NCBI GenBank assembly: GCA_021813725.1
Contig: JAKAJN010000002.1
Coordinates: 1 to 64,000 of the forward strand
Length of the DNA: 64,000 nucleotides
DNA from: a bacterium
GTDB lineage: Bacteria; Gemmatimonadota; Gemmatimonadetes; Gemmatimonadales; Gemmatimonadaceae
Direction of reading: 5' to 3'
This document shows, piece after piece, positions 1 to 64,000 of the stretch; positions within the stretch are counted from its first letter, which is position 1, and every line of letters begins with the position of its first letter. Below the pieces are notes generated by a model. It was not told where the DNA came from. It saw only the letters and a list, made by a program, of their open reading frames with translations, and ran no database searches. Both the position numbers and the translations under genes were made by a program.

Positions 1-132
1 CGTCGCGTGCTGCGCGGCGATGCGACGGCGATCGCCCGTTGGCGCGCCGCCGCCGCCGGACGCGCGGACGGCGCTGCCACGGCTCGCCGTGAACCACGCA
101 TCCTGCACGTTCCCCGTCCGCCGACGTCATGA
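1..132 (+). CDS. 3' end of an unidentified upstream gene (partial)
   Basis: Frame 1 is open from the first base of the window to a TGA at 130-132 and reads as 43 residues rich in Ala and Arg, ending in HVPRPPTS. The next gene starts 49 bp later on the same strand and belongs to a glycosyltransferase run, so this is probably the tail of another polysaccharide gene. The fragment carries no recognisable motif and could also be a non-coding open frame in GC-rich DNA. The family cannot be named. Confidence 0.35.
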   Translation, partial: RRVLRGDATAIARWRAAAAGRADGAATARREPRILHVPRPPTS

Positions 133-181
133 ACGCGGTCCATTCCGCCCGGCGCGGACGGAGCGCAACTTCCCGGTGCAT

Positions 182-1303
182 ATGACCTTCTCCCTCGCGT
201 TCATCGCGCATCAAGTGCATCGGCGCGGCGGTCAGGAGCGTGCCGCCGCGGAGGTGCTGACGCGCATCGCGCGGCGTGCTCGCGTGACGGTGATCGCCTC
301 GGAATGCGAGCTGCCGGGCGTGGAGGTGAGTTGGCGACCTGTTGCGCCGGCCCCTCGCCCGCTGGCTGTGGGCTCGTTTCTCTTCGCGCGAGCGGCGCGC
401 ATTGAGGAACGTCGCGCCGGCTGCACGCTGAGCAACTGCATCGGCGCGTCGGCTTTCGACGCCGATGTGATCACCGCGCAGTACTGCCATGCGGCGTTCA
501 CGGCGCGTTTTGGCGGCTTGCGCGGCGGCAGCGCGATCGGCCGCGCGTGGCAGCGCGCGGCGCAGCAGGTCTTCGTGCAGCAGGAACGCCGCGCCTATGG
601 CGCGCATCGCCTGCGGCGCGTGATCGCCGTCTCACGCGGCACGGCGCGCGAGCTGCACGAGTTCTATGGTGTGCCCGAGGCGCGGATCGCGGTTGTCCCC
701 AACGGGGTAGACCACTCCGTCTTTCGTCCCGCGGCGGATGCGGCGGCCAAGCGTGCGTTGCGCGCCGAGCTGGGCTTCGGCGCCGACGCGTACGTGGTGC
801 TCTTCTGTGGCGGCGACTGGGAGCGGAAGGGGCTGCGGGACGCGATTGACGCGGTGGCCGGACTCGCCGACACGGTGCTCTGCGTCGTGGGGCGCGGCGA
901 TGAGGCGGCAATGCGCGGGCACGCGGCACGGCGCAGTGCGGCGGCGCAGGTGCACTTTGCCGGGCTCTCCACGACACCCGAACGCTGGTATGCGGCGGCC
1001 GACGTGATGGTGCATCCGTCGCGCTACGAGGCGTTCTCCCTGGTGACGCTGGAGGGGGCCGCGGCCGGCCTTCCGCTGGTCACGCATGCCATCAATGGCA
1101 CGGAAGATCTCATCGAGGATGGCGTGAACGGATACCTCACAGCCTTCGGCGGCGATGCGCTGCGAGCGCCGTTGCTGGCGCTGCGCGACGACACGGCACG
1201 GCGTGCCGCGATGTCGGCCGCCGCCGTCGAACGCTCGCGACGGTATGCATGGGACCGCGTGGCGGCGGAGTACTTCGACGTGCTGGCCGAGGCGGCGTCG
1301 TGA
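182..1303 (+). CDS. Family 4 (GT-B) glycosyltransferase
   Basis: A 373-residue cytoplasmic sugar transferase, presumably adding one sugar of a surface polysaccharide from a nucleotide-sugar donor. The N-terminal half starts with a Rossmann strand and a Gly-Gly loop (AHQVHRRGGQER). The C-terminal half has the donor-side signatures NGVDHSVFRP, GGDWERKGL and the EX7E-type motif around YEAFSLVTLEGAAAGLP. The open frame could start at position 20, but the extra 54 residues are low-complexity and unlike the family, so ATG 182 is chosen. No strong Shine-Dalgarno is visible. It is first of four co-directional sugar genes and lies 20 bp before the asparagine synthase fusion. The exact sugar cannot be told from sequence. 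Confidence 0.88.
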   Translation: MTFSLAFIAHQVHRRGGQERAAAEVLTRIARRARVTVIASECELPGVEVSWRPVAPAPRPLAVGSFLFARAARIEERRAGCTLSNCIGASAFDADVITAQYCHAAFTARFGGLRGGSAIGRAWQRAAQQVFVQQERRAYGAHRLRRVIAVSRGTARELHEFYGVPEARIAVVPNGVDHSVFRPAADAAAKRALRAELGFGADAYVVLFCGGDWERKGLRDAIDAVAGLADTVLCVVGRGDEAAMRGHAARRSAAAQVHFAGLSTTPERWYAAADVMVHPSRYEAFSLVTLEGAAAGLPLVTHAINGTEDLIEDGVNGYLTAFGGDALRAPLLALRDDTARRAAMSAAAVERSRRYAWDRVAAEYFDVLAEAAS

Positions 1304-1323
1304 CAGCGCGGCGGAACTGAGCG

Positions 1324-4300
1324 ATGTGCGCCATCTGCGGATTGGTGCGACCGGACGCGGCGAGCCAGCGCGCGCGCGTGGAGGCGGCGAACTCCCGGAT
1401 GGTGCACCGCGGTCCGGACGACGGAGGACTCTGGGCCGGCGACGGCATTTGCCTGGGCGCGCGTCGCCTCGCGATCCAGGACCTCTCCGCTGCCGGCCAT
1501 CAGCCGATGACGAGCGATGATGGCCGATATGTCATCGTCTTCAACGGGGAGATCTACAACTTCGCGCGCCTGCGCGCGGCGTTGGGGTCGGACAGGGTGT
1601 ATCGCGGGCACTCGGACACCGAGGTGCTGCTGCACGCGGTGCGCGCCTGGGGTTTCGACGAGACGGTGCGTCGCGCGCATGGCCAGTTCGCACTGGCGGT
1701 GTGGGACAGCGAACGTCGCATTCTGCGTGCCGCACGCGACCGGGCGGGCAAGAAGCCCTTCTTCTACGCGCAATCCGGCGAGGCCTTCGCCTTCGCATCG
1801 ACGCTCAATGCACTGCTCGAGCTACTGCCGAGCCGCCCCGCGGTGGATCCGATCGCCCTTGATGCGTTCCTGACGTACCAGGCCGTGCCGGCGCCGATGA
1901 CCATCTGGCGTGGCGTGCAGACGCTTCCTCCCGCACACACGCTGACTTTCGACACGCGCGATGGCGTGTGCCGCGTGGCGCGCTACTGGGACGTGTCGTA
2001 CGCGACGAAGACGGCGATGGACGAGCCGGAGGTGCTCGCGGAGATCGAACGGATTGCGCGCCGTGCCGTGACGGATCGACTCGTTGCAGATCGCACGGTG
2101 GGCATCTTCCTCTCGGGTGGTGTGGACTCGTCGCTAGTGATGGCGCTGGCGGTCGAGTCGGGGGCCCAGGCGGTGGAAGCCATCGCGGTCGGCTTCGACG
2201 ACCCGGAATACGATGAACGCCCCTTTGCGCGGCGCGTGGCGCAGCACCTTGGCGTTCGACTGCACGAGCGGTTGCTGCGTCCCAATGTCGTGAACGACCT
2301 CCCGGGCATCGTGTGGCACTATGGCCAGCCGCTGGCCGACGTGAGCATCGTGCCAAGCCACGACCTTTCGCGCGCGGCGCGCGATCTGATGGTGGTGGCG
2401 CTCAACGGCGATGGCGGCGACGAGCTGTTCGGTGGATACACGCGACCGATCGTCGCGCGCGCTGCCAGCACCTATCGGCGCCTCGTGCCGTCGCTCCTGC
2501 GGCGCGCCGCCGGGAATGCGCTGCACGAGCGGAGGCGCGGGCTCCTGAAGCACGCCGCGCAGTTGGCGCGTGCGGGCCTGACCGATGCCGCCGGCGCCTT
2601 CACGTACGAACGCGGCTTCCGCGCCCATCGGGCCGTGGCGTATTCCCCCGCACTCTTCGACGCCGTCGGCAGCTTCGATCCGGACGCGCTCTATCGTGAC
2701 GTCTGGGACCGCGCCGACGGGGCCGACGACGTGGATCGCGCGCTGTACGGCGATTTCTGCACGTACTTCCCGGACCAGCTGCTCGCCAAGGCCGACGCCT
2801 CGTCCATGGCGCATTCGCTCGAGGCGCGCTCGCCGTTACTCGACACGGAGATGATCGAGTTCGCCGCGACGATTCCGACGCCGATGCGCCTGCGCGGCTG
2901 GGAGACCAAGCACCTTCTCAAGCAGTTGGCATCGCGCTTCGTCCCCCGCGATGTACTCTATCGCCGGAAGCGCGGCTTCGTGATGCCCGCCTCGCGCTGG
3001 ATGCGCGGCGCACTCGGACCGTACGTGCGCGCAGCACTTGACAGCGCCTCCTTCCACGATCGAGGCTGGCTGCGGCCGGAGTTCACGCGCCGCCTGCTTA
3101 CCGAGCATCAGCAGGGTGCGCGCGACTGGGGCGACCAACTCTTTACCCTGCTCGTCCTCGAGCTCTGGGCGCGGTTGTCACTGGATGGCTCGCTGCAGCG
3201 CGACGATTCGCTCGACGCGCTGCGCGAGGGGGGCTCAGCGCGTGGCGCGCCGAGCCGCGCGCTGCGCACCATCCAGGTGGGAATGGAGTGGTTTGACGAG
3301 AAGCCGGGCGGCCTCAATCGCGTCTACCGGGAACTCGTACGCCACTTGCCGGACGCGGGCGTGGACGTGCGCGGCATCGTGGCGGGCACTCCCGGCGTGT
3401 GGGCGCAGTCGCAGGGTCGGGTGGAGGGGGTGGTGACGCACACCGCGTCGCTGACGGCGCGCCTGCGGCGACTGCGGCGGGCGGCGAAGGTCGCCCTGCA
3501 AGCGGATCCGGACGCGATCGTGGTGGCGCACTTCGCACTGTACGCCGTGCCGTTGCTGGGCCTGCTGCGCGACCGGCACCGACGTTTCGTCTTCCACTTC
3601 CACGGTCCGTGGGCGCAGGAAGCGACGGCCGAGGAAATCCGCGGACTCGCCCCGCGATTGAAAGCGGGCGTCGAGCGGGCCGTGTATGGGCGCGCCGATG
3701 CGTGCATCGTGCTCTCGAGCGCGTTCGGACGCATTCTGCACGACTCGTTTGGCGTGCCGTGGGAGAAGATCCACGTGATTCCGGGCGGCGTGGAATGCCA
3801 GCGTTTCATGATTGATGCCTCCAAGCAGGTCTGCCGTGCCCGACTCGGCTGGCCCACCGACCGCCGCATCGTACTCACCGTTCGGCGACTGACGCGGCGC
3901 ATGGGGCTCAGTCAGCTCGTCGCCGCAGCAGGGCTTCTCCGCCGCCGCGTGCCTGACGTGCTCGTGCTCATCGCCGGGCACGGTCCGCTCGAGGAGGAAC
4001 TGCAGACCCAGATCGTACGCGCCGGTCTTGAGGACTACTGCCGGTTGACGGGCTTTATCAGCGAGGACGACCTGCCGGCCGCCTATCGCGCCGCCGACGT
4101 GAGCGTGGTGCCGTCGGTGGCGCTGGAGGGTTACGGACTCATCGTCCCCGAATCGCTGGCCGCAGGCACACCGGTGCTTGTGGCACCGGTGGGCGGGCTG
4201 CCGGAGACGGTGGAGGGGCTGTCGCCGCACTTGGTTCTGCCGGAAGTCTCGGCGGCGGCCATTGCACAGGGGCTCGGCGACGCCCTCTCCGGGGTGATGC

Positions 4301-4407
4301 CGCTGCCGAGCGAGGCGGAGTGCCGCGCGTATGCGCAGCGCCGCAACGACTGGCGGGTGATCGTGGCGCAGACGCGGCGCGTCTATGAGGGAGTGCACCT
4401 GCCGTGA
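1324..4407 (+). CDS. Asparagine synthase (glutamine-hydrolysing) fused to a GT4 glycosyltransferase
   Basis: A 1027-residue two-enzyme polypeptide. Residues 1-640 are a class II glutamine amidotransferase with catalytic Cys2 (start MCAICG, where MCGI is usual), followed by the AsnB ATP-pyrophosphatase domain with SGGVDSS at residues 264-270. Such AsnB paralogues in polysaccharide clusters amidate sugar acids or other acidic intermediates rather than only making asparagine. From about residue 647 (LRTIQVGMEWF) a complete GT-B glycosyltransferase follows, with HFHGPW, the PGGVECQRF loop and an EX7E-like segment near PSVALEGYGLIVPESLAAG. Separate homologous glycosyltransferases typically begin at this point, so a CTG replaces what would be a start codon. 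No stop or frame change is visible between the halves. The gene ends in a 4-bp overlap with the next. Confidence 0.9.
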   Translation: MCAICGLVRPDAASQRARVEAANSRMVHRGPDDGGLWAGDGICLGARRLAIQDLSAAGHQPMTSDDGRYVIVFNGEIYNFARLRAALGSDRVYRGHSDTEVLLHAVRAWGFDETVRRAHGQFALAVWDSERRILRAARDRAGKKPFFYAQSGEAFAFASTLNALLELLPSRPAVDPIALDAFLTYQAVPAPMTIWRGVQTLPPAHTLTFDTRDGVCRVARYWDVSYATKTAMDEPEVLAEIERIARRAVTDRLVADRTVGIFLSGGVDSSLVMALAVESGAQAVEAIAVGFDDPEYDERPFARRVAQHLGVRLHERLLRPNVVNDLPGIVWHYGQPLADVSIVPSHDLSRAARDLMVVALNGDGGDELFGGYTRPIVARAASTYRRLVPSLLRRAAGNALHERRRGLLKHAAQLARAGLTDAAGAFTYERGFRAHRAVAYSPALFDAVGSFDPDALYRDVWDRADGADDVDRALYGDFCTYFPDQLLAKADASSMAHSLEARSPLLDTEMIEFAATIPTPMRLRGWETKHLLKQLASRFVPRDVLYRRKRGFVMPASRWMRGALGPYVRAALDSASFHDRGWLRPEFTRRLLTEHQQGARDWGDQLFTLLVLELWARLSLDGSLQRDDSLDALREGGSARGAPSRALRTIQVGMEWFDEKPGGLNRVYRELVRHLPDAGVDVRGIVAGTPGVWAQSQGRVEGVVTHTASLTARLRRLRRAAKVALQADPDAIVVAHFALYAVPLLGLLRDRHRRFVFHFHGPWAQEATAEEIRGLAPRLKAGVERAVYGRADACIVLSSAFGRILHDSFGVPWEKIHVIPGGVECQRFMIDASKQVCRARLGWPTDRRIVLTVRRLTRRMGLSQLVAAAGLLRRRVPDVLVLIAGHGPLEEELQTQIVRAGLEDYCRLTGFISEDDLPAAYRAADVSVVPSVALEGYGLIVPESLAAGTPVLVAPVGGLPETVEGLSPHLVLPEVSAAAIAQGLGDALSGVMPLPSEAECRAYAQRRNDWRVIVAQTRRVYEGVHLP

Positions 4408-5555
4408 CGCTGCGAGTCCTCGCACTCGACCATGTGGGAGTCCTTGGCGGCGCCGAGCTGTCATTGCTCGACATCGCCAGCGCTTTCGGTGACGAGATGA
4501 GCGTGCGCCTGTTCGTGGACGGCCCCTTCCGCGACGCGCTGGCGAATCGTGGAGTGGACGTGCAGGTGCTCCCGATGGGTGCGCTGGCGAGCGTGCGGAA
4601 GGAGAGTCGAACGCCGTCTTTGGCGGCGCTCGCCGCCGCCTGGCGCCTGGCGGAGGTGGTGGCCAATGAAGCGGCATCCGCGGACGTGCTCTACGCGAAT
4701 TCCCAGAAGGCGTTCGTCGTTGCGGCGCTCGCCGGACGTCGCGCCCGACGACCGGTGGTCTGGCACCTGCGCGACCTGCTTGGGGCGCCGCACTTCAGCG
4801 CGCTCAACACGCGGGGTGCGGTGATGCTCGCCAATTGGCTCGCGACGCGCGTCATCGCGAACTCGCACGCGACCGCCGACGCGTTCGTGCGCGCCGGCGG
4901 CCGAAGGGCGCTTGTGCGCGTCGTTCACAACGGCGTGGATCCCGCGCCGTTCGACGCTGTCAGCGGAGTCGCGCCGCGCGCGTTGCGTCACTCGCTGTCG
5001 CCCGACGCTGCCTACGTGATGGCGGTGTTTGGGCGATTGCACGAGTGGAAGGGACAGCAGGTCGCCATTGACGCACTGGCGCAACTTCCGGCGGAGTGCG
5101 CGCTCTGGGTCGTCGGTGCGCCGCTATTCGGCGAACTGGCGTTCGAGACCGCGCTGCGGGAGCAGGCGGCACGGCTCGGGCTCACCGCGCGCGTGCGCTT
5201 CCTTGGCTTTCGCAACGACATCGCGCCGCTGATGCGTGCCGCGGACGTGATCGTGCACACCTCCACGTGGCCCGAACCATTCGGACGCGTGATCGTCGAA
5301 GGAATGCTGGCGTGCCGTCCGGTTGTCGCGGCATCCGCGGGGGGCGTTGGCGAGATCGTGACGCACGAGGAGACGGGCGTGCTGGTGGCGCCCGGTGATG
5401 CCGCGGCACTGGCACAGGCCGTCACCGCACTTCGGGCGAGCCCCGCGCGCGCTGCCAGGCTGGCCGAGGCGGGCGCCGCGCACGCACGCCGTACCTTCGG
5501 GGTGCCGGCAATGGTCGACGGTGTGCGCCGCGTGCTCGACGAGGTGCTGGCGTGA
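4404..5555 (+). CDS. Family 4 glycosyltransferase
   Basis: A 383-residue GT-B enzyme that starts on a GTG overlapping the preceding stop by 4 bp (GTGA), the usual sign of translational coupling. The N-terminus has the acceptor-side Gly-rich loop VLGGAELSLL. The C-terminal donor domain shows NGVDPAPFD, FGRLHEWKGQQ and the EX7E region PEPFGRVIVEGMLACRPVVA. It presumably acts in the cytoplasm on a lipid-linked glycan together with its neighbours. The donor and acceptor sugars are not predictable. Confidence 0.88.
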   Translation: MTLRVLALDHVGVLGGAELSLLDIASAFGDEMSVRLFVDGPFRDALANRGVDVQVLPMGALASVRKESRTPSLAALAAAWRLAEVVANEAASADVLYANSQKAFVVAALAGRRARRPVVWHLRDLLGAPHFSALNTRGAVMLANWLATRVIANSHATADAFVRAGGRRALVRVVHNGVDPAPFDAVSGVAPRALRHSLSPDAAYVMAVFGRLHEWKGQQVAIDALAQLPAECALWVVGAPLFGELAFETALREQAARLGLTARVRFLGFRNDIAPLMRAADVIVHTSTWPEPFGRVIVEGMLACRPVVAASAGGVGEIVTHEETGVLVAPGDAAALAQAVTALRASPARAARLAEAGAAHARRTFGVPAMVDGVRRVLDEVLA

Positions 5556-6640
5556 TGCGCGTGGCCATCGTGCACGACTATCTGAACCAGATGGGCGGTG
5601 CGGAGCGCGTGGTCGAGAGCTTCCATCGGTTGTGGCCCGATGCGCCGATCTTCACCACCATAGCTGACCGCAGCGTGATGAGCGCCGCGCTGCGCGGCGC
5701 CGACGTCCGCGTCTCGTGGATGCAGCGGCTTCCCGCGTGGCGACGTCACTTTCGCGCCTATCTGCCGCTGTATCCACTGGCGATCGAGAGCTTCGACCTC
5801 CGCGGTTACGACGTGGTCGTCTCGAGCAGCAGTGCCTGGGCAAAGGCCGCACGCACGCCACCGGAGACGACGCACATCTGCTATTGCCACACGCCGATGC
5901 GCTGGGTGTGGGACTACGAGCGCTACGTGGCGCGCGAGCGCTTCGGACCTGTCACGCGCCTCGCGTTGCCTCCCGTCATCGCGGCCCTGCGCCAGTGGGA
6001 CGTGCGGACGGCATCGCGCCCCACTCATCTGGTCGTGAACTCCCAGGTCGTGCAGGAACGCGTGCGACGCTGCTGGGGGCGTGAAAGCGTGCTGCTGCAT
6101 CCGCCCGTCGACACGGGACGATTCGCCGTCGGCGCCGGCGAGGGACGCGCCCATCTCGTCGTCTCGCGCCTGGCCCACTACAAGCGCATCGACCTTGCCG
6201 TGGCGACCTTCACGCAGCTCGGCCTTCCGCTCGAGATCATCGGCGACGGTCCGGCACGCCGCTCACTCGAGGAGATGGCGGGTCCGACCATCATCTTCCG
6301 CGGAAGGGTCAGCGACGCCGGAGTCGCCGAGGCGATGCGCGACTGCCGCGCGCTGATCTTCCCGGGCGAAGAAGATTTTGGCATCACGCCGCTGGAAGCC
6401 AACGCCTGCGGTCGGCCAGTCATCGCCTTCGGTGCCGGTGGTGCGCGGGAAACCGTACGCGCCGGCGTCACGGGCGTACTCTTCGCGGAGCAGACTGCGA
6501 CGGCGCTTGCCGCGGCCGTGCGGCACGCCGAAAGCGTCGCGTGGGATGCCGCGGTCATCCGCCGTCACGCCGAGCAGTACTCCGTGGAGCGCTTCGAGTC
6601 GAGCTTCCGCGAGTTCGTCGAGCGCGCGTCGCGGCGCTAG
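5555..6640 (+). CDS. Family 4 glycosyltransferase
   Basis: A 361-residue GT-B glycosyltransferase. The start MRVAIVHDYLNQMGGAERV is typical of a well-known family of capsule and exopolysaccharide mannosyl-type transferases. The donor domain carries SRLAHYKRIDLAV, IGDGPARRSL and EDFGITPLEANACGRP. The stop of the previous gene overlaps this ATG by one base (TGATG); an in-frame GTG one codon earlier (5552) is equally possible. It is the last gene of the 182-6640 run. Its stop abuts the stop of the opposed glycosyltransferase at 6641 with no spacer. Confidence 0.88.
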   Translation: MRVAIVHDYLNQMGGAERVVESFHRLWPDAPIFTTIADRSVMSAALRGADVRVSWMQRLPAWRRHFRAYLPLYPLAIESFDLRGYDVVVSSSSAWAKAARTPPETTHICYCHTPMRWVWDYERYVARERFGPVTRLALPPVIAALRQWDVRTASRPTHLVVNSQVVQERVRRCWGRESVLLHPPVDTGRFAVGAGEGRAHLVVSRLAHYKRIDLAVATFTQLGLPLEIIGDGPARRSLEEMAGPTIIFRGRVSDAGVAEAMRDCRALIFPGEEDFGITPLEANACGRPVIAFGAGGARETVRAGVTGVLFAEQTATALAAAVRHAESVAWDAAVIRRHAEQYSVERFESSFREFVERASRR

Positions 6641-7651
6641 TCAGCGCCGCACGGCCGCCAGCAGACGTTTGGCCCAGCCGCGCAGTTGCGCATCGCCGCG
6701 GGCCGCCACCGCAAAGACAGGCGCCAGCCCGACGCGCAGGAGCAGCACGCGCAGGTGCACGCGCCAGCCGTTGTCGAGTTCATACAACATCGGCACGAGC
6801 TCCGCGCGTTCGGCGGCGGTGATCCACGGCATGAACACCGACGTCGCGAACCGCACCGCGGCGCGCGAGCGGGCGCGTTTCACCTCGGACACGCGCCATC
6901 CGCGCCGCCTGTAGGCCTCGATAAACGGACCGTGAAAGAGCCGAGTCAGTCCGCGCAGGTGCATCGCCTTGCGGTGGTGCCGCGTCCCCTGCGCGTCGCC
7001 CCAGACACGATAGTGCGCGAGCACGTCACTGACATAGACGTTGCCGTACCCCAGATCAGCCAGGCGCACCGACAGGTCGTAATCCTCGGTATAGCTCGGA
7101 CGGTCGTGATAATAGTTGGCGCGTCGCAGTGCCTCGGCGCGGAACATCAGGATGTTCGCGACCGTCTTGTAGCCCTTCAGCGCGTCGCGCAACGCCGCGT
7201 CTGCACCGACAAACTCGCTCGGGCGAAACAGGTGGCTGACGCTCTGCACCACATCGTTGCCGTCGATGACGGCGACAGATGAGTGCGCATAGGCCGCGTC
7301 CGGGTGCGCGACCAACCGCTCCAGCAGCACGCGCACGTAGTCCGGCAGCAGCAGATCATCCGAGTCGAGTCGCACGACGAATTCCGCGGCGGGCTGCTTC
7401 AGCACCCACGAGGCATTCTCCGCGATGCCCAGGTTCTTGTCGTGCCGGTGGTAGTGCACCCGCGGATCGCGGGCGGCCAGCGCCGCCATCACCGCTGGCG
7501 TGTTGTCGGTGCTGGCGTCATCCGACACCCAGACTTCCACGTGCGGATAGCCGGTCTGGCGCAGGGCGCTCTCGACGGCGCGTCCGACAAATTGCGCCTG
7601 ATTGTAGGTTGGGATGCAGACAGCGACGGTCGGTCTGTCCGCGCCGCTCAT
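6641..7651 (-). CDS. Family 2 (GT-A) glycosyltransferase
   Basis: A 336-residue inverting-type GT2 protein. The nucleotide-binding start VAVCIPTYNQAQFVGRAVES, the acidic VSDDAST and the metal-binding region VVRLDSDDLLLPDY (DXD-like) are all present, followed by the TEDYDLSVRLAD acceptor-side motif. The C-terminal third has no clear motif. The reading frame extends 13 codons further upstream, but ATG 7651 (MSGADRPT) gives the standard family N-terminus. It converges on the preceding glycosyltransferase run, so it is transcribed separately although probably in the same pathway. Confidence 0.87.
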   Translation of the reverse strand: MSGADRPTVAVCIPTYNQAQFVGRAVESALRQTGYPHVEVWVSDDASTDNTPAVMAALAARDPRVHYHRHDKNLGIAENASWVLKQPAAEFVVRLDSDDLLLPDYVRVLLERLVAHPDAAYAHSSVAVIDGNDVVQSVSHLFRPSEFVGADAALRDALKGYKTVANILMFRAEALRRANYYHDRPSYTEDYDLSVRLADLGYGNVYVSDVLAHYRVWGDAQGTRHHRKAMHLRGLTRLFHGPFIEAYRRRGWRVSEVKRARSRAAVRFATSVFMPWITAAERAELVPMLYELDNGWRVHLRVLLLRVGLAPVFAVAARGDAQLRGWAKRLLAAVRR

Positions 7652-7699
7652 CGCCCGTCCATCCGACAGGCCGTCACCGGGATGATGCACGCGCGGCGC

Positions 7700-8467
7700 C
7701 TAGCGCCAGCCGATGCCCGCCGTCAGGCGGAGCCACATGCCATCTGGCCCAACGTCCGGACCACCAATCACCTTGCGGCTGTCGAGCTTCCACGCGGCGC
7801 GGTTGGGGGCGAACTTCCGGCCCAGTCGCGCGCCGAACGTCAGTCCAAAGCGGTCGCCAACGGAACGCAGCACCAGCCAGTCGGCACCGACGGCCGGCTC
7901 GAAGAGCAGATACGTGGCTTCGAGCGTGGACGAGTAGTTCGGGTGCAGCACGACGTCGGTAAAACTGGGATCCGCACCGGCGGCGGGCGCACCGCCGCCA
8001 TTGCGATCGGAGAGCGTCAGGGACATTCGGCCCGCACCGATGCCCACCATCGGATAGACGTTGAGATGCCGCCCCGCCCACCAGGTGTAGCCCACCTGCG
8101 CGAGATAGAACTGGCTCTTGAGGGACGACGTCTTGCCGCCGGTGGGGTCGCCTTCCTCGCCGAAATCAGTCATGGCGAACTCGCCGCCCAGAATCATGCG
8201 CCCGTAGCCGAAGCGGGCACCGCCGCCGTACGAGATGGCGTCGTTGGAAACGGCGAAGTACCCGGCCGTGTCCAGTCTCGCGTTCAGGTCGCCGGTGAAT
8301 GCAATGCTGCCACCGGAGCCAAAGAAGATGCTGGCGAACGGAAAGGCGCCGCCGAAGCCGACGCCCTCACCGCGAGCCCCTTGGGCCGCGAGTGGTGCCG
8401 CCAGTAGGATGGCAAGAACGACGAGGCGCGCCGATCGGGAGAGCGCGGACGGCAATCGGTTCATCAT
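7700..8467 (-). CDS. Predicted outer-membrane beta-barrel protein
   Basis: A 255-residue protein with an N-terminal signal peptide (hydrophobic stretch LVVLAILLAAPLAAQ, cleavage probably near residue 28). The rest has alternating hydrophobic/polar strands, glycine- and aromatic-rich turns and an aromatic C-terminal residue pattern (LTAGIGWR), all typical of small OmpA/OmpW-size barrels. No enzymatic motif is visible and the ligand is unknown. Two adjacent ATGs (8467, 8464) are possible starts. The 271-bp upstream region contains an unusual array of 11-bp direct repeats at 8670-8702 (separate entry), suggesting regulation by an OmpR/PhoB-class activator. Confidence 0.7.
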   Translation of the reverse strand: MMNRLPSALSRSARLVVLAILLAAPLAAQGARGEGVGFGGAFPFASIFFGSGGSIAFTGDLNARLDTAGYFAVSNDAISYGGGARFGYGRMILGGEFAMTDFGEEGDPTGGKTSSLKSQFYLAQVGYTWWAGRHLNVYPMVGIGAGRMSLTLSDRNGGGAPAAGADPSFTDVVLHPNYSSTLEATYLLFEPAVGADWLVLRSVGDRFGLTFGARLGRKFAPNRAAWKLDSRKVIGGPDVGPDGMWLRLTAGIGWR

Positions 8468-8669
8468 GCGGATTCGGTCGCGGAGTGGCGTCCCGGACGG
8501 TGCAGGACGCCAATAACATAGCGTTGCTCTTCCGCCGACGCGCCCCTCGTTCGCACTCTGACGGGCGAAGAACACAGGAGCGGCGCATCGCAGCGCTGCA
8601 GGCCTGTCAGTATGCGAACGATATTGTCTGGGCACGCGCGTCCGAAATCGATGGCGCTTTGCGTTTTTA

Positions 8670-8713
8670 ATGTCGCTATAAACTCGCGATAATGTCGCTA
8701 TAGTGATACTAAT
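8670..8713. promoter_or_regulatory. 11-bp phased direct repeats, Pho-box-like operator
   Basis: Two perfect copies of TAATGTCGCTATA start at 8668 and 8690, exactly 22 bp apart. The half-way unit AACTCGCGATA (8681-8691) matches partially, giving ATGTCGCTATA / AACTCGCGATA / ATGTCGCTATA plus a weaker fourth unit. Read as heptamers with A/T-rich 4-bp spacers (TGTCGCT-ATAA-ACTCGCG-ATAA-TGTCGCT-ATAG), this is the geometry of PhoB/OmpR-type operators. It lies between the antiporter stop (8739) and the beta-barrel gene (start 8467, minus strand). The cognate regulator is not identifiable from the window. Confidence 0.55.
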
Positions 8714-8738
8714 ATCTGCGGTCAGATCCAAGATTGGC

Positions 8739-10820
8739 TCAGCCGGGCTTGGCGATGTTGGCACCCGCCTGCGGTGCCGTGAGCAACGCGATCGCCGCGG
8801 CGACCGCTTCGCGCGTGCCGGCAAGGGCGAGCACATCCCCTGCCCGAATCACATCGGCGCCGCGTGGAATGAGTATGCGCTCCTCTCCGCGGGTGATCGC
8901 CAGCACACCGGCGCCGGTTTGCGCCCGCACGTTGAGTGCACGCAGCGATTGGCCCGCGGCGACGTGCGATTCGCTGATGGCGATGCCGACCGGCGCCCCC
9001 ATGCCGGGCAGCAACTCATCAGCGTGCGCGATGGGTTGCGGCACGGGATGCACGCCGGTCTCCGCCATCTGGTGCCGGAGTGCCGACACAAGCAACTGCG
9101 CCCCTGCCTCCGCGTGCCCCTGCAACGTCGTGGCGCTGTGCCAGACGAGCGCCCCGATGATCACCACGAGTAGCAGGAGCGCCGCGGCGCCGCGCAAGGG
9201 GGGCAGGAACGGCTGGACAACCGCCACCACCGGAACGCCGGCCAGCAGCAGGATGCCGCCCTGCAGTGACACGGCAAGCGCGCGACGCGGCGCGAAGCCG
9301 AAGTCGGCGCCTCGCACCGGCAGAGGCAGCGCCCGCTCGGAGAGCAGGTCGGCGATCTTGCGCGCCGACCGAAAGAGGCCGAGTACCAGTGGAGCTGCCG
9401 CCAGCGCGGCGAGCGCGAGCACCAGCAGTTGCGCGCCCTGCGGGCCTGCGCCGATGCCGCGTTGCAGCAGCGCAACGCCGCGCGGCATCTCTACCGCCGC
9501 CGCGACGACAATGGCAATCAGCACACCGACGTCGAGAAAGAGGAACCCGACGAGTTGCCGTTCGCGCGAACGCTGCGGCGTCGCGCCGCTCCGCCGCAAC
9601 GCCTCGAACCACGAGCCGTACAGTGCCACGAATGTCTGCAGTGGCGCCGGCAGCGCCCGGTCAATGCGGGCCGCAATCCCCGCCGATGACGCAATGAGCA
9701 CCGGAGTTGCCAGCGTCGTGACCGCTGACGCGGCGACGGCGATGGGGAGGAGCTGCTCACCCACGGCACCGGATGCGACCCCGACGCCGACGATGATGAA
9801 CGAGAACTCGCCAATCTGCGCGAGGCTCAGGGCAGCGCGCACACTCGTGCGAACGTCGCGTCCCGAAAGGAAGACCGCGGCCGACACCGCCACCGCCTTG
9901 CCACCCATCACGACCGCGACCATCACCACCGCCGCCATCCAATGCTGCACCACCAGCGCAGGGTCGATCGACATGCCGACGGCGACGAAGAAAATCGCAG
10001 CGAACAGGTCGCGCACCGGAGCGATGAGTGTGGCTACGGTGTGATGCGCACCCGACTCCGCCACGAGCGCGCCCATCAGGAAGGCGCCAAGGGCGGCGGA
10101 GTAGCCGAACGTGACCGCAAGGAGCGCGGCGACGAAGGCGAGCCCGACCGCCGTCACCAGCGTGGTCTCATCACGCCGCAGCCGCGCCACGGAGCGCATG
10201 AAGCGCGGCACGACGAGCAGGCCGACGCCGATGAGCGCCGCGAGAAAGGTGGCGAGTTGAAGGATCGTCCCGCCGAACGCACGGGCCGAGAGCGCGTGGC
10301 CGCTTCCGACGGCGGTGAGCGCGGCAAGAAGCAGGATCGCGATGAGATCCTCGAAGACGAGGATGCCGAAGACCGCATCACGCACCGCCGGTTCCACTGG
10401 GCGCTCGCCAAAGGCGCGGGCGATGATCGTCGTCGACGAGATGGCGACGATGGCGCCGGTGAAGATCGCCTCGCGCGACGTCCATCCGAGCGCCTCGGCC
10501 GTTGCCACGCCGAGGCCGAACATCGCGGCCGTCTCGAGCAGTGCGACGAGTCCCGACACCGGCGCCATACGCAGCATGCGGCGGAGCGAGAACTCGAGCC
10601 CGATGGAGAACATCAACAGCACCACACCCACTTCGGCGAGCGACGACACCGTGGCCGCGTCGGCGACGAGCGGCACCGGGACGTGCGGTCCGACGATCAT
10701 TCCCGCGATCAGATAGCCGAAGACGACGGGGAGTCGGATGCGCTGGCACAGCACCGTCGTCACGGCGGCAACGCCGCAGACGACGGCGAGCGTGTAGAGG
10801 AACGAGCCGGCTTCGTGCAT
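8739..10820 (-). CDS. CPA2-family cation:proton antiporter (Kef/RosB type) with TrkA-C domain
   Basis: A 693-residue inner-membrane antiporter expected to exchange Na+ or K+ for protons. Residues 1-380 form the multi-helix Na+/H+ exchanger fold (start LAVVCGVAAVTTVLCQRIRL, with GYLIAGMIVGP and VGVVLLMFSIGLEFS typical of CPA2). A further hydrophobic block spans roughly 440-590. The C-terminus (about 615-685) is a TrkA-C/RCK-C regulatory domain. I do not see the NAD-binding TrkA-N Rossmann motif that KefB/C carry, so regulation must differ. ATG 10820 is chosen; the frame extends upstream into the divergent acyltransferase region with non-family sequence. Confidence 0.85.
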   Translation of the reverse strand: MHEAGSFLYTLAVVCGVAAVTTVLCQRIRLPVVFGYLIAGMIVGPHVPVPLVADAATVSSLAEVGVVLLMFSIGLEFSLRRMLRMAPVSGLVALLETAAMFGLGVATAEALGWTSREAIFTGAIVAISSTTIIARAFGERPVEPAVRDAVFGILVFEDLIAILLLAALTAVGSGHALSARAFGGTILQLATFLAALIGVGLLVVPRFMRSVARLRRDETTLVTAVGLAFVAALLAVTFGYSAALGAFLMGALVAESGAHHTVATLIAPVRDLFAAIFFVAVGMSIDPALVVQHWMAAVVMVAVVMGGKAVAVSAAVFLSGRDVRTSVRAALSLAQIGEFSFIIVGVGVASGAVGEQLLPIAVAASAVTTLATPVLIASSAGIAARIDRALPAPLQTFVALYGSWFEALRRSGATPQRSRERQLVGFLFLDVGVLIAIVVAAAVEMPRGVALLQRGIGAGPQGAQLLVLALAALAAAPLVLGLFRSARKIADLLSERALPLPVRGADFGFAPRRALAVSLQGGILLLAGVPVVAVVQPFLPPLRGAAALLLLVVIIGALVWHSATTLQGHAEAGAQLLVSALRHQMAETGVHPVPQPIAHADELLPGMGAPVGIAISESHVAAGQSLRALNVRAQTGAGVLAITRGEERILIPRGADVIRAGDVLALAGTREAVAAAIALLTAPQAGANIAKPG

Positions 10821-10908
10821 CCCGGGGAGAGTGGCGAACGGTAGGCTGGCCCGCAACCGCCAGCGACTGCCCGTGGTGCATTGCGTCCACGGAAGCGAAA
10901 TTGCGCCC

Positions 10909-12018
10909 GTGCATCGCCCGGAAAACACCCCGCGTCCGGCCAGTCCGCGCATTCCGTCGCTCGACGGGTGCCGGGCGCTCTCCATCGCGCTCGTCGTGCT
11001 CTACCACTTGGCATCACAAGTGGGCGCACCCCACGCGTTGCGGCGCGTCGGTGATGTCACGCACTCGGGCGGGTTGGGGGTGCGCATCTTCTTCGCCATT
11101 TCCGGCTACCTGATCACCACGCTGCTGCTCTCGGAGATTCAGAAGACCGGCGACCTCTCGCTCCGCCGGTTCTATTTCCGACGCACCCTGCGCATCCTGC
11201 CGCCGTACTACGTGTATCTGGCGTGCATCATGGCGCTCACGACAGCGGGAGTTTTCACGTTGGGACCGGGTGACGCACTGCATGCCTGGACATTCACCAC
11301 GAACTTCAATGCGCTCACAGCCGCCTGGCCGGTGGTGCACAGCTGGTCACTGTCCATCGAGGAACAGTTCTACCTGCTCTGGCCAGGACTCCTGCTCCTG
11401 CTTGGGCCGCGCCGAGCGCGCCCGGCGCTCGTCACGGTGATCATCGCCGCAGCGCTGTGGCGGATGGCCGCGTACGCGCGTCTCATCACCATTGGCGAAG
11501 CGGCGCAATACGCCTTCCGTGGCGTGGCGGACTGGCTGGCGTGCGGTGCGCTGCTTGCTCTTGTGCGGCCGTGGCTGCACGCGCACCGCGGGTATTCCAC
11601 CTTGCTGGCGCACCCGCTCCTTCCCGTGGGCGGCATATTGGTGGTGGCCGGCGCATGGACCGGACTCGGGTACTGGCGGCGCGCCGACCTGCTGATGCCA
11701 GGAGCGGTGATCGGTACAGTGCTGCTGCTCGACTGGGCGATGACGCATCCCGAGCACCTGCTGGCCCGACCGCTCAACTGGGAGCCGATTGCCTGGGTCG
11801 GGCGGCTCTCGTATTCCCTCTACCTCTGGCAGGAGCCATTCCTCCCGGGGGAGCCCAGCCGCTGGTGGGAGCAGGCGCCGCTGAACGTGGCGCTGGCGCT
11901 GGGCGCGGCGATGGTCTCCTACTATCTGGTGGAGCGTCCGGCGCTCAATTGGCGCGCCCGTCTCGAGCCGCGACTCGCGTGGCTCTGGCCCGTGCACCGG
12001 ACGCCCGACGCACGGTAA
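10909..12018 (+). CDS. Acyltransferase family 3 (OafA/YrhL-like) membrane protein
   Basis: A 369-residue multi-pass membrane O-acyltransferase, probably acetylating a surface polysaccharide. The N-terminal signature IPSLDGCRALSIALVVLYH contains the family's catalytic-type histidine. It is followed by the conserved GGLGVRIFFAISGYLITTLLL helix, RRFYFRRTLRILPPYY and VVHSWSLSIEEQFYLLWP. About ten hydrophobic helices follow, ending in the characteristic VSYYLVERPALNW. The start is uncertain: GTG 10909 has a GAAATT element six bases upstream as in other putative leaderless genes here, while ATG 10831 in the same frame would add 26 atypical residues. It diverges from the antiporter gene. Confidence 0.85.
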   Translation: MHRPENTPRPASPRIPSLDGCRALSIALVVLYHLASQVGAPHALRRVGDVTHSGGLGVRIFFAISGYLITTLLLSEIQKTGDLSLRRFYFRRTLRILPPYYVYLACIMALTTAGVFTLGPGDALHAWTFTTNFNALTAAWPVVHSWSLSIEEQFYLLWPGLLLLLGPRRARPALVTVIIAAALWRMAAYARLITIGEAAQYAFRGVADWLACGALLALVRPWLHAHRGYSTLLAHPLLPVGGILVVAGAWTGLGYWRRADLLMPGAVIGTVLLLDWAMTHPEHLLARPLNWEPIAWVGRLSYSLYLWQEPFLPGEPSRWWEQAPLNVALALGAAMVSYYLVERPALNWRARLEPRLAWLWPVHRTPDAR

Positions 12019-12060
12019 ATTGCGGTCGTTGCCGCCTCCCCCCGTTTCACCACGACGACT

Positions 12061-12558
12061 ATGCCCACTCTTGCATTTTCCGCACTGCCCGCCGAGTCGC
12101 GCGTCTGGCTCTTCGGCGCGGCCGCGCCCATTGACGACGTGGACGAGCAGCGGGTGCTCACCACGGTGGACCAGTTCCTCGCCGGTTGGCAGGCGCACGG
12201 CCAGCCGCTCTACGCCGGGCGCGATTGGCGCGACGGACGATTCCTCGCGATCGGCGTGGACACGTCGCGCGAGGGCGCCTCAGGGTGTTCGGTTGACGGG
12301 CTGTTTCGCGCGCTGAAGGCGATCGAGGGCGGTATCGGCACGACGCTGCTCGACCACTCGCTCGTCTACTATCGCGACGGCGCGGGCTTCGTGCACGCCG
12401 TGTCGCGCGACGACTTCGCGCTGCTGGCCCGCGACGGACACGTGGGGCCGGACACGCCGGTGATGGACCTGTCCATCACGGACGCCGGTGCGTACCGCGC
12501 GGGGTTTGAGCGGCGCGCCGGCGACAGCTGGCACGCCGCTCTGCTCACGACCCACTAG
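12061..12558 (+). CDS. Small conserved protein of a family commonly mislabelled 'ABC transporter ATPase'
   Basis: A 165-residue soluble protein. The pattern ESRVWLFGA, then QFLAGWQAHG, RFLAIGVD and ASGCSVDGLFRALKAIE resembles a conserved family common in Bacteroidetes whose members are often annotated as ABC transporter ATPase. No Walker A or B motif is present, so that name is not supported and the function is unknown. The conserved Ser-Gly-Cys-Ser-Val-Asp segment (near residue 80) may be functional. A TAAATT element (12016-12021) overlapping the end of the acyltransferase gene could serve as -10. Its stop lies 7 bp from that of the opposed DUF6526 gene. Confidence 0.7.
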   Translation: MPTLAFSALPAESRVWLFGAAAPIDDVDEQRVLTTVDQFLAGWQAHGQPLYAGRDWRDGRFLAIGVDTSREGASGCSVDGLFRALKAIEGGIGTTLLDHSLVYYRDGAGFVHAVSRDDFALLARDGHVGPDTPVMDLSITDAGAYRAGFERRAGDSWHAALLTTH

Positions 12559-12565
12559 CGACCGG

Positions 12566-13003
12566 CTAGACCCGCTGCCAATCGGCTTGCCAGTCCTTGA
12601 TGGCGAGCTTGATGGCCTTCTGCTCGGTCAGTTCGCCGGCGAGCACGCGCTGCACGAGCCCAGGCAGTTCCGCATCACTCGCGAAGCGCAGCCCAACCAA
12701 CTGTTTGACGTTGAGTCGCGGGATCTCGGCGTGCAGCGCTGCCGGGAGAACCTCGCGCAGGCGCAGGCGCATCTCAAGCCGAATGAGGCGATCCTGCACG
12801 GTGGTCGCCATCAAGCGCGCGGACGCGACAAGAGCGAGGATGCCGACCGCGAGCACCACGTTCCAGATGGCGTAGCGGGTGCCGTAGTAGTACGCGTGCC
12901 GGATCTGTACTACCAGATTGACCAGCGCGATGGGGCTGGCGATGAAGTGGTAGAACGGTTCGAAGCGCGTGTGGTTACCGTAATTCTGGACCTTGTCTGC
13001 CAT
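12566..13003 (-). CDS. DUF6526-like small membrane protein
   Basis: A 145-residue protein with a conserved polar start (MADKVQNYGNHTRFEP) and two predicted transmembrane helices, roughly residues 18-34 (FIASPIALVNLVVQI) and 43-63 (IWNVVLAVGILALVASARL). An amphipathic, Arg/Glu-rich cytoplasmic tail of about 80 residues includes LRLREVLP. The layout fits the DUF6526 family of unknown function. ATG 13003 is chosen over an upstream in-frame ATG because it gives the family N-terminus and has a GAGG about 7 bp before it on the coding strand. Confidence 0.7.
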   Translation of the reverse strand: MADKVQNYGNHTRFEPFYHFIASPIALVNLVVQIRHAYYYGTRYAIWNVVLAVGILALVASARLMATTVQDRLIRLEMRLRLREVLPAALHAEIPRLNVKQLVGLRFASDAELPGLVQRVLAGELTEQKAIKLAIKDWQADWQRV

Positions 13004-13279
13004 GAGAAACCTCGGGGAAGGAAGCGGGCATCGGCGCCGCGGGCTTGCGTCCGAAGATGCCACGGGCCAGGCGGCCCGGCAAACGACGCGCTACGCGCGC
13101 GTCACGCCGAGTGCACGACACGAGCCTCGGTGACCGATGACCTCACACGGGAGCGGTGCCGCCGTCCTGCGATCCGCCTCTTGCGACTACCAGTGATGCC
13201 TACGGGCGCCGTATCATTGAACGTGCGTGCCTGATGTCCTCTTGCGCATGTGAGATCTGCCATCCGCTCCCATGTAACG

Positions 13280-14044
13280 ATGCGATTCCGACCGCTCTCT
13301 CTCGCAAGGCTTGCGCACCGGCTCGTCGATGTGCTGCAGCGGCGCAGCGTCAGTTCGTGGGTGGCACGGCAGGCGCGACTGCAGTTGATCCAAGTGGGGG
13401 CCAACGATGGTGTCATGGCGGATCCAATCCGTGAGATCGTCCTGCGGCCAAACGTGCACGCGGTACTCGTCGAGCCGGTCCCGGACGTGTTCGCCCGGCT
13501 GGCTCAGACGTACGCACTGCAATCCCGCGTGGTTTGCCGTCAGGTCGCTGTCGTGCCCGATGACGACCGGCTAAGCGTTCCTTTCTTCCGCTTCGTGCCG
13601 AAGCCTGGCGCGCATTGGGATGAACTGTACACGGGGTGGGGTTCCACGCGACGCGACCACTTGGAGAAATTCCGAGAGTTCGTGCCCGATTTCGACTCAC
13701 TCGTCCAGATGGAGTCCGTACCAGCCACCACATTGGCCAAGCTGTTCGCTTCGACAGGGTGGTCGACGATTGACATGCTGCAGATGGACGTCGAAGGGCT
13801 CGACGTCGCGCTCATGGAGAGCATGCCTTTCGATTCGTGGGTGCCTCGCATCATTCGGTTCGAGCACATCCACAGTGACCGTGACCGGCTGCTCAGGCTG
13901 TTGAGTCGCCTACACGCGATCGGCTACCGGACTTTCAGTCACGGGTTCGACACGCTCTGCATACGTGTCGAGGAGATGCCTCACTTCCGCATGCTCAGCT
14001 TGATCCAGCGGCTTCACCCGGCATGGTTCGTGCCGCCGCGATGA
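13280..14044 (+). CDS. FkbM family methyltransferase
   Basis: A 254-residue SAM-dependent methyltransferase of the FkbM type, which usually O-methylates sugar or polyketide hydroxyls. The SAM-binding motif LQLIQVGANDGVMADP sits near residues 43-58. VEPVPDVFARL corresponds to the acidic ribose-binding loop, and IDMLQMDVEGLDVALM is the family's conserved DVEG motif. Its GC content is about 59%, clearly below the surrounding genes near 68-70%, suggesting horizontal acquisition together with the next gene and the 3' part of the exporter ATPase. A start at 13250 adds ten residues; ATG 13280 is preferred. Confidence 0.85.
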   Translation: MRFRPLSLARLAHRLVDVLQRRSVSSWVARQARLQLIQVGANDGVMADPIREIVLRPNVHAVLVEPVPDVFARLAQTYALQSRVVCRQVAVVPDDDRLSVPFFRFVPKPGAHWDELYTGWGSTRRDHLEKFREFVPDFDSLVQMESVPATTLAKLFASTGWSTIDMLQMDVEGLDVALMESMPFDSWVPRIIRFEHIHSDRDRLLRLLSRLHAIGYRTFSHGFDTLCIRVEEMPHFRMLSLIQRLHPAWFVPPR

Positions 14045-14053
14045 CAGCGGCAC

Positions 14054-15058
14054 TTACCAGTAGCATCCCCCTTCGACGTCATGCCAGCGTGGCGGACGAT
14101 TCGTTAGGTCGGGATGAACCCAGGCGGCGTTGAAGAGACGTTGAAAGAACGGCATCTCGTCCCATCGCCTCCCCCTGATGCCAAAGAGGATCTGAGTCGC
14201 ACCGCCGAGATGCACGGCTTGCCGCCCCATACGTTTGACTGCGGCCGCCAGAGGCAGGCCGTACGCTCCGGCCCCGATAATGGCGACGTCAAACGACTGA
14301 CCGGCGATCGATTGCGTCATCGCGTCCAACGCCTCAAACCAATCGGCGTGCTTCGGACGCGCCCCGGCGTTCGAGACGATCGCGGTGACCGTCCGAAGGG
14401 TGAACTGCGGGAGGACCTCACGATCCGGGAAAAGCCGTTCCCGCTTCGCAAACTGCGCGCGAATTAGATCCGCAAGCGGGTGCACGACCAACACTGTCCG
14501 GCCGCGCAGTACACGGGACCACGGCGCCGTATGGTAGTACGGTTCCAGATCCACTAACGGCACGCGCTTTGCTTTCAAGCCAAGCGACACCAGCGTGCGC
14601 TCGCCGGGGAGCCACGATCCGAGAATGTCCACCGACGGCACATCCGCGAGCATTCGGTCCGCGAAGCGGGCGAGCATTTGAGGAGTGGCGGGAAACAGCC
14701 CGGTGTGCAATTCCATCGCGCTGAGGAATGCGGCGTCCCACCACGGCGCCGGCGCGGCACCGAGGAGGTACCGCAGGTGGGAAGCGAGGCGAACGCCGCC
14801 GCCGCCGATGGCGAGGTGGCGCAACACTGCCTCGAGTTCCCCGGCACCGAAGCGCGCGATCAGCGCTGGGGCGGGGCGTTCCAGCGTCGTGTAGATGAGG
14901 TGACCGGCGTCCTCGCCGCTGACCGCAGGCTTCCATGCACGACCTATCGGCCGAGCAGGCGCAATGCGCTCCCGTAGATCGTGCAGGGCGCGCCAGCCCC
15001 GTTGCGCGATGGAGAGGTGGGACGCCGATGCGACTTTCGCCGCTTGGTGGTCAGGCAC
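14054..15058 (-). CDS. GT-D-fold domain protein, probable polysaccharide glycosyltransferase
   Basis: A 334-residue protein containing the pattern IARFGAGELEAVLRHL, then RVLRGRTVLVVHPLADLIRAQF, DVAIIGAGAYGLPLAAAVKRMG and AVHLGGATQILFGIRGRRW. This arrangement is typical of GT-D-fold proteins in capsule and O-antigen clusters; the DUF1792/GT-D relationship is from family knowledge. GTG 15058 is chosen because it overlaps the stop of the ABC ATPase gene by 8 bp, giving a coupled operon. Reading from the upstream ATG at 15136 would bury 26 residues in that gene. GC is about 61%. Its stop is only 9 bp from the convergent fkbM stop. Confidence 0.7.
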   Translation of the reverse strand: MPDHQAAKVASASHLSIAQRGWRALHDLRERIAPARPIGRAWKPAVSGEDAGHLIYTTLERPAPALIARFGAGELEAVLRHLAIGGGGVRLASHLRYLLGAAPAPWWDAAFLSAMELHTGLFPATPQMLARFADRMLADVPSVDILGSWLPGERTLVSLGLKAKRVPLVDLEPYYHTAPWSRVLRGRTVLVVHPLADLIRAQFAKRERLFPDREVLPQFTLRTVTAIVSNAGARPKHADWFEALDAMTQSIAGQSFDVAIIGAGAYGLPLAAAVKRMGRQAVHLGGATQILFGIRGRRWDEMPFFQRLFNAAWVHPDLTNRPPRWHDVEGGCYW

Positions 15059-16286
15059 CGCTGACGATCCAGGAATAGTCCTCGAGGTACGCCATGTGCT
15101 CGGGATTCCAATCGTAATCCGGCCTGACGAGGCCATCCATCGTGACCTCGAAGGGACAGATATGCCTCAGCAGGTCGAAAGTCTGATGCGTTGACCTGTC
15201 GTTCAGCCAGATGGTGATGGTGTAGTGGCCCATCATGAGCCGATAGCGTGGAACGTCGAACCGCACGACGAAGCGTCCGACGGCATTCCGAAACGCTGGA
15301 CCGTCCCCATAAATCCAAAAGTGATTGACCGAGCGCTCGGATTCGTCTGTGACGTGCACCGAGAAGCATAGCTTGGGTACCCGATCTGCGACGTCAATCT
15401 CAACCTCAATCGCGAAAGGATCACCGTGGCGATGGACTCCCTCGCTCACCGAAGTCTTCAGCCGAGCTGATCGCACGTGCGTGCCCGTGCGGCCCGGAGG
15501 TGAGGCGTACGCATACGGCGACCCGGCGCCCTCCGCCTGCAGTGCGCGATAGAACGCGAGACCGTCGGTGGTCGGTCCGTCGAAGGCGATGCGCCCGCGC
15601 TCCAGCACCAACGTGCGCGTCGTCAGCGTCGACACGGCATGCAGCGCGTGACTCACGAAGAGAACGGTGCGCCCCGCGCCGGCCACCTCGCCCATCTTGC
15701 CGAGACACTTGCGCTGGAACTCCTGGTCGCCGACGGCGAGCACCTCATCCACGACGAGAATCTCGGCGTCGAGGTGGGCCGCGACGGCGAAGGCAAGGCG
15801 CATGTACATGCCGCTACTGTAGCGCTTGACCGGCGTGTCGATGAACGGTTCGATCCCCGCGAACGCCACGATCTCGTCGAAGCGCTGTGCCACCTCCCGT
15901 CGGCGCATGCCCAGAATCGCGCCGTTGAGGAAGATGTTCTCGCGCCCGGTCAGCTCGGGGTGGAAGCCGGTGCCCACTTCGATGAGCGAACCGACGCGGC
16001 CACGCAGGTCGGCCCAGCCGGTGGTGGGCGTCGTGATGCGGCTCAGCAGCTTGAGCAGCGTGCTCTTGCCGGCGCCATTGCGCCCGATGATGCCAACCGC
16101 CTGTCCGCGCGGAATGTCAAAGGTGGCATCCTGCAGCGCCCAGAAGGGCTCGCCAGCGGTTCCGCCCAGCGGGTGTCGCACCGCGCGCACGAGTTTCTCA
16201 GCGAGCGTGGTGGCGCGCAGGCCGCGGCCGATGCGGTACGCCTTGCCGAGCCCCTCAGCCTGGATGGCGAGCGCGTCAGATTTCAT
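15051..16286 (-). CDS. ABC transporter ATPase with polysaccharide-recognition C-domain (Wzt type)
   Basis: A 411-residue energising subunit for export of a completed, undecaprenol-linked polysaccharide across the inner membrane. Residues 1-245 are the nucleotide-binding domain: Walker A GRNGAGKST at 68-76, signature YSSGMYMRLAFA, Walker B ILVVDEVLAVGD and the switch His in VSHALH. Residues from about 265 form the Wzt-C beta-sandwich that in O-antigen exporters reads the terminal modification of the glycan. GC falls from about 70% in the ATPase part to about 57% over 15061-15480, right at the domain linker. The gene overlaps the permease gene by 11 bp and the GT-D gene by 8 bp. Confidence 0.9.
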   Translation of the reverse strand: MKSDALAIQAEGLGKAYRIGRGLRATTLAEKLVRAVRHPLGGTAGEPFWALQDATFDIPRGQAVGIIGRNGAGKSTLLKLLSRITTPTTGWADLRGRVGSLIEVGTGFHPELTGRENIFLNGAILGMRRREVAQRFDEIVAFAGIEPFIDTPVKRYSSGMYMRLAFAVAAHLDAEILVVDEVLAVGDQEFQRKCLGKMGEVAGAGRTVLFVSHALHAVSTLTTRTLVLERGRIAFDGPTTDGLAFYRALQAEGAGSPYAYASPPGRTGTHVRSARLKTSVSEGVHRHGDPFAIEVEIDVADRVPKLCFSVHVTDESERSVNHFWIYGDGPAFRNAVGRFVVRFDVPRYRLMMGHYTITIWLNDRSTHQTFDLLRHICPFEVTMDGLVRPDYDWNPEHMAYLEDYSWIVSGA

Positions 16287-17103
16287 CGGCGAAGCTCCGC
16301 TCGATGCCGCGGAAGACGGCGGCGCCAAGGATGAGATTCGCAGCCGCGAAGCCGGCGCTGTACCAGAGCGCCGGCCACCCGGGCGCCGGCGTGCCGAGCA
16401 GCGACCAGCGCAGAAGCTCGAGTGGCGCCGCCAACGGATTGGCATAGTAGAGCGCCTGCCAGCGAGCCGGAACCGCGGAGGACGCGTACGCCACCGGGCT
16501 GGCGTAGAGCGCAAGCTGGATGCCGACGGGAATCAGGTACTGCACGTCGCGGTAGCGCACGGCGAGTGCGGCAGCCGCAAATCCGGCGCCGAGGGCGAGC
16601 GCAGCCAGCAACACCACGGCAACCGGCGCGCCCAGCAGACGCGCATCGAAGGCATGCCCCTGCAGCAGCGCGATGGCGACGAAGACAGCGAAGGTCACCA
16701 GCAGGTCGACCAGCGCCGCCGGCACGACCGCCAGCGGCAGGATGAGCCGCGGGAAATACACGCGCGACACGAGCTGCGGATTCTGGATGAGCGACGTGCT
16801 GGCGCGCGTGAGCACGCTCGAGAAGAAGTTCCACCCGGCGAGCGCCGCGAGCGCGAACAGCAGGTAGGGTTGACCGTCGGTCGGAACGTGCGCGATGCTG
16901 CCGAAGACGAAGGCGAAAATGCCGGCTGCCGCGAGCGGCTGGAGTACCACCCACGCCACGCCGAGGAACGTCTGGCGGTAGCGCAGCCGCAGGTCGCGCG
17001 TGCCGAGCGCCTCGAACAGGTCGCGATAGCGCCAGAGCTCGCGCACGGCGCGAATCGGCGAACCGCGCCCCGCGCCGATGCGGACGACCGGCTCGTCGCT
17101 CAC
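16276..17103 (-). CDS. ABC-2 type polysaccharide export permease (Wzm type)
   Basis: A 275-residue six-helix inner-membrane permease forming the export channel with the ATPase encoded next to it. The amphipathic N-terminus (RELWRYRDLFEALGTRDLRLRYRQ) and the FLGVAWVVLQPL motif are diagnostic of the polysaccharide-export ABC-2 family. LVSRVYFPRLILPLAVV and LALYASPVAY mark later helices. The start is a GTG overlapping the MscS gene stop by 4 bp (GTGA on the minus strand). The ABC2 pair downstream of a mechanosensitive channel suggests co-transcription from the mscS promoter. Confidence 0.9.
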   Translation of the reverse strand: MSDEPVVRIGAGRGSPIRAVRELWRYRDLFEALGTRDLRLRYRQTFLGVAWVVLQPLAAAGIFAFVFGSIAHVPTDGQPYLLFALAALAGWNFFSSVLTRASTSLIQNPQLVSRVYFPRLILPLAVVPAALVDLLVTFAVFVAIALLQGHAFDARLLGAPVAVVLLAALALGAGFAAAALAVRYRDVQYLIPVGIQLALYASPVAYASSAVPARWQALYYANPLAAPLELLRWSLLGTPAPGWPALWYSAGFAAANLILGAAVFRGIERSFADEI

Positions 17104-18197
17104 GCGGAGCCCCGCGGCAACGCCATCGTCTCGGCGCGCGCCAGCGTGATGCCCTCACGCAGGAACGCGGAGTAGACACGCAGCAGGATCGCCTGGCGAA
17201 CATCCAGCGCCACGTCGTATTCGGGGTGCGTCACGTAGAACGCCGTCTCGTATTCATGCCCGGCGAGGGTGGTCCCCATCAGGTGCGAGCGCTGGAACGT
17301 CACGTACGGCTGGCCTTCGATTGCCTGGCGAAAGACGTCGGGCACACGCGAGAGCTGCACGGCATCGGTGCTCAACGCAATTGTCGTCTGCAGCGCGAAC
17401 CGGCGGCCCGGCATGCGGGCGTAGTTGCGGATGCGACTCTTGAGCAGGTCGGCGTTGGAGAAGACCACCAGCTCGCCGCTCAGGCTGCGCATGCGGGTCG
17501 TCTTCAGCCCGACCCGCTCGATGGTGCCCTGAAAGCCGTCGACCACGATAAAATCGCCGACGACGAATGGCTTGTCGAGCACGATCGACAGGGCGGCGAA
17601 CAGGTCGCCGAGCACGTTTTGTACCGCGAGCGCAATCGCGATGCCACCGACCCCGAGCCCGGTGATGAGCGTCGTGATGTTGACGCCATAGTTCTGCAGG
17701 GCGAGCAGCACCAGGAGGCTCCACAACGCCACGCGCACGCCAAAGCCGAGTGCCGCGATCGTCGTGCGGTCGCTCTGCTGGGGATTGTTGCGCGCCCACT
17801 GCCCGAGCCAGAACGCGACAATCACGTTGGTCCACGCAAAGCCCTGCAGGACCAGCGCCAGGATCTTCACGATCCGCACCGCCTCGTCGGCCGGCGGCGG
17901 GAAGGCGATGAAGGCGTCCACGCCGACCAGCGCGACGAAGACGAACAGCGAGGTGCGGATGCCTCGGACCAGCTCGATGGCAAAGTCGTCGGCCACCGTG
18001 TCGGTCTGCTCGGCCAGCTTGGCGAGGCGATACTCGGTCACACGGCGCATCACCCAGAGCACTGCCATGCCCAGACCCGCCGCCGCTGCTGCCTGCAGCC
18101 AGCGCTGCGGCGTGCCGCCGAGGATGACGTCGCCGGTCATGAGGCGATCTGCCGCCTCGGCCGCGCGTTGCATGGTTGACGTGTCAGCGGTCAGCAT
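17100..18197 (-). CDS. MscS family small-conductance mechanosensitive channel
   Basis: A 365-residue inner-membrane channel that releases solutes on hypo-osmotic shock. Four hydrophobic helices precede the conserved pore helix and beta domain: GLGVGGIAIALAVQNVLGDLFAALSIVLDKPFVVGDFI is the TM3/vestibule region (quoted here as a span around residues 192-230), followed by GTIERVGLKTTRMRSLSGELVVFSNADLL typical of the MscS beta barrel. The ATG at 18197 gives a normal family length. It heads a probable operon mscS, permease, ATPase, GT-D gene with overlaps of 4, 11 and 8 bp. Confidence 0.92.
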   Translation of the reverse strand: MLTADTSTMQRAAEAADRLMTGDVILGGTPQRWLQAAAAAGLGMAVLWVMRRVTEYRLAKLAEQTDTVADDFAIELVRGIRTSLFVFVALVGVDAFIAFPPPADEAVRIVKILALVLQGFAWTNVIVAFWLGQWARNNPQQSDRTTIAALGFGVRVALWSLLVLLALQNYGVNITTLITGLGVGGIAIALAVQNVLGDLFAALSIVLDKPFVVGDFIVVDGFQGTIERVGLKTTRMRSLSGELVVFSNADLLKSRIRNYARMPGRRFALQTTIALSTDAVQLSRVPDVFRQAIEGQPYVTFQRSHLMGTTLAGHEYETAFYVTHPEYDVALDVRQAILLRVYSAFLREGITLARAETMALPRGSA

Positions 18198-18326
18198 CGG
18201 GAGGGGACGGCGCGGGCGCGCGGGCTCGAACGATCGATGAGCGTGCCGCGTTGATCAATGCGGAGGCAGTTGCCCCCGCCTACCGCCTGAAGTTACGCTC
18301 CTGAGGCAGACCCGTCAGCCCATCCG

Positions 18327-18353
18327 CCGGGAACAGTTTCACCAGTTTCCCGG
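18327..18353. promoter_or_regulatory. Inverted repeat upstream of msrP
   Basis: CCGGGAA (18327-18333) pairs with TTCCCGG (18347-18353) around a 13-base loop, ending 31 bp before the msrP start codon. It could be a regulator half-site pair or an mRNA hairpin in the leader. It is not followed by a T run, so it is unlikely to be a terminator. Confidence 0.3.
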
Positions 18354-18384
18354 TACGTCAGCAGACCCCCCAGCCCCCCGTGCC

Positions 18385-19332
18385 ATGCTGATCCGCCTCG
18401 CCGCGCCGAAGGACGTGCGCCCTTCGGACATCACGCCGGAGTCGATGTATCTGTCCCGCCGCGAATGGCTCGCGGCCGCCGGACTCACGGTCGGCGCCAT
18501 CGCTGGCGCCGCGGCGCTGTGGCCGCGCCGAGCGTCGGCGCAGCAGGCGCCGGGGAAGCCGTACGGCCTTCAACCCGACGACCGGCCGACGCCGTGGGAG
18601 GACGTGACCTCCTACAACAACTTCTACGAATTCGGCACCGACAAGTCGGATCCCGCGCAGGAAGCGCGCGACTTCAAGCCGCTGCCGTGGACCGTGCAGG
18701 TGGAGGGACTGGTGAAGAAACCCGGCGCCTATGCGCTCGAGGACTTCCTCAAGCCGTCCAAGCTCGAGGACCGCATCTACCGCCACCGTTGCGTCGAGGC
18801 GTGGTCAATGGTGGTGCCGTGGCGCGGTATCATGCTGGCCGACGTGCTCAAGCGCGCCGAGCCAACCGCGGGGGCCAAATACGTGGCGTTCACCACGCTG
18901 TACGACCCGGCGCGCATGCCCGGACAGCGCTACCCCGTGCTTCGCTGGCCGTACACTGAGGGGCTGCGGCTCGACGAGGCGATGCATCCGCTGACGCTGC
19001 TCGTGACGGGTGTCTACGGTCGCGACTTGCCCAATCAGAACGGCGCGCCGCTCCGGCTCGTCGTCCCGTGGAAGTACGGCTTCAAGGGAATCAAGTCCAT
19101 CGTCCGCATTCGACTCACGGACGCGCAGCCGGCAACAGCCTGGAATGTCTCGGCACCGAATGAATATGGGTTCTACAGCAACGTGAACCCGACCGTGGAC
19201 CATCCGCGTTGGAGTCAGGCCAAGGAGCGTCGCATCGGGGAGTTTCTGCGCCGCCCGACGCTGATGTTCAATGGTTACGCCGATCAGGTTGCCTCGATGT
19301 ATTCTGGGATGGATCTGCGGCGGAACTACTAG
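18385..19332 (+). CDS. msrP: Protein-methionine-sulfoxide reductase, molybdopterin catalytic subunit
   Basis: A 315-residue periplasmic enzyme that repairs oxidised methionines in envelope proteins using electrons from the membrane haem protein MsrQ. The N-terminus carries a twin-arginine signal ([11 protein letters not shown], Arg25-Arg26) that directs export of the folded Mo-cofactor protein. Cys136 in YRHRCVEAW is the molybdenum ligand, followed by MVVPWRG, and [13 protein letters not shown] is typical of the sulfite-oxidase fold. The ATG at 18385 matches the E. coli protein's extended start (PSDITPES compares with SDVTAES). It is followed 15 bp later by msrQ. An inverted repeat lies upstream. 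Confidence 0.95.
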
Positions 19333-19347
19333 GGGGACGGGGGCGGG

Positions 19348-20037
19348 GTGCGGGGGATTGAGGCGGAGCGAGGCGTGTGGGCACGGGTGAGTCGGGTTTC
19401 CCGTCCCCGGTGGTGGTCGTGGGCGGTCTGGACCGTGGTGCTCGTTCCGGGGCCGCTCGTCGTCGCGGCCCTGATGTCCGACTTCTTGCAGGGGACCCGC
19501 TGGCTCGGGTCGAATCCCGTCAAGGAAGGCGAGCTGATCCTGGGCGAATGGACCATCAGGTACCTCGTCGCCGCACTCGCCATCACGCCACTGCGGCGAA
19601 CGTTCGGGTGGAACTGGCTGCAGCGCGACCGCCGCACCTTCGGGCTGGCCGCGTTCTTCTACGGACTCACGCACTTTCTCTGGTACGCGCTCATCGACAT
19701 TCAGCTCGACGGCGCCGAGCTGGCCAAGGACCTGACGAAACGCACATACATCGTGGTCGGCTTCACCGCCCTGTTGGTGATGCTGCCGTTGGCGCTGACG
19801 TCCACGCGTGCGGCCATTGCGCACTTGAAGCGTCGTTGGGTGACACTGCACCGTGCCGTGTATGCCGTGCCGGCGCTCGGTATCGCCCACTGGTGGATGT
19901 CGGTGAAGGCCGACATCGGCGAGCCGATCGTGTACAGCTTCGTCTTTGCGGTGCTCCTCGGCTGGCGCGTGTGGCATGCGCGGCGCGACACTTCAGGCAA
20001 TGCCACCGCGATCCAACCCCGCGCGTCCACTTCGTGA
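19348..20037 (+). CDS. msrQ: Protein-methionine-sulfoxide reductase haem-binding membrane subunit
   Basis: A 229-residue inner-membrane b-type cytochrome that passes quinol electrons to MsrP. Six hydrophobic helices are visible. Conserved histidines occur in FYGLTHFLWY, RRWVTLHRAVYAV and LGIAHWWMS. The ferric-reductase-like core also shows TPLRRTFGWNWLQRDRRTFGLAAF. The start used is GTG 19348; GTG 19378 in the same frame would remove ten residues without touching the helices. It directly follows msrP and its 3' end overlaps the next gene by 38 bp. Confidence 0.92.
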   Translation: MRGIEAERGVWARVSRVSRPRWWSWAVWTVVLVPGPLVVAALMSDFLQGTRWLGSNPVKEGELILGEWTIRYLVAALAITPLRRTFGWNWLQRDRRTFGLAAFFYGLTHFLWYALIDIQLDGAELAKDLTKRTYIVVGFTALLVMLPLALTSTRAAIAHLKRRWVTLHRAVYAVPALGIAHWWMSVKADIGEPIVYSFVFAVLLGWRVWHARRDTSGNATAIQPRASTS

Positions 20038-21172
20038 CGCCCTGATCATCACCGCGCCAGGGCTCGAGGCACTGGCGTGCGAGGAGCTGCGCGCTCTGGG
20101 CATTGCGGCGGATGAGACGTCTCCGGGCGCGGTATCGGCGGTGCTGAGCGATCGCGACGTGATGCGCGCCAACCTGCACCTGCGCACTGCGAGCCGCGTG
20201 GTGCTACGGCTCGCCGAGTTCAAGGCGCTCACCTTCGCCGATGTCGAGCGTCACGCCAAGCGCGTACCGTGGGAGACGGTCGTGACAACGGGCTGTCGCG
20301 TGCGACTGCGCGTGACGTGCCGCAAGTCGCGGCTGTACCACTCGGGGGCCGTGGCACAGCGCCTGATGGACGCCCTGCAGCGGCGCGTGCCGGGCGCCAA
20401 GCCGGCCGACGCCGTCTCTGCGGACGACGAGGACGGCGCTGGTGAGCAGTTGTTCATCGTGCGGCTCTTTCGCGACCAACTGCTGCTCAGTGCCGACACG
20501 TCGGGGGCGCTGCTTCACCGGCGCGGCTACCGACTGGCGACGGCCAAGGCCCCGTTGCGCGAGACGCTGGCCGCGGCGATGCTGCTCGGCGCCGGCTGGA
20601 ACGGGAGCACGCCGCTGGTCGATCCGATGTGCGGCTCCGGGACCATCCCCATCGAGGGGGCGATGCTCGCACGTCGATTTGCTCCCGGTCGCCAGCGGTC
20701 GTTTGCCTTTGAACAGTGGCCTGGGCACGATGACACGCTTTGGGCAACGGTGCGGGCAGACGCGGCCGCGGCGGAACGGCCCGACGCCGCGGTTCCCATC
20801 CTTGCGTACGATCGTGATGCCGGAGCAATTGCGGCCACGGAGGCCAATGCCGCGCGGGCTGGCGTGGCCGGCGACCTGTCGTGCGCTCGGCAGGCACTGA
20901 GCGCGCTGCACGTCGGTGCGCGCGACGGTCTGCTCGTCGTCAATCCGCCGTACGGTATTCGGGTGGGCGACAAGAAACCGCTGCGCGACCTGTTCGCCCA
21001 GTTGGGGAACATCGCGCGCGCCCGCGCGGCCGGATGGCAGCTCGCAATGCTCAGCGCCGACCGCGATCTCGAGCGGCAGGTGCGCGCCGCGTTCACCGAA
21101 CGGTGGAAGTCCACGAACGGGGGGATTCCCGTGCGACTCGTCACGGCGGAAATTCCTGCTGATGGACAGTAA
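20000..21172 (+). CDS. THUMP-domain SAM-dependent RNA methyltransferase (RlmL N-domain/TrmN-like)
   Basis: A 390-residue RNA base (guanine-N2) methyltransferase. Residues 1-170 form a THUMP-type RNA-binding region (ALIITAPGLEALACEELRAL, then RVRLRVTCRKSRLYHSGAV). The catalytic domain follows with LVDPMCGSGTIPIEGAMLAR (SAM loop) and the N6/N2 methyltransferase motif VVNPPYGIRVG. The length matches single-domain relatives of E. coli RlmL, lacking its C-terminal RlmK half. ATG 20000 gives the family start and a 38-bp overlap with msrQ; an upstream ATG would add non-family residues. Whether the target is 23S rRNA or tRNA cannot be decided. Confidence 0.85.
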   Translation: MPPRSNPARPLRDALIITAPGLEALACEELRALGIAADETSPGAVSAVLSDRDVMRANLHLRTASRVVLRLAEFKALTFADVERHAKRVPWETVVTTGCRVRLRVTCRKSRLYHSGAVAQRLMDALQRRVPGAKPADAVSADDEDGAGEQLFIVRLFRDQLLLSADTSGALLHRRGYRLATAKAPLRETLAAAMLLGAGWNGSTPLVDPMCGSGTIPIEGAMLARRFAPGRQRSFAFEQWPGHDDTLWATVRADAAAAERPDAAVPILAYDRDAGAIAATEANAARAGVAGDLSCARQALSALHVGARDGLLVVNPPYGIRVGDKKPLRDLFAQLGNIARARAAGWQLAMLSADRDLERQVRAAFTERWKSTNGGIPVRLVTAEIPADGQ

Positions 21173-21635
21173 TTCGGGAGTGATCGTCTCCGTCAACGTG
21201 TCGCCGGGCGGCGTGCCGAAGCTGCCGGTTCCCGCGGCGCGCGCGAGCGCCGCGGGTCTTGAGGGCGACGGCCAGCGCGACCGGCGCGTTCACGGCGGAC
21301 CCGATCGTGCGCTTTGCCTCTACTCGCTGGAGCGCCTCGAGGCGCTCCAGCGCGAGGGACATGCCGTCGCACCAGGCACGATGGGCGAGAACCTCACGAT
21401 TCGTGGCCTCGAATGGGATGCGATCGTGCCGGGCACGCACCTGCGCGTGGGCACCGTGGACATCGAGATCACGGCGTTTGCGTCACCCTGCAAGAGCATT
21501 CGTCCGAACTTCGCCGACGCCGACTCCACGCGCGTCTCGCAGGTGGTGCACCCCGGGTGGAGCCGCGTCTACGCACGCGTGTCCGGCGAGGGCGAGCTGC
21601 GCGCGGGTGACGCCGTCATCCTCGTCGGTCGCTAG
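21162..21635 (+). CDS. MOSC domain protein
   Basis: A 157-residue stand-alone MOSC domain (Mo-cofactor sulfurase C-terminal fold, YiiM-like), a group that handles sulfur or hydroxylamine substrates with Mo cofactor. Conserved landmarks are RRVHGGPDRALCLY, GTMGENLTI and the key cysteine Cys110 in ITAFASPCKSIRPNF. The ATG at 21162 overlaps the methyltransferase stop by 11 bp. It therefore ends a coupled run with the Mo enzyme msrP at its head, which suggests but does not prove a shared role in Mo-dependent redox repair. Confidence 0.88.
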   Translation: MDSNSGVIVSVNVSPGGVPKLPVPAARASAAGLEGDGQRDRRVHGGPDRALCLYSLERLEALQREGHAVAPGTMGENLTIRGLEWDAIVPGTHLRVGTVDIEITAFASPCKSIRPNFADADSTRVSQVVHPGWSRVYARVSGEGELRAGDAVILVGR

Positions 21636-21663
21636 CTATCGGCGCGCGCGTCCGACATCGGCG

Positions 21664-22962
21664 CTAGAACTCGACGCCGACGCCGAGGTTCAGGTGATCA
21701 TTGGTCCACGAACGTGTCGTGTACGTCGTGGTCGTGCGTCGCCATTCGAGGCTGAGCACCAGCGGTCCGCCGGGATGCGCAATCGCGTGCAGTTCGCTCG
21801 TGACGTTCTTGAGTCGCCCGGTGGCCGGGAGATCGGCGTCGCGGGGGTCATCAAATCCGCCCCCAGCGCCGACCAGCAGACGCGAAAACGGCTTCAGGTT
21901 CAACTGCCCCCAGCCGCCGCTACCACGCACGACCACGCCCCCCTTGCCGTAGAGCTGTGCCACCTGTCCGCCGCCGAGCACGCGCATGCCGCGGCCGCTG
22001 AAAGCTTCGCCGCGAAATTCGGCGCGTGGACCGATCGGAATCAGTGCGTCGAAGGTCAGCGCGCGGTTCTCGAGCAGGGAATCGCGTACCGGGGCCAGCC
22101 ATCCCTGATGGACGCCGAGGCCGATCTCCGCGGGCGCCTCCATCGCGCCCCAACGGAAACGCAGGCGACCCTCGAGATACGGGCGGCGCGTGCGCTCGGC
22201 GGCGTCGAACTCCGTGTCGAACGATCCCACCGGCTCCCCGGTCATTGGCGCAATCACCGCACCTTGCAGGGCGACACGCACCGGGCCAGGGCGCTCGATT
22301 GTCACACGGACCTGCGGCATCCAGTACCACAGGTTGCCCGCCGCGGTGAAGTCGGGGGTGCCGACGCCGGCCAGGGACACGGGGTTGAGGTTCGACACCA
22401 GCGGTTGCTCCTGCCCGACAAGCAGCTCGGCGTGTGGCCAGGTCAGCACCGCGCGTGCCGTGCGCAGACGGATCAGCGGCATCGTGCGTCCGCCAAAGGT
22501 CGACAGTTGGCCGCCGAAGAAATCCACATCGAGATCGCCGAGGAAGCTCGCGCCAAGGACGCTGGGCGACGTGACGGCGAGGCCGAGCGTCGTTTGCCGA
22601 ATCTCGATGCCGCCGCCGCCGTTGGCGGCGCCGCTGGCACTGTCCGGGCGGACGGTGGTCGGGACGTCGGAATTGTTGGTTCGGCGCGTGTTCGCGAACA
22701 CGCTCAACAGGATGCGGCCATTCAGTTCGAGCGACAGCCCCGACTTGGTCTTCACGGCCGATTCGCCCTGCGCCGCCAACTGCTGGCGCAGCAACTCGAT
22801 TGTCTCCTCGGCGCGCTCCAGGCGCGCACCGAGCGAATCGAGCGCAGTCCGGGTGCTGTCGGGTTTCTGGCCGCCAGCCGTCGTGGCGAATGCCGCGAGC
22901 GCGAGTGCGGTGCCGGCGGTCATGCGCGTCAGCCCGCTTGACCCGGGTGTTTGCACTGTCAT
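21664..22962 (-). CDS. Predicted outer-membrane porin with N-terminal coiled coil
   Basis: A 432-residue exported protein. A signal peptide (TAGTALALAAFATTAGG) precedes a short coiled-coil heptad segment (LDSLGARLERAEETIELLRQQL) and then about sixteen amphipathic strands ending in an aromatic C-terminus (LGVGVEF), the hallmark of trimeric porins. GLSLELNGRILLSVFAN and the AELLVGQEQPLVSNLNP segment resemble DcaP/phosphoselective-type porins, but the substrate is unknown. The start ATG at 22962 keeps a basic n-region (Arg13). It diverges from the cupredoxin gene with only 33 bp between start codons, so their promoters must overlap or lie within coding sequence. Confidence 0.72.
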   Translation of the reverse strand: MTVQTPGSSGLTRMTAGTALALAAFATTAGGQKPDSTRTALDSLGARLERAEETIELLRQQLAAQGESAVKTKSGLSLELNGRILLSVFANTRRTNNSDVPTTVRPDSASGAANGGGGIEIRQTTLGLAVTSPSVLGASFLGDLDVDFFGGQLSTFGGRTMPLIRLRTARAVLTWPHAELLVGQEQPLVSNLNPVSLAGVGTPDFTAAGNLWYWMPQVRVTIERPGPVRVALQGAVIAPMTGEPVGSFDTEFDAAERTRRPYLEGRLRFRWGAMEAPAEIGLGVHQGWLAPVRDSLLENRALTFDALIPIGPRAEFRGEAFSGRGMRVLGGGQVAQLYGKGGVVVRGSGGWGQLNLKPFSRLLVGAGGGFDDPRDADLPATGRLKNVTSELHAIAHPGGPLVLSLEWRRTTTTYTTRSWTNDHLNLGVGVEF

Positions 22963-22995
22963 AACGTGGCCTTGTCCCTTTTCGGTTCCGGAAGC

Positions 22996-23694
22996 ATGAC
23001 CTGCCTCCCACACATCCGGCAATGCCTGCCCGGGCTCTGCCTCGCTGCGGTCAGCCTTCTTCCTCGCACCGTCCTGGCTCAAGGGGCGGTGTCCGGGCGC
23101 GTCGCGGTCACCGAACGGCCGGGCGAGGTCACCACGGACATTGGGAACACCGTGGTGTACCTCATTCCCGCGGACGGCCGGACACTGCGCACATCGCCGA
23201 GCAGGGCACCGATCGCGATGAACGGCAAGGAGTTTCGGCCGCACGTGCGGGTGATGACGCCGGGCAGTGCGGTGGAATACCCCAATCAGGATCCGTTCAG
23301 TCACAACATTTTCTCCACCGCGCCGGGCGCCGCGTTCGATCTGGGCACGTATCCCAACGGCGTGTCGCGCGCCGCGACGTTCAGGAAGACGGGCGCATTT
23401 CCGATCTACTGCAACATCCACTCGAAGATGACGGCCTACGTCGTCGTCGTGCCGACGCCGTACCACACGATGGCCGGCAACGACGGCCGGTGGACGATCG
23501 CCGGGGTGGCGGCCGGCAGCTACGCGCTGCACGTCTGGCACGAACGCGCGCCGGAGCTCGTCACGCCAGTCGCGGTGCCCGCCACCGGAGTGGATGGCCT
23601 CACCTCGACGCTCGACGCGCGCGGCTTCGTGTCGTCCGCGCACAAGAACAAGTTCGGCAAGGAGTACACCAGCACCGGCAAGGACAGGTACTGA
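22996..23694 (+). CDS. Periplasmic cupredoxin (plastocyanin-like) with type 1 copper site
   Basis: A 232-residue secreted copper protein. Residues 1-28 are a signal peptide ending VLAQ. The cupredoxin ligand set is visible: His103 (FSHNIFS), Cys139, His142 and Met145 in YCNIHSKM, which is the His-Cys-His-Met arrangement of type 1 copper. After the copper domain, a carboxypeptidase-regulatory-like beta domain follows (GRWTIAGVAAGSYALHVWHE). The protein is likely a soluble electron carrier or redox/copper sensor. Its stop is one base from the GTG start of the membrane kinase gene, so the two are co-translated. Confidence 0.82.
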   Translation: MTCLPHIRQCLPGLCLAAVSLLPRTVLAQGAVSGRVAVTERPGEVTTDIGNTVVYLIPADGRTLRTSPSRAPIAMNGKEFRPHVRVMTPGSAVEYPNQDPFSHNIFSTAPGAAFDLGTYPNGVSRAATFRKTGAFPIYCNIHSKMTAYVVVVPTPYHTMAGNDGRWTIAGVAAGSYALHVWHERAPELVTPVAVPATGVDGLTSTLDARGFVSSAHKNKFGKEYTSTGKDRY

Positions 23695-23695
23695 G

Positions 23696-25735
23696 GTGAT
23701 CCCGCCGTTCCTCGCGTTGCCGCGCGGCTCGCTGACGTGGAGGATCTTTCTCTCCACGGCGGCGGTGGTCACGATGGTGCTGGCCGCGACCCTGGCCCTC
23801 ACGGCGGTGGAGGCCAATCGCACGGCGGACGCGGCCGTGGACCGTGCGCTGAAGGCGACGCGGGAGCAGGCGCTGCAGTTGCTGCGGTCACGCGTGAGCA
23901 CACTGCAGGGAGGGGCGGAAGTCTTCGTGCAGAACCCCAACTTCCGTTCCCTGGTGCAGAAGCGCGACCTGAGCAGCATGCTCGACCAGTCGCAGGAGGC
24001 GGCGGCGCAGCTCGGCGCCACCTGGGCACAGATTACCGACGCCGCCGGCGTCCGCTTGGCGAAGAGCGATGATCCCGGCGCGCCCGCCGACACCTTGGCC
24101 GGCTCGGTGCTCATTCAGTCGGCGCTGCAGGGCGAGCCCGCCAGCGGGTTCATTGTCATGGGCGACTCCGCGCTCGCCCAGGCCGTTACCGTGCCAATCC
24201 GCGGCGCCGGGGCGATTGCCGGCGTGCTGATGGCGGTCACGCCGATTGACCACGACGTCGCCGGGCTCATTCGGCGCGGCGCGCAGGGCGACGTGGACAT
24301 TGCGTTCTACGTGCAGCAGGAGTCGGGCGAGAACCGCCTCTTCGCCTCGACGCTGCAGGACACGCAGGATCTGGCGGCGCTCATACGCGGACTTCCGGAG
24401 GCGCCGGACGTACCGGCTGCCGACTCCGCGGCACCGGCGAAGGGCGTGATGCGCACCAACCCGATGATTGGTGGCGAACACTATGTCGCAGTCGCCGAAC
24501 CGCTGCGGGCGGCGTCGGGCGCCGCGTACGGCGGGCTGGTGCTGCTCCGCAGCCGCGACGTGGAGTTCGCGGCGTTCAACCGCCTGCGCGGCACCATTCT
24601 TTTTGGCGGGCTGCTGGGTCTCCTTTTGGCTGCCGTTGCGGCGGCGGCGATCGCACGGCAGATCACGCGACCCATCGGCGCGCTCGTGGACGCGACGCGG
24701 CGCGCGGCCGACGGCGACTATGGCGCCGACATCACAGGGTCGGGGGCGGACGAAGTGGGGCGTCTCGCCGATGCCTTCCGTGCGATGCTGCACGACCTCC
24801 GCGAGAAGCAGGCGATGGTGGAGTTCCTCTCGGGCGGCACGCCGTCCGATGCGATGACCGTGCAACTCGCACAGATGCGTTCGTCGATGCAGGTAGCGGT
24901 GCGCGACGGCGGCATCACGCCCGGCACGCGGTTCGCCGACCGCTACGACGTCAAGGAAGTGCTCGGCTTCGGCGGCATGGGGTCGGTCTTCAAGGCCGTG
25001 GACGTGGAGCTCGGCGAGGTCATCGCCATCAAGACCTTGCGCAGCGATTTCGTATCGTCCGACCCCTCGGCGCTCGAGCGCTTCAAGAGCGAGATCCGGC
25101 TGGCGCGCCGCATCTCGCACCGCAACGTGGTGCGCACGCACGATCTCGGCGAGCACAGCGGGGTGTACTACATCACGATGGAGTTCGTCGAGGGCCCGTC
25201 GCTGAAGCAGATCATCCGCGACCGTGGACGCCTCCCCGTCGCCGTGACGCTCACCGTCGGCAAGCAGCTCTGTCGCGCGCTCGAGGTCGCGCACGACCAG
25301 GGCGTGATCCATCGCGACATCAAGCCGGCGAACATCGCCGTCGAGGGCGACGGCGTGCTGAAGGTGATGGACTTCGGCATCGCGCGTCTTGCCACCGGGC
25401 AAAGCGGCGTGACGCAGACCGGGATGCTGGTCGGGACGCCGGCATACATGGCGCCGGAGCAGCTGATGGGACGCGACCTCGACGCGCGCGCCGATCTCTA
25501 CGCGGCCGGGTGTGTGCTCTACGAATGCCTCACCGGCCATCCGCCGCACGAGGCAGAGTCGGCGATCACGCTGATCGCCAAAGTGTTCGAAGAGACACCG
25601 AAACGGCCATCGGAATGGAACGCCGACATCCCTGCCGCACTCGATGACCTGGTGATGCGACTGCTGGCGACCGACCCGGATCTGCGTCCCCGGAGCGCGA
25701 TCGAGCTGCACGACTTGCTGGCGGCCATCGGGTAG
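23696..25735 (+). CDS. Membrane receptor-like Ser/Thr protein kinase with HAMP domain
   Basis: A 679-residue inner-membrane sensor kinase. TM1 is at about residues 16-38. A periplasmic double-Cache-like domain spans 40-295, TM2 about 299-320, and HAMP 321-375 (ITRPIGALVDATRRAADGDY). A cytoplasmic Hanks-type kinase starts at about 415 with the Gly-loop GFGGMGSVFKAV, the ATP Lys in IAIKTL, catalytic HRDIKPAN at 539-546, DFG and APE (YMAPEQL). Bacterial kinases of this class usually sense through PASTA or other extracellular repeats; a chemoreceptor/histidine-kinase-style Cache-TM-HAMP front end is less common. GTG 23696 starts one base after the cupredoxin stop. No response regulator accompanies it. 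Confidence 0.88.
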   Translation: MIPPFLALPRGSLTWRIFLSTAAVVTMVLAATLALTAVEANRTADAAVDRALKATREQALQLLRSRVSTLQGGAEVFVQNPNFRSLVQKRDLSSMLDQSQEAAAQLGATWAQITDAAGVRLAKSDDPGAPADTLAGSVLIQSALQGEPASGFIVMGDSALAQAVTVPIRGAGAIAGVLMAVTPIDHDVAGLIRRGAQGDVDIAFYVQQESGENRLFASTLQDTQDLAALIRGLPEAPDVPAADSAAPAKGVMRTNPMIGGEHYVAVAEPLRAASGAAYGGLVLLRSRDVEFAAFNRLRGTILFGGLLGLLLAAVAAAAIARQITRPIGALVDATRRAADGDYGADITGSGADEVGRLADAFRAMLHDLREKQAMVEFLSGGTPSDAMTVQLAQMRSSMQVAVRDGGITPGTRFADRYDVKEVLGFGGMGSVFKAVDVELGEVIAIKTLRSDFVSSDPSALERFKSEIRLARRISHRNVVRTHDLGEHSGVYYITMEFVEGPSLKQIIRDRGRLPVAVTLTVGKQLCRALEVAHDQGVIHRDIKPANIAVEGDGVLKVMDFGIARLATGQSGVTQTGMLVGTPAYMAPEQLMGRDLDARADLYAAGCVLYECLTGHPPHEAESAITLIAKVFEETPKRPSEWNADIPAALDDLVMRLLATDPDLRPRSAIELHDLLAAIG

Positions 25736-25785
25736 GCGGCGCGCGCCGCGACGCCGCGACGCTCTCGGTTGGCGCCCGATCCGAT

Positions 25786-25791
25786 TAGATT
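25786..25791 (+). promoter_or_regulatory. Putative -10 element for leaderless sucA mRNA
   Basis: TAGATT lies nine bases before the ATG of the 2-oxoglutarate dehydrogenase gene, and no Shine-Dalgarno sequence is present in between (TCACCCTCT). The position puts the likely transcription start at or next to the A of the start codon. A clear -35 is not visible. Confidence 0.4.
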
Positions 25792-25800
25792 TCACCCTCT

Positions 25801-28593
25801 ATGAGCCTCCCAGTCAGCTCCGTCTTCAACGACGGATACATTGCCGAGCAATTCGAGGCGTACCGCCGCGATCCAAACTCGGTGGATGAGTCCTGGCGCC
25901 AAATCTTCCGGCTCGCGGAGTCGCTTGGCGGCGTCACGCCGGCGGTGAGTCAGGCGCCGCTGGCGCCGGTCTCCGCGGCCGAGCAGCAGGCCTTTGCGCG
26001 CACGGTGGCCGGCGCGGCCCGCTACACGGCCGCGATCCGCCGCTACGGCCACTTGGCCGTGCAGCTGGACCCGCTTGGCACGCCGGGGCCCGGCGCGATC
26101 GAACTGACCCTCGAACACTATGGCATCACCGACGCCGATCTCGATTTGGTGAGCGGCGCATCGCTCGACTTCCCACACCTCGCCACAGCACGTGACGTGG
26201 CGGAACGGTTGAAATTCCGCTACACCCGCAACCTCGCCGTCGAGTTCGTGCATTGCGGCTCGGAGGAAGAGCGGCAGTGGTTCCGGGCGCTGTTCACCGC
26301 CGAGCAACTGACGCGACCGCTCTCCGCCGACGAGAAGCGTGCCGTCCTGCACCGCCTGTCGGAGGTGGATGGCTTCGAGCGCTTCCTCGGCAAGGCCTAC
26401 GTGGGATACAAGCGGTTCTCCATCGAGGGGACCGACGCGCTCGTGCCGATGCTCGACACGGTCCTCGACGAGGCGGCCGCGGCCGGCGTGCGTCATCTCG
26501 CCATCGCGATGGCGCACCGGGGTCGCTTGAGCGTCCTGACGCACATCCTCGGCAAGCCGTTCGAGCAGGTTTTCGCGGAGTTCGAGGGACGCCACGACCA
26601 CCTCGACGGCGCGTCAACCGGCGACGTGAAGTACCACCTCGGCTTCGAGGGACGACGGACCGCCGCGAATGGCGCCGTCGTGGACGTTTCGCTCGTGCCG
26701 AACCCCAGCCACCTCGAAGTGGTGAATCCGGTGCTGATGGGGCTGGCGCGCGCGGAACAGCGGATCGCCGGCAAGCCGCTCGAACGCGACGAGCGCACCG
26801 TGCTGCCGGTCTGCATTCACGGCGACGCGGCCTTCCCGGGCGAGGGGATCGTTGCCGAAACGCTCAACTTGTCGCGCCTTGCCGGCTACACCGTCGGTGG
26901 TACGCTGCACATCATCGTCAACAACCAGGTGGGCTTCACCACCGATCCGAGCGACTCGCGGTCCACGCTTTACGCCAGCGACCTCGCCAAGGGGTTCGAG
27001 ATTCCGGTGATTCACGTCAATGCCGACGACGCCGAGGCGTGCGTCGCGGCGATGCGCATCGGAGTGGCCTACCGGCAGCGCTTCAAGCGCGATTTTCTCG
27101 TGGATCTCGTCGGGTACCGCCGGCACGGGCACAACGAAGGCGACGAACCCACGTACACCCAGCCCGCGCTCTACGAGCGCATCAAGCAGCACCCGACGCC
27201 GCGTCAGGTCTGGGGGCGCCGGCTTGTCGCCGAAGGCGTGGCGACGCCGGCGGACGTGGATGCTGCCGAACGCGCGGTCGCCGAACGACTGCAGGCGCTG
27301 CACGCCGCGATGCCGCGCGCCGCGGCCGACGCGGCCGCCGAGTCCGGCCACGACGGCGAACCGCCAGTCTTCCCGCCAATCGGCGACACGGCGGTGCGCG
27401 CCGAAGCGCTCGCCGCGCTCAATGAGCAGTTGCTGCAATACCCGGCCGATTTCACGCCGCATCCGCGGCTGGCCAAACAGCTCGAACGGCGCCGCGACGC
27501 CATCGGCGCGGCAGGAGGCATTGACTGGGGCCACGCCGAGGCGTTGGCCTTCGGCTCCCTGATCGCCAGCGGCACTTCCGTGCGACTGACGGGACAGGAT
27601 GCCGAGCGCGGCACCTTCTCGCACCGACACGCGGTGCTCAGCGACGTGAAGACGGGCCGCAAATACGCGCCACTGCAACACCTTCCCGGCGCCAGTGCGA
27701 CGATCGAGATCCACAACTCCGCCCTCAGCGAGCTGGCGGTGATGGGGTTCGAATACGGCTTCAGTGTCGCGGCGCCGGACACGCTGACACTCTGGGAAGG
27801 GCAGTTCGGCGATTTCGTCAACGTGGCGCAGCCGATGATCGACCAGTTCCTGGCGGCCGACCGCGCCAAGTGGGGACAGGACAGCGGCCTCGTGCTGCTG
27901 CTCCCGCACGGGTTCGAAGGGCAGGGGCCAGAGCATTCGAGCGCGCGACTGGAGCGCTTCCTGCAGCTCTGCGCCGAGAACAACATGATGGTGGCGTATC
28001 CGTCGTCGCCGGCGCAGTACTTCCACCTGCTGCGGTGGCAGGCACGCCGCCAGCCTCGACGTCCGCTCGTGCTGATGCAGCCCAAGTCGCTGCTGCGACT
28101 GCCGTTGGCCGCCTCGCGACTCGACGACCTTTCCACCGGCACGTTCCGCGCGGTCATCGACGACCCGCGCGGCGAGGCGAAGCGCGAGCAGGTGCGCCGT
28201 CTCGTCTTCTGTTCGGGCAAGGTCTATTACGACCTCGCGGCGAAGGAGCCGGGTGACCACGTCGCGGTGGTGCGTGTCGAGGCGCTCTATCCGTGGCCGC
28301 TCGACGAGGTGTCGCGGCTGGTGGACCGCTATCCGAACATCGACGAGGTCGCCTGGGTACAGGAAGAGCCCAAGAACATGGGGGCGTGGAGCTATGTGGC
28401 GCCGCGCCTCCGCGTAGCGGCCGGAAACGCCCTGGTCATCCGGTACATCGGACGGCCCGAGCGGGCCAGCCCCGCCGAGGGCTATCCGAAGGCGCACGCC
28501 GACGAACAAGGACGCATCGTCCAGGACGCGCTGGACGTTCCGCCGCCGCGCGGCGGCGCCGGAATGCGGCGCTCCGCCGCACTCGCGAAGTAG
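25801..28593 (+). CDS. sucA: 2-oxoglutarate dehydrogenase E1 component
   Basis: A 930-residue thiamine-diphosphate enzyme that decarboxylates 2-oxoglutarate in the TCA cycle and passes the succinyl group to E2. The start (SVFNDGYIAEQFEAYRRDP) is the conserved E2-docking N-terminus. IAMAHRGRLSVLTHILGKP, HLGFEGRR, NPSHLEVVNPV and GDAAFPGEGI mark the catalytic core. FSHRHAVL and GFEYGFSVAAPDTLTLWEGQFGDF (about residues 640-665) form the pyrimidine-binding domain. Length matches the family. The E2 partner is not adjacent. The next gene follows 24 bp downstream with its own strong ribosome-binding site. Confidence 0.96.
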   Translation: MSLPVSSVFNDGYIAEQFEAYRRDPNSVDESWRQIFRLAESLGGVTPAVSQAPLAPVSAAEQQAFARTVAGAARYTAAIRRYGHLAVQLDPLGTPGPGAIELTLEHYGITDADLDLVSGASLDFPHLATARDVAERLKFRYTRNLAVEFVHCGSEEERQWFRALFTAEQLTRPLSADEKRAVLHRLSEVDGFERFLGKAYVGYKRFSIEGTDALVPMLDTVLDEAAAAGVRHLAIAMAHRGRLSVLTHILGKPFEQVFAEFEGRHDHLDGASTGDVKYHLGFEGRRTAANGAVVDVSLVPNPSHLEVVNPVLMGLARAEQRIAGKPLERDERTVLPVCIHGDAAFPGEGIVAETLNLSRLAGYTVGGTLHIIVNNQVGFTTDPSDSRSTLYASDLAKGFEIPVIHVNADDAEACVAAMRIGVAYRQRFKRDFLVDLVGYRRHGHNEGDEPTYTQPALYERIKQHPTPRQVWGRRLVAEGVATPADVDAAERAVAERLQALHAAMPRAAADAAAESGHDGEPPVFPPIGDTAVRAEALAALNEQLLQYPADFTPHPRLAKQLERRRDAIGAAGGIDWGHAEALAFGSLIASGTSVRLTGQDAERGTFSHRHAVLSDVKTGRKYAPLQHLPGASATIEIHNSALSELAVMGFEYGFSVAAPDTLTLWEGQFGDFVNVAQPMIDQFLAADRAKWGQDSGLVLLLPHGFEGQGPEHSSARLERFLQLCAENNMMVAYPSSPAQYFHLLRWQARRQPRRPLVLMQPKSLLRLPLAASRLDDLSTGTFRAVIDDPRGEAKREQVRRLVFCSGKVYYDLAAKEPGDHVAVVRVEALYPWPLDEVSRLVDRYPNIDEVAWVQEEPKNMGAWSYVAPRLRVAAGNALVIRYIGRPERASPAEGYPKAHADEQGRIVQDALDVPPPRGGAGMRRSAALAK

Positions 28594-28605
28594 CAGGAGT
28601 TCTCT

Positions 28606-28610
28606 GGAGG
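28606..28610 (+). promoter_or_regulatory. Strong Shine-Dalgarno before the PIG-L gene
   Basis: GGAGG ends seven bases before ATG 28618. It is one of only three canonical ribosome-binding sites seen in the window, which fixes this start and contrasts with the many genes here that lack one. Confidence 0.75.
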
Positions 28611-28617
28611 AACCCGC

Positions 28618-31296
28618 ATGACGCTGCGCCCGCTGCGCACGATCGTTTCGTGCGCTGTCCTGCTCTGCACCATCGCGCCGCGACTCGCCCTCGGGCAGGA
28701 CCGCGGCGCGACCGCGTTGGACCAGCTCGTTGCTGGCCTGCTCGTGACACCGCGCGTGCTCGTCATCGGGGCGCATCCGGACGACGAGGACACGCAGTTG
28801 ATCGCCTTTCTCAGCCGCGGTCACCAGGTGGAGACGGCCTACCTGTCGCTGACCCGCGGCGACGGCGGGCAGAATCTCATTGGCAACGAGCTGGGCGAGG
28901 CGCTCGGCGCGATCCGCACCGAGGAACTGCTGGCGGCGCGGCGCATTGACGGCGGCCGTCAGTACTTCACCCGCGCCTACGACTTCGGTTTCTCGAAGAG
29001 TGCCGAGGAGACGTTCAAGCACTGGGACCACGAGGAGGTCCTGCGCGACGTTGTGACAGTGGTGCGCTCGTTCCGGCCGCACGTCATCGTGGCGGTCTTC
29101 TCCGGCACACCGCGCGACGGGCACGGCCATCATCAGGTGTCGGGGATCGTGGCGCGCGAAGCGTACGATCTCTCCGCGGACACCGTGCGATTCCCGGTCG
29201 AGCAGTATGGCCCGGCCTGGGAGGCGGCGAAGTTCTATCGCGGCGCCCGCTTCACCGGTGTGCAGGCCACGCTGACGTTCAATGTCGGCGCGTATGACCC
29301 TGTGTCCGGGCGCAGCTACGCCGAGATTGCCGGCGAGAGCCGCAGTCAGCACCGGTCGCAGGGGTTCGGCGTGCTGCAGCGGCGTGGCGTGGTGATGGAC
29401 GCCGTGGCGCGCGAGGCCAGCCGTGTCAATGCGGGCACGGCGGCCACGAGCGAGCGTTCACTCTTTGACGGCATTGACACCACGATCGCGCGACTCGACG
29501 CGGGGCTTTCTGCGTCGGCGCGCGCGCAGTTGCAGCTTGCCCGGGCGCACGCCGACTCGGCGCGCGCGTCGCTTGATTTCCAGCATCCGGAACGCAACGT
29601 ACCGCACCTCGCGGCGGTGGCGCGCGCCGTGGAAGCAGCGCAGCGTGAATGGCAGCCCTGCGTGGTCCCTGTCGGTTGGCGTCGACGGCTGGATTTCGTC
29701 AATTGCACTCCTGCCCAGCTCGATGCCGACGCGGCGCTCGACCAGATGCGTGACCGCAGCAATGCGGCGCTGCTCGAGGCGGCGGGCGTGGCCGTGGAGG
29801 CGACGGCCGACCGTGAATTGCTGGCCTTCGGCGATTCGATGCCAGCGACGATCAGCGTTTACAATCGCGGTGCGCTTCCGGTGACGGTACGGGCGGTGCG
29901 GGTCAACGGCTATGCGTCACCGCTCGCATCGCCAGTGATTGTCGCGCCCGACAGCGCTTGGCGCACGACGCGTACGCTCGTCGGTTTGGTGGACACGCGC
30001 CCCTGGTGGGTGGGCGGACGGCAGGGCGACCTGTTCGCCGAGAAACGCTCGCCATCCGACGGGCTCAGTCGCGTGTCGGCGGTGTCCAGTGGCCTGCTGC
30101 GAGGCGTGGCTCTCCGCGAAGACACACGTCGCGAATCCGAGGCGAGCGTGGACGTCGAGATTGCCGGTGCCACGGTGTCGTCACCGCGTGAGCCGTGGGT
30201 CTATCGGTTCGCCGATCCGGTGCTCGGAGAACAGAACCGTCCCGTCGGCGGCGCGCCGGCGGTGTCGCTCGCCTTCGATCGTGGCCTGGAGTGGCTGCCC
30301 GCGGGCAAGCCGCTGGACCGGATGCTGCGTCTGACCGTGCAGTCGTACTCGGCGGTCGCTCGGACGTACACCTTGCGCGTCCTCACGCCCGCCGGCGTCA
30401 CGGTGGATACGGCCACGCGTCAGCTTGCCCTCGAGCCACTCGAGTCGCGCGAGCTGTTCCTGCGCATTCGCGGCACGCTCGCCGAGGGGCGGTACGAGTT
30501 CGGCGTGATCGCCGAGGGGGAGATGGGACGCTACGCGGAAGGATTTCGCACCGTCGAGTACCCGCACATCCATCCCATCCGGCTCTATCGTTCGTCCGGC
30601 GTGTGGCTGCAGGCGGTCACGGTGAACGTGCCGGCCGGACTGCAAGTCGCGTACGTGCAAGGCGTGGGCGACCTCTCAGCAGCCGGCCTTCGTCAACTTG
30701 GCATACCGCTCGTGGTGGTGACGCCGGCAGAGCTCCCGCTCCTCGACCTCACGCGGTTCACGACGGTGATCGTCGGACCGCGCGCGTATCAGGCGTCCCC
30801 CGAACTCCGTGCCTACAACCCGCGCCTGATGCAGTTCGTGAAAGATGGCGGCACGATGCTCGTGCAGTATGGACAGCAGGAGATGGCACGTCCTGGGTTG
30901 ATGCCGTACGCCATCGCGCTGGGCCGTACGGCACAGCGCGTCACGCTCGAGGATGCGCCGGTGACTGTACTGGACCCCAAGTCGCGTCTCCTGACGTGGC
31001 CGAACCGTATCACCGATGCCGACTGGGCGAATTGGGTTCAGGAACGCTCGCTCTACATGCCGGGCGAGATCAACCGCCTATACGAAACGCCGCTCGAGAT
31101 GCATGACCCCGGCGAACCCCCGAACCGCGGTGCCCTCCTGATGACGACGTACGGCAAGGGGACCTACGTGTACACGACGCTGTCGCTCTTCCGGCAGTTC
31201 CCCGCCGGCGTTCCGGGGAGCGCGCGGCTCTTCGTGAACTTGCTGTCGCAGGGACGCGGACCGCGCCCGGCGACGCCCGCGCGGGTGCAACCGTGA
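28618..31296 (+). CDS. Secreted large PIG-L (LmbE-like) deacetylase family protein
   Basis: An 892-residue exported protein. The signal peptide covers residues 1-26 (cleavage after LALGQ). The zinc hydrolase signature AHPDDED is at 52-58, with YLSLTRGDGGQN and DGHGHHQVSG supplying further metal and catalytic residues of an N-acetyl-sugar deacetylase fold (about 40-300). The middle part (roughly 390-640) reads as beta-sandwich, NEW3-like domains, and the last 200 residues resemble a Rossmann-type GATase/ThuA-like domain (TTVIVGPRAYQASPELRAYN). Such long PIG-L proteins are common in Bacteroidota and Gemmatimonadota. A role in amino-sugar processing is plausible, and the adjacent symporter could take up the product. 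Confidence 0.82.
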   Translation: MTLRPLRTIVSCAVLLCTIAPRLALGQDRGATALDQLVAGLLVTPRVLVIGAHPDDEDTQLIAFLSRGHQVETAYLSLTRGDGGQNLIGNELGEALGAIRTEELLAARRIDGGRQYFTRAYDFGFSKSAEETFKHWDHEEVLRDVVTVVRSFRPHVIVAVFSGTPRDGHGHHQVSGIVAREAYDLSADTVRFPVEQYGPAWEAAKFYRGARFTGVQATLTFNVGAYDPVSGRSYAEIAGESRSQHRSQGFGVLQRRGVVMDAVAREASRVNAGTAATSERSLFDGIDTTIARLDAGLSASARAQLQLARAHADSARASLDFQHPERNVPHLAAVARAVEAAQREWQPCVVPVGWRRRLDFVNCTPAQLDADAALDQMRDRSNAALLEAAGVAVEATADRELLAFGDSMPATISVYNRGALPVTVRAVRVNGYASPLASPVIVAPDSAWRTTRTLVGLVDTRPWWVGGRQGDLFAEKRSPSDGLSRVSAVSSGLLRGVALREDTRRESEASVDVEIAGATVSSPREPWVYRFADPVLGEQNRPVGGAPAVSLAFDRGLEWLPAGKPLDRMLRLTVQSYSAVARTYTLRVLTPAGVTVDTATRQLALEPLESRELFLRIRGTLAEGRYEFGVIAEGEMGRYAEGFRTVEYPHIHPIRLYRSSGVWLQAVTVNVPAGLQVAYVQGVGDLSAAGLRQLGIPLVVVTPAELPLLDLTRFTTVIVGPRAYQASPELRAYNPRLMQFVKDGGTMLVQYGQQEMARPGLMPYAIALGRTAQRVTLEDAPVTVLDPKSRLLTWPNRITDADWANWVQERSLYMPGEINRLYETPLEMHDPGEPPNRGALLMTTYGKGTYVYTTLSLFRQFPAGVPGSARLFVNLLSQGRGPRPATPARVQP

Positions 31297-31391
31297 GCAC
31301 GCCCTTCCGCCGCGTTCTCGTGCGCGTCCTCACCGCCGAGCTGGTGGCGTGGGCGCTGCTCCTGCTGCTGCAACTGCGGTACGGGTGGTAG
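31293..31391 (+). CDS. 32-residue single-span membrane peptide upstream of a symporter
   Basis: A GTG at 31293 overlaps the PIG-L stop by 4 bp and opens a frame of 32 codons ending TAG at 31389-31391, two bases before the symporter ATG. The product MSTPFRRVLVRVLTAELVAW continues into a Leu-rich span and ends LRYGW: a short basic N-terminus, one transmembrane helix and a tiny tail. Position and topology match small accessory subunits known for several sodium symporter families. No homology can be asserted by eye, but the double coupling (overlap before, 2-bp gap after) argues it is translated. Confidence 0.6.
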   Translation: MSTPFRRVLVRVLTAELVAWALLLLLQLRYGW

Positions 31392-31393
31392 CC

Positions 31394-33064
31394 ATGCACT
31401 GGATCAACTGGGTCATCGTCGTCGGCTATCTCGCCTACATCTCCATCGACGGCATCCGCCGCGCCAAGGGAACGAAGAAACTGGAGGGATACTTCCTCGG
31501 CAATCGCAGTCTGCCGTGGTGGGTGGTCGGGCTGTCGGTGATGGCCACGCAGCTGTCGGCGATCACGATGATCGGCACCACGGGGCAGGGCGCCAGCGAC
31601 GGGATGCGCTTCGTGCAGTTCTACTTCGGTCTGCCCGTGGCGCTGGTGATCCTGGGCGTCACGCTGGTGCCGTTTCTGCACGGCGCCAAGGTGTACACCG
31701 CATACGAGTACCTCGAGCGGCGCTTCGACGCGCGCACGCGGTCGCTCACCAGCCTGCTCTTTCTGCTGTCGCGCGGGCTTTCGTGCGGCACGATCATCGC
31801 CGCGCCGGCGGTGGTCTTTGCGTCCATCTTCGGCATGCCAATTCCGTACGCCGTCGCACTCATCGGCGTACCGACGGTGCTGTACACGATGATTGGCGGC
31901 GTGCAGGCGGTGGCCTGGACCGACGTGAAGCAGATGGTGCTGGTGATCACCGCCATCGTGGCGGTCATCATCGTGCTGTTCATGCGCATACCGGTGAACC
32001 CGGAGGACGCGCTGCGCATCGCGGGCGCGGCGGGCCGACTCAATGCGTTCGACTTCGATTTCACGCTGACCAAGCAGTACACCTTCTGGAGCGGGATCAT
32101 CGGCGGGACGTTTCTGATGCTCTCGTATTTCGGCACGGACCAGAGCCAGGTGCAACGGTATCTCACGGCGAAGTCGGTGGATGAGGCGCGCAGTTCGCAC
32201 CTGATCAGCGCCTACTGGAAGATTCCGTTGCAGGCGCTGGTGCTGATGGTTGGCGTGCTGGTCTTCGTGTTCTACGTCTTCACCCCGCCGCCGCTCTACT
32301 ACAATCCGACCCAGGCGGCCCGCGCCCGCGCCGCCGACCCGGCGGCGTACGCGGCGGTCCAGCAACGCTACGACTCGGCGCTTGCGTTTCGCGCCGCGGC
32401 GGCGCGCGACCTCGCCGCCGCACCGCGTGCCGGGGACGAGGTCTCCTCCCGGCGCGAGTTGCGCATCGGTGACCAGATGGTCGCGGCCGCGCGGCAGGAC
32501 GCGATGGCGATCGGTGCCGTCAACGGCGCCAAGCCCGCGACCGATGTGAACTACATCATCCCGCACTTCGTACTCACCGAACTCCCGGTTGGCCTGGCGG
32601 GCATCTTCATCGCGGCGGTCATCGCCGCGGCGATGTCGGCGGTGGCCGGCGAACTGGCGTCGCTGTCGAGCACGACGGTCATTGACCTCTATCGGCGGTG
32701 GATTCGCCCCGAGGCCGATGACGCGCACTACCTCGGTGTCTCGCGCGCGGCGACCGGCGCCTGGGGGCTCTTTGCGTGCGTGGTAGCGGTCTTCGCCGCC
32801 GACTTGGGTTCGCTCATCGAGGTGGTGAACCGCTTCGGTTCCTATTTCTACGGGTCGATCCTCGGCGTCTTCCTGCTCGCGATGATCCCGCGCACGAGGG
32901 GAAGCGGCGCGTTCTACGGCCTGCTCGCTGGAATGGCCGCGGTCGGCGCGGTGAACGTCGGGGCGCCGTCAGTGGCCTTTCTCTGGTACAACGTGATCGG
33001 CGCCGTCACCGTCGTGGCCGTCGGTGTCCTCTTTGGCCGCGCCCCGCGTGAGGCAGCGACATGA
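31394..33064 (+). CDS. Sodium:solute symporter family (SSS) transporter
   Basis: A 556-residue inner-membrane Na+-coupled uptake protein with about 13 helices. The start WVIVVGYLAYISIDGIRRAKG, then GNRSLPWWVVGLSVMATQLSAITMIG, is the typical LeuT-fold SSS opening. GTFLMLSYFGTDQSQVQRYL and AAVIAAAMSAVAGELASLSSTT are conserved helices with Na+-site residues. Between helices, roughly residues 297-390, lies a long Ala/Arg-rich soluble insertion. The substrate is unknown; location after a sugar deacetylase favours an organic solute such as a sugar. Its stop overlaps the next ATG by 4 bp. Confidence 0.88.
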   Translation: MHWINWVIVVGYLAYISIDGIRRAKGTKKLEGYFLGNRSLPWWVVGLSVMATQLSAITMIGTTGQGASDGMRFVQFYFGLPVALVILGVTLVPFLHGAKVYTAYEYLERRFDARTRSLTSLLFLLSRGLSCGTIIAAPAVVFASIFGMPIPYAVALIGVPTVLYTMIGGVQAVAWTDVKQMVLVITAIVAVIIVLFMRIPVNPEDALRIAGAAGRLNAFDFDFTLTKQYTFWSGIIGGTFLMLSYFGTDQSQVQRYLTAKSVDEARSSHLISAYWKIPLQALVLMVGVLVFVFYVFTPPPLYYNPTQAARARAADPAAYAAVQQRYDSALAFRAAAARDLAAAPRAGDEVSSRRELRIGDQMVAAARQDAMAIGAVNGAKPATDVNYIIPHFVLTELPVGLAGIFIAAVIAAAMSAVAGELASLSSTTVIDLYRRWIRPEADDAHYLGVSRAATGAWGLFACVVAVFAADLGSLIEVVNRFGSYFYGSILGVFLLAMIPRTRGSGAFYGLLAGMAAVGAVNVGAPSVAFLWYNVIGAVTVVAVGVLFGRAPREAAT

Positions 33065-33612
33065 CCGAGCGACCGCGCGTGGTGATCATCGGCGGCGGTT
33101 TCGCCGGGGTGTACGCCGCGCGTGTACTGCGCCGCGCTTCCGTTGACGTGACGCTGGTGGGCCGCACCAACCACCACGCTCTTCAGCCGATGGTGGATCA
33201 GGGTGCAGACACGTCGTTGGCGCCGAGTGACATCGCCTACGACACGCCGGTGAGCGCCACGGGGGCACGCCACGCCCACCTCGGGCACGGCCGGTGGGAG
33301 TCCCATGCACCGGGGTTGAAGACGCTCAAGGATTGGTTGGACCTGCGCGAACGCATGTTGCTGGCGTTCGAGCGGGCCGCATGGAGCGAGGACGAAGCGC
33401 CTCGGCGAGCGTTGCTCACCGTTGTCATGATCGGGGGCGGGCCGCGCCTGTCGCCGGCATTCCCCGAGCGGGCCAGCGCGCGCGCACGGCGTGACCCGAA
33501 GCGGCTGGGCGTGGAGGCGCGCACGGGCGGTGTCGCGACCGGCGTGGACGCCGGTGGCGTGCGCATTGTCACGGCGCGCGCCGCCGCCCGACTTCGGGTG
33601 GACGTCGCATGA
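33061..33612 (+). pseudogene. Eroded type II NADH dehydrogenase (NDH-2) with in-frame internal deletions
   Basis: The 183-residue frame starts as a normal NDH-2: FAD motif VVIIGGGFAGVYAAR, then TNHHALQPMV and LAPSDIA. About 45 family residues are then missing before SATGARHAHLGH...HAPGLKTLKD, about 50 more between the second dinucleotide motif (VMIGGGP) and RLSPAFPERASARARRD, and over 200 residues of C-terminus are absent. The quinone-site and membrane-anchor parts are gone, so NADH:quinone oxidoreductase activity is very unlikely. Yet there is no stop or frameshift, and both ends keep 4-bp overlaps with symporter and kinase genes. It is either a decaying gene kept open for coupling or a repurposed fragment. 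Confidence 0.65.
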
Positions 33613-34346
33613 CAAAGCGCGAACTCGGACCCACCGCGACCGGTAGCACGCCGCGAGAACAGCGTCTGGCGGCGGCCGGGCGCGTCGCCGCCGGGCTGCT
33701 GCACGAGTTCCGCAACGTGCTATCCCCGATTGCGAACACGGCCTTCCTGCTTGAACAGCAAGCCGGCGATCCGGCGCGCGTGCGTGAACTGGCCCAGCGC
33801 ATCGCGCAATTGGCGCAGGTGCACGGCCGTGTGATGGACCGGCTCCGCGATTTCTTGCGGCAGGATGCCGAGCGATTTCCCGAGGGAAATGTCGTGGACC
33901 TCGCCGCCGCGGCACGCGAAACGGTGCTGTTGTGCACGACCCTTGCTGCCGCGCAGCCCGGCGGTCGCATCGAATTCTCCTGCGACGCGCCCGAGGCGCT
34001 GCCGGTGCTGGGCGACGCGCACGACCTCCGGACGGCCGCCTTCGAACTCGTGCTGAATGCGATGGAGGCCCAGCCGGCGGGCGGGGTGATCCGGGTGCGG
34101 ACCTGGCCTGAGGGCCCCTTGGCTTGCCTCGAAGTGTACAACGGCGGGTCACCCGTCCCCGAAGGGATGGCGGAAGTGGCGTTTGACCCGTTCATTAGTA
34201 CGAAAGGAGAGCCCGACGCCGGGCTCGGACTCTCTGCAGCGTGGGGAATTGCCCGCCGGCACGGTGGCGATCTTTCGCTCGGAACTTATGTTTCGGGCGG
34301 TGCCGTGGTGACGCTCACGCTGCCCCGCCAGCTCAACGTTCGCTGA
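33609..34346 (+). CDS. Soluble sensor histidine kinase
   Basis: A 245-residue histidine kinase with no transmembrane segment and no recognisable sensor domain. The phosphoacceptor helix carries His32 in LLHEFRNVLSPIANT. The ATPase domain has the N box ELVLNAMEAQPAGG and the G boxes PFISTKGEPDAGLGLSAAWGIARRHGG. The start overlaps the preceding stop by 4 bp and an ANTAR response regulator follows 18 bp downstream, making a cytoplasmic two-component pair. The signal must reach it through another protein or a small ligand. Confidence 0.88.
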   Translation: MTKRELGPTATGSTPREQRLAAAGRVAAGLLHEFRNVLSPIANTAFLLEQQAGDPARVRELAQRIAQLAQVHGRVMDRLRDFLRQDAERFPEGNVVDLAAAARETVLLCTTLAAAQPGGRIEFSCDAPEALPVLGDAHDLRTAAFELVLNAMEAQPAGGVIRVRTWPEGPLACLEVYNGGSPVPEGMAEVAFDPFISTKGEPDAGLGLSAAWGIARRHGGDLSLGTYVSGGAVVTLTLPRQLNVR

Positions 34347-34364
34347 GTACAGCACGGATCCCCT

Positions 34365-34982
34365 ATGGCCGCGACCATGACCCCCGCCTCCGTCTCCAGC
34401 GCCAGAATCCTCGTCGTCGACGACGAACTCACCGCCCGCGAGTCGCTGAGTGAACTGCTCACCTCGCTCGGACATGACGTGCTCGATGCCGTCCCCGACG
34501 CGACCGCCGCGGAAGCCCGCGCCAAGGAACTTCGGCCGGACGCGATCCTGATGGATGTCCTGCTTCCCGGTGCCAATGGCATTGAGGCAGCGCAGGCGAT
34601 TTCGCGGGCACTGCCCGGCACGGCCATTGTGTTGATCAGCGGCGATGAAACCATCCGCCTCACCGATGCCGAGGCCGACGCGTCGGGTGCCGTCGCCTTC
34701 CTCATCAAGCCCGTGCCGCCGCAGGTGCTCGACTCGGCGATTCGGCTCGCCGTGGCCCGCGCCGTCGCGCTGCGTCAGGCACGGCAGGAGGCGGCGGGGC
34801 TCAAGCAGATGCTTGAGGACCGCAAGCTCATCGAGCGTGCCAAGGGATTGCTGATGCGCCGCACGGGCTGTTCGGAGCCCGAGGCCTATCGCATCCTCCA
34901 GCGGTCGTCGCAGGACCGCTCCAAGAAGATGGTCGAGATCGCACGCGCGGTGCTCGACGCCGAACCGGGTGCGACGGCCTGA
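34365..34982 (+). CDS. Response regulator with ANTAR RNA-binding output domain
   Basis: A 205-residue two-component response regulator. The receiver domain (13-125) has acidic pocket Asp19-Asp20, phosphorylation site Asp64 (AILMDVLLPG) and Lys115 (FLIKPV). The C-terminal domain (about 140-195, LEDRKLIERAKGLLMRRTG, then EAYRILQRSS) is an ANTAR domain, which in AmiR, NasR and EutV binds paired hairpins in nascent RNA and prevents termination. It therefore probably controls gene expression by antitermination, under the kinase encoded just upstream. I do not find a convincing tandem-hairpin target in this window. Confidence 0.9.
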   Translation: MAATMTPASVSSARILVVDDELTARESLSELLTSLGHDVLDAVPDATAAEARAKELRPDAILMDVLLPGANGIEAAQAISRALPGTAIVLISGDETIRLTDAEADASGAVAFLIKPVPPQVLDSAIRLAVARAVALRQARQEAAGLKQMLEDRKLIERAKGLLMRRTGCSEPEAYRILQRSSQDRSKKMVEIARAVLDAEPGATA

Positions 34983-35028
34983 CACAACCCGGTTGTCGTC
35001 TCGAATGGGGTAGGGCGCGCCCGGCGCG

Positions 35029-36303
35029 CTAGGACGTCGCGTTCACGTCGGTCTTGCTGTATGACTCCATGTCGAGTCCCAGCATGACTGTCAACAGCAC
35101 CACCACTGCCGCGGTGAAGAACGGTACGCGCTGGCCGAGGTGGTCGTACGCCCAGCCGAAGTAGAGGGGCCCGGCCACGCGCGCAATGCCGCCGAAGGTC
35201 TGCTGCACCCCCATGTACAGTCCGCGCTCGTGCGACGCCACGACACGGCTCAGCAGCCCGGTGACGCACGGGAAAGTGAACGCCGTGCCAAGCGGCACCA
35301 GCGCGACCGCGATGGCCAGCACCGGAATGTTGGGGGCCAGCGGCATGCCGCCGAGCCCGAACGCAAGGAGCACCATGCCAAGGCGGGAGAGCCGCGCCTC
35401 GCCGAAACGATCCACCATCTTGCCAAGGATCAGCGCGCGGGTGATCACCGAGATGATGCCGATGTACGTGAAGAAGAAGCCGATGGTCGCCGCCGTGACC
35501 CCGAACCGCCACGACAGGAACAGGGCGAGCGTGGTGGACATCGCCTGGAACGAGCCCATCGTGATGGCATAGATCCAGATCAGGCGCGACGACGGCTCGC
35601 CGCTGTGCGATACGACGCGCCGAATGGCGTCGCCCGACGTGCGCACCACCTTCCCGGCCGCCTTCGCCGCCGCCGCGTCGTGCGACTCGCTGAGGTAATG
35701 GTAGGCGAACAGCATCGTGATGCACGACATCAGTGCGGCGGCGAGTCCGGGGCCACTCTTGCCGAGAAAGTGCATCGCGCCCCCGCCGATCACCGGACCG
35801 AGCGCGACGCCGGCATTCGTGGCGGCAGAGAGCCAACCCAGCGCCTTGGCGCGATCCTCCGGGCGCGTGGAGTCGGCCACGTACGCCTGGATCACGCCCA
35901 CCGTGCCGCCCCCCGCGCCCTGCACGATGCGGCTCAGGAAGAGCCAGTCGAGTGTCGGGGCAAACGCGAACACGAGATACGCGAGGGCCGAGCCGCCGAG
36001 TCCGATCATCATCGCCGGCCGCCGGCCGAACCGGTCCGACACACGCCCCCACTGCGGCGCGCTCATCAGCTGCACCACCGCGTACGTCGCGATAAGCAGT
36101 GACACCGCCGCCCCTTCGCCGCCCATGCCGATCGCGGCCAGCGCGCGTCCCGTGATGCCGGACTGGTGCATGTCCTTGGCGTAGAAGGGGAGCAGCGGGA
36201 CGACCATCAGGATCCCCACCATGTCCATGAAGGCGGTGATCATGAGCACGACGAGTCGTCCGCGTGCGTGGGCGTCGGCTGGTGCGGTAATCGGAGCGGA
36301 CAT
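35029..36303 (-). CDS. MFS transporter (TetA/drug:H+ antiporter-like)
   Basis: A 424-residue, twelve-helix major facilitator. The TetA-like motif A appears as GRVSDRFGRRPAMMIGLGG after helix 2, RIVQGAGGGTVGVIQAYVADSTRPEDRAKALGW gives motif B and the helix 5 antiporter region, and GKMVDRFGEARLSRLGM is the second-half motif A. It exports a small molecule by proton exchange; a drug or metabolite cannot be named. ATG 36303 is used because everything upstream in frame belongs to the opposite-strand shadow of copD. It starts 2 bp after the CopD stop, so both form one operon. Confidence 0.86.
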   Translation of the reverse strand: MSAPITAPADAHARGRLVVLMITAFMDMVGILMVVPLLPFYAKDMHQSGITGRALAAIGMGGEGAAVSLLIATYAVVQLMSAPQWGRVSDRFGRRPAMMIGLGGSALAYLVFAFAPTLDWLFLSRIVQGAGGGTVGVIQAYVADSTRPEDRAKALGWLSAATNAGVALGPVIGGGAMHFLGKSGPGLAAALMSCITMLFAYHYLSESHDAAAAKAAGKVVRTSGDAIRRVVSHSGEPSSRLIWIYAITMGSFQAMSTTLALFLSWRFGVTAATIGFFFTYIGIISVITRALILGKMVDRFGEARLSRLGMVLLAFGLGGMPLAPNIPVLAIAVALVPLGTAFTFPCVTGLLSRVVASHERGLYMGVQQTFGGIARVAGPLYFGWAYDHLGQRVPFFTAAVVVLLTVMLGLDMESYSKTDVNATS

Positions 36304-36305
36304 GG

Positions 36306-37208
36306 TCACCCGATGGGGGGAGTGCCGGCGAGCACGGCGGTGACGAGCAGCACAAGCGCGGCGAGGAGCGCCTCGCTGAGCAGGCTCCGGTGGACCGCGG
36401 AGGCGTCCACGCTGGTGACGCGCTTCTTGGCGAGCTTGGCATGGCCAGCGCCCAGCGCGCCGGTCGCGAAGACCAGCACGACCTTTGCAACAAACAGGCC
36501 ACTGTAGGTGGAGTTTGCAATTCCCTCGGGTGCCCCCATGCGCAGCCAAGCCGTGGCGAGACCGGTGGCAAACGCCACCGCCGCGCTCACGAGGGCGACT
36601 GGATGAAAGGCGACAACGAGCGACGCCAACAGCGCGCCGGCGTCGCGATGCGCGCGAAGCATGCGGGCGAGCACCGTCAGCACGATCAGCGCGCCAATCC
36701 ACCCTCCCGCCGAGCCGACGTGCAGGACGTCCACGATGACCGAGAGGGAGGGATGGTCGGGGTCGGCCACCGCGTGCCCAAGGAAGGCGGGCGTGACGGC
36801 AATCACCGCGACGCCGGCATCGGCGAGTCGAGACTCGCTAGCCGTGCCAGTGGTACGGAAACCGAGGAACACCAGCGCCGCGGCGAGCCCTTGGACGAGG
36901 AGTGCCACGCCCCACGGTGATCGCAGGAGTGCTAGTAGCGCCGCTGCCGCGGGCTGATCAGGCGCCGCCGCGCCCAGTGCCTGCACTACGGCACGCGGCA
37001 CAAGCAGCAACGCGATCAGCGCCGCCCCGGCGACGGCGACCTGTGCTCCTACCTGCGCCAACGACACGCGGTACGACTCGATGGCGGCCCCGCCGGCGCG
37101 GGGCACGACGATGCGCGCCACCGTCCACCCGCCGAGTGCTCCAAGGATGCCAAGCAGGGCGGCGGCGCGAAGCGCGACGGCAGCGAAACCGCCGGCGCCG
37201 TCAGTCAC
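36306..37208 (-). CDS. CopD-family copper/haem-type membrane protein
   Basis: A 300-residue inner-membrane protein with eight predicted helices. The CopD core is recognised by VDVLHVGSAGGWIGALIVLTVLARM (about 150-175), VAFHPVALVSAAVAFATGLATAW and FVAKVVLVFATGALGAGHAKLA. In Pseudomonas and Bacillus relatives CopD/YcnJ moves copper across the inner membrane. The start taken is GTG 37208. A better-placed ATG at 37239, seven bases after a TAGTTT -10-like element, is out of frame by one base across a run of six C (see findings). It is followed by the MFS gene at a 2-bp gap. Confidence 0.75.
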   Translation of the reverse strand: MTDGAGGFAAVALRAAALLGILGALGGWTVARIVVPRAGGAAIESYRVSLAQVGAQVAVAGAALIALLLVPRAVVQALGAAAPDQPAAAALLALLRSPWGVALLVQGLAAALVFLGFRTTGTASESRLADAGVAVIAVTPAFLGHAVADPDHPSLSVIVDVLHVGSAGGWIGALIVLTVLARMLRAHRDAGALLASLVVAFHPVALVSAAVAFATGLATAWLRMGAPEGIANSTYSGLFVAKVVLVFATGALGAGHAKLAKKRVTSVDASAVHRSLLSEALLAALVLLVTAVLAGTPPIG

Positions 37209-37246
37209 GGCGAGCCGAACCTGAGTGGGGGGAACGCATGGGGCGA

Positions 37247-37252
37247 AAACTA
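37247..37252 (-). promoter_or_regulatory. Putative -10 element for the copD-MFS operon
   Basis: On the minus strand TAGTTT is followed by seven bases and an ATG (37239). This matches the spacing of other likely leaderless starts in the window. That ATG reads into a 12-codon frame whose TGA ends 8 bp inside the copD frame, so it is either a leader peptide or, if one C of the C6 run is spurious, the true copD start. Confidence 0.35.
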
Positions 37253-37311
37253 GCCGTCGCGGTGCGGTGATGCACTGTTCTTCGGGGGTGATGCGTGCGA
37301 CCATTAGTAGG

Positions 37312-38823
37312 ATGACACAGCGCCTCCGTACACGATTCCTGGTTGTCGGTTCCGGCGTCGCGGGTCTGCACACGGCCTGGCGGGCGTCTGCCCACGGCGA
37401 GGTGTACGTGCTGACCAAGCGTACCCTCTTCGACTCCGCGACGGCCTACGCGCAGGGCGGCATCGCGGCGGCGCTCGGCGCCGGCGATTCGCCTGACCTG
37501 CATCGCAAGGACACGCTGGCCGCAGGCGCGGCGCTCTGTGATGCCGCCGCCGTCGAGGTGCTCACGTCGGAGGGGCCAGCGCGCGTGCGCGACCTCGCCA
37601 GCGCCGGCGCGCGCTTCGACACCGATCTGCGCGGGCGGCTCTCGCTCGGCAAGGAGGCCGCGCACTCGCGGCATCGCATTGTCCACGCGCAGGGCGACCA
37701 GACTGGCGCGGAGGTGGCGCGCACGCTGATTCGGCGCGTCAGCGAGACGCCAAACATCCACGTGCTCGAAAGCGCTCGCGTGCTCGACCTCATCGTGCAC
37801 GCCGACCGCTGCTGCGGCGTGCGCGCCAGCGTGATGGGAAATCCAGTCGAGATCATCGCCGACGCCACCGTGCTGGCGGCCGGGGGCTGCGGGCAACTGT
37901 TCCGATACACGACCAACCCGGTGGTTGCCACCGGCGACGGCTACGCGATTGCGCACCGCGCCGGGGTGAAACTGGCCGACATGGAGTTTGTGCAGTTCCA
38001 CCCCACCGCGCTCGATACGCCGGAGAATCCGCTGCAGCTGATCTCCGAGGCGGTGCGTGGTGAAGGGGCGGTGCTGGTCAACGACGCCGGCGTCCGATTC
38101 ATGCCCCAGGTGCATCGGAGTGCGGAGTTGGCCCCCCGCGACGTGGTGGCGCGCGCGATCTTTCGCGAACAACAGGACGGCCACGGCGTCTTCCTCGATG
38201 CGCGGGCAATGAAGGGGAGCTTCGCGAAGCGCTTTCCGGGCATCTTCGCCCTGTGCACGGCGCGCGGCCTTGACCCGCGCCGCGACCGCATTCCGGTAAC
38301 GCCGGCGGCGCACTACATGATGGGAGGCATCGTCACCGACTTGGCCGGCCGCTCGTCGCTCGAGCGCCTCTATGCCTGCGGGGAGGTCTCGTGCACCGGC
38401 GTGCACGGAGCGAACCGCCTCGCTTCCAATTCTCTGCTCGAGGGACTCGTGTTCGCGGAGCGCGTGGCGCGCGACATGGGAACGCGGTCGCATCTGCCGC
38501 GCCTGCCGCGCAAGTCCACGTGGCGAGTTCCCGTGCTGCGCGATCGCGGCGCGGCCCAGGTGGCGGCAGACTCGGTGCGCATGCTGATGTGGGACTACGC
38601 CGGCATCGACCGAACCGCCAAGGGGCTCCGCACCTGCGTGGAACGCCTCGACGACCTGGTCGCGCGCCTCCCCCACGGTGCCACTGAAGAAGCCAACATG
38701 ATCGAGACGGCCCAGTTGATCGCGATGGCGGCGCTCCTGCGGCGCGAGTCGCGCGGCGGGCACTTTCGGCGCGACTTCCCACGCCCGAAGCACAAGTGGC
38801 GCGGGCGCCACATCGAGTTCTGA
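37312..38823 (+). CDS. nadB: L-aspartate oxidase
   Basis: A 503-residue FAD flavoprotein that oxidises L-aspartate to iminoaspartate, first step of de novo NAD synthesis. It has the FAD motif VVGSGVAGLHTAW, the succinate-dehydrogenase-like SATAYAQGGIAAAL, HRIVHAQGDQTGAEVARTL, EFVQFHPTAL, the active-site arginine region in DVVARAI, and HYMMGGIVTDLAGR, then CGEVSCTGVHGANRLASNSLLE. ATG 37312 (MTQRLRTRFL) gives the family start; earlier in-frame codons are atypical. nadA and nadC follow on the same strand after an opposed CopD-like gene. Confidence 0.95.
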   Translation: MTQRLRTRFLVVGSGVAGLHTAWRASAHGEVYVLTKRTLFDSATAYAQGGIAAALGAGDSPDLHRKDTLAAGAALCDAAAVEVLTSEGPARVRDLASAGARFDTDLRGRLSLGKEAAHSRHRIVHAQGDQTGAEVARTLIRRVSETPNIHVLESARVLDLIVHADRCCGVRASVMGNPVEIIADATVLAAGGCGQLFRYTTNPVVATGDGYAIAHRAGVKLADMEFVQFHPTALDTPENPLQLISEAVRGEGAVLVNDAGVRFMPQVHRSAELAPRDVVARAIFREQQDGHGVFLDARAMKGSFAKRFPGIFALCTARGLDPRRDRIPVTPAAHYMMGGIVTDLAGRSSLERLYACGEVSCTGVHGANRLASNSLLEGLVFAERVARDMGTRSHLPRLPRKSTWRVPVLRDRGAAQVAADSVRMLMWDYAGIDRTAKGLRTCVERLDDLVARLPHGATEEANMIETAQLIAMAALLRRESRGGHFRRDFPRPKHKWRGRHIEF

Positions 38824-38836
38824 CGCGCCCGCGCCG

Positions 38837-39835
38837 CTAACGCGGCATCTCGACGTCGTTCAACTCGGCCGAGCCCCGCGGGGCAGTGCGGAACACCTCG
38901 GCGCGCACTTGGTCGGCGCTTGGCGCCGGCGTGTCCACGAGGAGCGTGGAGAGGGCGAGAATCAACGCGATGATTCCAGCCTGGAAGCGCATGGTGTGTG
39001 CCAACCGCGCGCGCTCGCCGGTGCGTGCCTTGCGCTCGGCGTGCCGCCGATGATGCTCGTTGAACGCGAGCAGTATGAAGACGATCCCGAGCTTGCCAAC
39101 CAGCAGGCGACCATACGGCGACCCCTGGATGTCGTCGAATCCAGTCAGGTGCGTGGACGAGCTGAACAGTCCCGTCAGCAGCACGGCGGTGCCGAGCGCT
39201 CCCGACACACGGAAATAACGGTCAATCATTGCACCAAGCGGGTCGGTCCACGGTGATGCGGTATGCGCCTGCAGGCGGCGCTCGGCGAGCACGAGAAAAA
39301 AGAAAGACCCGAGCCACCCGCCCACCCCGACTGCGTGCAGTCCGTCGAAGATCGGGGCGAGCGTGAGCGTGGAAAACGCATCGAAGGGATGTCCCTCGAG
39401 ACCGGCACCCGTCGCCATCGCTGGAAGGCTGAGCAGAACGAGCCACCAGCCGTACGCGCGGTGCTTGCGCACCAGGAGAAAGCCAATCAGGGCAAGCGCG
39501 CCCGCAGCGACCGACGCGGCAAGTCCCACCCCCCATTCCGAGCGCAAGATCAGTGCGGTGAGGCGACTGCGGAGCGGAAAGCGGTCGTCCAGCAGGGAGG
39601 CCACGCCAATCGCCCGAGGGACGGTCAGTCCAAGAAAAACCGCCGCGCTCCACACGCCCCACCCGGTCACGAGCTCGAACATCTGCTCATCGGTGGCGTC
39701 ACGCACCGGGCCGAGGGGGAGCGCCGTCCTGCGCCAGACGAGGAAGTGGAACGCAATGGCACCCACCAGCACGACGATCGCCGTGAAGTAGAGCACGCCG
39801 ACCAGCGTGGAGCCCATCGCGACGAGAATCTGCAC
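38837..39835 (-). CDS. Second CopD-like membrane protein
   Basis: A 332-residue inner-membrane protein with about eight helices and a short soluble C-terminus. The conserved CopD block is LAPIFDGLHAVGVGGWLGSFFFLVLAERRL, then YFRVSGALGTAVLLTGLFSSS and GRLLVGKLGIVFILLAFNEHHRRH. It shares family but little identity with the CopD protein at 36306-37208. The start is GTG 39835; ATG 39817 in frame is possible. Its stop is 13 bp from the nadB stop and it diverges from nadA. A respiratory or copper-handling role is inferred from family only. Confidence 0.68.
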   Translation of the reverse strand: MQILVAMGSTLVGVLYFTAIVVLVGAIAFHFLVWRRTALPLGPVRDATDEQMFELVTGWGVWSAAVFLGLTVPRAIGVASLLDDRFPLRSRLTALILRSEWGVGLAASVAAGALALIGFLLVRKHRAYGWWLVLLSLPAMATGAGLEGHPFDAFSTLTLAPIFDGLHAVGVGGWLGSFFFLVLAERRLQAHTASPWTDPLGAMIDRYFRVSGALGTAVLLTGLFSSSTHLTGFDDIQGSPYGRLLVGKLGIVFILLAFNEHHRRHAERKARTGERARLAHTMRFQAGIIALILALSTLLVDTPAPSADQVRAEVFRTAPRGSAELNDVEMPR

Positions 39836-39903
39836 AGATGGATGATCGCGGATCGCCTCGGCCCGCGCCAGCGTCCCGCCTCGCCGCGGCGCGGAGCCCC
39901 GGC

Positions 39904-39909
39904 TAGCTT
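39904..39909 (+). promoter_or_regulatory. Putative -10 element for leaderless nadA mRNA
   Basis: TAGCTT is followed by seven bases (ACCCGTC) and the nadA ATG, with no Shine-Dalgarno. This places the transcription start at the initiation codon. Confidence 0.45.
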
Positions 39910-39916
39910 ACCCGTC

Positions 39917-40933
39917 ATGCCGACCGACCTGTCCGAAACCGCGGCGACCGCCGCGCTGGCGGAGGAAATTCACGCGCTCGCCCGCCAGCGCCGCGCCGTC
40001 ATTCTGGCCCACAACTATGAGCGCCCGGAGGTGCAGGATCTCGCCGATTACGTCGGCGATTCCCTCGGCTTGTCACGCGAAGCCGCCCGCACCGACGCCG
40101 ACGTCATCGTCTTCTGCGGCGTCCACTTCATGGCCGAGACGGCTGCCATCCTGTCGCCAGCCAAGACGGTCCTCCTGCCCGATCTCGCCGCCGGGTGCTC
40201 GCTCGCCGCGACCATTGATGCGGCGCAGCTGCGCGCATGGAAGGCCGAGCACCCGGGTGCGGTCGTCGTGTCGTACGTCAACACGACCGCGGAGGTGAAG
40301 GCCGAGACCGACTACTGCTGCACATCGGGCAACGCGGTGGACGTCGTGAATGCCATTCCGTCGGACCGCGAGATCCTCTTCCTCCCCGACATGTTCCTCG
40401 GCGCGCACGTGCGCCGCATCACCGGGCGCGAGAATATCCACGTCTGGATGGGCGAATGCCACGTGCACGCCGGCATTGATCCCGAGAACATCCGGCTGCA
40501 GCGCGCGCTGCACCCTGGCGCGGAATTCCTGATTCACCCCGAGTGTGGATGCGCCACGAGCGTCGTGGAGGCGGTGTCAGCGGGCGACGTGGATCCGCAG
40601 GGCGTGCACATCCTCTCGACCGAAGGAATGATCAAGCGTCCCGGTGAGAGTCCGGCCGACGCCTTCATCGTCGCGACCGAAGTAGGAATCCTGCACCGCC
40701 TGCGGCGCGCCTACCCGGGCAAGCAGTTCTTCGCCGCCAACGAGCGCGCGTCGTGTGCCTACATGAAAGTGACGACGCTCCCCAAGGTACGGGATGCGTT
40801 GCGGCACCTGCAGCATCGCATCACGGTGCCAGCGGAGATCGCCGACCGGGCGCGGCTGGCCATCGAACGCATGGTCGCCATCGGCGGTGGGACGCCGCAA
40901 CCGACCGCCGAGGGCGTGGATCCGGGCGAATGA
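39917..40933 (+). CDS. nadA: Quinolinate synthase
   Basis: A 338-residue [4Fe-4S] enzyme that condenses iminoaspartate with dihydroxyacetone phosphate to quinolinate. Motifs: VILAHNYERPEVQDLADYVGDSLGLS, FCGVHFMAETAAIL, VSYVNTTAEVKAETD and DMFLGAHVRRITG. The three cluster cysteines are Cys94 (AAGCSLA), Cys181 (MGECHVHAGI) and Cys280 (ERASCAYMK). ATG 39917 is strongly preferred; the open frame upstream runs through the divergent promoter and the opposed gene. It overlaps nadC by 4 bp (ATGA). Confidence 0.96.
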   Translation: MPTDLSETAATAALAEEIHALARQRRAVILAHNYERPEVQDLADYVGDSLGLSREAARTDADVIVFCGVHFMAETAAILSPAKTVLLPDLAAGCSLAATIDAAQLRAWKAEHPGAVVVSYVNTTAEVKAETDYCCTSGNAVDVVNAIPSDREILFLPDMFLGAHVRRITGRENIHVWMGECHVHAGIDPENIRLQRALHPGAEFLIHPECGCATSVVEAVSAGDVDPQGVHILSTEGMIKRPGESPADAFIVATEVGILHRLRRAYPGKQFFAANERASCAYMKVTTLPKVRDALRHLQHRITVPAEIADRARLAIERMVAIGGGTPQPTAEGVDPGE

Positions 40934-41844
40934 CGCCGAATCACGTGCCGCCGCGGCGGATCACCGCCATGGACGCGCCGGCCTTTGCGGCGGGCGAGCC
41001 CGACTACCCGTTGACCGAGGCGCAGACGGCGCGGCTGGTGAAGCAGGCGCTCGACGAGGATCAGGCCGGCGACGACATTACGACGCTCGCGACCGTCATT
41101 CCCACGCGCCGCGCGCGCGCCGCGCTCGTGGCGCGCCAGGCGGGCTCCGTCTGCGGGGTGCCGCTGGCGCTCGCGGCCTTCTGCCAGTGTGATGACAAGA
41201 TCGAGATCCGCGTGGATGCCGAGGACGGGCACCGCGTGGCGGCGGGCGCGACCGTGCTCTTCCTCAACGGTCATGCGCGCGGACTGTTGGCGGCGGAGCG
41301 TACCGCGCTGAATTTCCTGCAGCGACTCTCCGGCGTGGCGACGCTGACCGCGCAGTACGTGGACCTGGTGCGAGGTACACGCGCGCGCATCGTCGACACG
41401 CGCAAGACGACGCCTGGCTGGCGACGCCTGGAGAAGTACGCCGTGCGCTGCGGCGGCGGCGCCAATCACCGGGAAACCCTTGCCGATGCCGTACTCGTCA
41501 AGGACAACCACCTCGCGGCGCTGGACGGTGACGTTGCCATCGCGGTGCGGCGCGCGCGCGAGCAGACGCTGCCGGGAACCTTTGTCCAGATCGAGTGCGA
41601 TCACTTGGAGCAGGTGCGCGCGGCCGTCGAGGCGGGCGCCGACGGCGTGCTGCTCGACAACATGGACCTCGCTCGGATGCGCGAGGCGGTGACGATCGCC
41701 GCCGGACGCGTCCTTACCGAGGCGTCCGGCGGGGTGACGCTCGAGACGGTACGCGCGATCGCCGAGACAGGCGTGGATCGAATTTCCGTCGGCGCGCTCA
41801 CGCATTCGGCGCCGGCAATGAATCTAGCGCTCGACTTCGAATGA
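40930..41844 (+). CDS. nadC: Nicotinate-nucleotide pyrophosphorylase (carboxylating)
   Basis: A 304-residue quinolinate phosphoribosyltransferase that makes nicotinate mononucleotide from quinolinate and PRPP, completing the nadB-nadA-nadC branch. Recognised by LDEDQAGDDITT, AERTALNFLQRLSGVATLT, the active-site KTTPGWRRLEKYAVRCGGG, NHRETLADAVLVKDNHL and VDRISVGALTHSAPAMNLALDFE. ATG 40930 overlaps the nadA stop; a second ATG 13 codons in (MDAPAFAAG) could be used. It overlaps the next small gene by 4 bp. Confidence 0.96.
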   Translation: MTPNHVPPRRITAMDAPAFAAGEPDYPLTEAQTARLVKQALDEDQAGDDITTLATVIPTRRARAALVARQAGSVCGVPLALAAFCQCDDKIEIRVDAEDGHRVAAGATVLFLNGHARGLLAAERTALNFLQRLSGVATLTAQYVDLVRGTRARIVDTRKTTPGWRRLEKYAVRCGGGANHRETLADAVLVKDNHLAALDGDVAIAVRRAREQTLPGTFVQIECDHLEQVRAAVEAGADGVLLDNMDLARMREAVTIAAGRVLTEASGGVTLETVRAIAETGVDRISVGALTHSAPAMNLALDFE

Positions 41845-41999
41845 CCGAGGCCGACGATGCGGCCGCGGAGCGTACGCCGGTTGGCCGCGCGGAGGACCTG
41901 CCGTGCGATTACTGCGGTGGTGGTCCTCTGGTGTGGCGCAAGTGCAAGCTGATTTGCCTGCAGTGCCGACAGATCAACAAGTCGTGCGCTGACCTCTAG
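41841..41999 (+). CDS. 52-residue zinc-ribbon protein coupled to nadC
   Basis: A short frame that starts with ATG overlapping the nadC stop by 4 bp. After an acidic N-terminus, residues 22-50 hold six cysteines: LPCDYCGGG (CxxC), KCKLICLQC (CxxxCxxC) and a last Cys in NKSCADL. The spacing suggests a single zinc ribbon formed by the first CxxC and one of the later pairs. The family is not recognised. Possible roles are a nucleic-acid or protein-binding adaptor or a metal/iron-sulfur helper for NadA. The next gene is opposed with 2 bp between stops. Confidence 0.65.
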   Translation: MTEADDAAAERTPVGRAEDLPCDYCGGGPLVWRKCKLICLQCRQINKSCADL

Positions 42000-42001
42000 G
42001 A

Positions 42002-44035
42002 TCAGCCGCGGCGTGCGGCGGCGAGTTGTCGCGCAAGCAGCTCCGGGTCCCGCGTCGGCTCGTCACACGTGAATCCTCGGCAGACGTACGCGGTGGCAGC
42101 TCCGGTTGCGGGCTGCTTCCCGTCGGCGAGCGGCAGTCCGGGTGTGGCACCGTCGGCGAGCACTAGGGCCGGCACATACGTGGCCGCGAGTGACCGCTCG
42201 AGGCTGGCGCGGCCCGCCGCATCGTCGGTGCCGCTGAGCACGACGCTGATGTGACCGTCCACTTCGCTGTCAGCCGCGCCGAGCAGATGCCCGAAGGCCA
42301 GCGGCGCCTGCGCCATCAGGTCGGCCAGAGACGCGATGGCACGACGGGCGCGCGCTGCGCCGCGCCCGTCGCCGTCCAGCGCCGCGAGCCGCTGCAGCAG
42401 TTCCACCGCGAGCGCCGTCCCCGAGGGAAGCGCATTGTCGTAGGCGTCGCGGGGACGGGTGATGAGCGGCGGCGCATCCGCCGCCGCGTCGAAGAAGGTG
42501 CCCGCTTCGTCGTCCCAGAAGAACTCCTCGCACGCCGCGGCCAACTCGCGAGCCAGCCGAATCCAGCGCTCGTTGAATGTGAGTTCGTAGAGCGCGAGAA
42601 AGCCAAGCCCGAGCGCCGCGTGGTCCTCGAGAAAACCCGCGACGTGCGCTGCCCCGCCCGCGAACACCCGCTGGGCGCGGCCGTCGCGCACCAGCCGGCT
42701 GGCGCAAAACTCCGCCGCGTGTTCGGCAAGCGCGCGCCATCGCGCATCGCCGAAGACCCGCGCGCACTCCGCCGCACCGCGGAGCATCAGGCCGTTCCAC
42801 GACGCAATGATCTTGTCGTCGCGCGACGGACGAACGCGACTGTTGCGTCGCGCCAGGAGCACGCGCCGGCCGCGCGCCACGGCGGCGCCCAACGCCGCCG
42901 TCTCCATTCCCAACCGGTGCGCGAGCGCCTCGTCCGCATGCGGCCGCCAGAGGATGTTTCGCCCCTCGAAGTTGCCGTCCGCCGTTGCACCCCAGAAGGC
43001 GATGAGCGTCGCGGCGTCATCGCCGAGCGTGCGCTGCAGTTCGTCGAATGTCCAGACGTAGAATGCCCCCTCGTGTCCCTCCGAGTCGGCATCGAGCGAG
43101 GCGTAGAAGCCGCCGTCGGGCGAGGTCATCTCGCGCTCCACCCACACCAGCGTCGCCTCGGTTGCCGCGCGCACGGCGTCATCGTGCGTCGCCTGCCAGA
43201 GGTGGGCGCCAAGCCGCGCAAGCAGGGCATTGTCGTAGAGCATCTTCTCGAAGTGTGGCACCAGCCACATGTCGTCCACGGTGTAGCGATGAAACCCGCC
43301 GCCGAGCTGATCGAACAGTCCACCGCGCACCATGCGATCCCACGAGTGGTGGACTGCCTGAAGCAGGGATGCGCTGCCGGTGCGCGCCCAGCGCCGCAAG
43401 AGGAAATCGAGCGTCATCGTCGGCGGGAACTTGGGGGCGCCGCCAAACCCGCCCTGGCGTTGATCGTACTGTGCTATCGCACCGCGTACCGCGCGATCCA
43501 GCAGTGCCGCGTCAGCGCGCGCCTGTTGCGGGAACGGCGGCTCGTCGTAGATCCGCCGTAACGACGCAGCGCCGCGCACCACCTCATCACGCTGGGTGCG
43601 CCATGCCTCTGCCACACTCGCGAGCACACGCCGAAACGCCGGCAGACCGTGACGATCCTCGGGCGGGAAGTACGTCCCGCCGTAGAACGGCGCTCCATCC
43701 GGCGTGAGAAACACGGTCATCGGCCAGCCGCCGCGACGCGTCAGTGCCTGCACGGCGCGCATGTAGACGGCATCCACGTCGGGTCGCTCCTCGCGGTCCA
43801 CCTTCACATTCACGAATGCGGCATTCATCAACTCGGCCGTTGCCACATCCTCGAACGACTCGTGCGCCATCACGTGGCACCAATGGCAGGCCGCGTAGCC
43901 GACGCTGAGAAGCACCGGCTTGTCTTCCGCGCGCGCCCGCTCGAAGGCTGCGTCGCCCCACGGATGCCAGTCCACCGGATTCTCCATGTGTTGCCGCAGA
44001 TACGGCGATGTCTCGAGCGCGAGGCGATTGGGCAC
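42002..44035 (-). CDS. DUF255 thioredoxin-like/glycosidase-fold protein (YyaL, SSP411 family)
   Basis: A 677-residue cytosolic protein. The N-terminal thioredoxin-like domain (1-170) starts [20 protein letters not shown] and contains the family's redox motif [17 protein letters not shown] (CHWC) and [16 protein letters not shown]. The remaining about 500 residues form an alpha/alpha-toroid resembling N-acylglucosamine 2-epimerases ([23 protein letters not shown]-type segment near residues 240-262). Human SPATA20 and B. subtilis YyaL belong here; the biochemical function is not established. Length is normal. It diverges from the GT39 gene with 76 bp between. Confidence 0.9.
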
Positions 44036-44111
44036 GGGAGCGTTGGGGGCAGAGGGGCGTGCCGGACCGTAGATTCCTCAAGCTAACGGCTTCGCCGCGA
44101 ACCAACCCCCG

Positions 44112-45704
44112 ATGACCGATCCTACCGCGCCTCGTGCCGTCAGTTCGTCCTGGAACCGCGCCCTGCTGGTGCTTGCCGTCAGCACGGCGCTGCGCCTGGT
44201 GATGGCGGCGCTTGTTCCGCTCACGAACGACGAGGCGTATTACTGGGAATGGAGCCGGCGTCTGGCGGCGGGGTACTTCGACCATCCGCCTGCCATTGCC
44301 TGGCTCATCGCCCTCGGCGGTGATACGGCCTTCGGCGTTCGGCTGGGAGCGGTCCTCGCGGGTGCGCTGGCCGGCATCGCCGTGCTCCGCACGGCCCGGC
44401 GATTGGGCGGCGATGACGCGGCACTGTGGGCATCGCTCCTGTTTGCGTGTCTCCCGCTCGCGGCGGCGGGTTATGTGCTTGCCACTCCCGATGCGCCGCT
44501 CTTCAGCGCGCTGGCCTGGACGCTGCACGCGGTGGTGGAGGCACTCTCGCAGCCGGCGGGGTCGCGCAGTTCGATGCGCTGGTGGAGCATCGCGGGTGTG
44601 GCGATCGGCGTCGCGATGCTCTCGAAGTACACGGCCGTTCTGATTCCGGCCGCCATCGCCTTGGCCTGCGCGAGTCACGCGTCGCTTCGGCCGCGCTTTC
44701 GCGAGCCCGGGCCATACGTGGCCGTGGCCATCGCATCGGTGGTGCTCGCGCCCAACCTCTGGTGGAATGCCACGCACGACTGGACGTCGTTTGCGTTTCA
44801 GCTGGGCCACGGATTGGGCACGCCGAGATCATCGGGGTTCGGCGCCGTACTGAACCGTGAACTCAATCTCCTCGGCGGTCAGGCCGGCCTCACGTCGCCC
44901 ATCCTGTTCGTGCTGCTGGTGGGTGCCGTCTGGCGCGCGCTGCGTCAGCGGCAGAGCGACGTCCTGCGCCTGCTCGGTCTCGTAAGCGTCGTCGTGGCGA
45001 TGTTCTTCGCCTGGAGCGCCACGCGCAAGAACGTGGAGGCCAACTGGCCGGCCTCGGCGTGGCTTTCAGCGATGGTGTTGCTCGCGGTGGAGACGGCGAA
45101 CTCCGCACGCCGCGGCTGGATGCGCGGCGGGCTCTGGCTCGGCGCCGTTCTGGTCGTGCTCGTGTACCTTGACGCGGCAACGCTGCTCGCCCCCCGCCTC
45201 GGGTTGCGCCCCGGCCGCGATCCCGTGAGCCAGGCGTTCGGATGGGATGGCGTCGCCCGCGGCGCGCTCGATGCGACGCGCCTCGTCTCCATTCCCGGGC
45301 GCGGAGATCCCGCGACGCGGCGTATCTGGGTGGCCGCCGATCGGTATCAGCAGGCAGCCCAGCTCGCGTGGGGGCTGCACCGTGCCGGCGCCGACAGCAT
45401 TGGCGTATTCTCCACCAATCTCGGCGGACGCGCCAATCAGTACGACTTATGGCCCGGCTTCCGAAGCTCCGCGGCACCGGGCGACGCGCTCGTGCTCGTG
45501 CTGGATGAGCGCGCCGTTGCCGCTGACACCGAACCCGCCCCCATCGCGGCGCTCGCGCCTTATTTTTCACGCATTGATCAAGGCCCCCCCGTGGTGCGAT
45601 TCGCCCACGGACTTCTGCTCGGGCGCCAACGCGCCTGGCTGCTCCGCGACTGGCGCGGTGGCTGGCCCGGGCATTCTACGCCGTCCATTCCGGAGTCCCG
45701 ATGA
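44112..45704 (+). CDS. GT39/ArnT-like dolichyl/undecaprenyl-sugar glycosyltransferase
   Basis: A 530-residue multi-spanning membrane glycosyltransferase using polyprenyl-phosphate sugar donors. The first periplasmic loop carries the catalytic LTNDEAYYWEWSRRLAAGYFDHPP (around residues 37-58), typical of the GT-C PMT/ArnT group; the Asp-Glu pair is the catalytic carboxylate site. About eleven hydrophobic helices follow and a soluble C-terminal domain of about 140 residues. The acceptor could be lipid A, a polysaccharide or protein. Its stop overlaps the next gene by 4 bp. Confidence 0.84.
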   Translation: MTDPTAPRAVSSSWNRALLVLAVSTALRLVMAALVPLTNDEAYYWEWSRRLAAGYFDHPPAIAWLIALGGDTAFGVRLGAVLAGALAGIAVLRTARRLGGDDAALWASLLFACLPLAAAGYVLATPDAPLFSALAWTLHAVVEALSQPAGSRSSMRWWSIAGVAIGVAMLSKYTAVLIPAAIALACASHASLRPRFREPGPYVAVAIASVVLAPNLWWNATHDWTSFAFQLGHGLGTPRSSGFGAVLNRELNLLGGQAGLTSPILFVLLVGAVWRALRQRQSDVLRLLGLVSVVVAMFFAWSATRKNVEANWPASAWLSAMVLLAVETANSARRGWMRGGLWLGAVLVVLVYLDAATLLAPRLGLRPGRDPVSQAFGWDGVARGALDATRLVSIPGRGDPATRRIWVAADRYQQAAQLAWGLHRAGADSIGVFSTNLGGRANQYDLWPGFRSSAAPGDALVLVLDERAVAADTEPAPIAALAPYFSRIDQGPPVVRFAHGLLLGRQRAWLLRDWRGGWPGHSTPSIPESR

Positions 45705-47077
45705 CCATCCCGGCCGACCTTGAAAAGCGCTTCGCGGCGCGCGAAGGACAGCTGCTCAACGATCTGTTCGACTTCCTGCGCATTCCGAGCGTAAGCGCCC
45801 GCTCCGAGCATAACGCCGACACGCAGCGCGCGGCCGCCTGGGTGCACGAGCGCCTCGCGCGCATCGGCTTCACGGTCGAGACGTGCCAGACGCCCGGACA
45901 TCCCGTGGTACTCGGCGAGTGGCGCAAGGCGCCCGCCGGCGCGCCGACCATCCTCGTGTACGGCCACTACGACGTGCAGCCGCCGGAGCCGCTCGAGCTC
46001 TGGACGTCACCGGCGTTCGAGCCAACGATCCGCGACGGCAAGCTGTTCGCGCGCGGCAGCGTGGACGACAAGGGGCAGCTCTTCGCCCACGTGGCCGCGC
46101 TGGAGGTCTTCCTCGAAGCGCGCGGCACGCTGCCCGTGAACATCATCCTGCTGGCCGAGGGCGAAGAGGAGGTCGGTAGCGAGAACCTTGCGCCGTTCAT
46201 CGAGAAGAACAAGAAGCGCCTCGCCTGCGATGGCGTCGTCATCTCCGACTCCTCGATGTTCGCGCCCGGGATTCCGAGCATACTCAGTTCGCTGCGCGGC
46301 CTTGCCTACTTCGAGATCAACGTGCGCGGCCCGGCCAGCGACCTGCATTCCGGAAGCTATGGCGGCGCCGTGGTGAATCCGGCGATGGCGCTTGCGCGCA
46401 TCCTGGCGACCATGCACGACGAGACCGGCAAGGTGGCCATCGACGGGTTCTATGACGCGGTGCGTCCCTTCCCGCCCGCCGTGATTGCCGGCATGCGCCA
46501 GCTTCCCTTCGACGAAGAGCAGTTCCGCCACGAAGTCGGTGCCCCCGCGCTCGGCTACGAGCCGCAGTACACCGTGCTCGAAAAGCTCTGGACTCGCCCC
46601 ACCTGCGAGGTGAACGGCCTGCTCAGTGGCTACACGGGCGAAGGGGCCAAGACGGTGCTGCCGGGCGTGAGCATGGCCAAGGTGAGCTGCCGCCTGGTTC
46701 CCGACCAGGATCCGCTGAAGATCGAAGCACTGATGAAGAAGCACGTCGCCAAGGTCACGCCCAAGGGCGTGACGGTGACGGTGAAGCATCTGCACGGCGG
46801 CAAGCCGTGGCGCGCCGACCTCGAAGGGCCGCTCTTCGAGGCAGCCAAGAAGGCACTCGCGGCGGCGTTTGGCCGCGAGCCGGTGGTGACCGGTGAAGGT
46901 GGCTCGATTCCCGTGGTCGGTGACTTCGAACGGATTCTCGGCGTGCCGGTGCTACTGATGGGCTTCGGACTTCCCGGCGAAAACGCCCACGCGCCAGACG
47001 AGTGGATCAGCGTCGAGAACTTCAGCAAGGGGATGCGCGCGATCGCGGCGCTGTTTGAGCAGCTCGCGGCGAAGTAG
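45701..47077 (+). CDS. M20 family metallopeptidase (dipeptidase)
   Basis: A 458-residue di-zinc peptidase of the M20A/carnosinase-like type. The zinc ligands are in VYGHYDVQPP (His and Asp), GSVDDKGQLF (bridging Asp), LLAEGEEEVGSEN (catalytic Glu-Glu) and the C-terminal ENAHAPDEW (His). The lid/dimerisation domain includes LRGLAYFEINVRGPASDLHSGSYGG. No signal peptide is visible, so it acts in the cytoplasm on small peptides. It starts 4 bp inside the GT39 gene and is followed by a bidirectional terminator. Confidence 0.93.
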   Translation: MTIPADLEKRFAAREGQLLNDLFDFLRIPSVSARSEHNADTQRAAAWVHERLARIGFTVETCQTPGHPVVLGEWRKAPAGAPTILVYGHYDVQPPEPLELWTSPAFEPTIRDGKLFARGSVDDKGQLFAHVAALEVFLEARGTLPVNIILLAEGEEEVGSENLAPFIEKNKKRLACDGVVISDSSMFAPGIPSILSSLRGLAYFEINVRGPASDLHSGSYGGAVVNPAMALARILATMHDETGKVAIDGFYDAVRPFPPAVIAGMRQLPFDEEQFRHEVGAPALGYEPQYTVLEKLWTRPTCEVNGLLSGYTGEGAKTVLPGVSMAKVSCRLVPDQDPLKIEALMKKHVAKVTPKGVTVTVKHLHGGKPWRADLEGPLFEAAKKALAAAFGREPVVTGEGGSIPVVGDFERILGVPVLLMGFGLPGENAHAPDEWISVENFSKGMRAIAALFEQLAAK

Positions 47078-47090
47078 TCGCGTCAAACGT

Positions 47091-47148
47091 CAACGGCTCA
47101 CCACGGAGTCACGGCGCTGGGTTGCGCCGGGTCCGCGGTGAGCCGTTG
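47091..47148. terminator. Bidirectional hairpin terminator between the M20 peptidase gene and rho
   Basis: CAACGGCTCACC (47091-47102) pairs perfectly with GGTGAGCCGTTG (47137-47148). Inside the loop a second 6-bp stem CGGCGC/GCGCCG (47112-47117 with 47124-47129) forms. It sits between two converging genes whose stops lie 14-17 bp outside it, so it probably ends both transcripts. No long T run follows on either strand. Confidence 0.65.
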
Positions 47149-47164
47149 GAGTTGAAGCCAGCGC

Positions 47165-48706
47165 CTACACCAGCCCGCCTAGCAGCGTGTCGTTGTCCGG
47201 GGTGCTGGCGATGCGCTTGATGAGCCACTCCATGCCCGCCTGCGGCGGCATCTGCTGCAACCCACGGCGCAGCGCGTAGATCGCATCGAGCTGTCCGGGC
47301 TTGTACAGCTTCTCCTCGCGACGGGTGCCGGAGCTCGCGATGTCGAAGGCCGGGAAGATGCGCTTCTCCGCGAGCCCGCGGTCGAGCTTGATCTCGCAGT
47401 TGCCGGTCCCCTTGAACTCCTCGAAGATCACGTCGTCCATCCGCGAGCCCGTCTCGACGAGCGCCGTGGCGATGATGGTCAGCGAACCGCCCCCGGCCTC
47501 GATGGGGATGTTGCGCGCCGAGCCGAAGAACGCCTTGGGCTTGGCCATCGCTGACGAGTCCAGGCCGCCCGACAGCGTGCGTCCCGTCCCGCGCTCCGCT
47601 GTGTTGTGCGCGCGCGCCATGCGCGTCAGCGAGTCGAGCACGATCACCACGTCCATGCCGAGTTCCACCAGTCGACGCGCCCGCTCGAGCACCATCTCGG
47701 TGACTTCCACGTGGCGTCGCGCGGGTTGGTCGAATGACGAGGCGATCACCTCGCCGACTCCCCACGAAATGGCTTCGCTCACTTCCTCGGGACGCTCGTC
47801 CACCAGGAGGATGAGGAGCGTGGCGTCGGGATGCTTGAGTGCCACGCCTTCCGTGATGGCCTGCAGCAACATCGTCTTGCCGGCGCGCGCCGGCGCCACG
47901 ATCAGCGCACGCTGGCCGTAGCCGATCGGGGCGATGAGGTCGATGCACCGGCGCGTCAGTTCCGGCCCGCCGCGCGCCGGCCGGCCGGTCTCAAGCGTTA
48001 CGCGGCGATCGGGGTAGCTCGCCGTGAGCGAGGCAAAATCGGGACGACGCGCCGCCTCAGCCGGATCGTGCCCGTTGATCGAAAGAACGTCCACGCACGT
48101 GGGACGACCGCGATGGTCTCGTCCCGTCGTGGCGTGCACGAGGTCGGACTTGCGCAGGCCGAACTGCCGAGCGATGTAGGCCGGCACATACGCGTCGCCC
48201 TGCTCTTCGAGGTAGCTCGCATTGGCACGTCGCACGAACCCGGCGTCTCGCGACGGGTCGTACCAGCCGGTCGTCTCGCCGTCCGCGACAATCGGCTGTG
48301 CCGGCGGCCCACCCCCCTGCCCATTGGTCGGTTCGCCCGCTCCGCGATTGCGTCCGCGGTGACGGCGGCCGCGACGGCCGAACCGCCCTTCGCGTCCTTC
48401 GCGTCCTTCGCGCCGGTGTTCGTACGAAGGGCGATTCGCGCCGTTGGAATCGGGAGTGCCAGTTTCAACCGGCGCCAACGCAGGTGCCGGCTCCACGCTG
48501 CCGCTGGCCACGCTTGGCGTCGTGTCGACCGCAGGTTCTGGCGCCGCGGGTGGCGGCGACTCCGGTGGCGCTTCCACCGCGGCCGGCGCCTCGGGCGCGT
48601 CGGCGTCCAGGTACGGATCGGCTTCGGCTGAATTGGGTTCCGGGGCAGGCTGCCCCTTCGGGCGCGCGGGACGACCGCGGCGGCGAGGACGACGATTCTC
48701 GCTCAT
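47165..48706 (-). CDS. rho: Transcription termination factor Rho with disordered N-terminal extension
   Basis: A 513-residue RNA-dependent helicase ring that ends untranslated transcripts. Residues 1-135 are a disordered extension: basic RRPRRRGRPARPKG, a Pro/Ala/Glu-rich stretch, then Arg/Gly-rich sequence with three REG repeats encoded by a 9-bp tandem repeat (48387-48412). Residues about 140-225 are the RNA-binding OB/cold-shock domain. The ATPase has Walker A VAPARAGKTMLLQ, Walker B VVIVLDSLTRMARAHN and the Q/R-loop regions PKAFFGSARNIPIEAGGG. Such inserts occur in Actinobacteria and Bacteroidota and affect RNA binding. ATG 48706 is chosen (MSENRR). Confidence 0.95.
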   Translation of the reverse strand: MSENRRPRRRGRPARPKGQPAPEPNSAEADPYLDADAPEAPAAVEAPPESPPPAAPEPAVDTTPSVASGSVEPAPALAPVETGTPDSNGANRPSYEHRREGREGREGRFGRRGRRHRGRNRGAGEPTNGQGGGPPAQPIVADGETTGWYDPSRDAGFVRRANASYLEEQGDAYVPAYIARQFGLRKSDLVHATTGRDHRGRPTCVDVLSINGHDPAEAARRPDFASLTASYPDRRVTLETGRPARGGPELTRRCIDLIAPIGYGQRALIVAPARAGKTMLLQAITEGVALKHPDATLLILLVDERPEEVSEAISWGVGEVIASSFDQPARRHVEVTEMVLERARRLVELGMDVVIVLDSLTRMARAHNTAERGTGRTLSGGLDSSAMAKPKAFFGSARNIPIEAGGGSLTIIATALVETGSRMDDVIFEEFKGTGNCEIKLDRGLAEKRIFPAFDIASSGTRREEKLYKPGQLDAIYALRRGLQQMPPQAGMEWLIKRIASTPDNDTLLGGLV

Positions 48707-49137
48707 GCGTGAATGACGGGTGATGATTTGAAACGATGAGGCCCGCAACCGCGCTCACGCGGCCCGGCCATGCTTGGAGTAAACACTCCGACGGCTTCCT
48801 CTTGGACAAGGGTCCGTGACTTCCACGGACTGCGCGCGCTCATGGCGCGCCAACCAGCAAACCTTTGATGAAATGCTGCGTGTCAGGGCGCGCGAGGCGC
48901 CTCGGCATTTCCAGGCCACGGAACGTCACGGGGCCCGGCGAGATCGTACGGACACACCGTCACTCACAGCGCTCAGCGCTCGAGTCGCATGCCGCAAACC
49001 GAACGGCAGAGGCGGAAGGGTGCGTTCACCGGCGTGCGCACCGCGCAGACCGGCTGGCGTGGATAATGGCGGGGTCCCCCCGTTCGCGCAACCCTCCCGC
49101 CGTCCGTTCCCGTGCGCCTTGCGGGTAAATTGGGGAG
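48707..49137. other. 431-bp gene-free region: rho leader and divergent promoter region
   Basis: No convincing gene lies here. Near rho, GGAGT-AAAC-ACTCC (48776-48789) forms a small hairpin in the rho leader, roughly 70-85 bases before its start codon. It could matter for rho autoregulation, which is usual for this gene. The middle is GC-rich with several short inverted repeats but no T runs. At the right end a TAAATT element precedes the TPR-like gene. Confidence 0.5.
49126..49131 (+). promoter_or_regulatory. Putative -10 element for a leaderless TPR-like gene mRNA
   Basis: TAAATT is followed by six bases (GGGGAG) and ATG 49138. The spacing is that of a leaderless transcript. GGGGAG could alternatively act as a very close, weak Shine-Dalgarno. 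Confidence 0.4.
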
Positions 49138-49728
49138 ATGACGCTGCCACCCAGTCAGACCCTGCCACGCCTTACGGCCATCGTCGAGGAGTACAAGGGA
49201 GACCAGAACGTCGCCCGCCTGCTCGAGGCACTCGGCGCCCTCGCCGTCGACTCCTCGACGGAGGCGCTCTTCGACGCGGCCGATGCCCACGCCGCGATCC
49301 CGGAGGTTCTCGGCCCGCTCATGGAGGTCGTGGTGGATCGCGAGCCGACCAACGCCCGTGCACTCGTGCGCCTGGCCAATGCCTACTGGCTCACCGGGAG
49401 AGGGCCGGACGTGGTGGGCGAGTTGGCGTCGCGGGCGATCACCGCCGATCCCGCCCATCGGGGCGCCTGGCATTTGTGGGCGCTCACCGAGACAGAACCG
49501 CGCGCCCGCATGACCCGGTGGCTGCAGGTCAGCGAGCGTTTTCCCGATGACGATCTCGCGCGCGCCAATCTCGCGGACAACGCGGCGTCAGTGGGCACCG
49601 CCGAGGACGATCCGGTCGCCACCCAGTTGGCGCTCGACACGTTCGCAACGTTGCGGCGCACCGCCCAGCACCCTGCCCAGCGCGAGGCAATCGATCGCGC
49701 GATGGACGCCCTGCGCGGCCGCGCCTAG
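49138..49728 (+). CDS. TPR-like helical repeat protein
   Basis: A 196-residue cytoplasmic protein, wholly helical by composition. Segments such as EPTNARALVRLANAYWLTGRG and the following DPAHRGAWHLWALTETEPRA show the Ala/Leu/Gly spacing of tetratricopeptide repeats (two to three degenerate copies, about 70-165). No catalytic motif is visible. TPR proteins are scaffolds, so a partner is expected but not identifiable. It is monocistronic, converging on the polysaccharide deacetylase gene. Confidence 0.6.
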   Translation: MTLPPSQTLPRLTAIVEEYKGDQNVARLLEALGALAVDSSTEALFDAADAHAAIPEVLGPLMEVVVDREPTNARALVRLANAYWLTGRGPDVVGELASRAITADPAHRGAWHLWALTETEPRARMTRWLQVSERFPDDDLARANLADNAASVGTAEDDPVATQLALDTFATLRRTAQHPAQREAIDRAMDALRGRA

Positions 49729-49752
49729 CACGTCGGGCTCACCGGGTCGTAG

Positions 49753-50670
49753 CTAGCGCGGCCCGGCGGCACGTGCCGCCGCCGGCCGAAAGCGCCGTGG
49801 TTCGATGGCGTCGAGCAGTTTGCCGAGGTTGTCGCCAATGACCTGCGTGCGGGGAATTGCGAGACGGTCAAAGCCCGGCCCGTAGGGCGTGCCCTGAAGC
49901 GCGCCGGTGACTTCGAGAATTGCATCGAACCGGTAGTTCACGGCCCGGCCACTCTTCGGGTCACGCCATGTGCCGGCGCGCGCGAGTGCCCGGTGCTTCG
50001 GCCAGAGACCGAGCGGAAGCGCGAAGGTCCGCACGCGATATCCGGCGACGGCCGAGTCGATCGCGAGATCGCCGCGGCTGACCTGCTCCTCCACGCCCGC
50101 GTCGCTCTGCCGGTCGAGCCGGGCATGCCACAGCGTGTGATTGCACAGTTCAAAGCCCTGCTGCGCAAGAAAGCGCACCTTCGGCAGGCGCCACGCCGAC
50201 TTCTGGCCGGCGACACCTGTGTCGCCGAAGAACGAGTGACCATCGTTCGCACCCGATAGCACGCAGAATGTGGCACGCGTCTTCCAGTCCGGATGCCGAC
50301 GACTGAAGTCGAGCCAGATGCCCACGGCGCTGTTGGGGTCGATGGTGAGCTTGCCGTCCCGTTCGATGTACGAGAACTGCCCCGGCGACGCGTCGTCGAA
50401 TGTCACCACCACGGGCGACATGCCCGGCGGGATGTCAAACTGCCGGTCGAGCAGCTGCGAAACGGTGATGGGGCGATATCCGCGATCGTACAGGAGCTGC
50501 AGGTCGCGCCGAAAGCCGTCGTGCGACCGTTTCCAGCGACTGTCAGTGTCGCCAATGAGATGGTACTGCAGGATCGGAATCTTGTACGGCAGCGACGGAG
50601 CAGGGGCTTGGGCCAGCGCCGGGTGTGCCATCACCACCGCGGCGAGCCCAAGAGTTCGAATGCGATGCAT
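49753..50670 (-). CDS. Secreted polysaccharide deacetylase (NodB-like)
   Basis: A 305-residue exported CE4-type enzyme. The signal peptide ends near ALAQAPAP (about residue 22). The start ILQYHLIGD, metal-binding VVVTFDDASPGQF and the HxxxH-type NHTLWHARL (His pair for metal) are the NodB motifs, and LPLGLWPKHRAL corresponds to the later Arg/Pro motif. It probably removes N-acetyl groups from a surface or cell-wall glycan. A TAGTAT element six bases before ATG suggests a leaderless transcript. Confidence 0.84.
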   Translation of the reverse strand: MHRIRTLGLAAVVMAHPALAQAPAPSLPYKIPILQYHLIGDTDSRWKRSHDGFRRDLQLLYDRGYRPITVSQLLDRQFDIPPGMSPVVVTFDDASPGQFSYIERDGKLTIDPNSAVGIWLDFSRRHPDWKTRATFCVLSGANDGHSFFGDTGVAGQKSAWRLPKVRFLAQQGFELCNHTLWHARLDRQSDAGVEEQVSRGDLAIDSAVAGYRVRTFALPLGLWPKHRALARAGTWRDPKSGRAVNYRFDAILEVTGALQGTPYGPGFDRLAIPRTQVIGDNLGKLLDAIEPRRFRPAAARAAGPR

Positions 50671-50676
50671 GTTGCA

Positions 50677-50682
50677 ATACTA
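50677..50682 (-). promoter_or_regulatory. Putative -10 element for the polysaccharide deacetylase gene
   Basis: On the minus strand TAGTAT is followed by six bases (TGCAAC) and the ATG at 50670. It fits the leaderless pattern seen at other genes in the window. Confidence 0.45.
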
Positions 50683-50733
50683 CCCCGGCACACCGGCTTT
50701 GTTGAAGCGCCCGCCCGCCATCGTGTGGCGCGA

Positions 50734-51984
50734 TTATCCCAGGATACCCGGCACGATACCGGAGACGAACCCGGGGAACAGTGCGTCGAGTCGATCGGCC
50801 CCCAGATGCTTGGAGGCCACCTCCGAGAAGACGGCGCGAAAATCCGTCGTCAGCGCGAGATCGCGTCCTTCATACAGCTGCTCGGGGGCCAGTCCCGGCC
50901 ACCGGCCGTGCACGCGATGGCCGTTCACCCGCCCGCCGATGACGAACATCGCCCCGGCATGCCCGTGATCGGTGCCGCCATTGCCGTTCTGCCGCGCCAT
51001 GCGGCCAAACTCGGACATCGTCAAGATGACCACATCTTCCATGCGGTCCCCGAGATCTGTCGTCAGCGCCGCGATGGATGCGCCGAAATCGGTGAGCCGT
51101 TGCGCCAGCTGGCCGGTGGCGCCGCCCTGGTTCACGTGCGTGTCCCAGCCGCCGACATCGGCAAAGGCCACTTCGAGCCCGACGCCGGCTTTGATCAGCT
51201 GTGCAATGGAGCGGAGCCGCTGACCAAACTGCGTCGCTGGATACGCGGCGCCATTCTCGGGTTCGTAGCGCTGCGGGTTGGCGGCCCGGAGCATTTTCAC
51301 CGCCTCGAACATTTCGGTCCCGGTGCCGTGGATCAGGTCGGCCGAACCGGTGCGGTAGAGCGCCTCGAGCTGTGCCGCCTCCGTTCCTCCGCTGCGGACC
51401 GTGAATTCGGCGACGCTGTTCATCGCCACGGTGGGCGCGCCTCCTTGCAGGATGCGCGGTGTCTGCGGTGTCATGGCGACCGCGCGAAACGGAGACGGCG
51501 CGCATTGCTGGCAGGTTCCCGACGTCGCGAGGTATCGATTCAGCCAGCCGTCGCTCGTCCCCTTGTTGTCGGGAGTCGCGCTCTCCATGTAATCCTGCGC
51601 GTCGAAGTGCGAGCGCGTGGCACTCGGGCTTCCCACGGCGTGCACCGGCGCCAACAGGCCGCGGTCCCAGAGCGGCTTGAGCGGCGCCAGGGCGGGGTGC
51701 AGGCCAAAGAAGCCATCGAGGTCAACCGCGCCGCTCGCGCCGGCGGCGCGCGCTGGCGGCGCGATGGCGATGGAAGGACGCAGCGCGTAGTACGCCGGCT
51801 CGCCAAACGGCACCACGACGTTCAAGGCGTCAGCCGCGCCGCGCTGGAACAGACAGATGAGCACCTTCCCCTTGGCCACCGGCGACGGGGCCATCGCCAG
51901 CGCGGTGCGCCGAAGGAAACTTGGACTCAGCCCAATCGTCACCAGCGCGAGGGCGGAGTCGCGCACGAAGACTCGGCGTTGCAA
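50734..51984 (-). CDS. DUF1501 family secreted protein
   Basis: A 416-residue protein with a twin-arginine-like signal (QRRVFVRDSALALVTIGLSPSFLRR). The mature part has the DUF1501 pattern VLICLFQRGAADALNVVVPFGEPAYYALRP, RSHFDAQDYMESATP, FADVGGWDTHVNQGG and VVILTMSEFGRMARQNGNGGTDHGHAGAMFVIGG. The latter motifs resemble alkaline phosphatase/sulfatase metal sites (Asp, His). Biochemical function is unknown. It is co-transcribed with the upstream DUF1800 gene (6-bp gap), the standard pairing for these families. Confidence 0.9.
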   Translation of the reverse strand: MQRRVFVRDSALALVTIGLSPSFLRRTALAMAPSPVAKGKVLICLFQRGAADALNVVVPFGEPAYYALRPSIAIAPPARAAGASGAVDLDGFFGLHPALAPLKPLWDRGLLAPVHAVGSPSATRSHFDAQDYMESATPDNKGTSDGWLNRYLATSGTCQQCAPSPFRAVAMTPQTPRILQGGAPTVAMNSVAEFTVRSGGTEAAQLEALYRTGSADLIHGTGTEMFEAVKMLRAANPQRYEPENGAAYPATQFGQRLRSIAQLIKAGVGLEVAFADVGGWDTHVNQGGATGQLAQRLTDFGASIAALTTDLGDRMEDVVILTMSEFGRMARQNGNGGTDHGHAGAMFVIGGRVNGHRVHGRWPGLAPEQLYEGRDLALTTDFRAVFSEVASKHLGADRLDALFPGFVSGIVPGILG

Positions 51985-51989
51985 GGGTG

Positions 51990-53723
51990 CTACCTCCGTT
52001 GAAACTCGGGACTGCCGAGCGCAAGCCCGATCACCTGGGCCAGGCCGCGCGGCGAACTCGGCTCACGGCGCATCGACGCCATCGTGTCAGCCGCCGCCTC
52101 GAGGAGCGGATTCCTGCCCGTGAGCAGCACCGACCGCGTGACGCTCGACGCGTCACCGCCCAGGAACATGCCGATCACACCATCCACCTGCGTCTCACGC
52201 GGCGCCTGCCGGAGCACCTCGATGCCGGGGACCGCCATCGGATTTGCGCCGGGTACCCGGCCGGCCGCGACAACGAGCCCAAAGTTGATGCGGTTGAGAA
52301 TGGCGCCGGTGCCGAGCCAGCCATCTGCGATCTCCGGCCACCCATCTGGTGTCTGACGACCATACACGGGCTGGCCCAGCGATGCGATCACCCGAGCCGT
52401 CCGAATCGAACTGTCCGCCGGGGCGCCGAGCGCGCGCAGCGTGCTCAGCACGACCTCGAAGGGCGACTTCACCTTCGCCCGGTACGCCTCGCGCGCAAAG
52501 AACTCGGGACTTGTGATGATGGTACGCACCACCTCGCGAATGTCGCCGTCGGTGCGTCGATACGTCTCCGCGGCGCGCTCTACAAGCCCGGCACTTGGCG
52601 TATCGCTCACGAACCGGCGTGCGAGCTTGAATGCGATGTGCCGCGCCGTGCTCGGATGGCGCGCAACGATGTCCAGCAACTCCTCGCCATCTTCGATGCC
52701 GCGTCCACCCTTGAGCGTGTGGCCGAGGAGGCGTTTCTCGCCGGCGTCGTGCATGAACGGCGTGAACGTGAATCCGCCCCCCTGCCGCGGTCCGGCGATC
52801 GTCCAGCCGGTGAGTGCGCGGGCCGCGTTGATGACGTCGGCCTGGGTGTAGCCGCCGTCTACGCCGAGCGTGTGCAGTTCGAGCAGTTCGCGGCCGAAGT
52901 TCTCGTTGAGACCGGCGCGCAGGCGGCGCTGAAGCTGCTGCGCCGCGGACGACTGCGGAGTGGCGGCGGCACGGAATCGCCGCTGCACGGCACGCCGCGC
53001 GACGGGGGCGTTGACGTTCACGAGCCGCGGCCGACCGCTGTCGGCTGCGCTCTCCCAGTTGTCCAGATAGAAGAGCATCGCCGGACTCTTGGCCACCGCG
53101 CCGAGGAGGTCGCGGAACTTGCCCAGCGCACGCGGTCGGATCACGCGGTTCTCGTAGTCGGCCAGATAGTACTGCTCGCGGACCCCCTTGCCAGCGAAGA
53201 CCGAGAAGTGATTGAGCCAGAAATCGGTCATCACTTCCTGAAGCTGTCGCTCGGAGAGTAGCGCCAGTCCGACGCGCGTCACCTGCGCTTCCTCCGATAT
53301 TCGCCGGAGATTCTGTCGGGCCTGCCGCAGGATCAGCGAATCGTCGCGGGTCATCCCGCCACCGCGCCGAGCCGTGAGCTGGTTGACCACGGCCCCCGGG
53401 TTCTGATACTCGCCTTCCAGCTGTGCGGCCGTCTTCTGCACCACCTCGAACTGGCCGGCCCATGCCTCGGCCATCGAGTCGTCAATGCGCTCCGGGTGCA
53501 GCTGCTCGTCGATCCAGCGGTCCACACCGAGCTGGCGGACCCGCTCGACGTCGCCGGGACGCGGCCCGAAGGTGAGACGCGAGAGCACGTGTCCCACCTG
53601 CTGGTCGGCCGTTTGCGTTCGCACGGCACTGCTCGGCGGCGGCGCGACGCTCGCGGCTGGCGGACGCTGGACAGCGCTCGAGCAGGCAGCGGCAAGAACG
53701 ACGAGGGAGGCGAAACGGCGCAT
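51990..53723 (-). CDS. DUF1800 family lipoprotein
   Basis: A 577-residue exported protein with a lipobox (LVVLAAACSS, lipidated Cys at residue 14). The DUF1800 core follows: VLSRLTFGPRPGDVERVRQLGVDRWIDEQL, QLQEVMTDFWLNHFSVFAGKG, LGKFRDLLGAVAKSPAMLFYLDN, NENFGRELLELHTLGVDGGYTQADV, ARALTGW and IAFKLARRFVSD. The domain has no known activity; it is always found with DUF1501. The frame opens 27 codons earlier, but ATG 53723 gives the lipoprotein signal. A CRP-like operator lies about 105 bp upstream. Confidence 0.9.
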   Translation of the reverse strand: MRRFASLVVLAAACSSAVQRPPAASVAPPPSSAVRTQTADQQVGHVLSRLTFGPRPGDVERVRQLGVDRWIDEQLHPERIDDSMAEAWAGQFEVVQKTAAQLEGEYQNPGAVVNQLTARRGGGMTRDDSLILRQARQNLRRISEEAQVTRVGLALLSERQLQEVMTDFWLNHFSVFAGKGVREQYYLADYENRVIRPRALGKFRDLLGAVAKSPAMLFYLDNWESAADSGRPRLVNVNAPVARRAVQRRFRAAATPQSSAAQQLQRRLRAGLNENFGRELLELHTLGVDGGYTQADVINAARALTGWTIAGPRQGGGFTFTPFMHDAGEKRLLGHTLKGGRGIEDGEELLDIVARHPSTARHIAFKLARRFVSDTPSAGLVERAAETYRRTDGDIREVVRTIITSPEFFAREAYRAKVKSPFEVVLSTLRALGAPADSSIRTARVIASLGQPVYGRQTPDGWPEIADGWLGTGAILNRINFGLVVAAGRVPGANPMAVPGIEVLRQAPRETQVDGVIGMFLGGDASSVTRSVLLTGRNPLLEAAADTMASMRREPSSPRGLAQVIGLALGSPEFQRR

Positions 53724-53826
53724 GGTTGGCTCGTAGGGGGACTGCGGGGGGAGACGTCGGCAATCCCCTGCCGTTAATCCGCCGTGTCCCTGGCGCGGCG
53801 TCAAGCACGCGACGTCGCGCCGCGCC

Positions 53827-53842
53827 GGTGACGTGGATCACG
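53827..53842. promoter_or_regulatory. CRP/FNR-family-like operator
   Basis: GGTGA-CGTGGA-TCACG is a GTGA-N6-TCAC palindrome, the consensus form bound by CRP-type regulators. Its centre lies about 66 bp upstream of the start point implied by a TTGACG/GGATTA promoter of the DUF1800 gene on the minus strand, a class I activator position. One match of this length could arise by chance. Confidence 0.4.
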
Positions 53843-54073
53843 CAAGAAATGATGACCGCTGCACCGGCGCGAACTCGGGCGTTGTGCGTGGAGCAAGGCA
53901 CTGTGCGCTGGTGTATGAAGGACGTCTGCCGCGCACGTCGTTGCGCGGCCCACTGCAGGTATGCCGGCGACGCGCGCACTCTCAGAGGGAGCGACGCGCG
54001 CGATGCGATGCCGTGACGGGTTCGTGGCACGTGCAGCGTGACGCGGTTCGGATCTTGCAGGTAATCATCAATA

Positions 54074-54094
54074 GGAGGATCGCCCCCTTGGAGG
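54074..54094 (+). promoter_or_regulatory. Two consecutive Shine-Dalgarno boxes
   Basis: GGAGG occurs at 54074-54078 and again at 54090-54094. The second is four bases before ATG 54099 and decides that start. The first serves no visible start codon and may be a standby site. Confidence 0.55.
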
Positions 54095-54098
54095 AAGT

Positions 54099-54641
54099 AT
54101 GGATGTCCTGGTGATGGTCGAGGAGCAGCCGCCCGAACACTCGAGCGTGCTCGCGCACGTCAGCTCCGTGCCGTCGCCGCTTACGCTGGAGCGTCCGTCG
54201 CGCGACGTCGTCACGCTCTACGGCATCCCGAGCCCGGAATCGCTGGCCCTGGCACTCGCCGCGGCGCTCGAATCGCGGCGCTCGGCCGATGACCACGCCG
54301 ATACGGTCCGCCACGTGGGCGTCTGGCCGGAGCGCGGTGCGGTTGGCGATGCAGCTTGGCGCGACCAAGCGACGGGCGAACTCGTAACGCGAGATCTGCA
54401 GATTCCCCTCGCCGTACTCGCCGAGACTGCGCAGTCGCTGTTGCTCGAAGGCGGCCAGGCGATTCGCCGCCTCGTCGGCGGGCTGTTGATGCCTGACTGG
54501 CCCGAGGGCACGCGTCGCGCTGTCTCGTTCTCGTTTACCCCTTCGCCGGTATACGCATCGACCGCGGCCTCCGAAGCGGTGCTGGCCGTCCTGCGTGAGG
54601 CCGAGGGGCTCACGTACGAACTGGACTCGGACGAGAACTGA
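54099..54641 (+). CDS. Hypothetical protein of 180 residues
   Basis: A soluble, acidic protein (start MDVLVMVEEQPPEHSSVLAH). It lacks a signal peptide, transmembrane helix or metal motif. The central part LALALAAALESRRSADDHAD and LVTRDLQIPLAVLAETAQSLLLEGGQAIRRLV reads as alternating helices and the C-terminus is acidic (YELDSDEN). I do not recognise a family. It has a strong ribosome-binding site and is followed by an intrinsic terminator, so it is very probably a real, monocistronic and well-translated gene. Confidence 0.7.
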   Translation: MDVLVMVEEQPPEHSSVLAHVSSVPSPLTLERPSRDVVTLYGIPSPESLALALAAALESRRSADDHADTVRHVGVWPERGAVGDAAWRDQATGELVTRDLQIPLAVLAETAQSLLLEGGQAIRRLVGGLLMPDWPEGTRRAVSFSFTPSPVYASTAASEAVLAVLREAEGLTYELDSDEN

Positions 54642-54663
54642 CGTCAGCCAGCAGATGATGCCG

Positions 54664-54693
54664 CGGCCCGCCCCAAAGGCGGGCCGTGTTGTT
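54664..54693 (+). terminator. Rho-independent terminator
   Basis: CGGCCCGCC (54664-54672) pairs with GGCGGGCCG (54678-54686) around the loop CCAAA and is followed by TGTTGTT. The 9-bp GC stem and T-rich tail 20 bp after the stop of the 180-residue gene make a standard intrinsic terminator. Confidence 0.85.
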
Positions 54694-54803
54694 CTCGTCG
54701 GAACGAGGAAGCGGCAGGGGCGCAGGGACAAGGCACGAGAAGCGGAGTCTCCACGCCTCTACCCCCTCCTCGTTCCCCTACACCCGAGTCAGGGGCGCAT
54801 ACC

Positions 54804-54877
54804 CTTGACGTTCGCCTGAACTAATTGGATGCTCCCGTACCTATTAAGCGGCGCCGAATTACCCGGCGGAGGCCCGT
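54804..54877 (+). promoter_or_regulatory. Promoter and ribosome-binding site region of the EF-G-like gene
   Basis: TTGACG at 54804-54809 is a good -35 box. The -10 is less certain, with AT-rich stretches at about 54820-54832 and 54840-54848. GGAGG at 54868-54872, five bases before ATG 54878, is a strong Shine-Dalgarno. Unlike many neighbours this gene therefore has a conventional leader. Confidence 0.45.
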
Positions 54878-56983
54878 ATGAAAGAGTACAGGAGTGAGGC
54901 GATCAGAAATGTCGCTGTAGTGGGACACGGGACGAGTGGCAAGACTACACTGGTAGATGCCCTCGCCTTCGTGTCCGGTAGCAGCAAGCGACATGGCCAA
55001 GTCAAGGATGGAACCGCGTTGACCGTGACCTCCCCCGAGGAAATCGAGCGCGGTTTTTCTATCTCTCTGGGCTGCGCGCACGCCGAGTGGCGCGACACCA
55101 AGATCAACCTGATCGACACGCCAGGGTTCCTCGACTTTCAGGGCGACGCCATTGCCGGCCTGACCGCCGCCGACGGCGCGCTGATCACGGTGGCCGCCGC
55201 CGCCGGCGTTGAGGTGGGGACGGAGCGCATGTTCCGCGAAGCGCTCACGCGGCGCGATCCGGTGCTCTTTACCGTGACGCTGATGGACAAGGAGCACGCT
55301 GACTTTGACGCGGCGTACGCGGCCATCAAGGAAAAGCTCACCAACAAGGTTGTCCCCGTCGAAATTCCCATCGGCGCCGGCCTCGGCTTCAAGGGGATCA
55401 TCAACCTCTTCACCAAGAAGGCGCATCTCTTTACGCCCGGTACCAAGACGGGCGAGTACACCGAGACCGACATCCCCGACGCCGAAAAGGCGCGGTTCGA
55501 GAAGTACCATCAGGAGATGGTCGAGGCGATTGCCGCCACCGACGACGCGCTGTTGGAGCGGTTCTTCGGTGGCGAGGAGATTCCGGGCGACGAGGAAATG
55601 GCGGCGATGAAGCAGGCGATGAAGCGCCAGGAACTCTTCCCGCTGCTCTGCGCCTCCGCCCAGCTCACCTGGGGCACGCGCACCGTGCTCGACTTTCTCG
55701 TGCAGTTGATGCCGTCGGCCTTCGAGATGGAGGAGCAGAAGGCATTCAAGGGCGCCGAGGGCAACAAGACGGTCGACATTCATCCGGACGAGCACGCCCC
55801 GTTCAGCGCGCTCTGCTTCAAGACGATGACCGAGCCGCACGTCGGCGAGGTGACGTACTTCCGCACCTTCAGCGGGACAATCGGCAACGGGCAGGAGGTC
55901 TTCAATGCCACGCGCGACGTCACCGAGAAGCTGATGCACCTGTCGGTCCCGCAGGGGCGTGAGCGCCTCGAGGTGCCGCGCCTCTTCCCGGGCGACATCG
56001 GCTGCGTGGCGAAGCTCAAGAACACCCACACCAACGACACCCTCTCCACCAGGGACCACCCGGTCCGCCTGCCCCAGATTGAGTTCCCGCCACCGCTGGT
56101 GACCTACGCGGTGAAGGCCACCGTCCATGCCGACGAAGAGAAGCTGCAGGTTGGCATGCACAAGATTCACGACGAGGACCCGACCTTCGAGACGCACTAC
56201 GACGCCGAGACGCACGAGACGATCCTCAGCGGGATGGGCGAGCGCCACGTGGAAGTCGCGATGGCCAAGCTCAAGCGCGTGCTCAACGTGACGGCCACGC
56301 TCAAGACGCCGCGCATCGCCTATCGCGAGACGCTGACCGCGGCGGCCGAGGGGCAGGGGCGGCACAAGAAGCAGTCGGGCGGCCGCGGTCAGTTCGGCGA
56401 TTGCTGGGTCAAGCTGCGCCCGGCGCCGCGCGGCAAGGGCTATGAATACGTTGATGCCATCAAGGGCGGGGTGATCCCGCGCCAGTACATCCCCGCGGTG
56501 GACAAGGGGGTGCAGGAGGCCGCCGAACGAGGCATCCTCGCCGGCTACCCCGTGGTGGACTTCATCTGCGAGTGCTTCGACGGCTCCTCGCACTCGGTGG
56601 ACTCGAACGAAGCGTCGTTCAAGATGGCGGGCATCCTGGCGTTCAAGAACATCGCCCCCAAGTGCCGCCCCGTGCTGCTCGAACCGCTGCACGAAGTGGA
56701 GATTCTCACGCCCGACCTGTACCTCGGCGATGTGATGGGCGACATCTCAGGCCGGCGTGGGCAGATCCTCGGCTCGGAGAACCTCGAAGGGATTGGCACC
56801 AAGGTAAAGGCCATCGTGCCGCAGGCCGAGCTCTACCTGTATGCCACCAAACTGCAGTCGATGACACAGGGACGCGGTACCTTCACGCACAAGTTCCACA
56901 CGTACGAACTGATGCCGCACGAGGCCGCGGCGAAGGTGGTTGCGGAGGCGGAGAAGGAGAAGGAGGAGGAAAAAGAGGAGTAA
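54878..56983 (+). CDS. Elongation factor G-like GTPase paralogue with altered G4 motif
   Basis: A 701-residue protein with the full EF-G domain order: G domain, domain II (FKTMTEPHVGEVTYFRTFSG), III, IV (GRGQFGDCWVKL) and V (EPLHEVEILTPDLYLGDVMGDISGRRGQI). The P-loop is GHGTSGKTT (16-24) and G3 is DTPG (80-83). The guanine-specificity motif NKxD reads TLMD (134-137), losing Asn and Lys. The C-terminus ends in a Lys/Glu-rich tail. It belongs to the EF-G-like (FusA2-type) group, whose roles in translation or ribosome rescue are poorly defined. It is not the housekeeping fusA, which normally sits with rpsL/rpsG/tuf. Confidence 0.88.
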   Translation: MKEYRSEAIRNVAVVGHGTSGKTTLVDALAFVSGSSKRHGQVKDGTALTVTSPEEIERGFSISLGCAHAEWRDTKINLIDTPGFLDFQGDAIAGLTAADGALITVAAAAGVEVGTERMFREALTRRDPVLFTVTLMDKEHADFDAAYAAIKEKLTNKVVPVEIPIGAGLGFKGIINLFTKKAHLFTPGTKTGEYTETDIPDAEKARFEKYHQEMVEAIAATDDALLERFFGGEEIPGDEEMAAMKQAMKRQELFPLLCASAQLTWGTRTVLDFLVQLMPSAFEMEEQKAFKGAEGNKTVDIHPDEHAPFSALCFKTMTEPHVGEVTYFRTFSGTIGNGQEVFNATRDVTEKLMHLSVPQGRERLEVPRLFPGDIGCVAKLKNTHTNDTLSTRDHPVRLPQIEFPPPLVTYAVKATVHADEEKLQVGMHKIHDEDPTFETHYDAETHETILSGMGERHVEVAMAKLKRVLNVTATLKTPRIAYRETLTAAAEGQGRHKKQSGGRGQFGDCWVKLRPAPRGKGYEYVDAIKGGVIPRQYIPAVDKGVQEAAERGILAGYPVVDFICECFDGSSHSVDSNEASFKMAGILAFKNIAPKCRPVLLEPLHEVEILTPDLYLGDVMGDISGRRGQILGSENLEGIGTKVKAIVPQAELYLYATKLQSMTQGRGTFTHKFHTYELMPHEAAAKVVAEAEKEKEEEKEE

Positions 56984-57001
56984 GGCACTGCCGAGGTGCC
57001 A

Positions 57002-57037
57002 ACGGCGCGCGACGCAGCAGATTGCGTGGCGCGCCGT
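57002..57037. terminator. Bidirectional hairpin between the EF-G-like gene and the giant regulator gene
   Basis: ACGGCGCGC (57002-57010) pairs with GCGCGCCGT (57029-57037). After a single G/G mismatch the stem continues with ACGCA/TGCGT around a six-base loop. It lies between converging stops and likely terminates both. There is no T run, so Rho may assist. Confidence 0.55.
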
Positions 57038-57056
57038 CGTCGTCGGCGATTGTCGA

Positions 57057-60000
57057 CTAGGGTCGGCGAGGGCTTGCTGGCATGCTGTCGGCGTCAAGCG
57101 CCGACCAGTCGATGTCGCGGCGCACGCCGCTCCAGATGTCGAGCGGACCGACCAAGAGACGGCCGCCGAACCGGTCGTTGCCGGAGATGACGAGAATGAG
57201 GCTGTCCGCTGGCGCCGACATGGCCGTGGTGGCGAGCGGCTTCGCGTCGAGGGCAAGCGCACAGCGTCCATCGGGCAGGTACTGTAGTCGGATGCGATGC
57301 CACGACCCGTTCAGCAACGTGGGAGTGGCGCGGAACATCGAAGAGAATGACTTCCCTAGCAAGACGAAGTGGTCGCGAAAGGACGCACCTTCGGCGCCCG
57401 GTATCGTGATCGCGCAGTTCGCACCGCCACTTGCCAGATCGCCAGTCCGGTGATCCCAATGGCTCATGAACTCGAGGCGCCGTGCGTCGGTGATCTCGAC
57501 GATCAGGGTCTGCCACTGCGACGCCGTGACCAGCAGTGACACCTCCGCCTCGATTCCAGCGCCGTTCGACGCGGGGAACGCCTTGCGCAGATAGGCGCCC
57601 GAGCCATACGAGCCGTCGCCGTTGGGAAGGAGCGCCGGACCGTGCGGGGTGGGCACGACGATGCCTGCCGGCACACCGAACGGCTGCCAGCGACTTTCCC
57701 AGTCTGCCGTCCATCGTTCGGCGAGCACCGGGCGGGACGCGGCGGCAACAATTCGCACGTGGGCCGAGTCCGTGCGCCAGCCGCCCGCGCTCACGACGAT
57801 CCACACGGTGCCGACACGACGCGGCCGCAGGCGACCAGTGGAGTCCACCGTGGCGATTGCCGTGTCCCTCGACAGCCACCGCAGGTCGTGCAGCCAGGCC
57901 GGCGCGCCGTTCGCGCGAGACCCGTGTGCAAGCAGCGGATGCGAGATGCCGAGGGCGTAGCCCGCGGGACGTACCTCGAGCCGCAACGTGTCGATCCAGC
58001 GACGATCATAGGTTGGAGCCACGTGCCGGATAGCACCTCGCAGCGGTGCACCGCGGAATCGCACCGGGCGCGCCGCCGCGGGATCTGATGTGGGGAAGAG
58101 GCAGACCGACGGCGTCGCCCCCTCGGAAAACACGCACTCCCCGACGCCGACACTTCCGTTGATCGCGGTGACCCGCATCGACACCCGTCCGATCGGGCTG
58201 CGCAGTCCGGTCGACGCGTCGACCGCGGTCAGCGTCCCCGTAGAGCTGGCGACCAGCAATCGGCGCTCATCCATCCATCCGATGATGGATTCCTGATGGT
58301 GCAAGACATCTCTGAGGCACCGCTCGTGCGTGCCATCCACGTCAACCAGGCAGAGTTGGTCGGAGCGCTTGACCGTGTAGTACATGCGCTGGAACGCGAG
58401 CTGCGTGCCGTCGGGTCGCCAGCTCGGGATGCGATCCGACTCTTGCGTGAAGGTCAGGCGGCGAAGGGTCCCGCCGCGGAGATCGCCGGTCACGATATGC
58501 ATATGGTCGGTGATCGTGTCGAACCGCGCGGTCAGCCCAGTAAATTGACGTCCATCGGGCGACAGATTTCCGACTCCATCGTCGCCAGCATTCGCCATCG
58601 GCAGGTGGCGCCGTCCCAGCGAGTCGATGAAGATGAACTCATCGCCGAGCACCGGATCGACGAATCCCGCCCACCACTCCTTCGCGTTTGGACTACGCTC
58701 CCAGCGTCCCTTCACCCCGCCCGTTGAACTCGGGAACTGGCTGGCGTCGAGTGCCTTCGCTTCGATCGGTGCGTTGTCGTCCCAGCGAAAGTCCCGCGGG
58801 AGCCGCACGCCGACAAGCTGGCCGCCGCCGGTAGTGCTGTCCACCGTCCAGACGGTGAAGTCCGAGGTCAGCGGCACCGGGGTGCGTCGCCACGCCGCGG
58901 TCGCCGCCAGGGTGACAGTTGCCATGAGGCCGGCTGCCGCTAGCCAGCGTGCGCGCTGGCGTAGCCGCCATGGCGTAGACCGCATCAAGTCGACGACCGC
59001 GCGCTGGTCCGCGGCGCGCCCCAGCAGATCGGCCGCCACGCGCCGGGTGGCGCGGCGGTCTCCGGCACGCCGGCGCGACACCAGGAACCGCTGCCAGACC
59101 AGGCGGACGAGCGCCTGATCGCCCGCCGCGGACGCATGCTCGACCACGCGCCGCAACGCGATCTCGTCCGTGGCGCGCACGAGCATGGCGCGCGCAATCA
59201 CCGAGTGCATCGCCCGCTGCTCCACCTGTGGCGTCGCCTGCGCCACGGCGTCCGCAATCTCGTCGTGCGCCACCTGCAACTGCGTGCCGTGACGCAGGAC
59301 GAATCCCCCGCGCTCCAGCGTCTCCACGTGTTCGCGAACGCCGTCGGCCTCGTCGCCGACCATCTCCAGCGCCTCGTCCAGCTCGATTGGGCGACCGACC
59401 AGCGCGAGTGCCAGCAAGACCCGCCGGGCGGCCGGTGCGAGCCGCATCGCTCGTTGCTGCACCGCGCTCCCTTCGCGCAGCGAATCGGTCACGCGCCGGG
59501 GGTCGTCGCATTGCCAAGCGCCGAACTCCGACACGGACAGCTTCCCTTGTTCGAGCGCGTCGTGCAGCGTCTCGACGAGCAGCAGTGGCGATCCGCCGGT
59601 CGCGAGCAGCAGCTGCTGCGGCAGCACGTCGGCCCACGGTGCGGCGGGCAACTCCGCCACCTGCGACACGAACGATGTCACCGCCGCGAGATCGAGCGGC
59701 GGCAGTGCGAGCTGCTCGAACGACGTGAAGAGCGCGCGCGGATCCGCGACGGGACGCTTGGTCAGCACAACGAGCAGCCCGGCGTGTTCGAGCCGCGACA
59801 GTGCCGCGGCCAAGACGCGGGCCGAGTGCTCGTCCGCCCAGTGCAGGTCGTCAAGCAGAATGGCCGCCGGATGCTCGTCGCTCACCGCGTGCATCAGGTC
59901 CACCAGCGCCAGTGCCCGGCGACGCACCGCCTCCTCTCCCTCGCTCGTGTCGGGCGTCGCCGACGCGTACACGGACGAGAGCGCCGGCGCCAGCGACACG

Positions 60001-61046
60001 AGCACACCCGCCGACGCCGTGGAGATCGCCGCCGCCCCGGGCAGTTCAGCGAGTCCCGACGCGACAACCGCGGCGAACCCGCCGCTGAGGTGGCGGTCGC
60101 CGGGGTTGGCGCGCATCAGCACGCAGCGCGCTCGCGAGGCGCGCAACCTCGCCTGCACATCGCGCAGGAGCCGGCTCTTTCCGAGGCCCGCGGCGGCCGA
60201 AATGGCCACCACGCGCGGCGTGCCGCCGCGCGCCTGCTCCCACGCGGCCAGAATGTGACTGAACTCCGCCTCGCGCCCCACCAGCTCAGCGGCAATGGAC
60301 GCCGAGGGGCCCGTCTCGCCCGGCGTGCGCGCCGCTGGCGAATGACGCGCGGCGCGCAGGGCGGTGATGGTGGCTGCTTCCGGCTCTGACTCCTCGCGTG
60401 CCAGGAACGCTTCAAAGTGCTCCGCTTCGCTCGTCGCGCCCAGGCCGTCACTCCCCGCGATCAGGGTTTCCAGCAGCAGCCGCCAGGTCGCCTGGTCCAT
60501 CGGGTCCACGTCACGGGCGCGCCGGGCGAGTTCCTGGGCGTCGCGGAACTTCCCCTCGGAGAGCCACTGGCGGGCGAGCGCGTCCGCGCAGCGCAGGAAG
60601 GTCACAGTCAGCCGACGGCGCTCGAGTTCGCACCACTGCTCGAACTCTGATGCTCCCGGTGCAGCGAAGTCCGGGATGAAGGCACCGGTGTGCCGCTGAA
60701 CAGCCGTGGCGAAATCAGCGCGCTGCGCCGCCTGCAAGAACAGGTCGCGATCGCAGCTGAACGGAAGGACAAGCGCGAGCATCTCGTTGGATACCTCGAA
60801 CAGCCCTTCGCCCAGCTTCTTCTTGAGGTACCAGACCGTCTGCCGCAGGTTCTGCCGAGCGGCATCGGTCTCGACATCACCCCACAGCAATGCTGCCAGG
60901 TGCTCGCGGCTTGCCTTGAGCCCGGGAATGCACGCCAGGTAGGCAAGCATCGCCACCGGCTTCCCTCGACCCAAGGTGCGCGTGTTCCCTTCGGCGTCCG
61001 TCGTCGCCGCTTGCAAGGAACCGAGCGTTGTCAGCGTCAGATGCAT
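57057..61046 (-). CDS. Membrane-anchored SARP-type regulator: winged helix, BTAD, ATPase, TM, beta-propeller, Ig-like, LamG-like
   Basis: A 1329-residue protein. Residues 1-95 are an OmpR-type winged helix (LGRGKPVAMLAYLACIPG, then LAALLWGDVETDAARQNLRQ) and about 100-250 the bacterial transcriptional activation domain, as in SARPs. Residues about 255-620 are an AfsR/MalT-like STAND ATPase (Walker A SAAAGLGKSR near 285; Walker B AILLDDLHWADEHS near 394). One transmembrane helix lies at about 698-716 (WLAAAGLMATVTLAATAAW). The exported half has TolB-like propeller blades (740-1035, for example DRIPSWRPDGTQLAFQRM), a bacterial Ig-like segment (about 1045-1098) and a LamG-like sandwich (1105-1325). 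It probably senses an extracytoplasmic ligand and controls transcription directly. GCGTCAC-type repeats upstream may be its own operator. Confidence 0.85.
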   Translation of the reverse strand: MHLTLTTLGSLQAATTDAEGNTRTLGRGKPVAMLAYLACIPGLKASREHLAALLWGDVETDAARQNLRQTVWYLKKKLGEGLFEVSNEMLALVLPFSCDRDLFLQAAQRADFATAVQRHTGAFIPDFAAPGASEFEQWCELERRRLTVTFLRCADALARQWLSEGKFRDAQELARRARDVDPMDQATWRLLLETLIAGSDGLGATSEAEHFEAFLAREESEPEAATITALRAARHSPAARTPGETGPSASIAAELVGREAEFSHILAAWEQARGGTPRVVAISAAAGLGKSRLLRDVQARLRASRARCVLMRANPGDRHLSGGFAAVVASGLAELPGAAAISTASAGVLVSLAPALSSVYASATPDTSEGEEAVRRRALALVDLMHAVSDEHPAAILLDDLHWADEHSARVLAAALSRLEHAGLLVVLTKRPVADPRALFTSFEQLALPPLDLAAVTSFVSQVAELPAAPWADVLPQQLLLATGGSPLLLVETLHDALEQGKLSVSEFGAWQCDDPRRVTDSLREGSAVQQRAMRLAPAARRVLLALALVGRPIELDEALEMVGDEADGVREHVETLERGGFVLRHGTQLQVAHDEIADAVAQATPQVEQRAMHSVIARAMLVRATDEIALRRVVEHASAAGDQALVRLVWQRFLVSRRRAGDRRATRRVAADLLGRAADQRAVVDLMRSTPWRLRQRARWLAAAGLMATVTLAATAAWRRTPVPLTSDFTVWTVDSTTGGGQLVGVRLPRDFRWDDNAPIEAKALDASQFPSSTGGVKGRWERSPNAKEWWAGFVDPVLGDEFIFIDSLGRRHLPMANAGDDGVGNLSPDGRQFTGLTARFDTITDHMHIVTGDLRGGTLRRLTFTQESDRIPSWRPDGTQLAFQRMYYTVKRSDQLCLVDVDGTHERCLRDVLHHQESIIGWMDERRLLVASSTGTLTAVDASTGLRSPIGRVSMRVTAINGSVGVGECVFSEGATPSVCLFPTSDPAAARPVRFRGAPLRGAIRHVAPTYDRRWIDTLRLEVRPAGYALGISHPLLAHGSRANGAPAWLHDLRWLSRDTAIATVDSTGRLRPRRVGTVWIVVSAGGWRTDSAHVRIVAAASRPVLAERWTADWESRWQPFGVPAGIVVPTPHGPALLPNGDGSYGSGAYLRKAFPASNGAGIEAEVSLLVTASQWQTLIVEITDARRLEFMSHWDHRTGDLASGGANCAITIPGAEGASFRDHFVLLGKSFSSMFRATPTLLNGSWHRIRLQYLPDGRCALALDAKPLATTAMSAPADSLILVISGNDRFGGRLLVGPLDIWSGVRRDIDWSALDADSMPASPRRP

Positions 61047-61127
61047 TCTCGGAGCCCGCGTGCAGCGGCCTCAGTCGAGCGGAGGTTCCAAAGAGAGAGT
61101 TCTTGACACGCGTATTTTCTGACGCGA

Positions 61128-61154
61128 GCGTCACAGCCGCGTCAGACCCGTCAG
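61128..61154. promoter_or_regulatory. Heptamer direct repeats upstream of the SARP-type gene
   Basis: GCGTCAC (61128-61134) and GCGTCAG (61139-61145) are 11 bp apart, followed by GTCAG at 61150. An inverted copy TGACGCG sits at 61120-61126. On the minus strand this reads TGACGCG-GCTG-TGACGCT, about 80-95 bp upstream of the regulator's start codon. SARP proteins bind heptamer direct repeats at 11-bp spacing, so autoregulation is suggested. Confidence 0.45.
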
Positions 61155-61182
61155 ATGTTTGCTGAGCCGAACCGGGCGCGTC

Positions 61183-61224
61183 AAAAAGACACGCGGGAGT
61201 CAGCGCCGTCGCAGACTCCCGCGT
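61183..61224 (-). terminator. Rho-independent terminator of thyX
   Basis: On the minus strand an 11-bp perfect stem (61214-61224 pairing with 61191-61201, ACGCGGGAGTC/GACTCCCGCGT) is followed by GTCTTTTTGACG. It begins about 36 bp after the thyX stop. The GC-rich stem plus T5 tract is a clear intrinsic terminator. Confidence 0.85.
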
Positions 61225-61259
61225 TACTACGTCCCGGACGTGCGCAACGTTGCGTGGAG

Positions 61260-62015
61260 TTACACCTTATGATAGGTGATCCGCGCCGACTCCACCCGGT
61301 CCTCGGCCGTGTAGACTTCGAAGTCCGAGAAGAAGCCCGGCGCCTCGGTCTGCAGCACCCGCAAGATCAGCACGGCAAGCCGGCGGATCTCCTGCTCGGC
61401 CCCCTCGCCTGCGCGCAGTTCGAGCATGGTGCGCCACGCGCGCGCGTTGGCCGTCACCACAATCTTGGTCTCCGTCGAGTTCGGCAGCACGCCGCGCGCC
61501 GCCTCCCGTGCCATCTTGCGCCGGTGCACCTTGTCGGCCACCCAGCTGTAGCGCTCCATCAGCTTCTCGACCAGCGCGATGTACGTCGCCTGCGCCGACT
61601 CCACCTGGGCCTTCCACTGCGCTACGAGCGCGTCATCGCCCTGAATGGCCGGCGGAATCACGAAGGCGGCGTCACTCTCATCCACGTACCGCTGCGAGAG
61701 CTGCGAGTACGCGAAGCCGGCGCGGTGCCGCACCAGTTCGTGCGTCAGCGAACGGCTGATCCCCTCGAGCAGGAGCGAGAAGTTGGCATGCTCGAGCACC
61801 GAACCATGCCCCTGCTTCTTGATGTTCTCCAGATAGTCGCGCGTCGAGCGGTTCGCCGGATTCCGCTGGCTCATGTAGCACAGCCGGCCAGCAAACTCGG
61901 AGAGCCGCTCGCCGTCGGTACTGTCGCCCTGCCAGTGCACCGGCAGATGCGCGGGCTCGGTGAACTGCGGGCGAGACAGGACGGAGACCTTGGGCTCAGC
62001 GTAGAAATGCGGCAT
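61260..62015 (-). CDS. thyX: Flavin-dependent thymidylate synthase
   Basis: A 251-residue FAD enzyme that methylates dUMP to dTMP using methylenetetrahydrofolate and NADPH. The ThyX signature RHR-x8-S is present at Arg96-His97-Arg98 to Ser107 (RHRAGFAYSQLSQRY). GHGSVLEHANFSLLLEGISR binds FAD, and ARGVLPNSTETKIVVTANARAW carries the C-terminal nucleotide contacts. Length is normal. No Shine-Dalgarno precedes the ATG; TCAAAT lies eight bases upstream. An intrinsic terminator follows. Confidence 0.96.
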   Translation of the reverse strand: MPHFYAEPKVSVLSRPQFTEPAHLPVHWQGDSTDGERLSEFAGRLCYMSQRNPANRSTRDYLENIKKQGHGSVLEHANFSLLLEGISRSLTHELVRHRAGFAYSQLSQRYVDESDAAFVIPPAIQGDDALVAQWKAQVESAQATYIALVEKLMERYSWVADKVHRRKMAREAARGVLPNSTETKIVVTANARAWRTMLELRAGEGAEQEIRRLAVLILRVLQTEAPGFFSDFEVYTAEDRVESARITYHKV

Positions 62016-62108
62016 CGGGGTGAATTTGAGGTTGACGAAAAGTAGGGGAATGCCATTCGAAGCGTGAGCCGTCCCGGCCGCAGCGCCACCGCACCTCGAA
62101 AGCGCGTC

Positions 62109-63764
62109 CTACTGCCCGCTGGACCCCAGCAGCCCGAGTCGAAATGCCGCCCAGTCCTTGCGCTGCACGACGCCATCGAGCGCGGCACGCGCCGCCGGCG
62201 GGAGCGGCGGCAGGGTGGGGTCGTACTTAACTGCCGCGAGCGGGTCATCGCCCGGACGCGGGACTTTCACGCCAGGGTTGAGAATGCCCAACGGATCGAA
62301 GGCGTGCTTGACGCGCGCGAACAGCGCCATCGCCCGCGCATCCCAGACGCGGAACATCAACGGCGTGCGCAGGCGGCCGTCGCCGTGCTCGGCGGCGAGC
62401 GTCCCGCCAAGGAGCGTCACAAGCCCGGTGACGTCGTCCATCAGGGCCTGTGCGCGGCCGCGCCAGTCGGCGTCGCGCACGTCGAGCAGGGCGTTCACGT
62501 GCGCGTGCGCGTCGCCGGCGTGCCCGAAGATGACCCCGCGTACGCCGTGGCGGGCCAACGCGGCCCGCACGCCGCGCACATAGTCCGGGAAGGCAGCGGG
62601 CGGCACCGCGCCGTCCTCGACAAGTTGCATCGAGGCGAGATTGGGATCGAGCGCATTGAGGATCGGACTCGCGGCGTGACGGATGCGCCAGATGCGCGCG
62701 GCCGTCGTCTCGTCCGGCGCCGCGACCACGTGCCCGGCACGTGCCAGGCGACATGCGTCAGCCAGCCGCAGCGAGAGCGTGTCGGCGGCGGCGGGCGTGT
62801 CGCCCTCCGCCTCGATCAGCAGCACCGCCTCAGCCCCCGTCGGAACCGACAGCGACACCGCCTCCGCGCGCACCACGTCCAGGAAGGTGCGGTCGAGCAG
62901 TTCCACGGCGCTGGCTCCGAGTGTCGCCGCCTGCCCCGCGGCCTGCACCGCATCCTCCAGCGCGTTGAACGATGCGAGCAGGGAGGCGCGCGCCGGCGGG
63001 TTCGGGGCGAGGGCGAGCTCGATGCCGACGAAGACCGCCAGCGTCCCCTCGCTGCCAACCAGCACATCCACCAGGTCTCCACTGCGCGCATAATCGGCCA
63101 GCCCGTAGCCGCTCGATTCCTTGCGCACCCCCGGGCGGGCGAGTTGCGCGCCGCGGTCCATCACGTCGCGCGCCACCTCGTGCTGGAACGTCGCCAGCGC
63201 CGGCACGCGCGGACGCGGCGTGCCGCGTCGTACCCACGCGCGGGATCCGTCGGCAAAGACGCAGTCGAGTCCCCGTACCCAAGCCCGCATCGCCCCCAGC
63301 TTGACCGTGCGCGTGCCGGCGGCGTTCGTCGCAACCATCCCTCCGATGGTCGCGAACGCGCCCGACGACGGATCCACCGCCACACGCAGTCCGTGCGCGC
63401 CGGCGGCCGTGTCCACCGCGTCGCGCAACGCGCCGGGGCCGCACGCCACCAGCGCACGGCTGGCGTCCACCGCGCCAATCCAGTCGAGCCGCGACAAGTC
63501 CAGCGCCACGCCGGCGCCGAGGGCGCCGTTCGCCATTGAACTTGCGCTGCCGCGTGGAACGATCGGCACCCCCGTGGCCGCCGCCCAGCGCACCAGCGTC
63601 ACCACATCGTCCGCGTCGGCCGGCACCGCCACCGCGTCGGGGATGATGCGCGCAATTCCGGCGCTCTCGCTGTACACCGCGCGCGCGAGGTCATCCGAGC
63701 GGAAGACGCCTCGAAAATCCGCCGGCGGCTGCAGTGTCGCCTCGCCTGGTGCGCGTATGTTCAC
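62109..63764 (-). CDS. FAD-linked oxidase (glycolate/D-lactate dehydrogenase GlcD-like)
   Basis: A 551-residue vanillyl-alcohol-oxidase-family flavoprotein. The FAD domain has the PPxxxxDV-type stretch AVPADADDVVTLVRWAA, VPRGSASSMANGALGAGVAL, VDPSSGAFATIGGMVATNAAG and ESSGYGLADYARSGDLVDVLVGSEGTLAVFV. The C-terminal substrate domain includes GVIFGHAGDAHAHVN (active-site His), GTLAAEHGDGRLR and HAFDPLGILNPGVKV. It oxidises a 2-hydroxy acid such as D-lactate or glycolate; which one is unclear. The start is GTG. It follows the squalene/phytoene synthase gene by 4 bp. Confidence 0.86.
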   Translation of the reverse strand: MNIRAPGEATLQPPADFRGVFRSDDLARAVYSESAGIARIIPDAVAVPADADDVVTLVRWAAATGVPIVPRGSASSMANGALGAGVALDLSRLDWIGAVDASRALVACGPGALRDAVDTAAGAHGLRVAVDPSSGAFATIGGMVATNAAGTRTVKLGAMRAWVRGLDCVFADGSRAWVRRGTPRPRVPALATFQHEVARDVMDRGAQLARPGVRKESSGYGLADYARSGDLVDVLVGSEGTLAVFVGIELALAPNPPARASLLASFNALEDAVQAAGQAATLGASAVELLDRTFLDVVRAEAVSLSVPTGAEAVLLIEAEGDTPAAADTLSLRLADACRLARAGHVVAAPDETTAARIWRIRHAASPILNALDPNLASMQLVEDGAVPPAAFPDYVRGVRAALARHGVRGVIFGHAGDAHAHVNALLDVRDADWRGRAQALMDDVTGLVTLLGGTLAAEHGDGRLRTPLMFRVWDARAMALFARVKHAFDPLGILNPGVKVPRPGDDPLAAVKYDPTLPPLPPAARAALDGVVQRKDWAAFRLGLLGSSGQ

Positions 63765-63768
63765 GTTG

Positions 63769-64000
63769 CTACCCCGCCAGCCCGGCCAGCGGGGCGAACG
63801 GCCGTTCGCGCACGGATGCGACGAGACGGCGCAGGAGTGCGTTGCTGCCGAGCGCGACGAGGCCGGCGATCATCAGCGACTTCACCTCGCCACGACTGAT
63901 CTTGACCACGCCGCCGGGACGCAGCATCGCGTCGGTCCGCGTGAGTTCGCGCAGCGTCGCGTACGCGTAGAGCAGCGGGAGCACGCAGAACGCGCGAATG
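63769..64000 (-). CDS. Squalene/phytoene synthase family protein (3' end only)
   Basis: The minus-strand frame is open at the window edge and ends with TAG at 63769-63771. The visible 76 residues include IRAFCVLPLLYAYATLREL and GGVVKISRGEVKSLM. This corresponds to the late helices and the VKI-R-E segment of squalene synthases, which couple two farnesyl diphosphates. The conserved Asp-rich motifs lie outside the window. Squalene or hopanoid/carotenoid synthesis is the likely role. It is coupled to the downstream flavoprotein gene by a 4-bp gap. Confidence 0.7.
   Translation of the reverse strand, partial: IRAFCVLPLLYAYATLRELTRTDAMLRPGGVVKISRGEVKSLMIAGLVALGSNALLRRLVASVRERPFAPLAGLAG

Follow-up and report, generated by a model that had tools for sequence, protein, structure and literature searches.

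AfsR, the large SARP of Streptomyces coelicolor, consists of a winged helix, a BTAD domain and a STAND/NOD module, in that order, followed by a TPR sensor; no exported half has been described for it. It is a nucleotide-controlled activator which acts at an 11-bp direct-repeat operator, ATP binding relieving the inhibition exerted by its C-terminal domains (PMC10936776). Regulators of the ToxR/CadC/TcpP type have an N-terminal OmpR-type winged helix, a single transmembrane helix and a periplasmic sensor, and possess neither a BTAD domain nor a STAND ATPase. Work on STAND switches has usually concerned cytosolic proteins, and SARPs are mostly studied as activators of antibiotic clusters that act in the cytoplasm. 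MalT, a further STAND regulator, is likewise cytoplasmic and has a different DNA-binding domain, located at its C-terminus.

The window analysed here is a stretch of 64,000 nucleotides from a member of the Gemmatimonadota. Its minus strand encodes, in one open frame with full-length homologues elsewhere, a 1329-residue SARP–STAND regulator (57057–61046; ATG at 61046, stop at 57057). A sequence-only reading had described this protein as a single polypeptide joining SARP, ATPase, membrane and exported modules, and Pfam, alignment and structural models bear out that order. An OmpR-type winged-helix DNA-binding domain (residues 1–95 approximately, 60762–61046) precedes a BTAD domain (about 96–238, 60333–60761), an AAA_16 STAND nucleotide-binding domain (254–427, 59766–60287) and a STAND arm made up of a winged helix and a helical region (about 428–690, 58977–59765). 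Next come an Arg-rich cluster and a predicted N-in transmembrane helix (about 701–719, 58890–58946). The remaining 600 or so residues, which are predicted to be exported, comprise a TolB/PD40-type beta-propeller (about 760–1000, 58047–58769), a BIG2 Ig-like domain (about 1010–1100, 57747–58019) and a concanavalin/L-type-lectin-like domain (about 1105–1322, 57081–57734), all on the minus strand.

Individual domains are recognised with differing clarity. Pfam finds AAA_16 in the window protein with an E-value of 1.5e-20 and PD40 (861–887) over the cut-off, whilst Big_2 (1053–1085) is weak and Trans_reg_C (29–80, E 0.003) falls under the cut-off; BTAD (PF03704) scores 22.2 bits against a cut-off of 22.1 in a genome-scaled search. 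Across 14 full-length members, that is the window protein and 13 others which are 31–63% identical to it and have the whole order in common, AAA_16 is found in all 14, PD40 in 13, Trans_reg_C in 11, BTAD in 10 and Big_2 in nine. Profile matches of the winged helix to AfsR (8hvr), EmbR, CadC and ToxR are all weak, as is that of the SARP part as a whole, for which AfsR 8hvr is the best match in the PDB.

A model of the front half built from seven sequences (mean pLDDT 79, about 90 in the winged helix) contains the winged helix, the BTAD helices, the STAND domain and a final helix. By fold its best PDB match is MalT (8bob), the closest STAND fold, followed by NLR, CED-4, Apaf-1 and ORC/Cdc6 structures. 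Alignment of the homologues shows that the Walker A residues G287, G289 and K290 and the Walker B pair D399-D400 are invariant, as is H594-D595 in the STAND arm, which by its position may be MHD-like. The protein thus has both the winged helix followed by BTAD that characterises SARPs and the P-loop NTPase with Walker motifs, winged-helix arm and MalT/Apaf-1/NLR-like fold that characterises STAND proteins, and by sequence it qualifies as a large SARP and likewise as a STAND ATPase. It differs from AfsR in that a transmembrane helix and a propeller, Ig-like and lectin-like half take the place of the TPR sensor. With ToxR and CadC it shares a layout of winged helix, one membrane helix and extracytoplasmic C-terminal sensor, as far as topology can be read from sequence and model, although the sensor folds are other ones. 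Because a BTAD domain and an ATPase lie between its DNA-binding domain and the membrane it is not classed with them; it is a large SARP of the AfsR type with the apparent topology of ToxR and CadC.

The exported half is modelled, from four sequences and with low confidence (mean pLDDT 58), as all-beta. Foldseek relates this model to TolB and to L-type lectins, namely the Emp46/Emp47 CRD and the legume lectin GS I-B4, at a TMt of about 0.5 for the lectin-like domain, itself part of the low-confidence model. PDB profile searches lead to TolB and to BIG2-type chains (LigB, a teneurin-like chain and the beta-1,3-glucanase BglH). The propeller and Ig-like domain proposed from the sequence are thus recovered, the former through PD40 repeats and the TolB fold, the latter through Big_2, weak as this is in the window copy. 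The LamG-like domain proposed alongside them has some support from the modelled fold and none as a Pfam family: the last 215 residues or so have no Pfam match, LamG families included, in the 14 members of the subfamily, and a divergent homologue (L168) gives a weak hit to Laminin_G_3 (E 0.005). "LamG-like" therefore appears a fair description at the level of the modelled fold, not a family assignment.

We consider it probable that the protein is a one-component transmembrane STAND transcription switch. The lectin, Ig-like and propeller half would bind an extracytoplasmic ligand, which might be a glycan, another polymer or an envelope protein, and binding would alter the packing or clustering of the transmembrane helices so as to release the STAND arm. 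The ATPase would then exchange ADP for ATP and oligomerise. In the manner known from AfsR, the SARP domains would next form dimers at direct-repeat operators and bring in RNA polymerase. The sequence-only reading proposed gating by ATP hydrolysis; by analogy with AfsR, the closest large SARP to have been studied, nucleotide exchange in the STAND domain is the step that the exported half would be expected to control. A more extensive proposal is about evenly poised: that in a phylum-level family an NLR-like STAND ATPase is coupled directly, with a single membrane helix as the link, to a lectin and propeller sensor outside the cytoplasm, such that an outside signal drives nucleotide exchange, SARP-dependent transcription and autoregulation via a dedicated repeat operator. 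If true, this would add to two-component systems and the ToxR/CadC type a further route by which outside signals reach promoters, and would open to experiment the question whether a signal from across a membrane can drive a STAND switch.

The conserved layout is that of a family across the Gemmatimonadota. Of 298 genomes of the phylum, 56 (28 of 119 genera) contain a match to the exported half at E<=1e-20, some of the weakest matches covering only the propeller. Among the open frames retrieved, strong matches always share one frame with a SARP (BTAD) front and nearly always with a STAND domain, L167 and L170 having the SARP front without STAND. A sequencing error joining two genes would have refuted the sequence-only reading. 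Such an error is contradicted by intact full-length frames in many genomes, among them other genera and families of Gemmatimonadota, and by a second full-length copy in the host genome, so that a chimaera can be rejected. Nor does the exported half appear to be a separate gene, since the long lone copies inspected (G000:C13, G305:C172, G002:C208 and G039:C204) end at contig ends. The domain order is thus found in many Gemmatimonadota, which supports a family. G309 is an Acidobacteria MAG, and 247 genomes from its phylum yielded no match to the exported half at E<=1e-30 and no full copy of the architecture. STAND relatives led to 30 genomes in other phyla, which gave no full copy and almost exclusively propeller-region matches; viral collections gave propeller or ATPase fragments only, and plasmid records nothing covering most of the protein. 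A description of the architecture was not found in the open literature, a corpus with few subscription journals.

Two irregular copies were met with in this survey. The orthologue in G004 (G004:C40, approximately 100133–104088; L150:6580-10607) is present as two overlapping frames, the break falling near residue 236 in the stretch that separates BTAD from STAND, for which a frameshift, an assembly error and a pseudogene are alternative explanations. The cut-off exported half at G000:C13:8871-10838 (L004), whose start is nearly identical to that of the paralogue on C179, is probably a third copy in the host genome.

The GC content of the exported half is indeed lower than that of the front (0.672 versus 0.709), as had been noted. 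The drop recurs in nearly all of 35 homologues, and trees of the two halves are largely concordant, with a few supported conflicts (L151/L152/L163 and some deep groups); the exported-half tree has 17 splits with support >=0.9, and 12 of them recur in the tree of the front. On this evidence a recent fusion is rejected and the fusion is old; the GC difference had been taken as consistent with a fusion of modules.

Membrane-bound SARPs appear to be widely used in this phylum. The view that SARPs are normally cytoplasmic, and membrane forms exceptional, does not hold here, since the BTAD proteins on contigs C4, C78 and C158 of the host genome also have a hydrophobic segment; the unusual feature of the window protein is the combination of SARP, STAND, transmembrane helix and exported propeller, Ig-like and lectin-like domains. 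The proteins on C78 and C158 (G000:C78:4500-9500, L207; G000:C158:15500-19464, L208) are SARPs of about 920 residues with the segment after BTAD, and differ from the window protein in lacking a STAND ATPase and in a rear part which by eye is TolB_N/TPR-like rather than propeller and lectin. Proteins of about 1030 residues (C4/L003, L025, L027 and L038) share its front and transmembrane helix and have a shorter exported end; Pfam scans of this end in C4 and L025/L183 gave no match. The host's own example lies at G000:C4:4149-7247 (L003/L182) and has 1033 residues.

Of 150 genomes, 61 contain the front module at E<=1e-60, mostly in frames of about 1330–1450, 1010–1100 or 630–780 residues. Members of the intermediate class that were inspected combine front and transmembrane helix with a different exported end, whilst the shortest class follows from its length to be without an exported half. 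These short SARP–STAND homologues suggest that the front can probably work off the membrane, and with the single-pass topology they suit the strongest rival to a switch acting across the membrane, regulated proteolysis, in which the exported sensor would allow the front to be released as a soluble regulator by a site-1 or intramembrane protease. However, the regulator has no recurrent protease gene among its neighbours, as far as these are annotated, and ToxR/CadC-type regulators are described in the literature as able to act while anchored; we regard proteolytic release as unlikely.

The exported half could alternatively serve as an anchor or adhesion module, attached to cell wall or outer membrane, with regulatory input arriving in the cytoplasm via the STAND domain. 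Adhesins often contain BIG2 and lectin-like domains, and divergent homologues lie among pseudopilin and type II secretion-like genes. Against this, members of the subfamily have the exported half no less regularly than the front, which fits an input role, and the pairing of front modules with different exported ends is what would be expected of swappable sensors, so that an anchoring function seems distinctly improbable beside a sensory one.

The transmembrane segment placed near residue 700 by the sequence-only reading was looked for and is present by hydropathy, alignment and model, the last giving a continuous helix from 693 to 721. In most homologues it ranks among the two most hydrophobic stretches. 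Cysteines beyond it are even in number (0, 2, 4 or 6) in 35 of 35 homologues, as compared with 21 even and 14 odd counts in the front half; because the homologues are related, a binomial value for this count is not a true probability, but the contrast, being between halves of the same proteins, is informative. An even count is expected of disulfides formed outside the cytoplasm. L167, which is not among the 35, has one cysteine only beyond its hydrophobic segment. C899 and C910 in the propeller, on neighbouring strands of the model, and C1211 and C1262 in the lectin-like domain are invariant in all 14 members. These patterns point to a cytoplasmic front and a periplasmic rear half folded with disulfides. 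That the whole protein is instead cytoplasmic, its hydrophobic segment a buried helix and its rear half sensing inside the cell as the TPRs of AfsR do, is very doubtful, for although the window copy's helix is weak by hydropathy (moderately hydrophobic, mean KD below 1.6, GES 1.17) and is exceeded in GES by a STAND-internal segment at residue 337, the segment and its preceding Arg-rich stretch hold the same alignment position in nearly all homologues and are clear in most orthologues, the exported cysteines are even and four of them invariant, and the nearest propeller is that of periplasmic TolB, in company with lectin and BIG2 folds.

Upstream of the regulator lies a candidate operator, TGACG-N4-TGACG-N6-TGACG-N4-CGTCA (61120–61153, minus strand), 78–107 bp before the start codon. 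The motif was noticed on inspection of the upstream sequence and afterwards tested by pattern searches and orthologue comparison. It is kept in the same register in five of six genus orthologues, without mismatch in G004 and G010, with two mismatches in G008 and with a degenerate first arm in G006; G003 has lost it. The flanks have diverged. The full pattern occurs once in the host genome, even when three mismatches are allowed, with 0.03 occurrences expected in the window by shuffling. Among 11 genomes of the genus the mismatch-free three-arm core is found only at these promoters (G000, G004, G006 and G010). The site is a strong phylogenetic footprint and the most likely candidate for an autoregulatory operator, to which the regulator itself may bind; as a candidate it offers a direct experimental handle. 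At promoters activated by SARPs the direct repeats as a rule have a spacing of 11 or 22 bp, with the last repeat 8 bp from the -10 element. The arms here are spaced 9/11/9, providing one 11-bp TGACG repeat that fits this rule, the fourth arm is inverted, and no -10 element lies at the expected distance in the regulator's promoter; the site may therefore belong to another regulator. The pattern was not found upstream of distant family members. A structured RNA at this position was rejected, there being no Rfam family (a chance-level P17 only) and no unusual fold over 134 nt (z -0.02); taken by itself, the core of 56 nt gives z -2.5.

Within the genus the regulator gene is flanked by thyX on one side and an EF-G-like gene on the other, names which we take from our reading of the window translations, in the window itself and at L148, L149 (on the same contig as L039), L147 and L150. 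A terminator-like hairpin with a T-run, read by eye after thyX (61182–61224, minus strand) and not reported by an automatic scan, suggests that the regulator has its own promoter. The second full-length paralogue in the host genome, on C179, occupies a separate locus near folE-like and 6-pyruvoyl-tetrahydropterin synthase-like genes, shared with genus g24. Both paralogue groups thus adjoin folate or pterin genes (thyX at 61263–62015; the folE-like and 6-PTPS-like genes at L161:177-1248), possibly by chance. The neighbourhoods compared reveal no operon partner that all of the family share and that might point to a ligand. In a divergent subgroup (L172, L176, L180 and L181), whose exported half is without cysteines, the gene adjoins pilin-like genes with N_methyl leaders, and at L176 the neighbours also include an ExeA/MshM-like AAA gene, a TPR gene and a GspD-N0-like gene, which hints at a link between this subgroup and type II secretion or MSHA-like pili.
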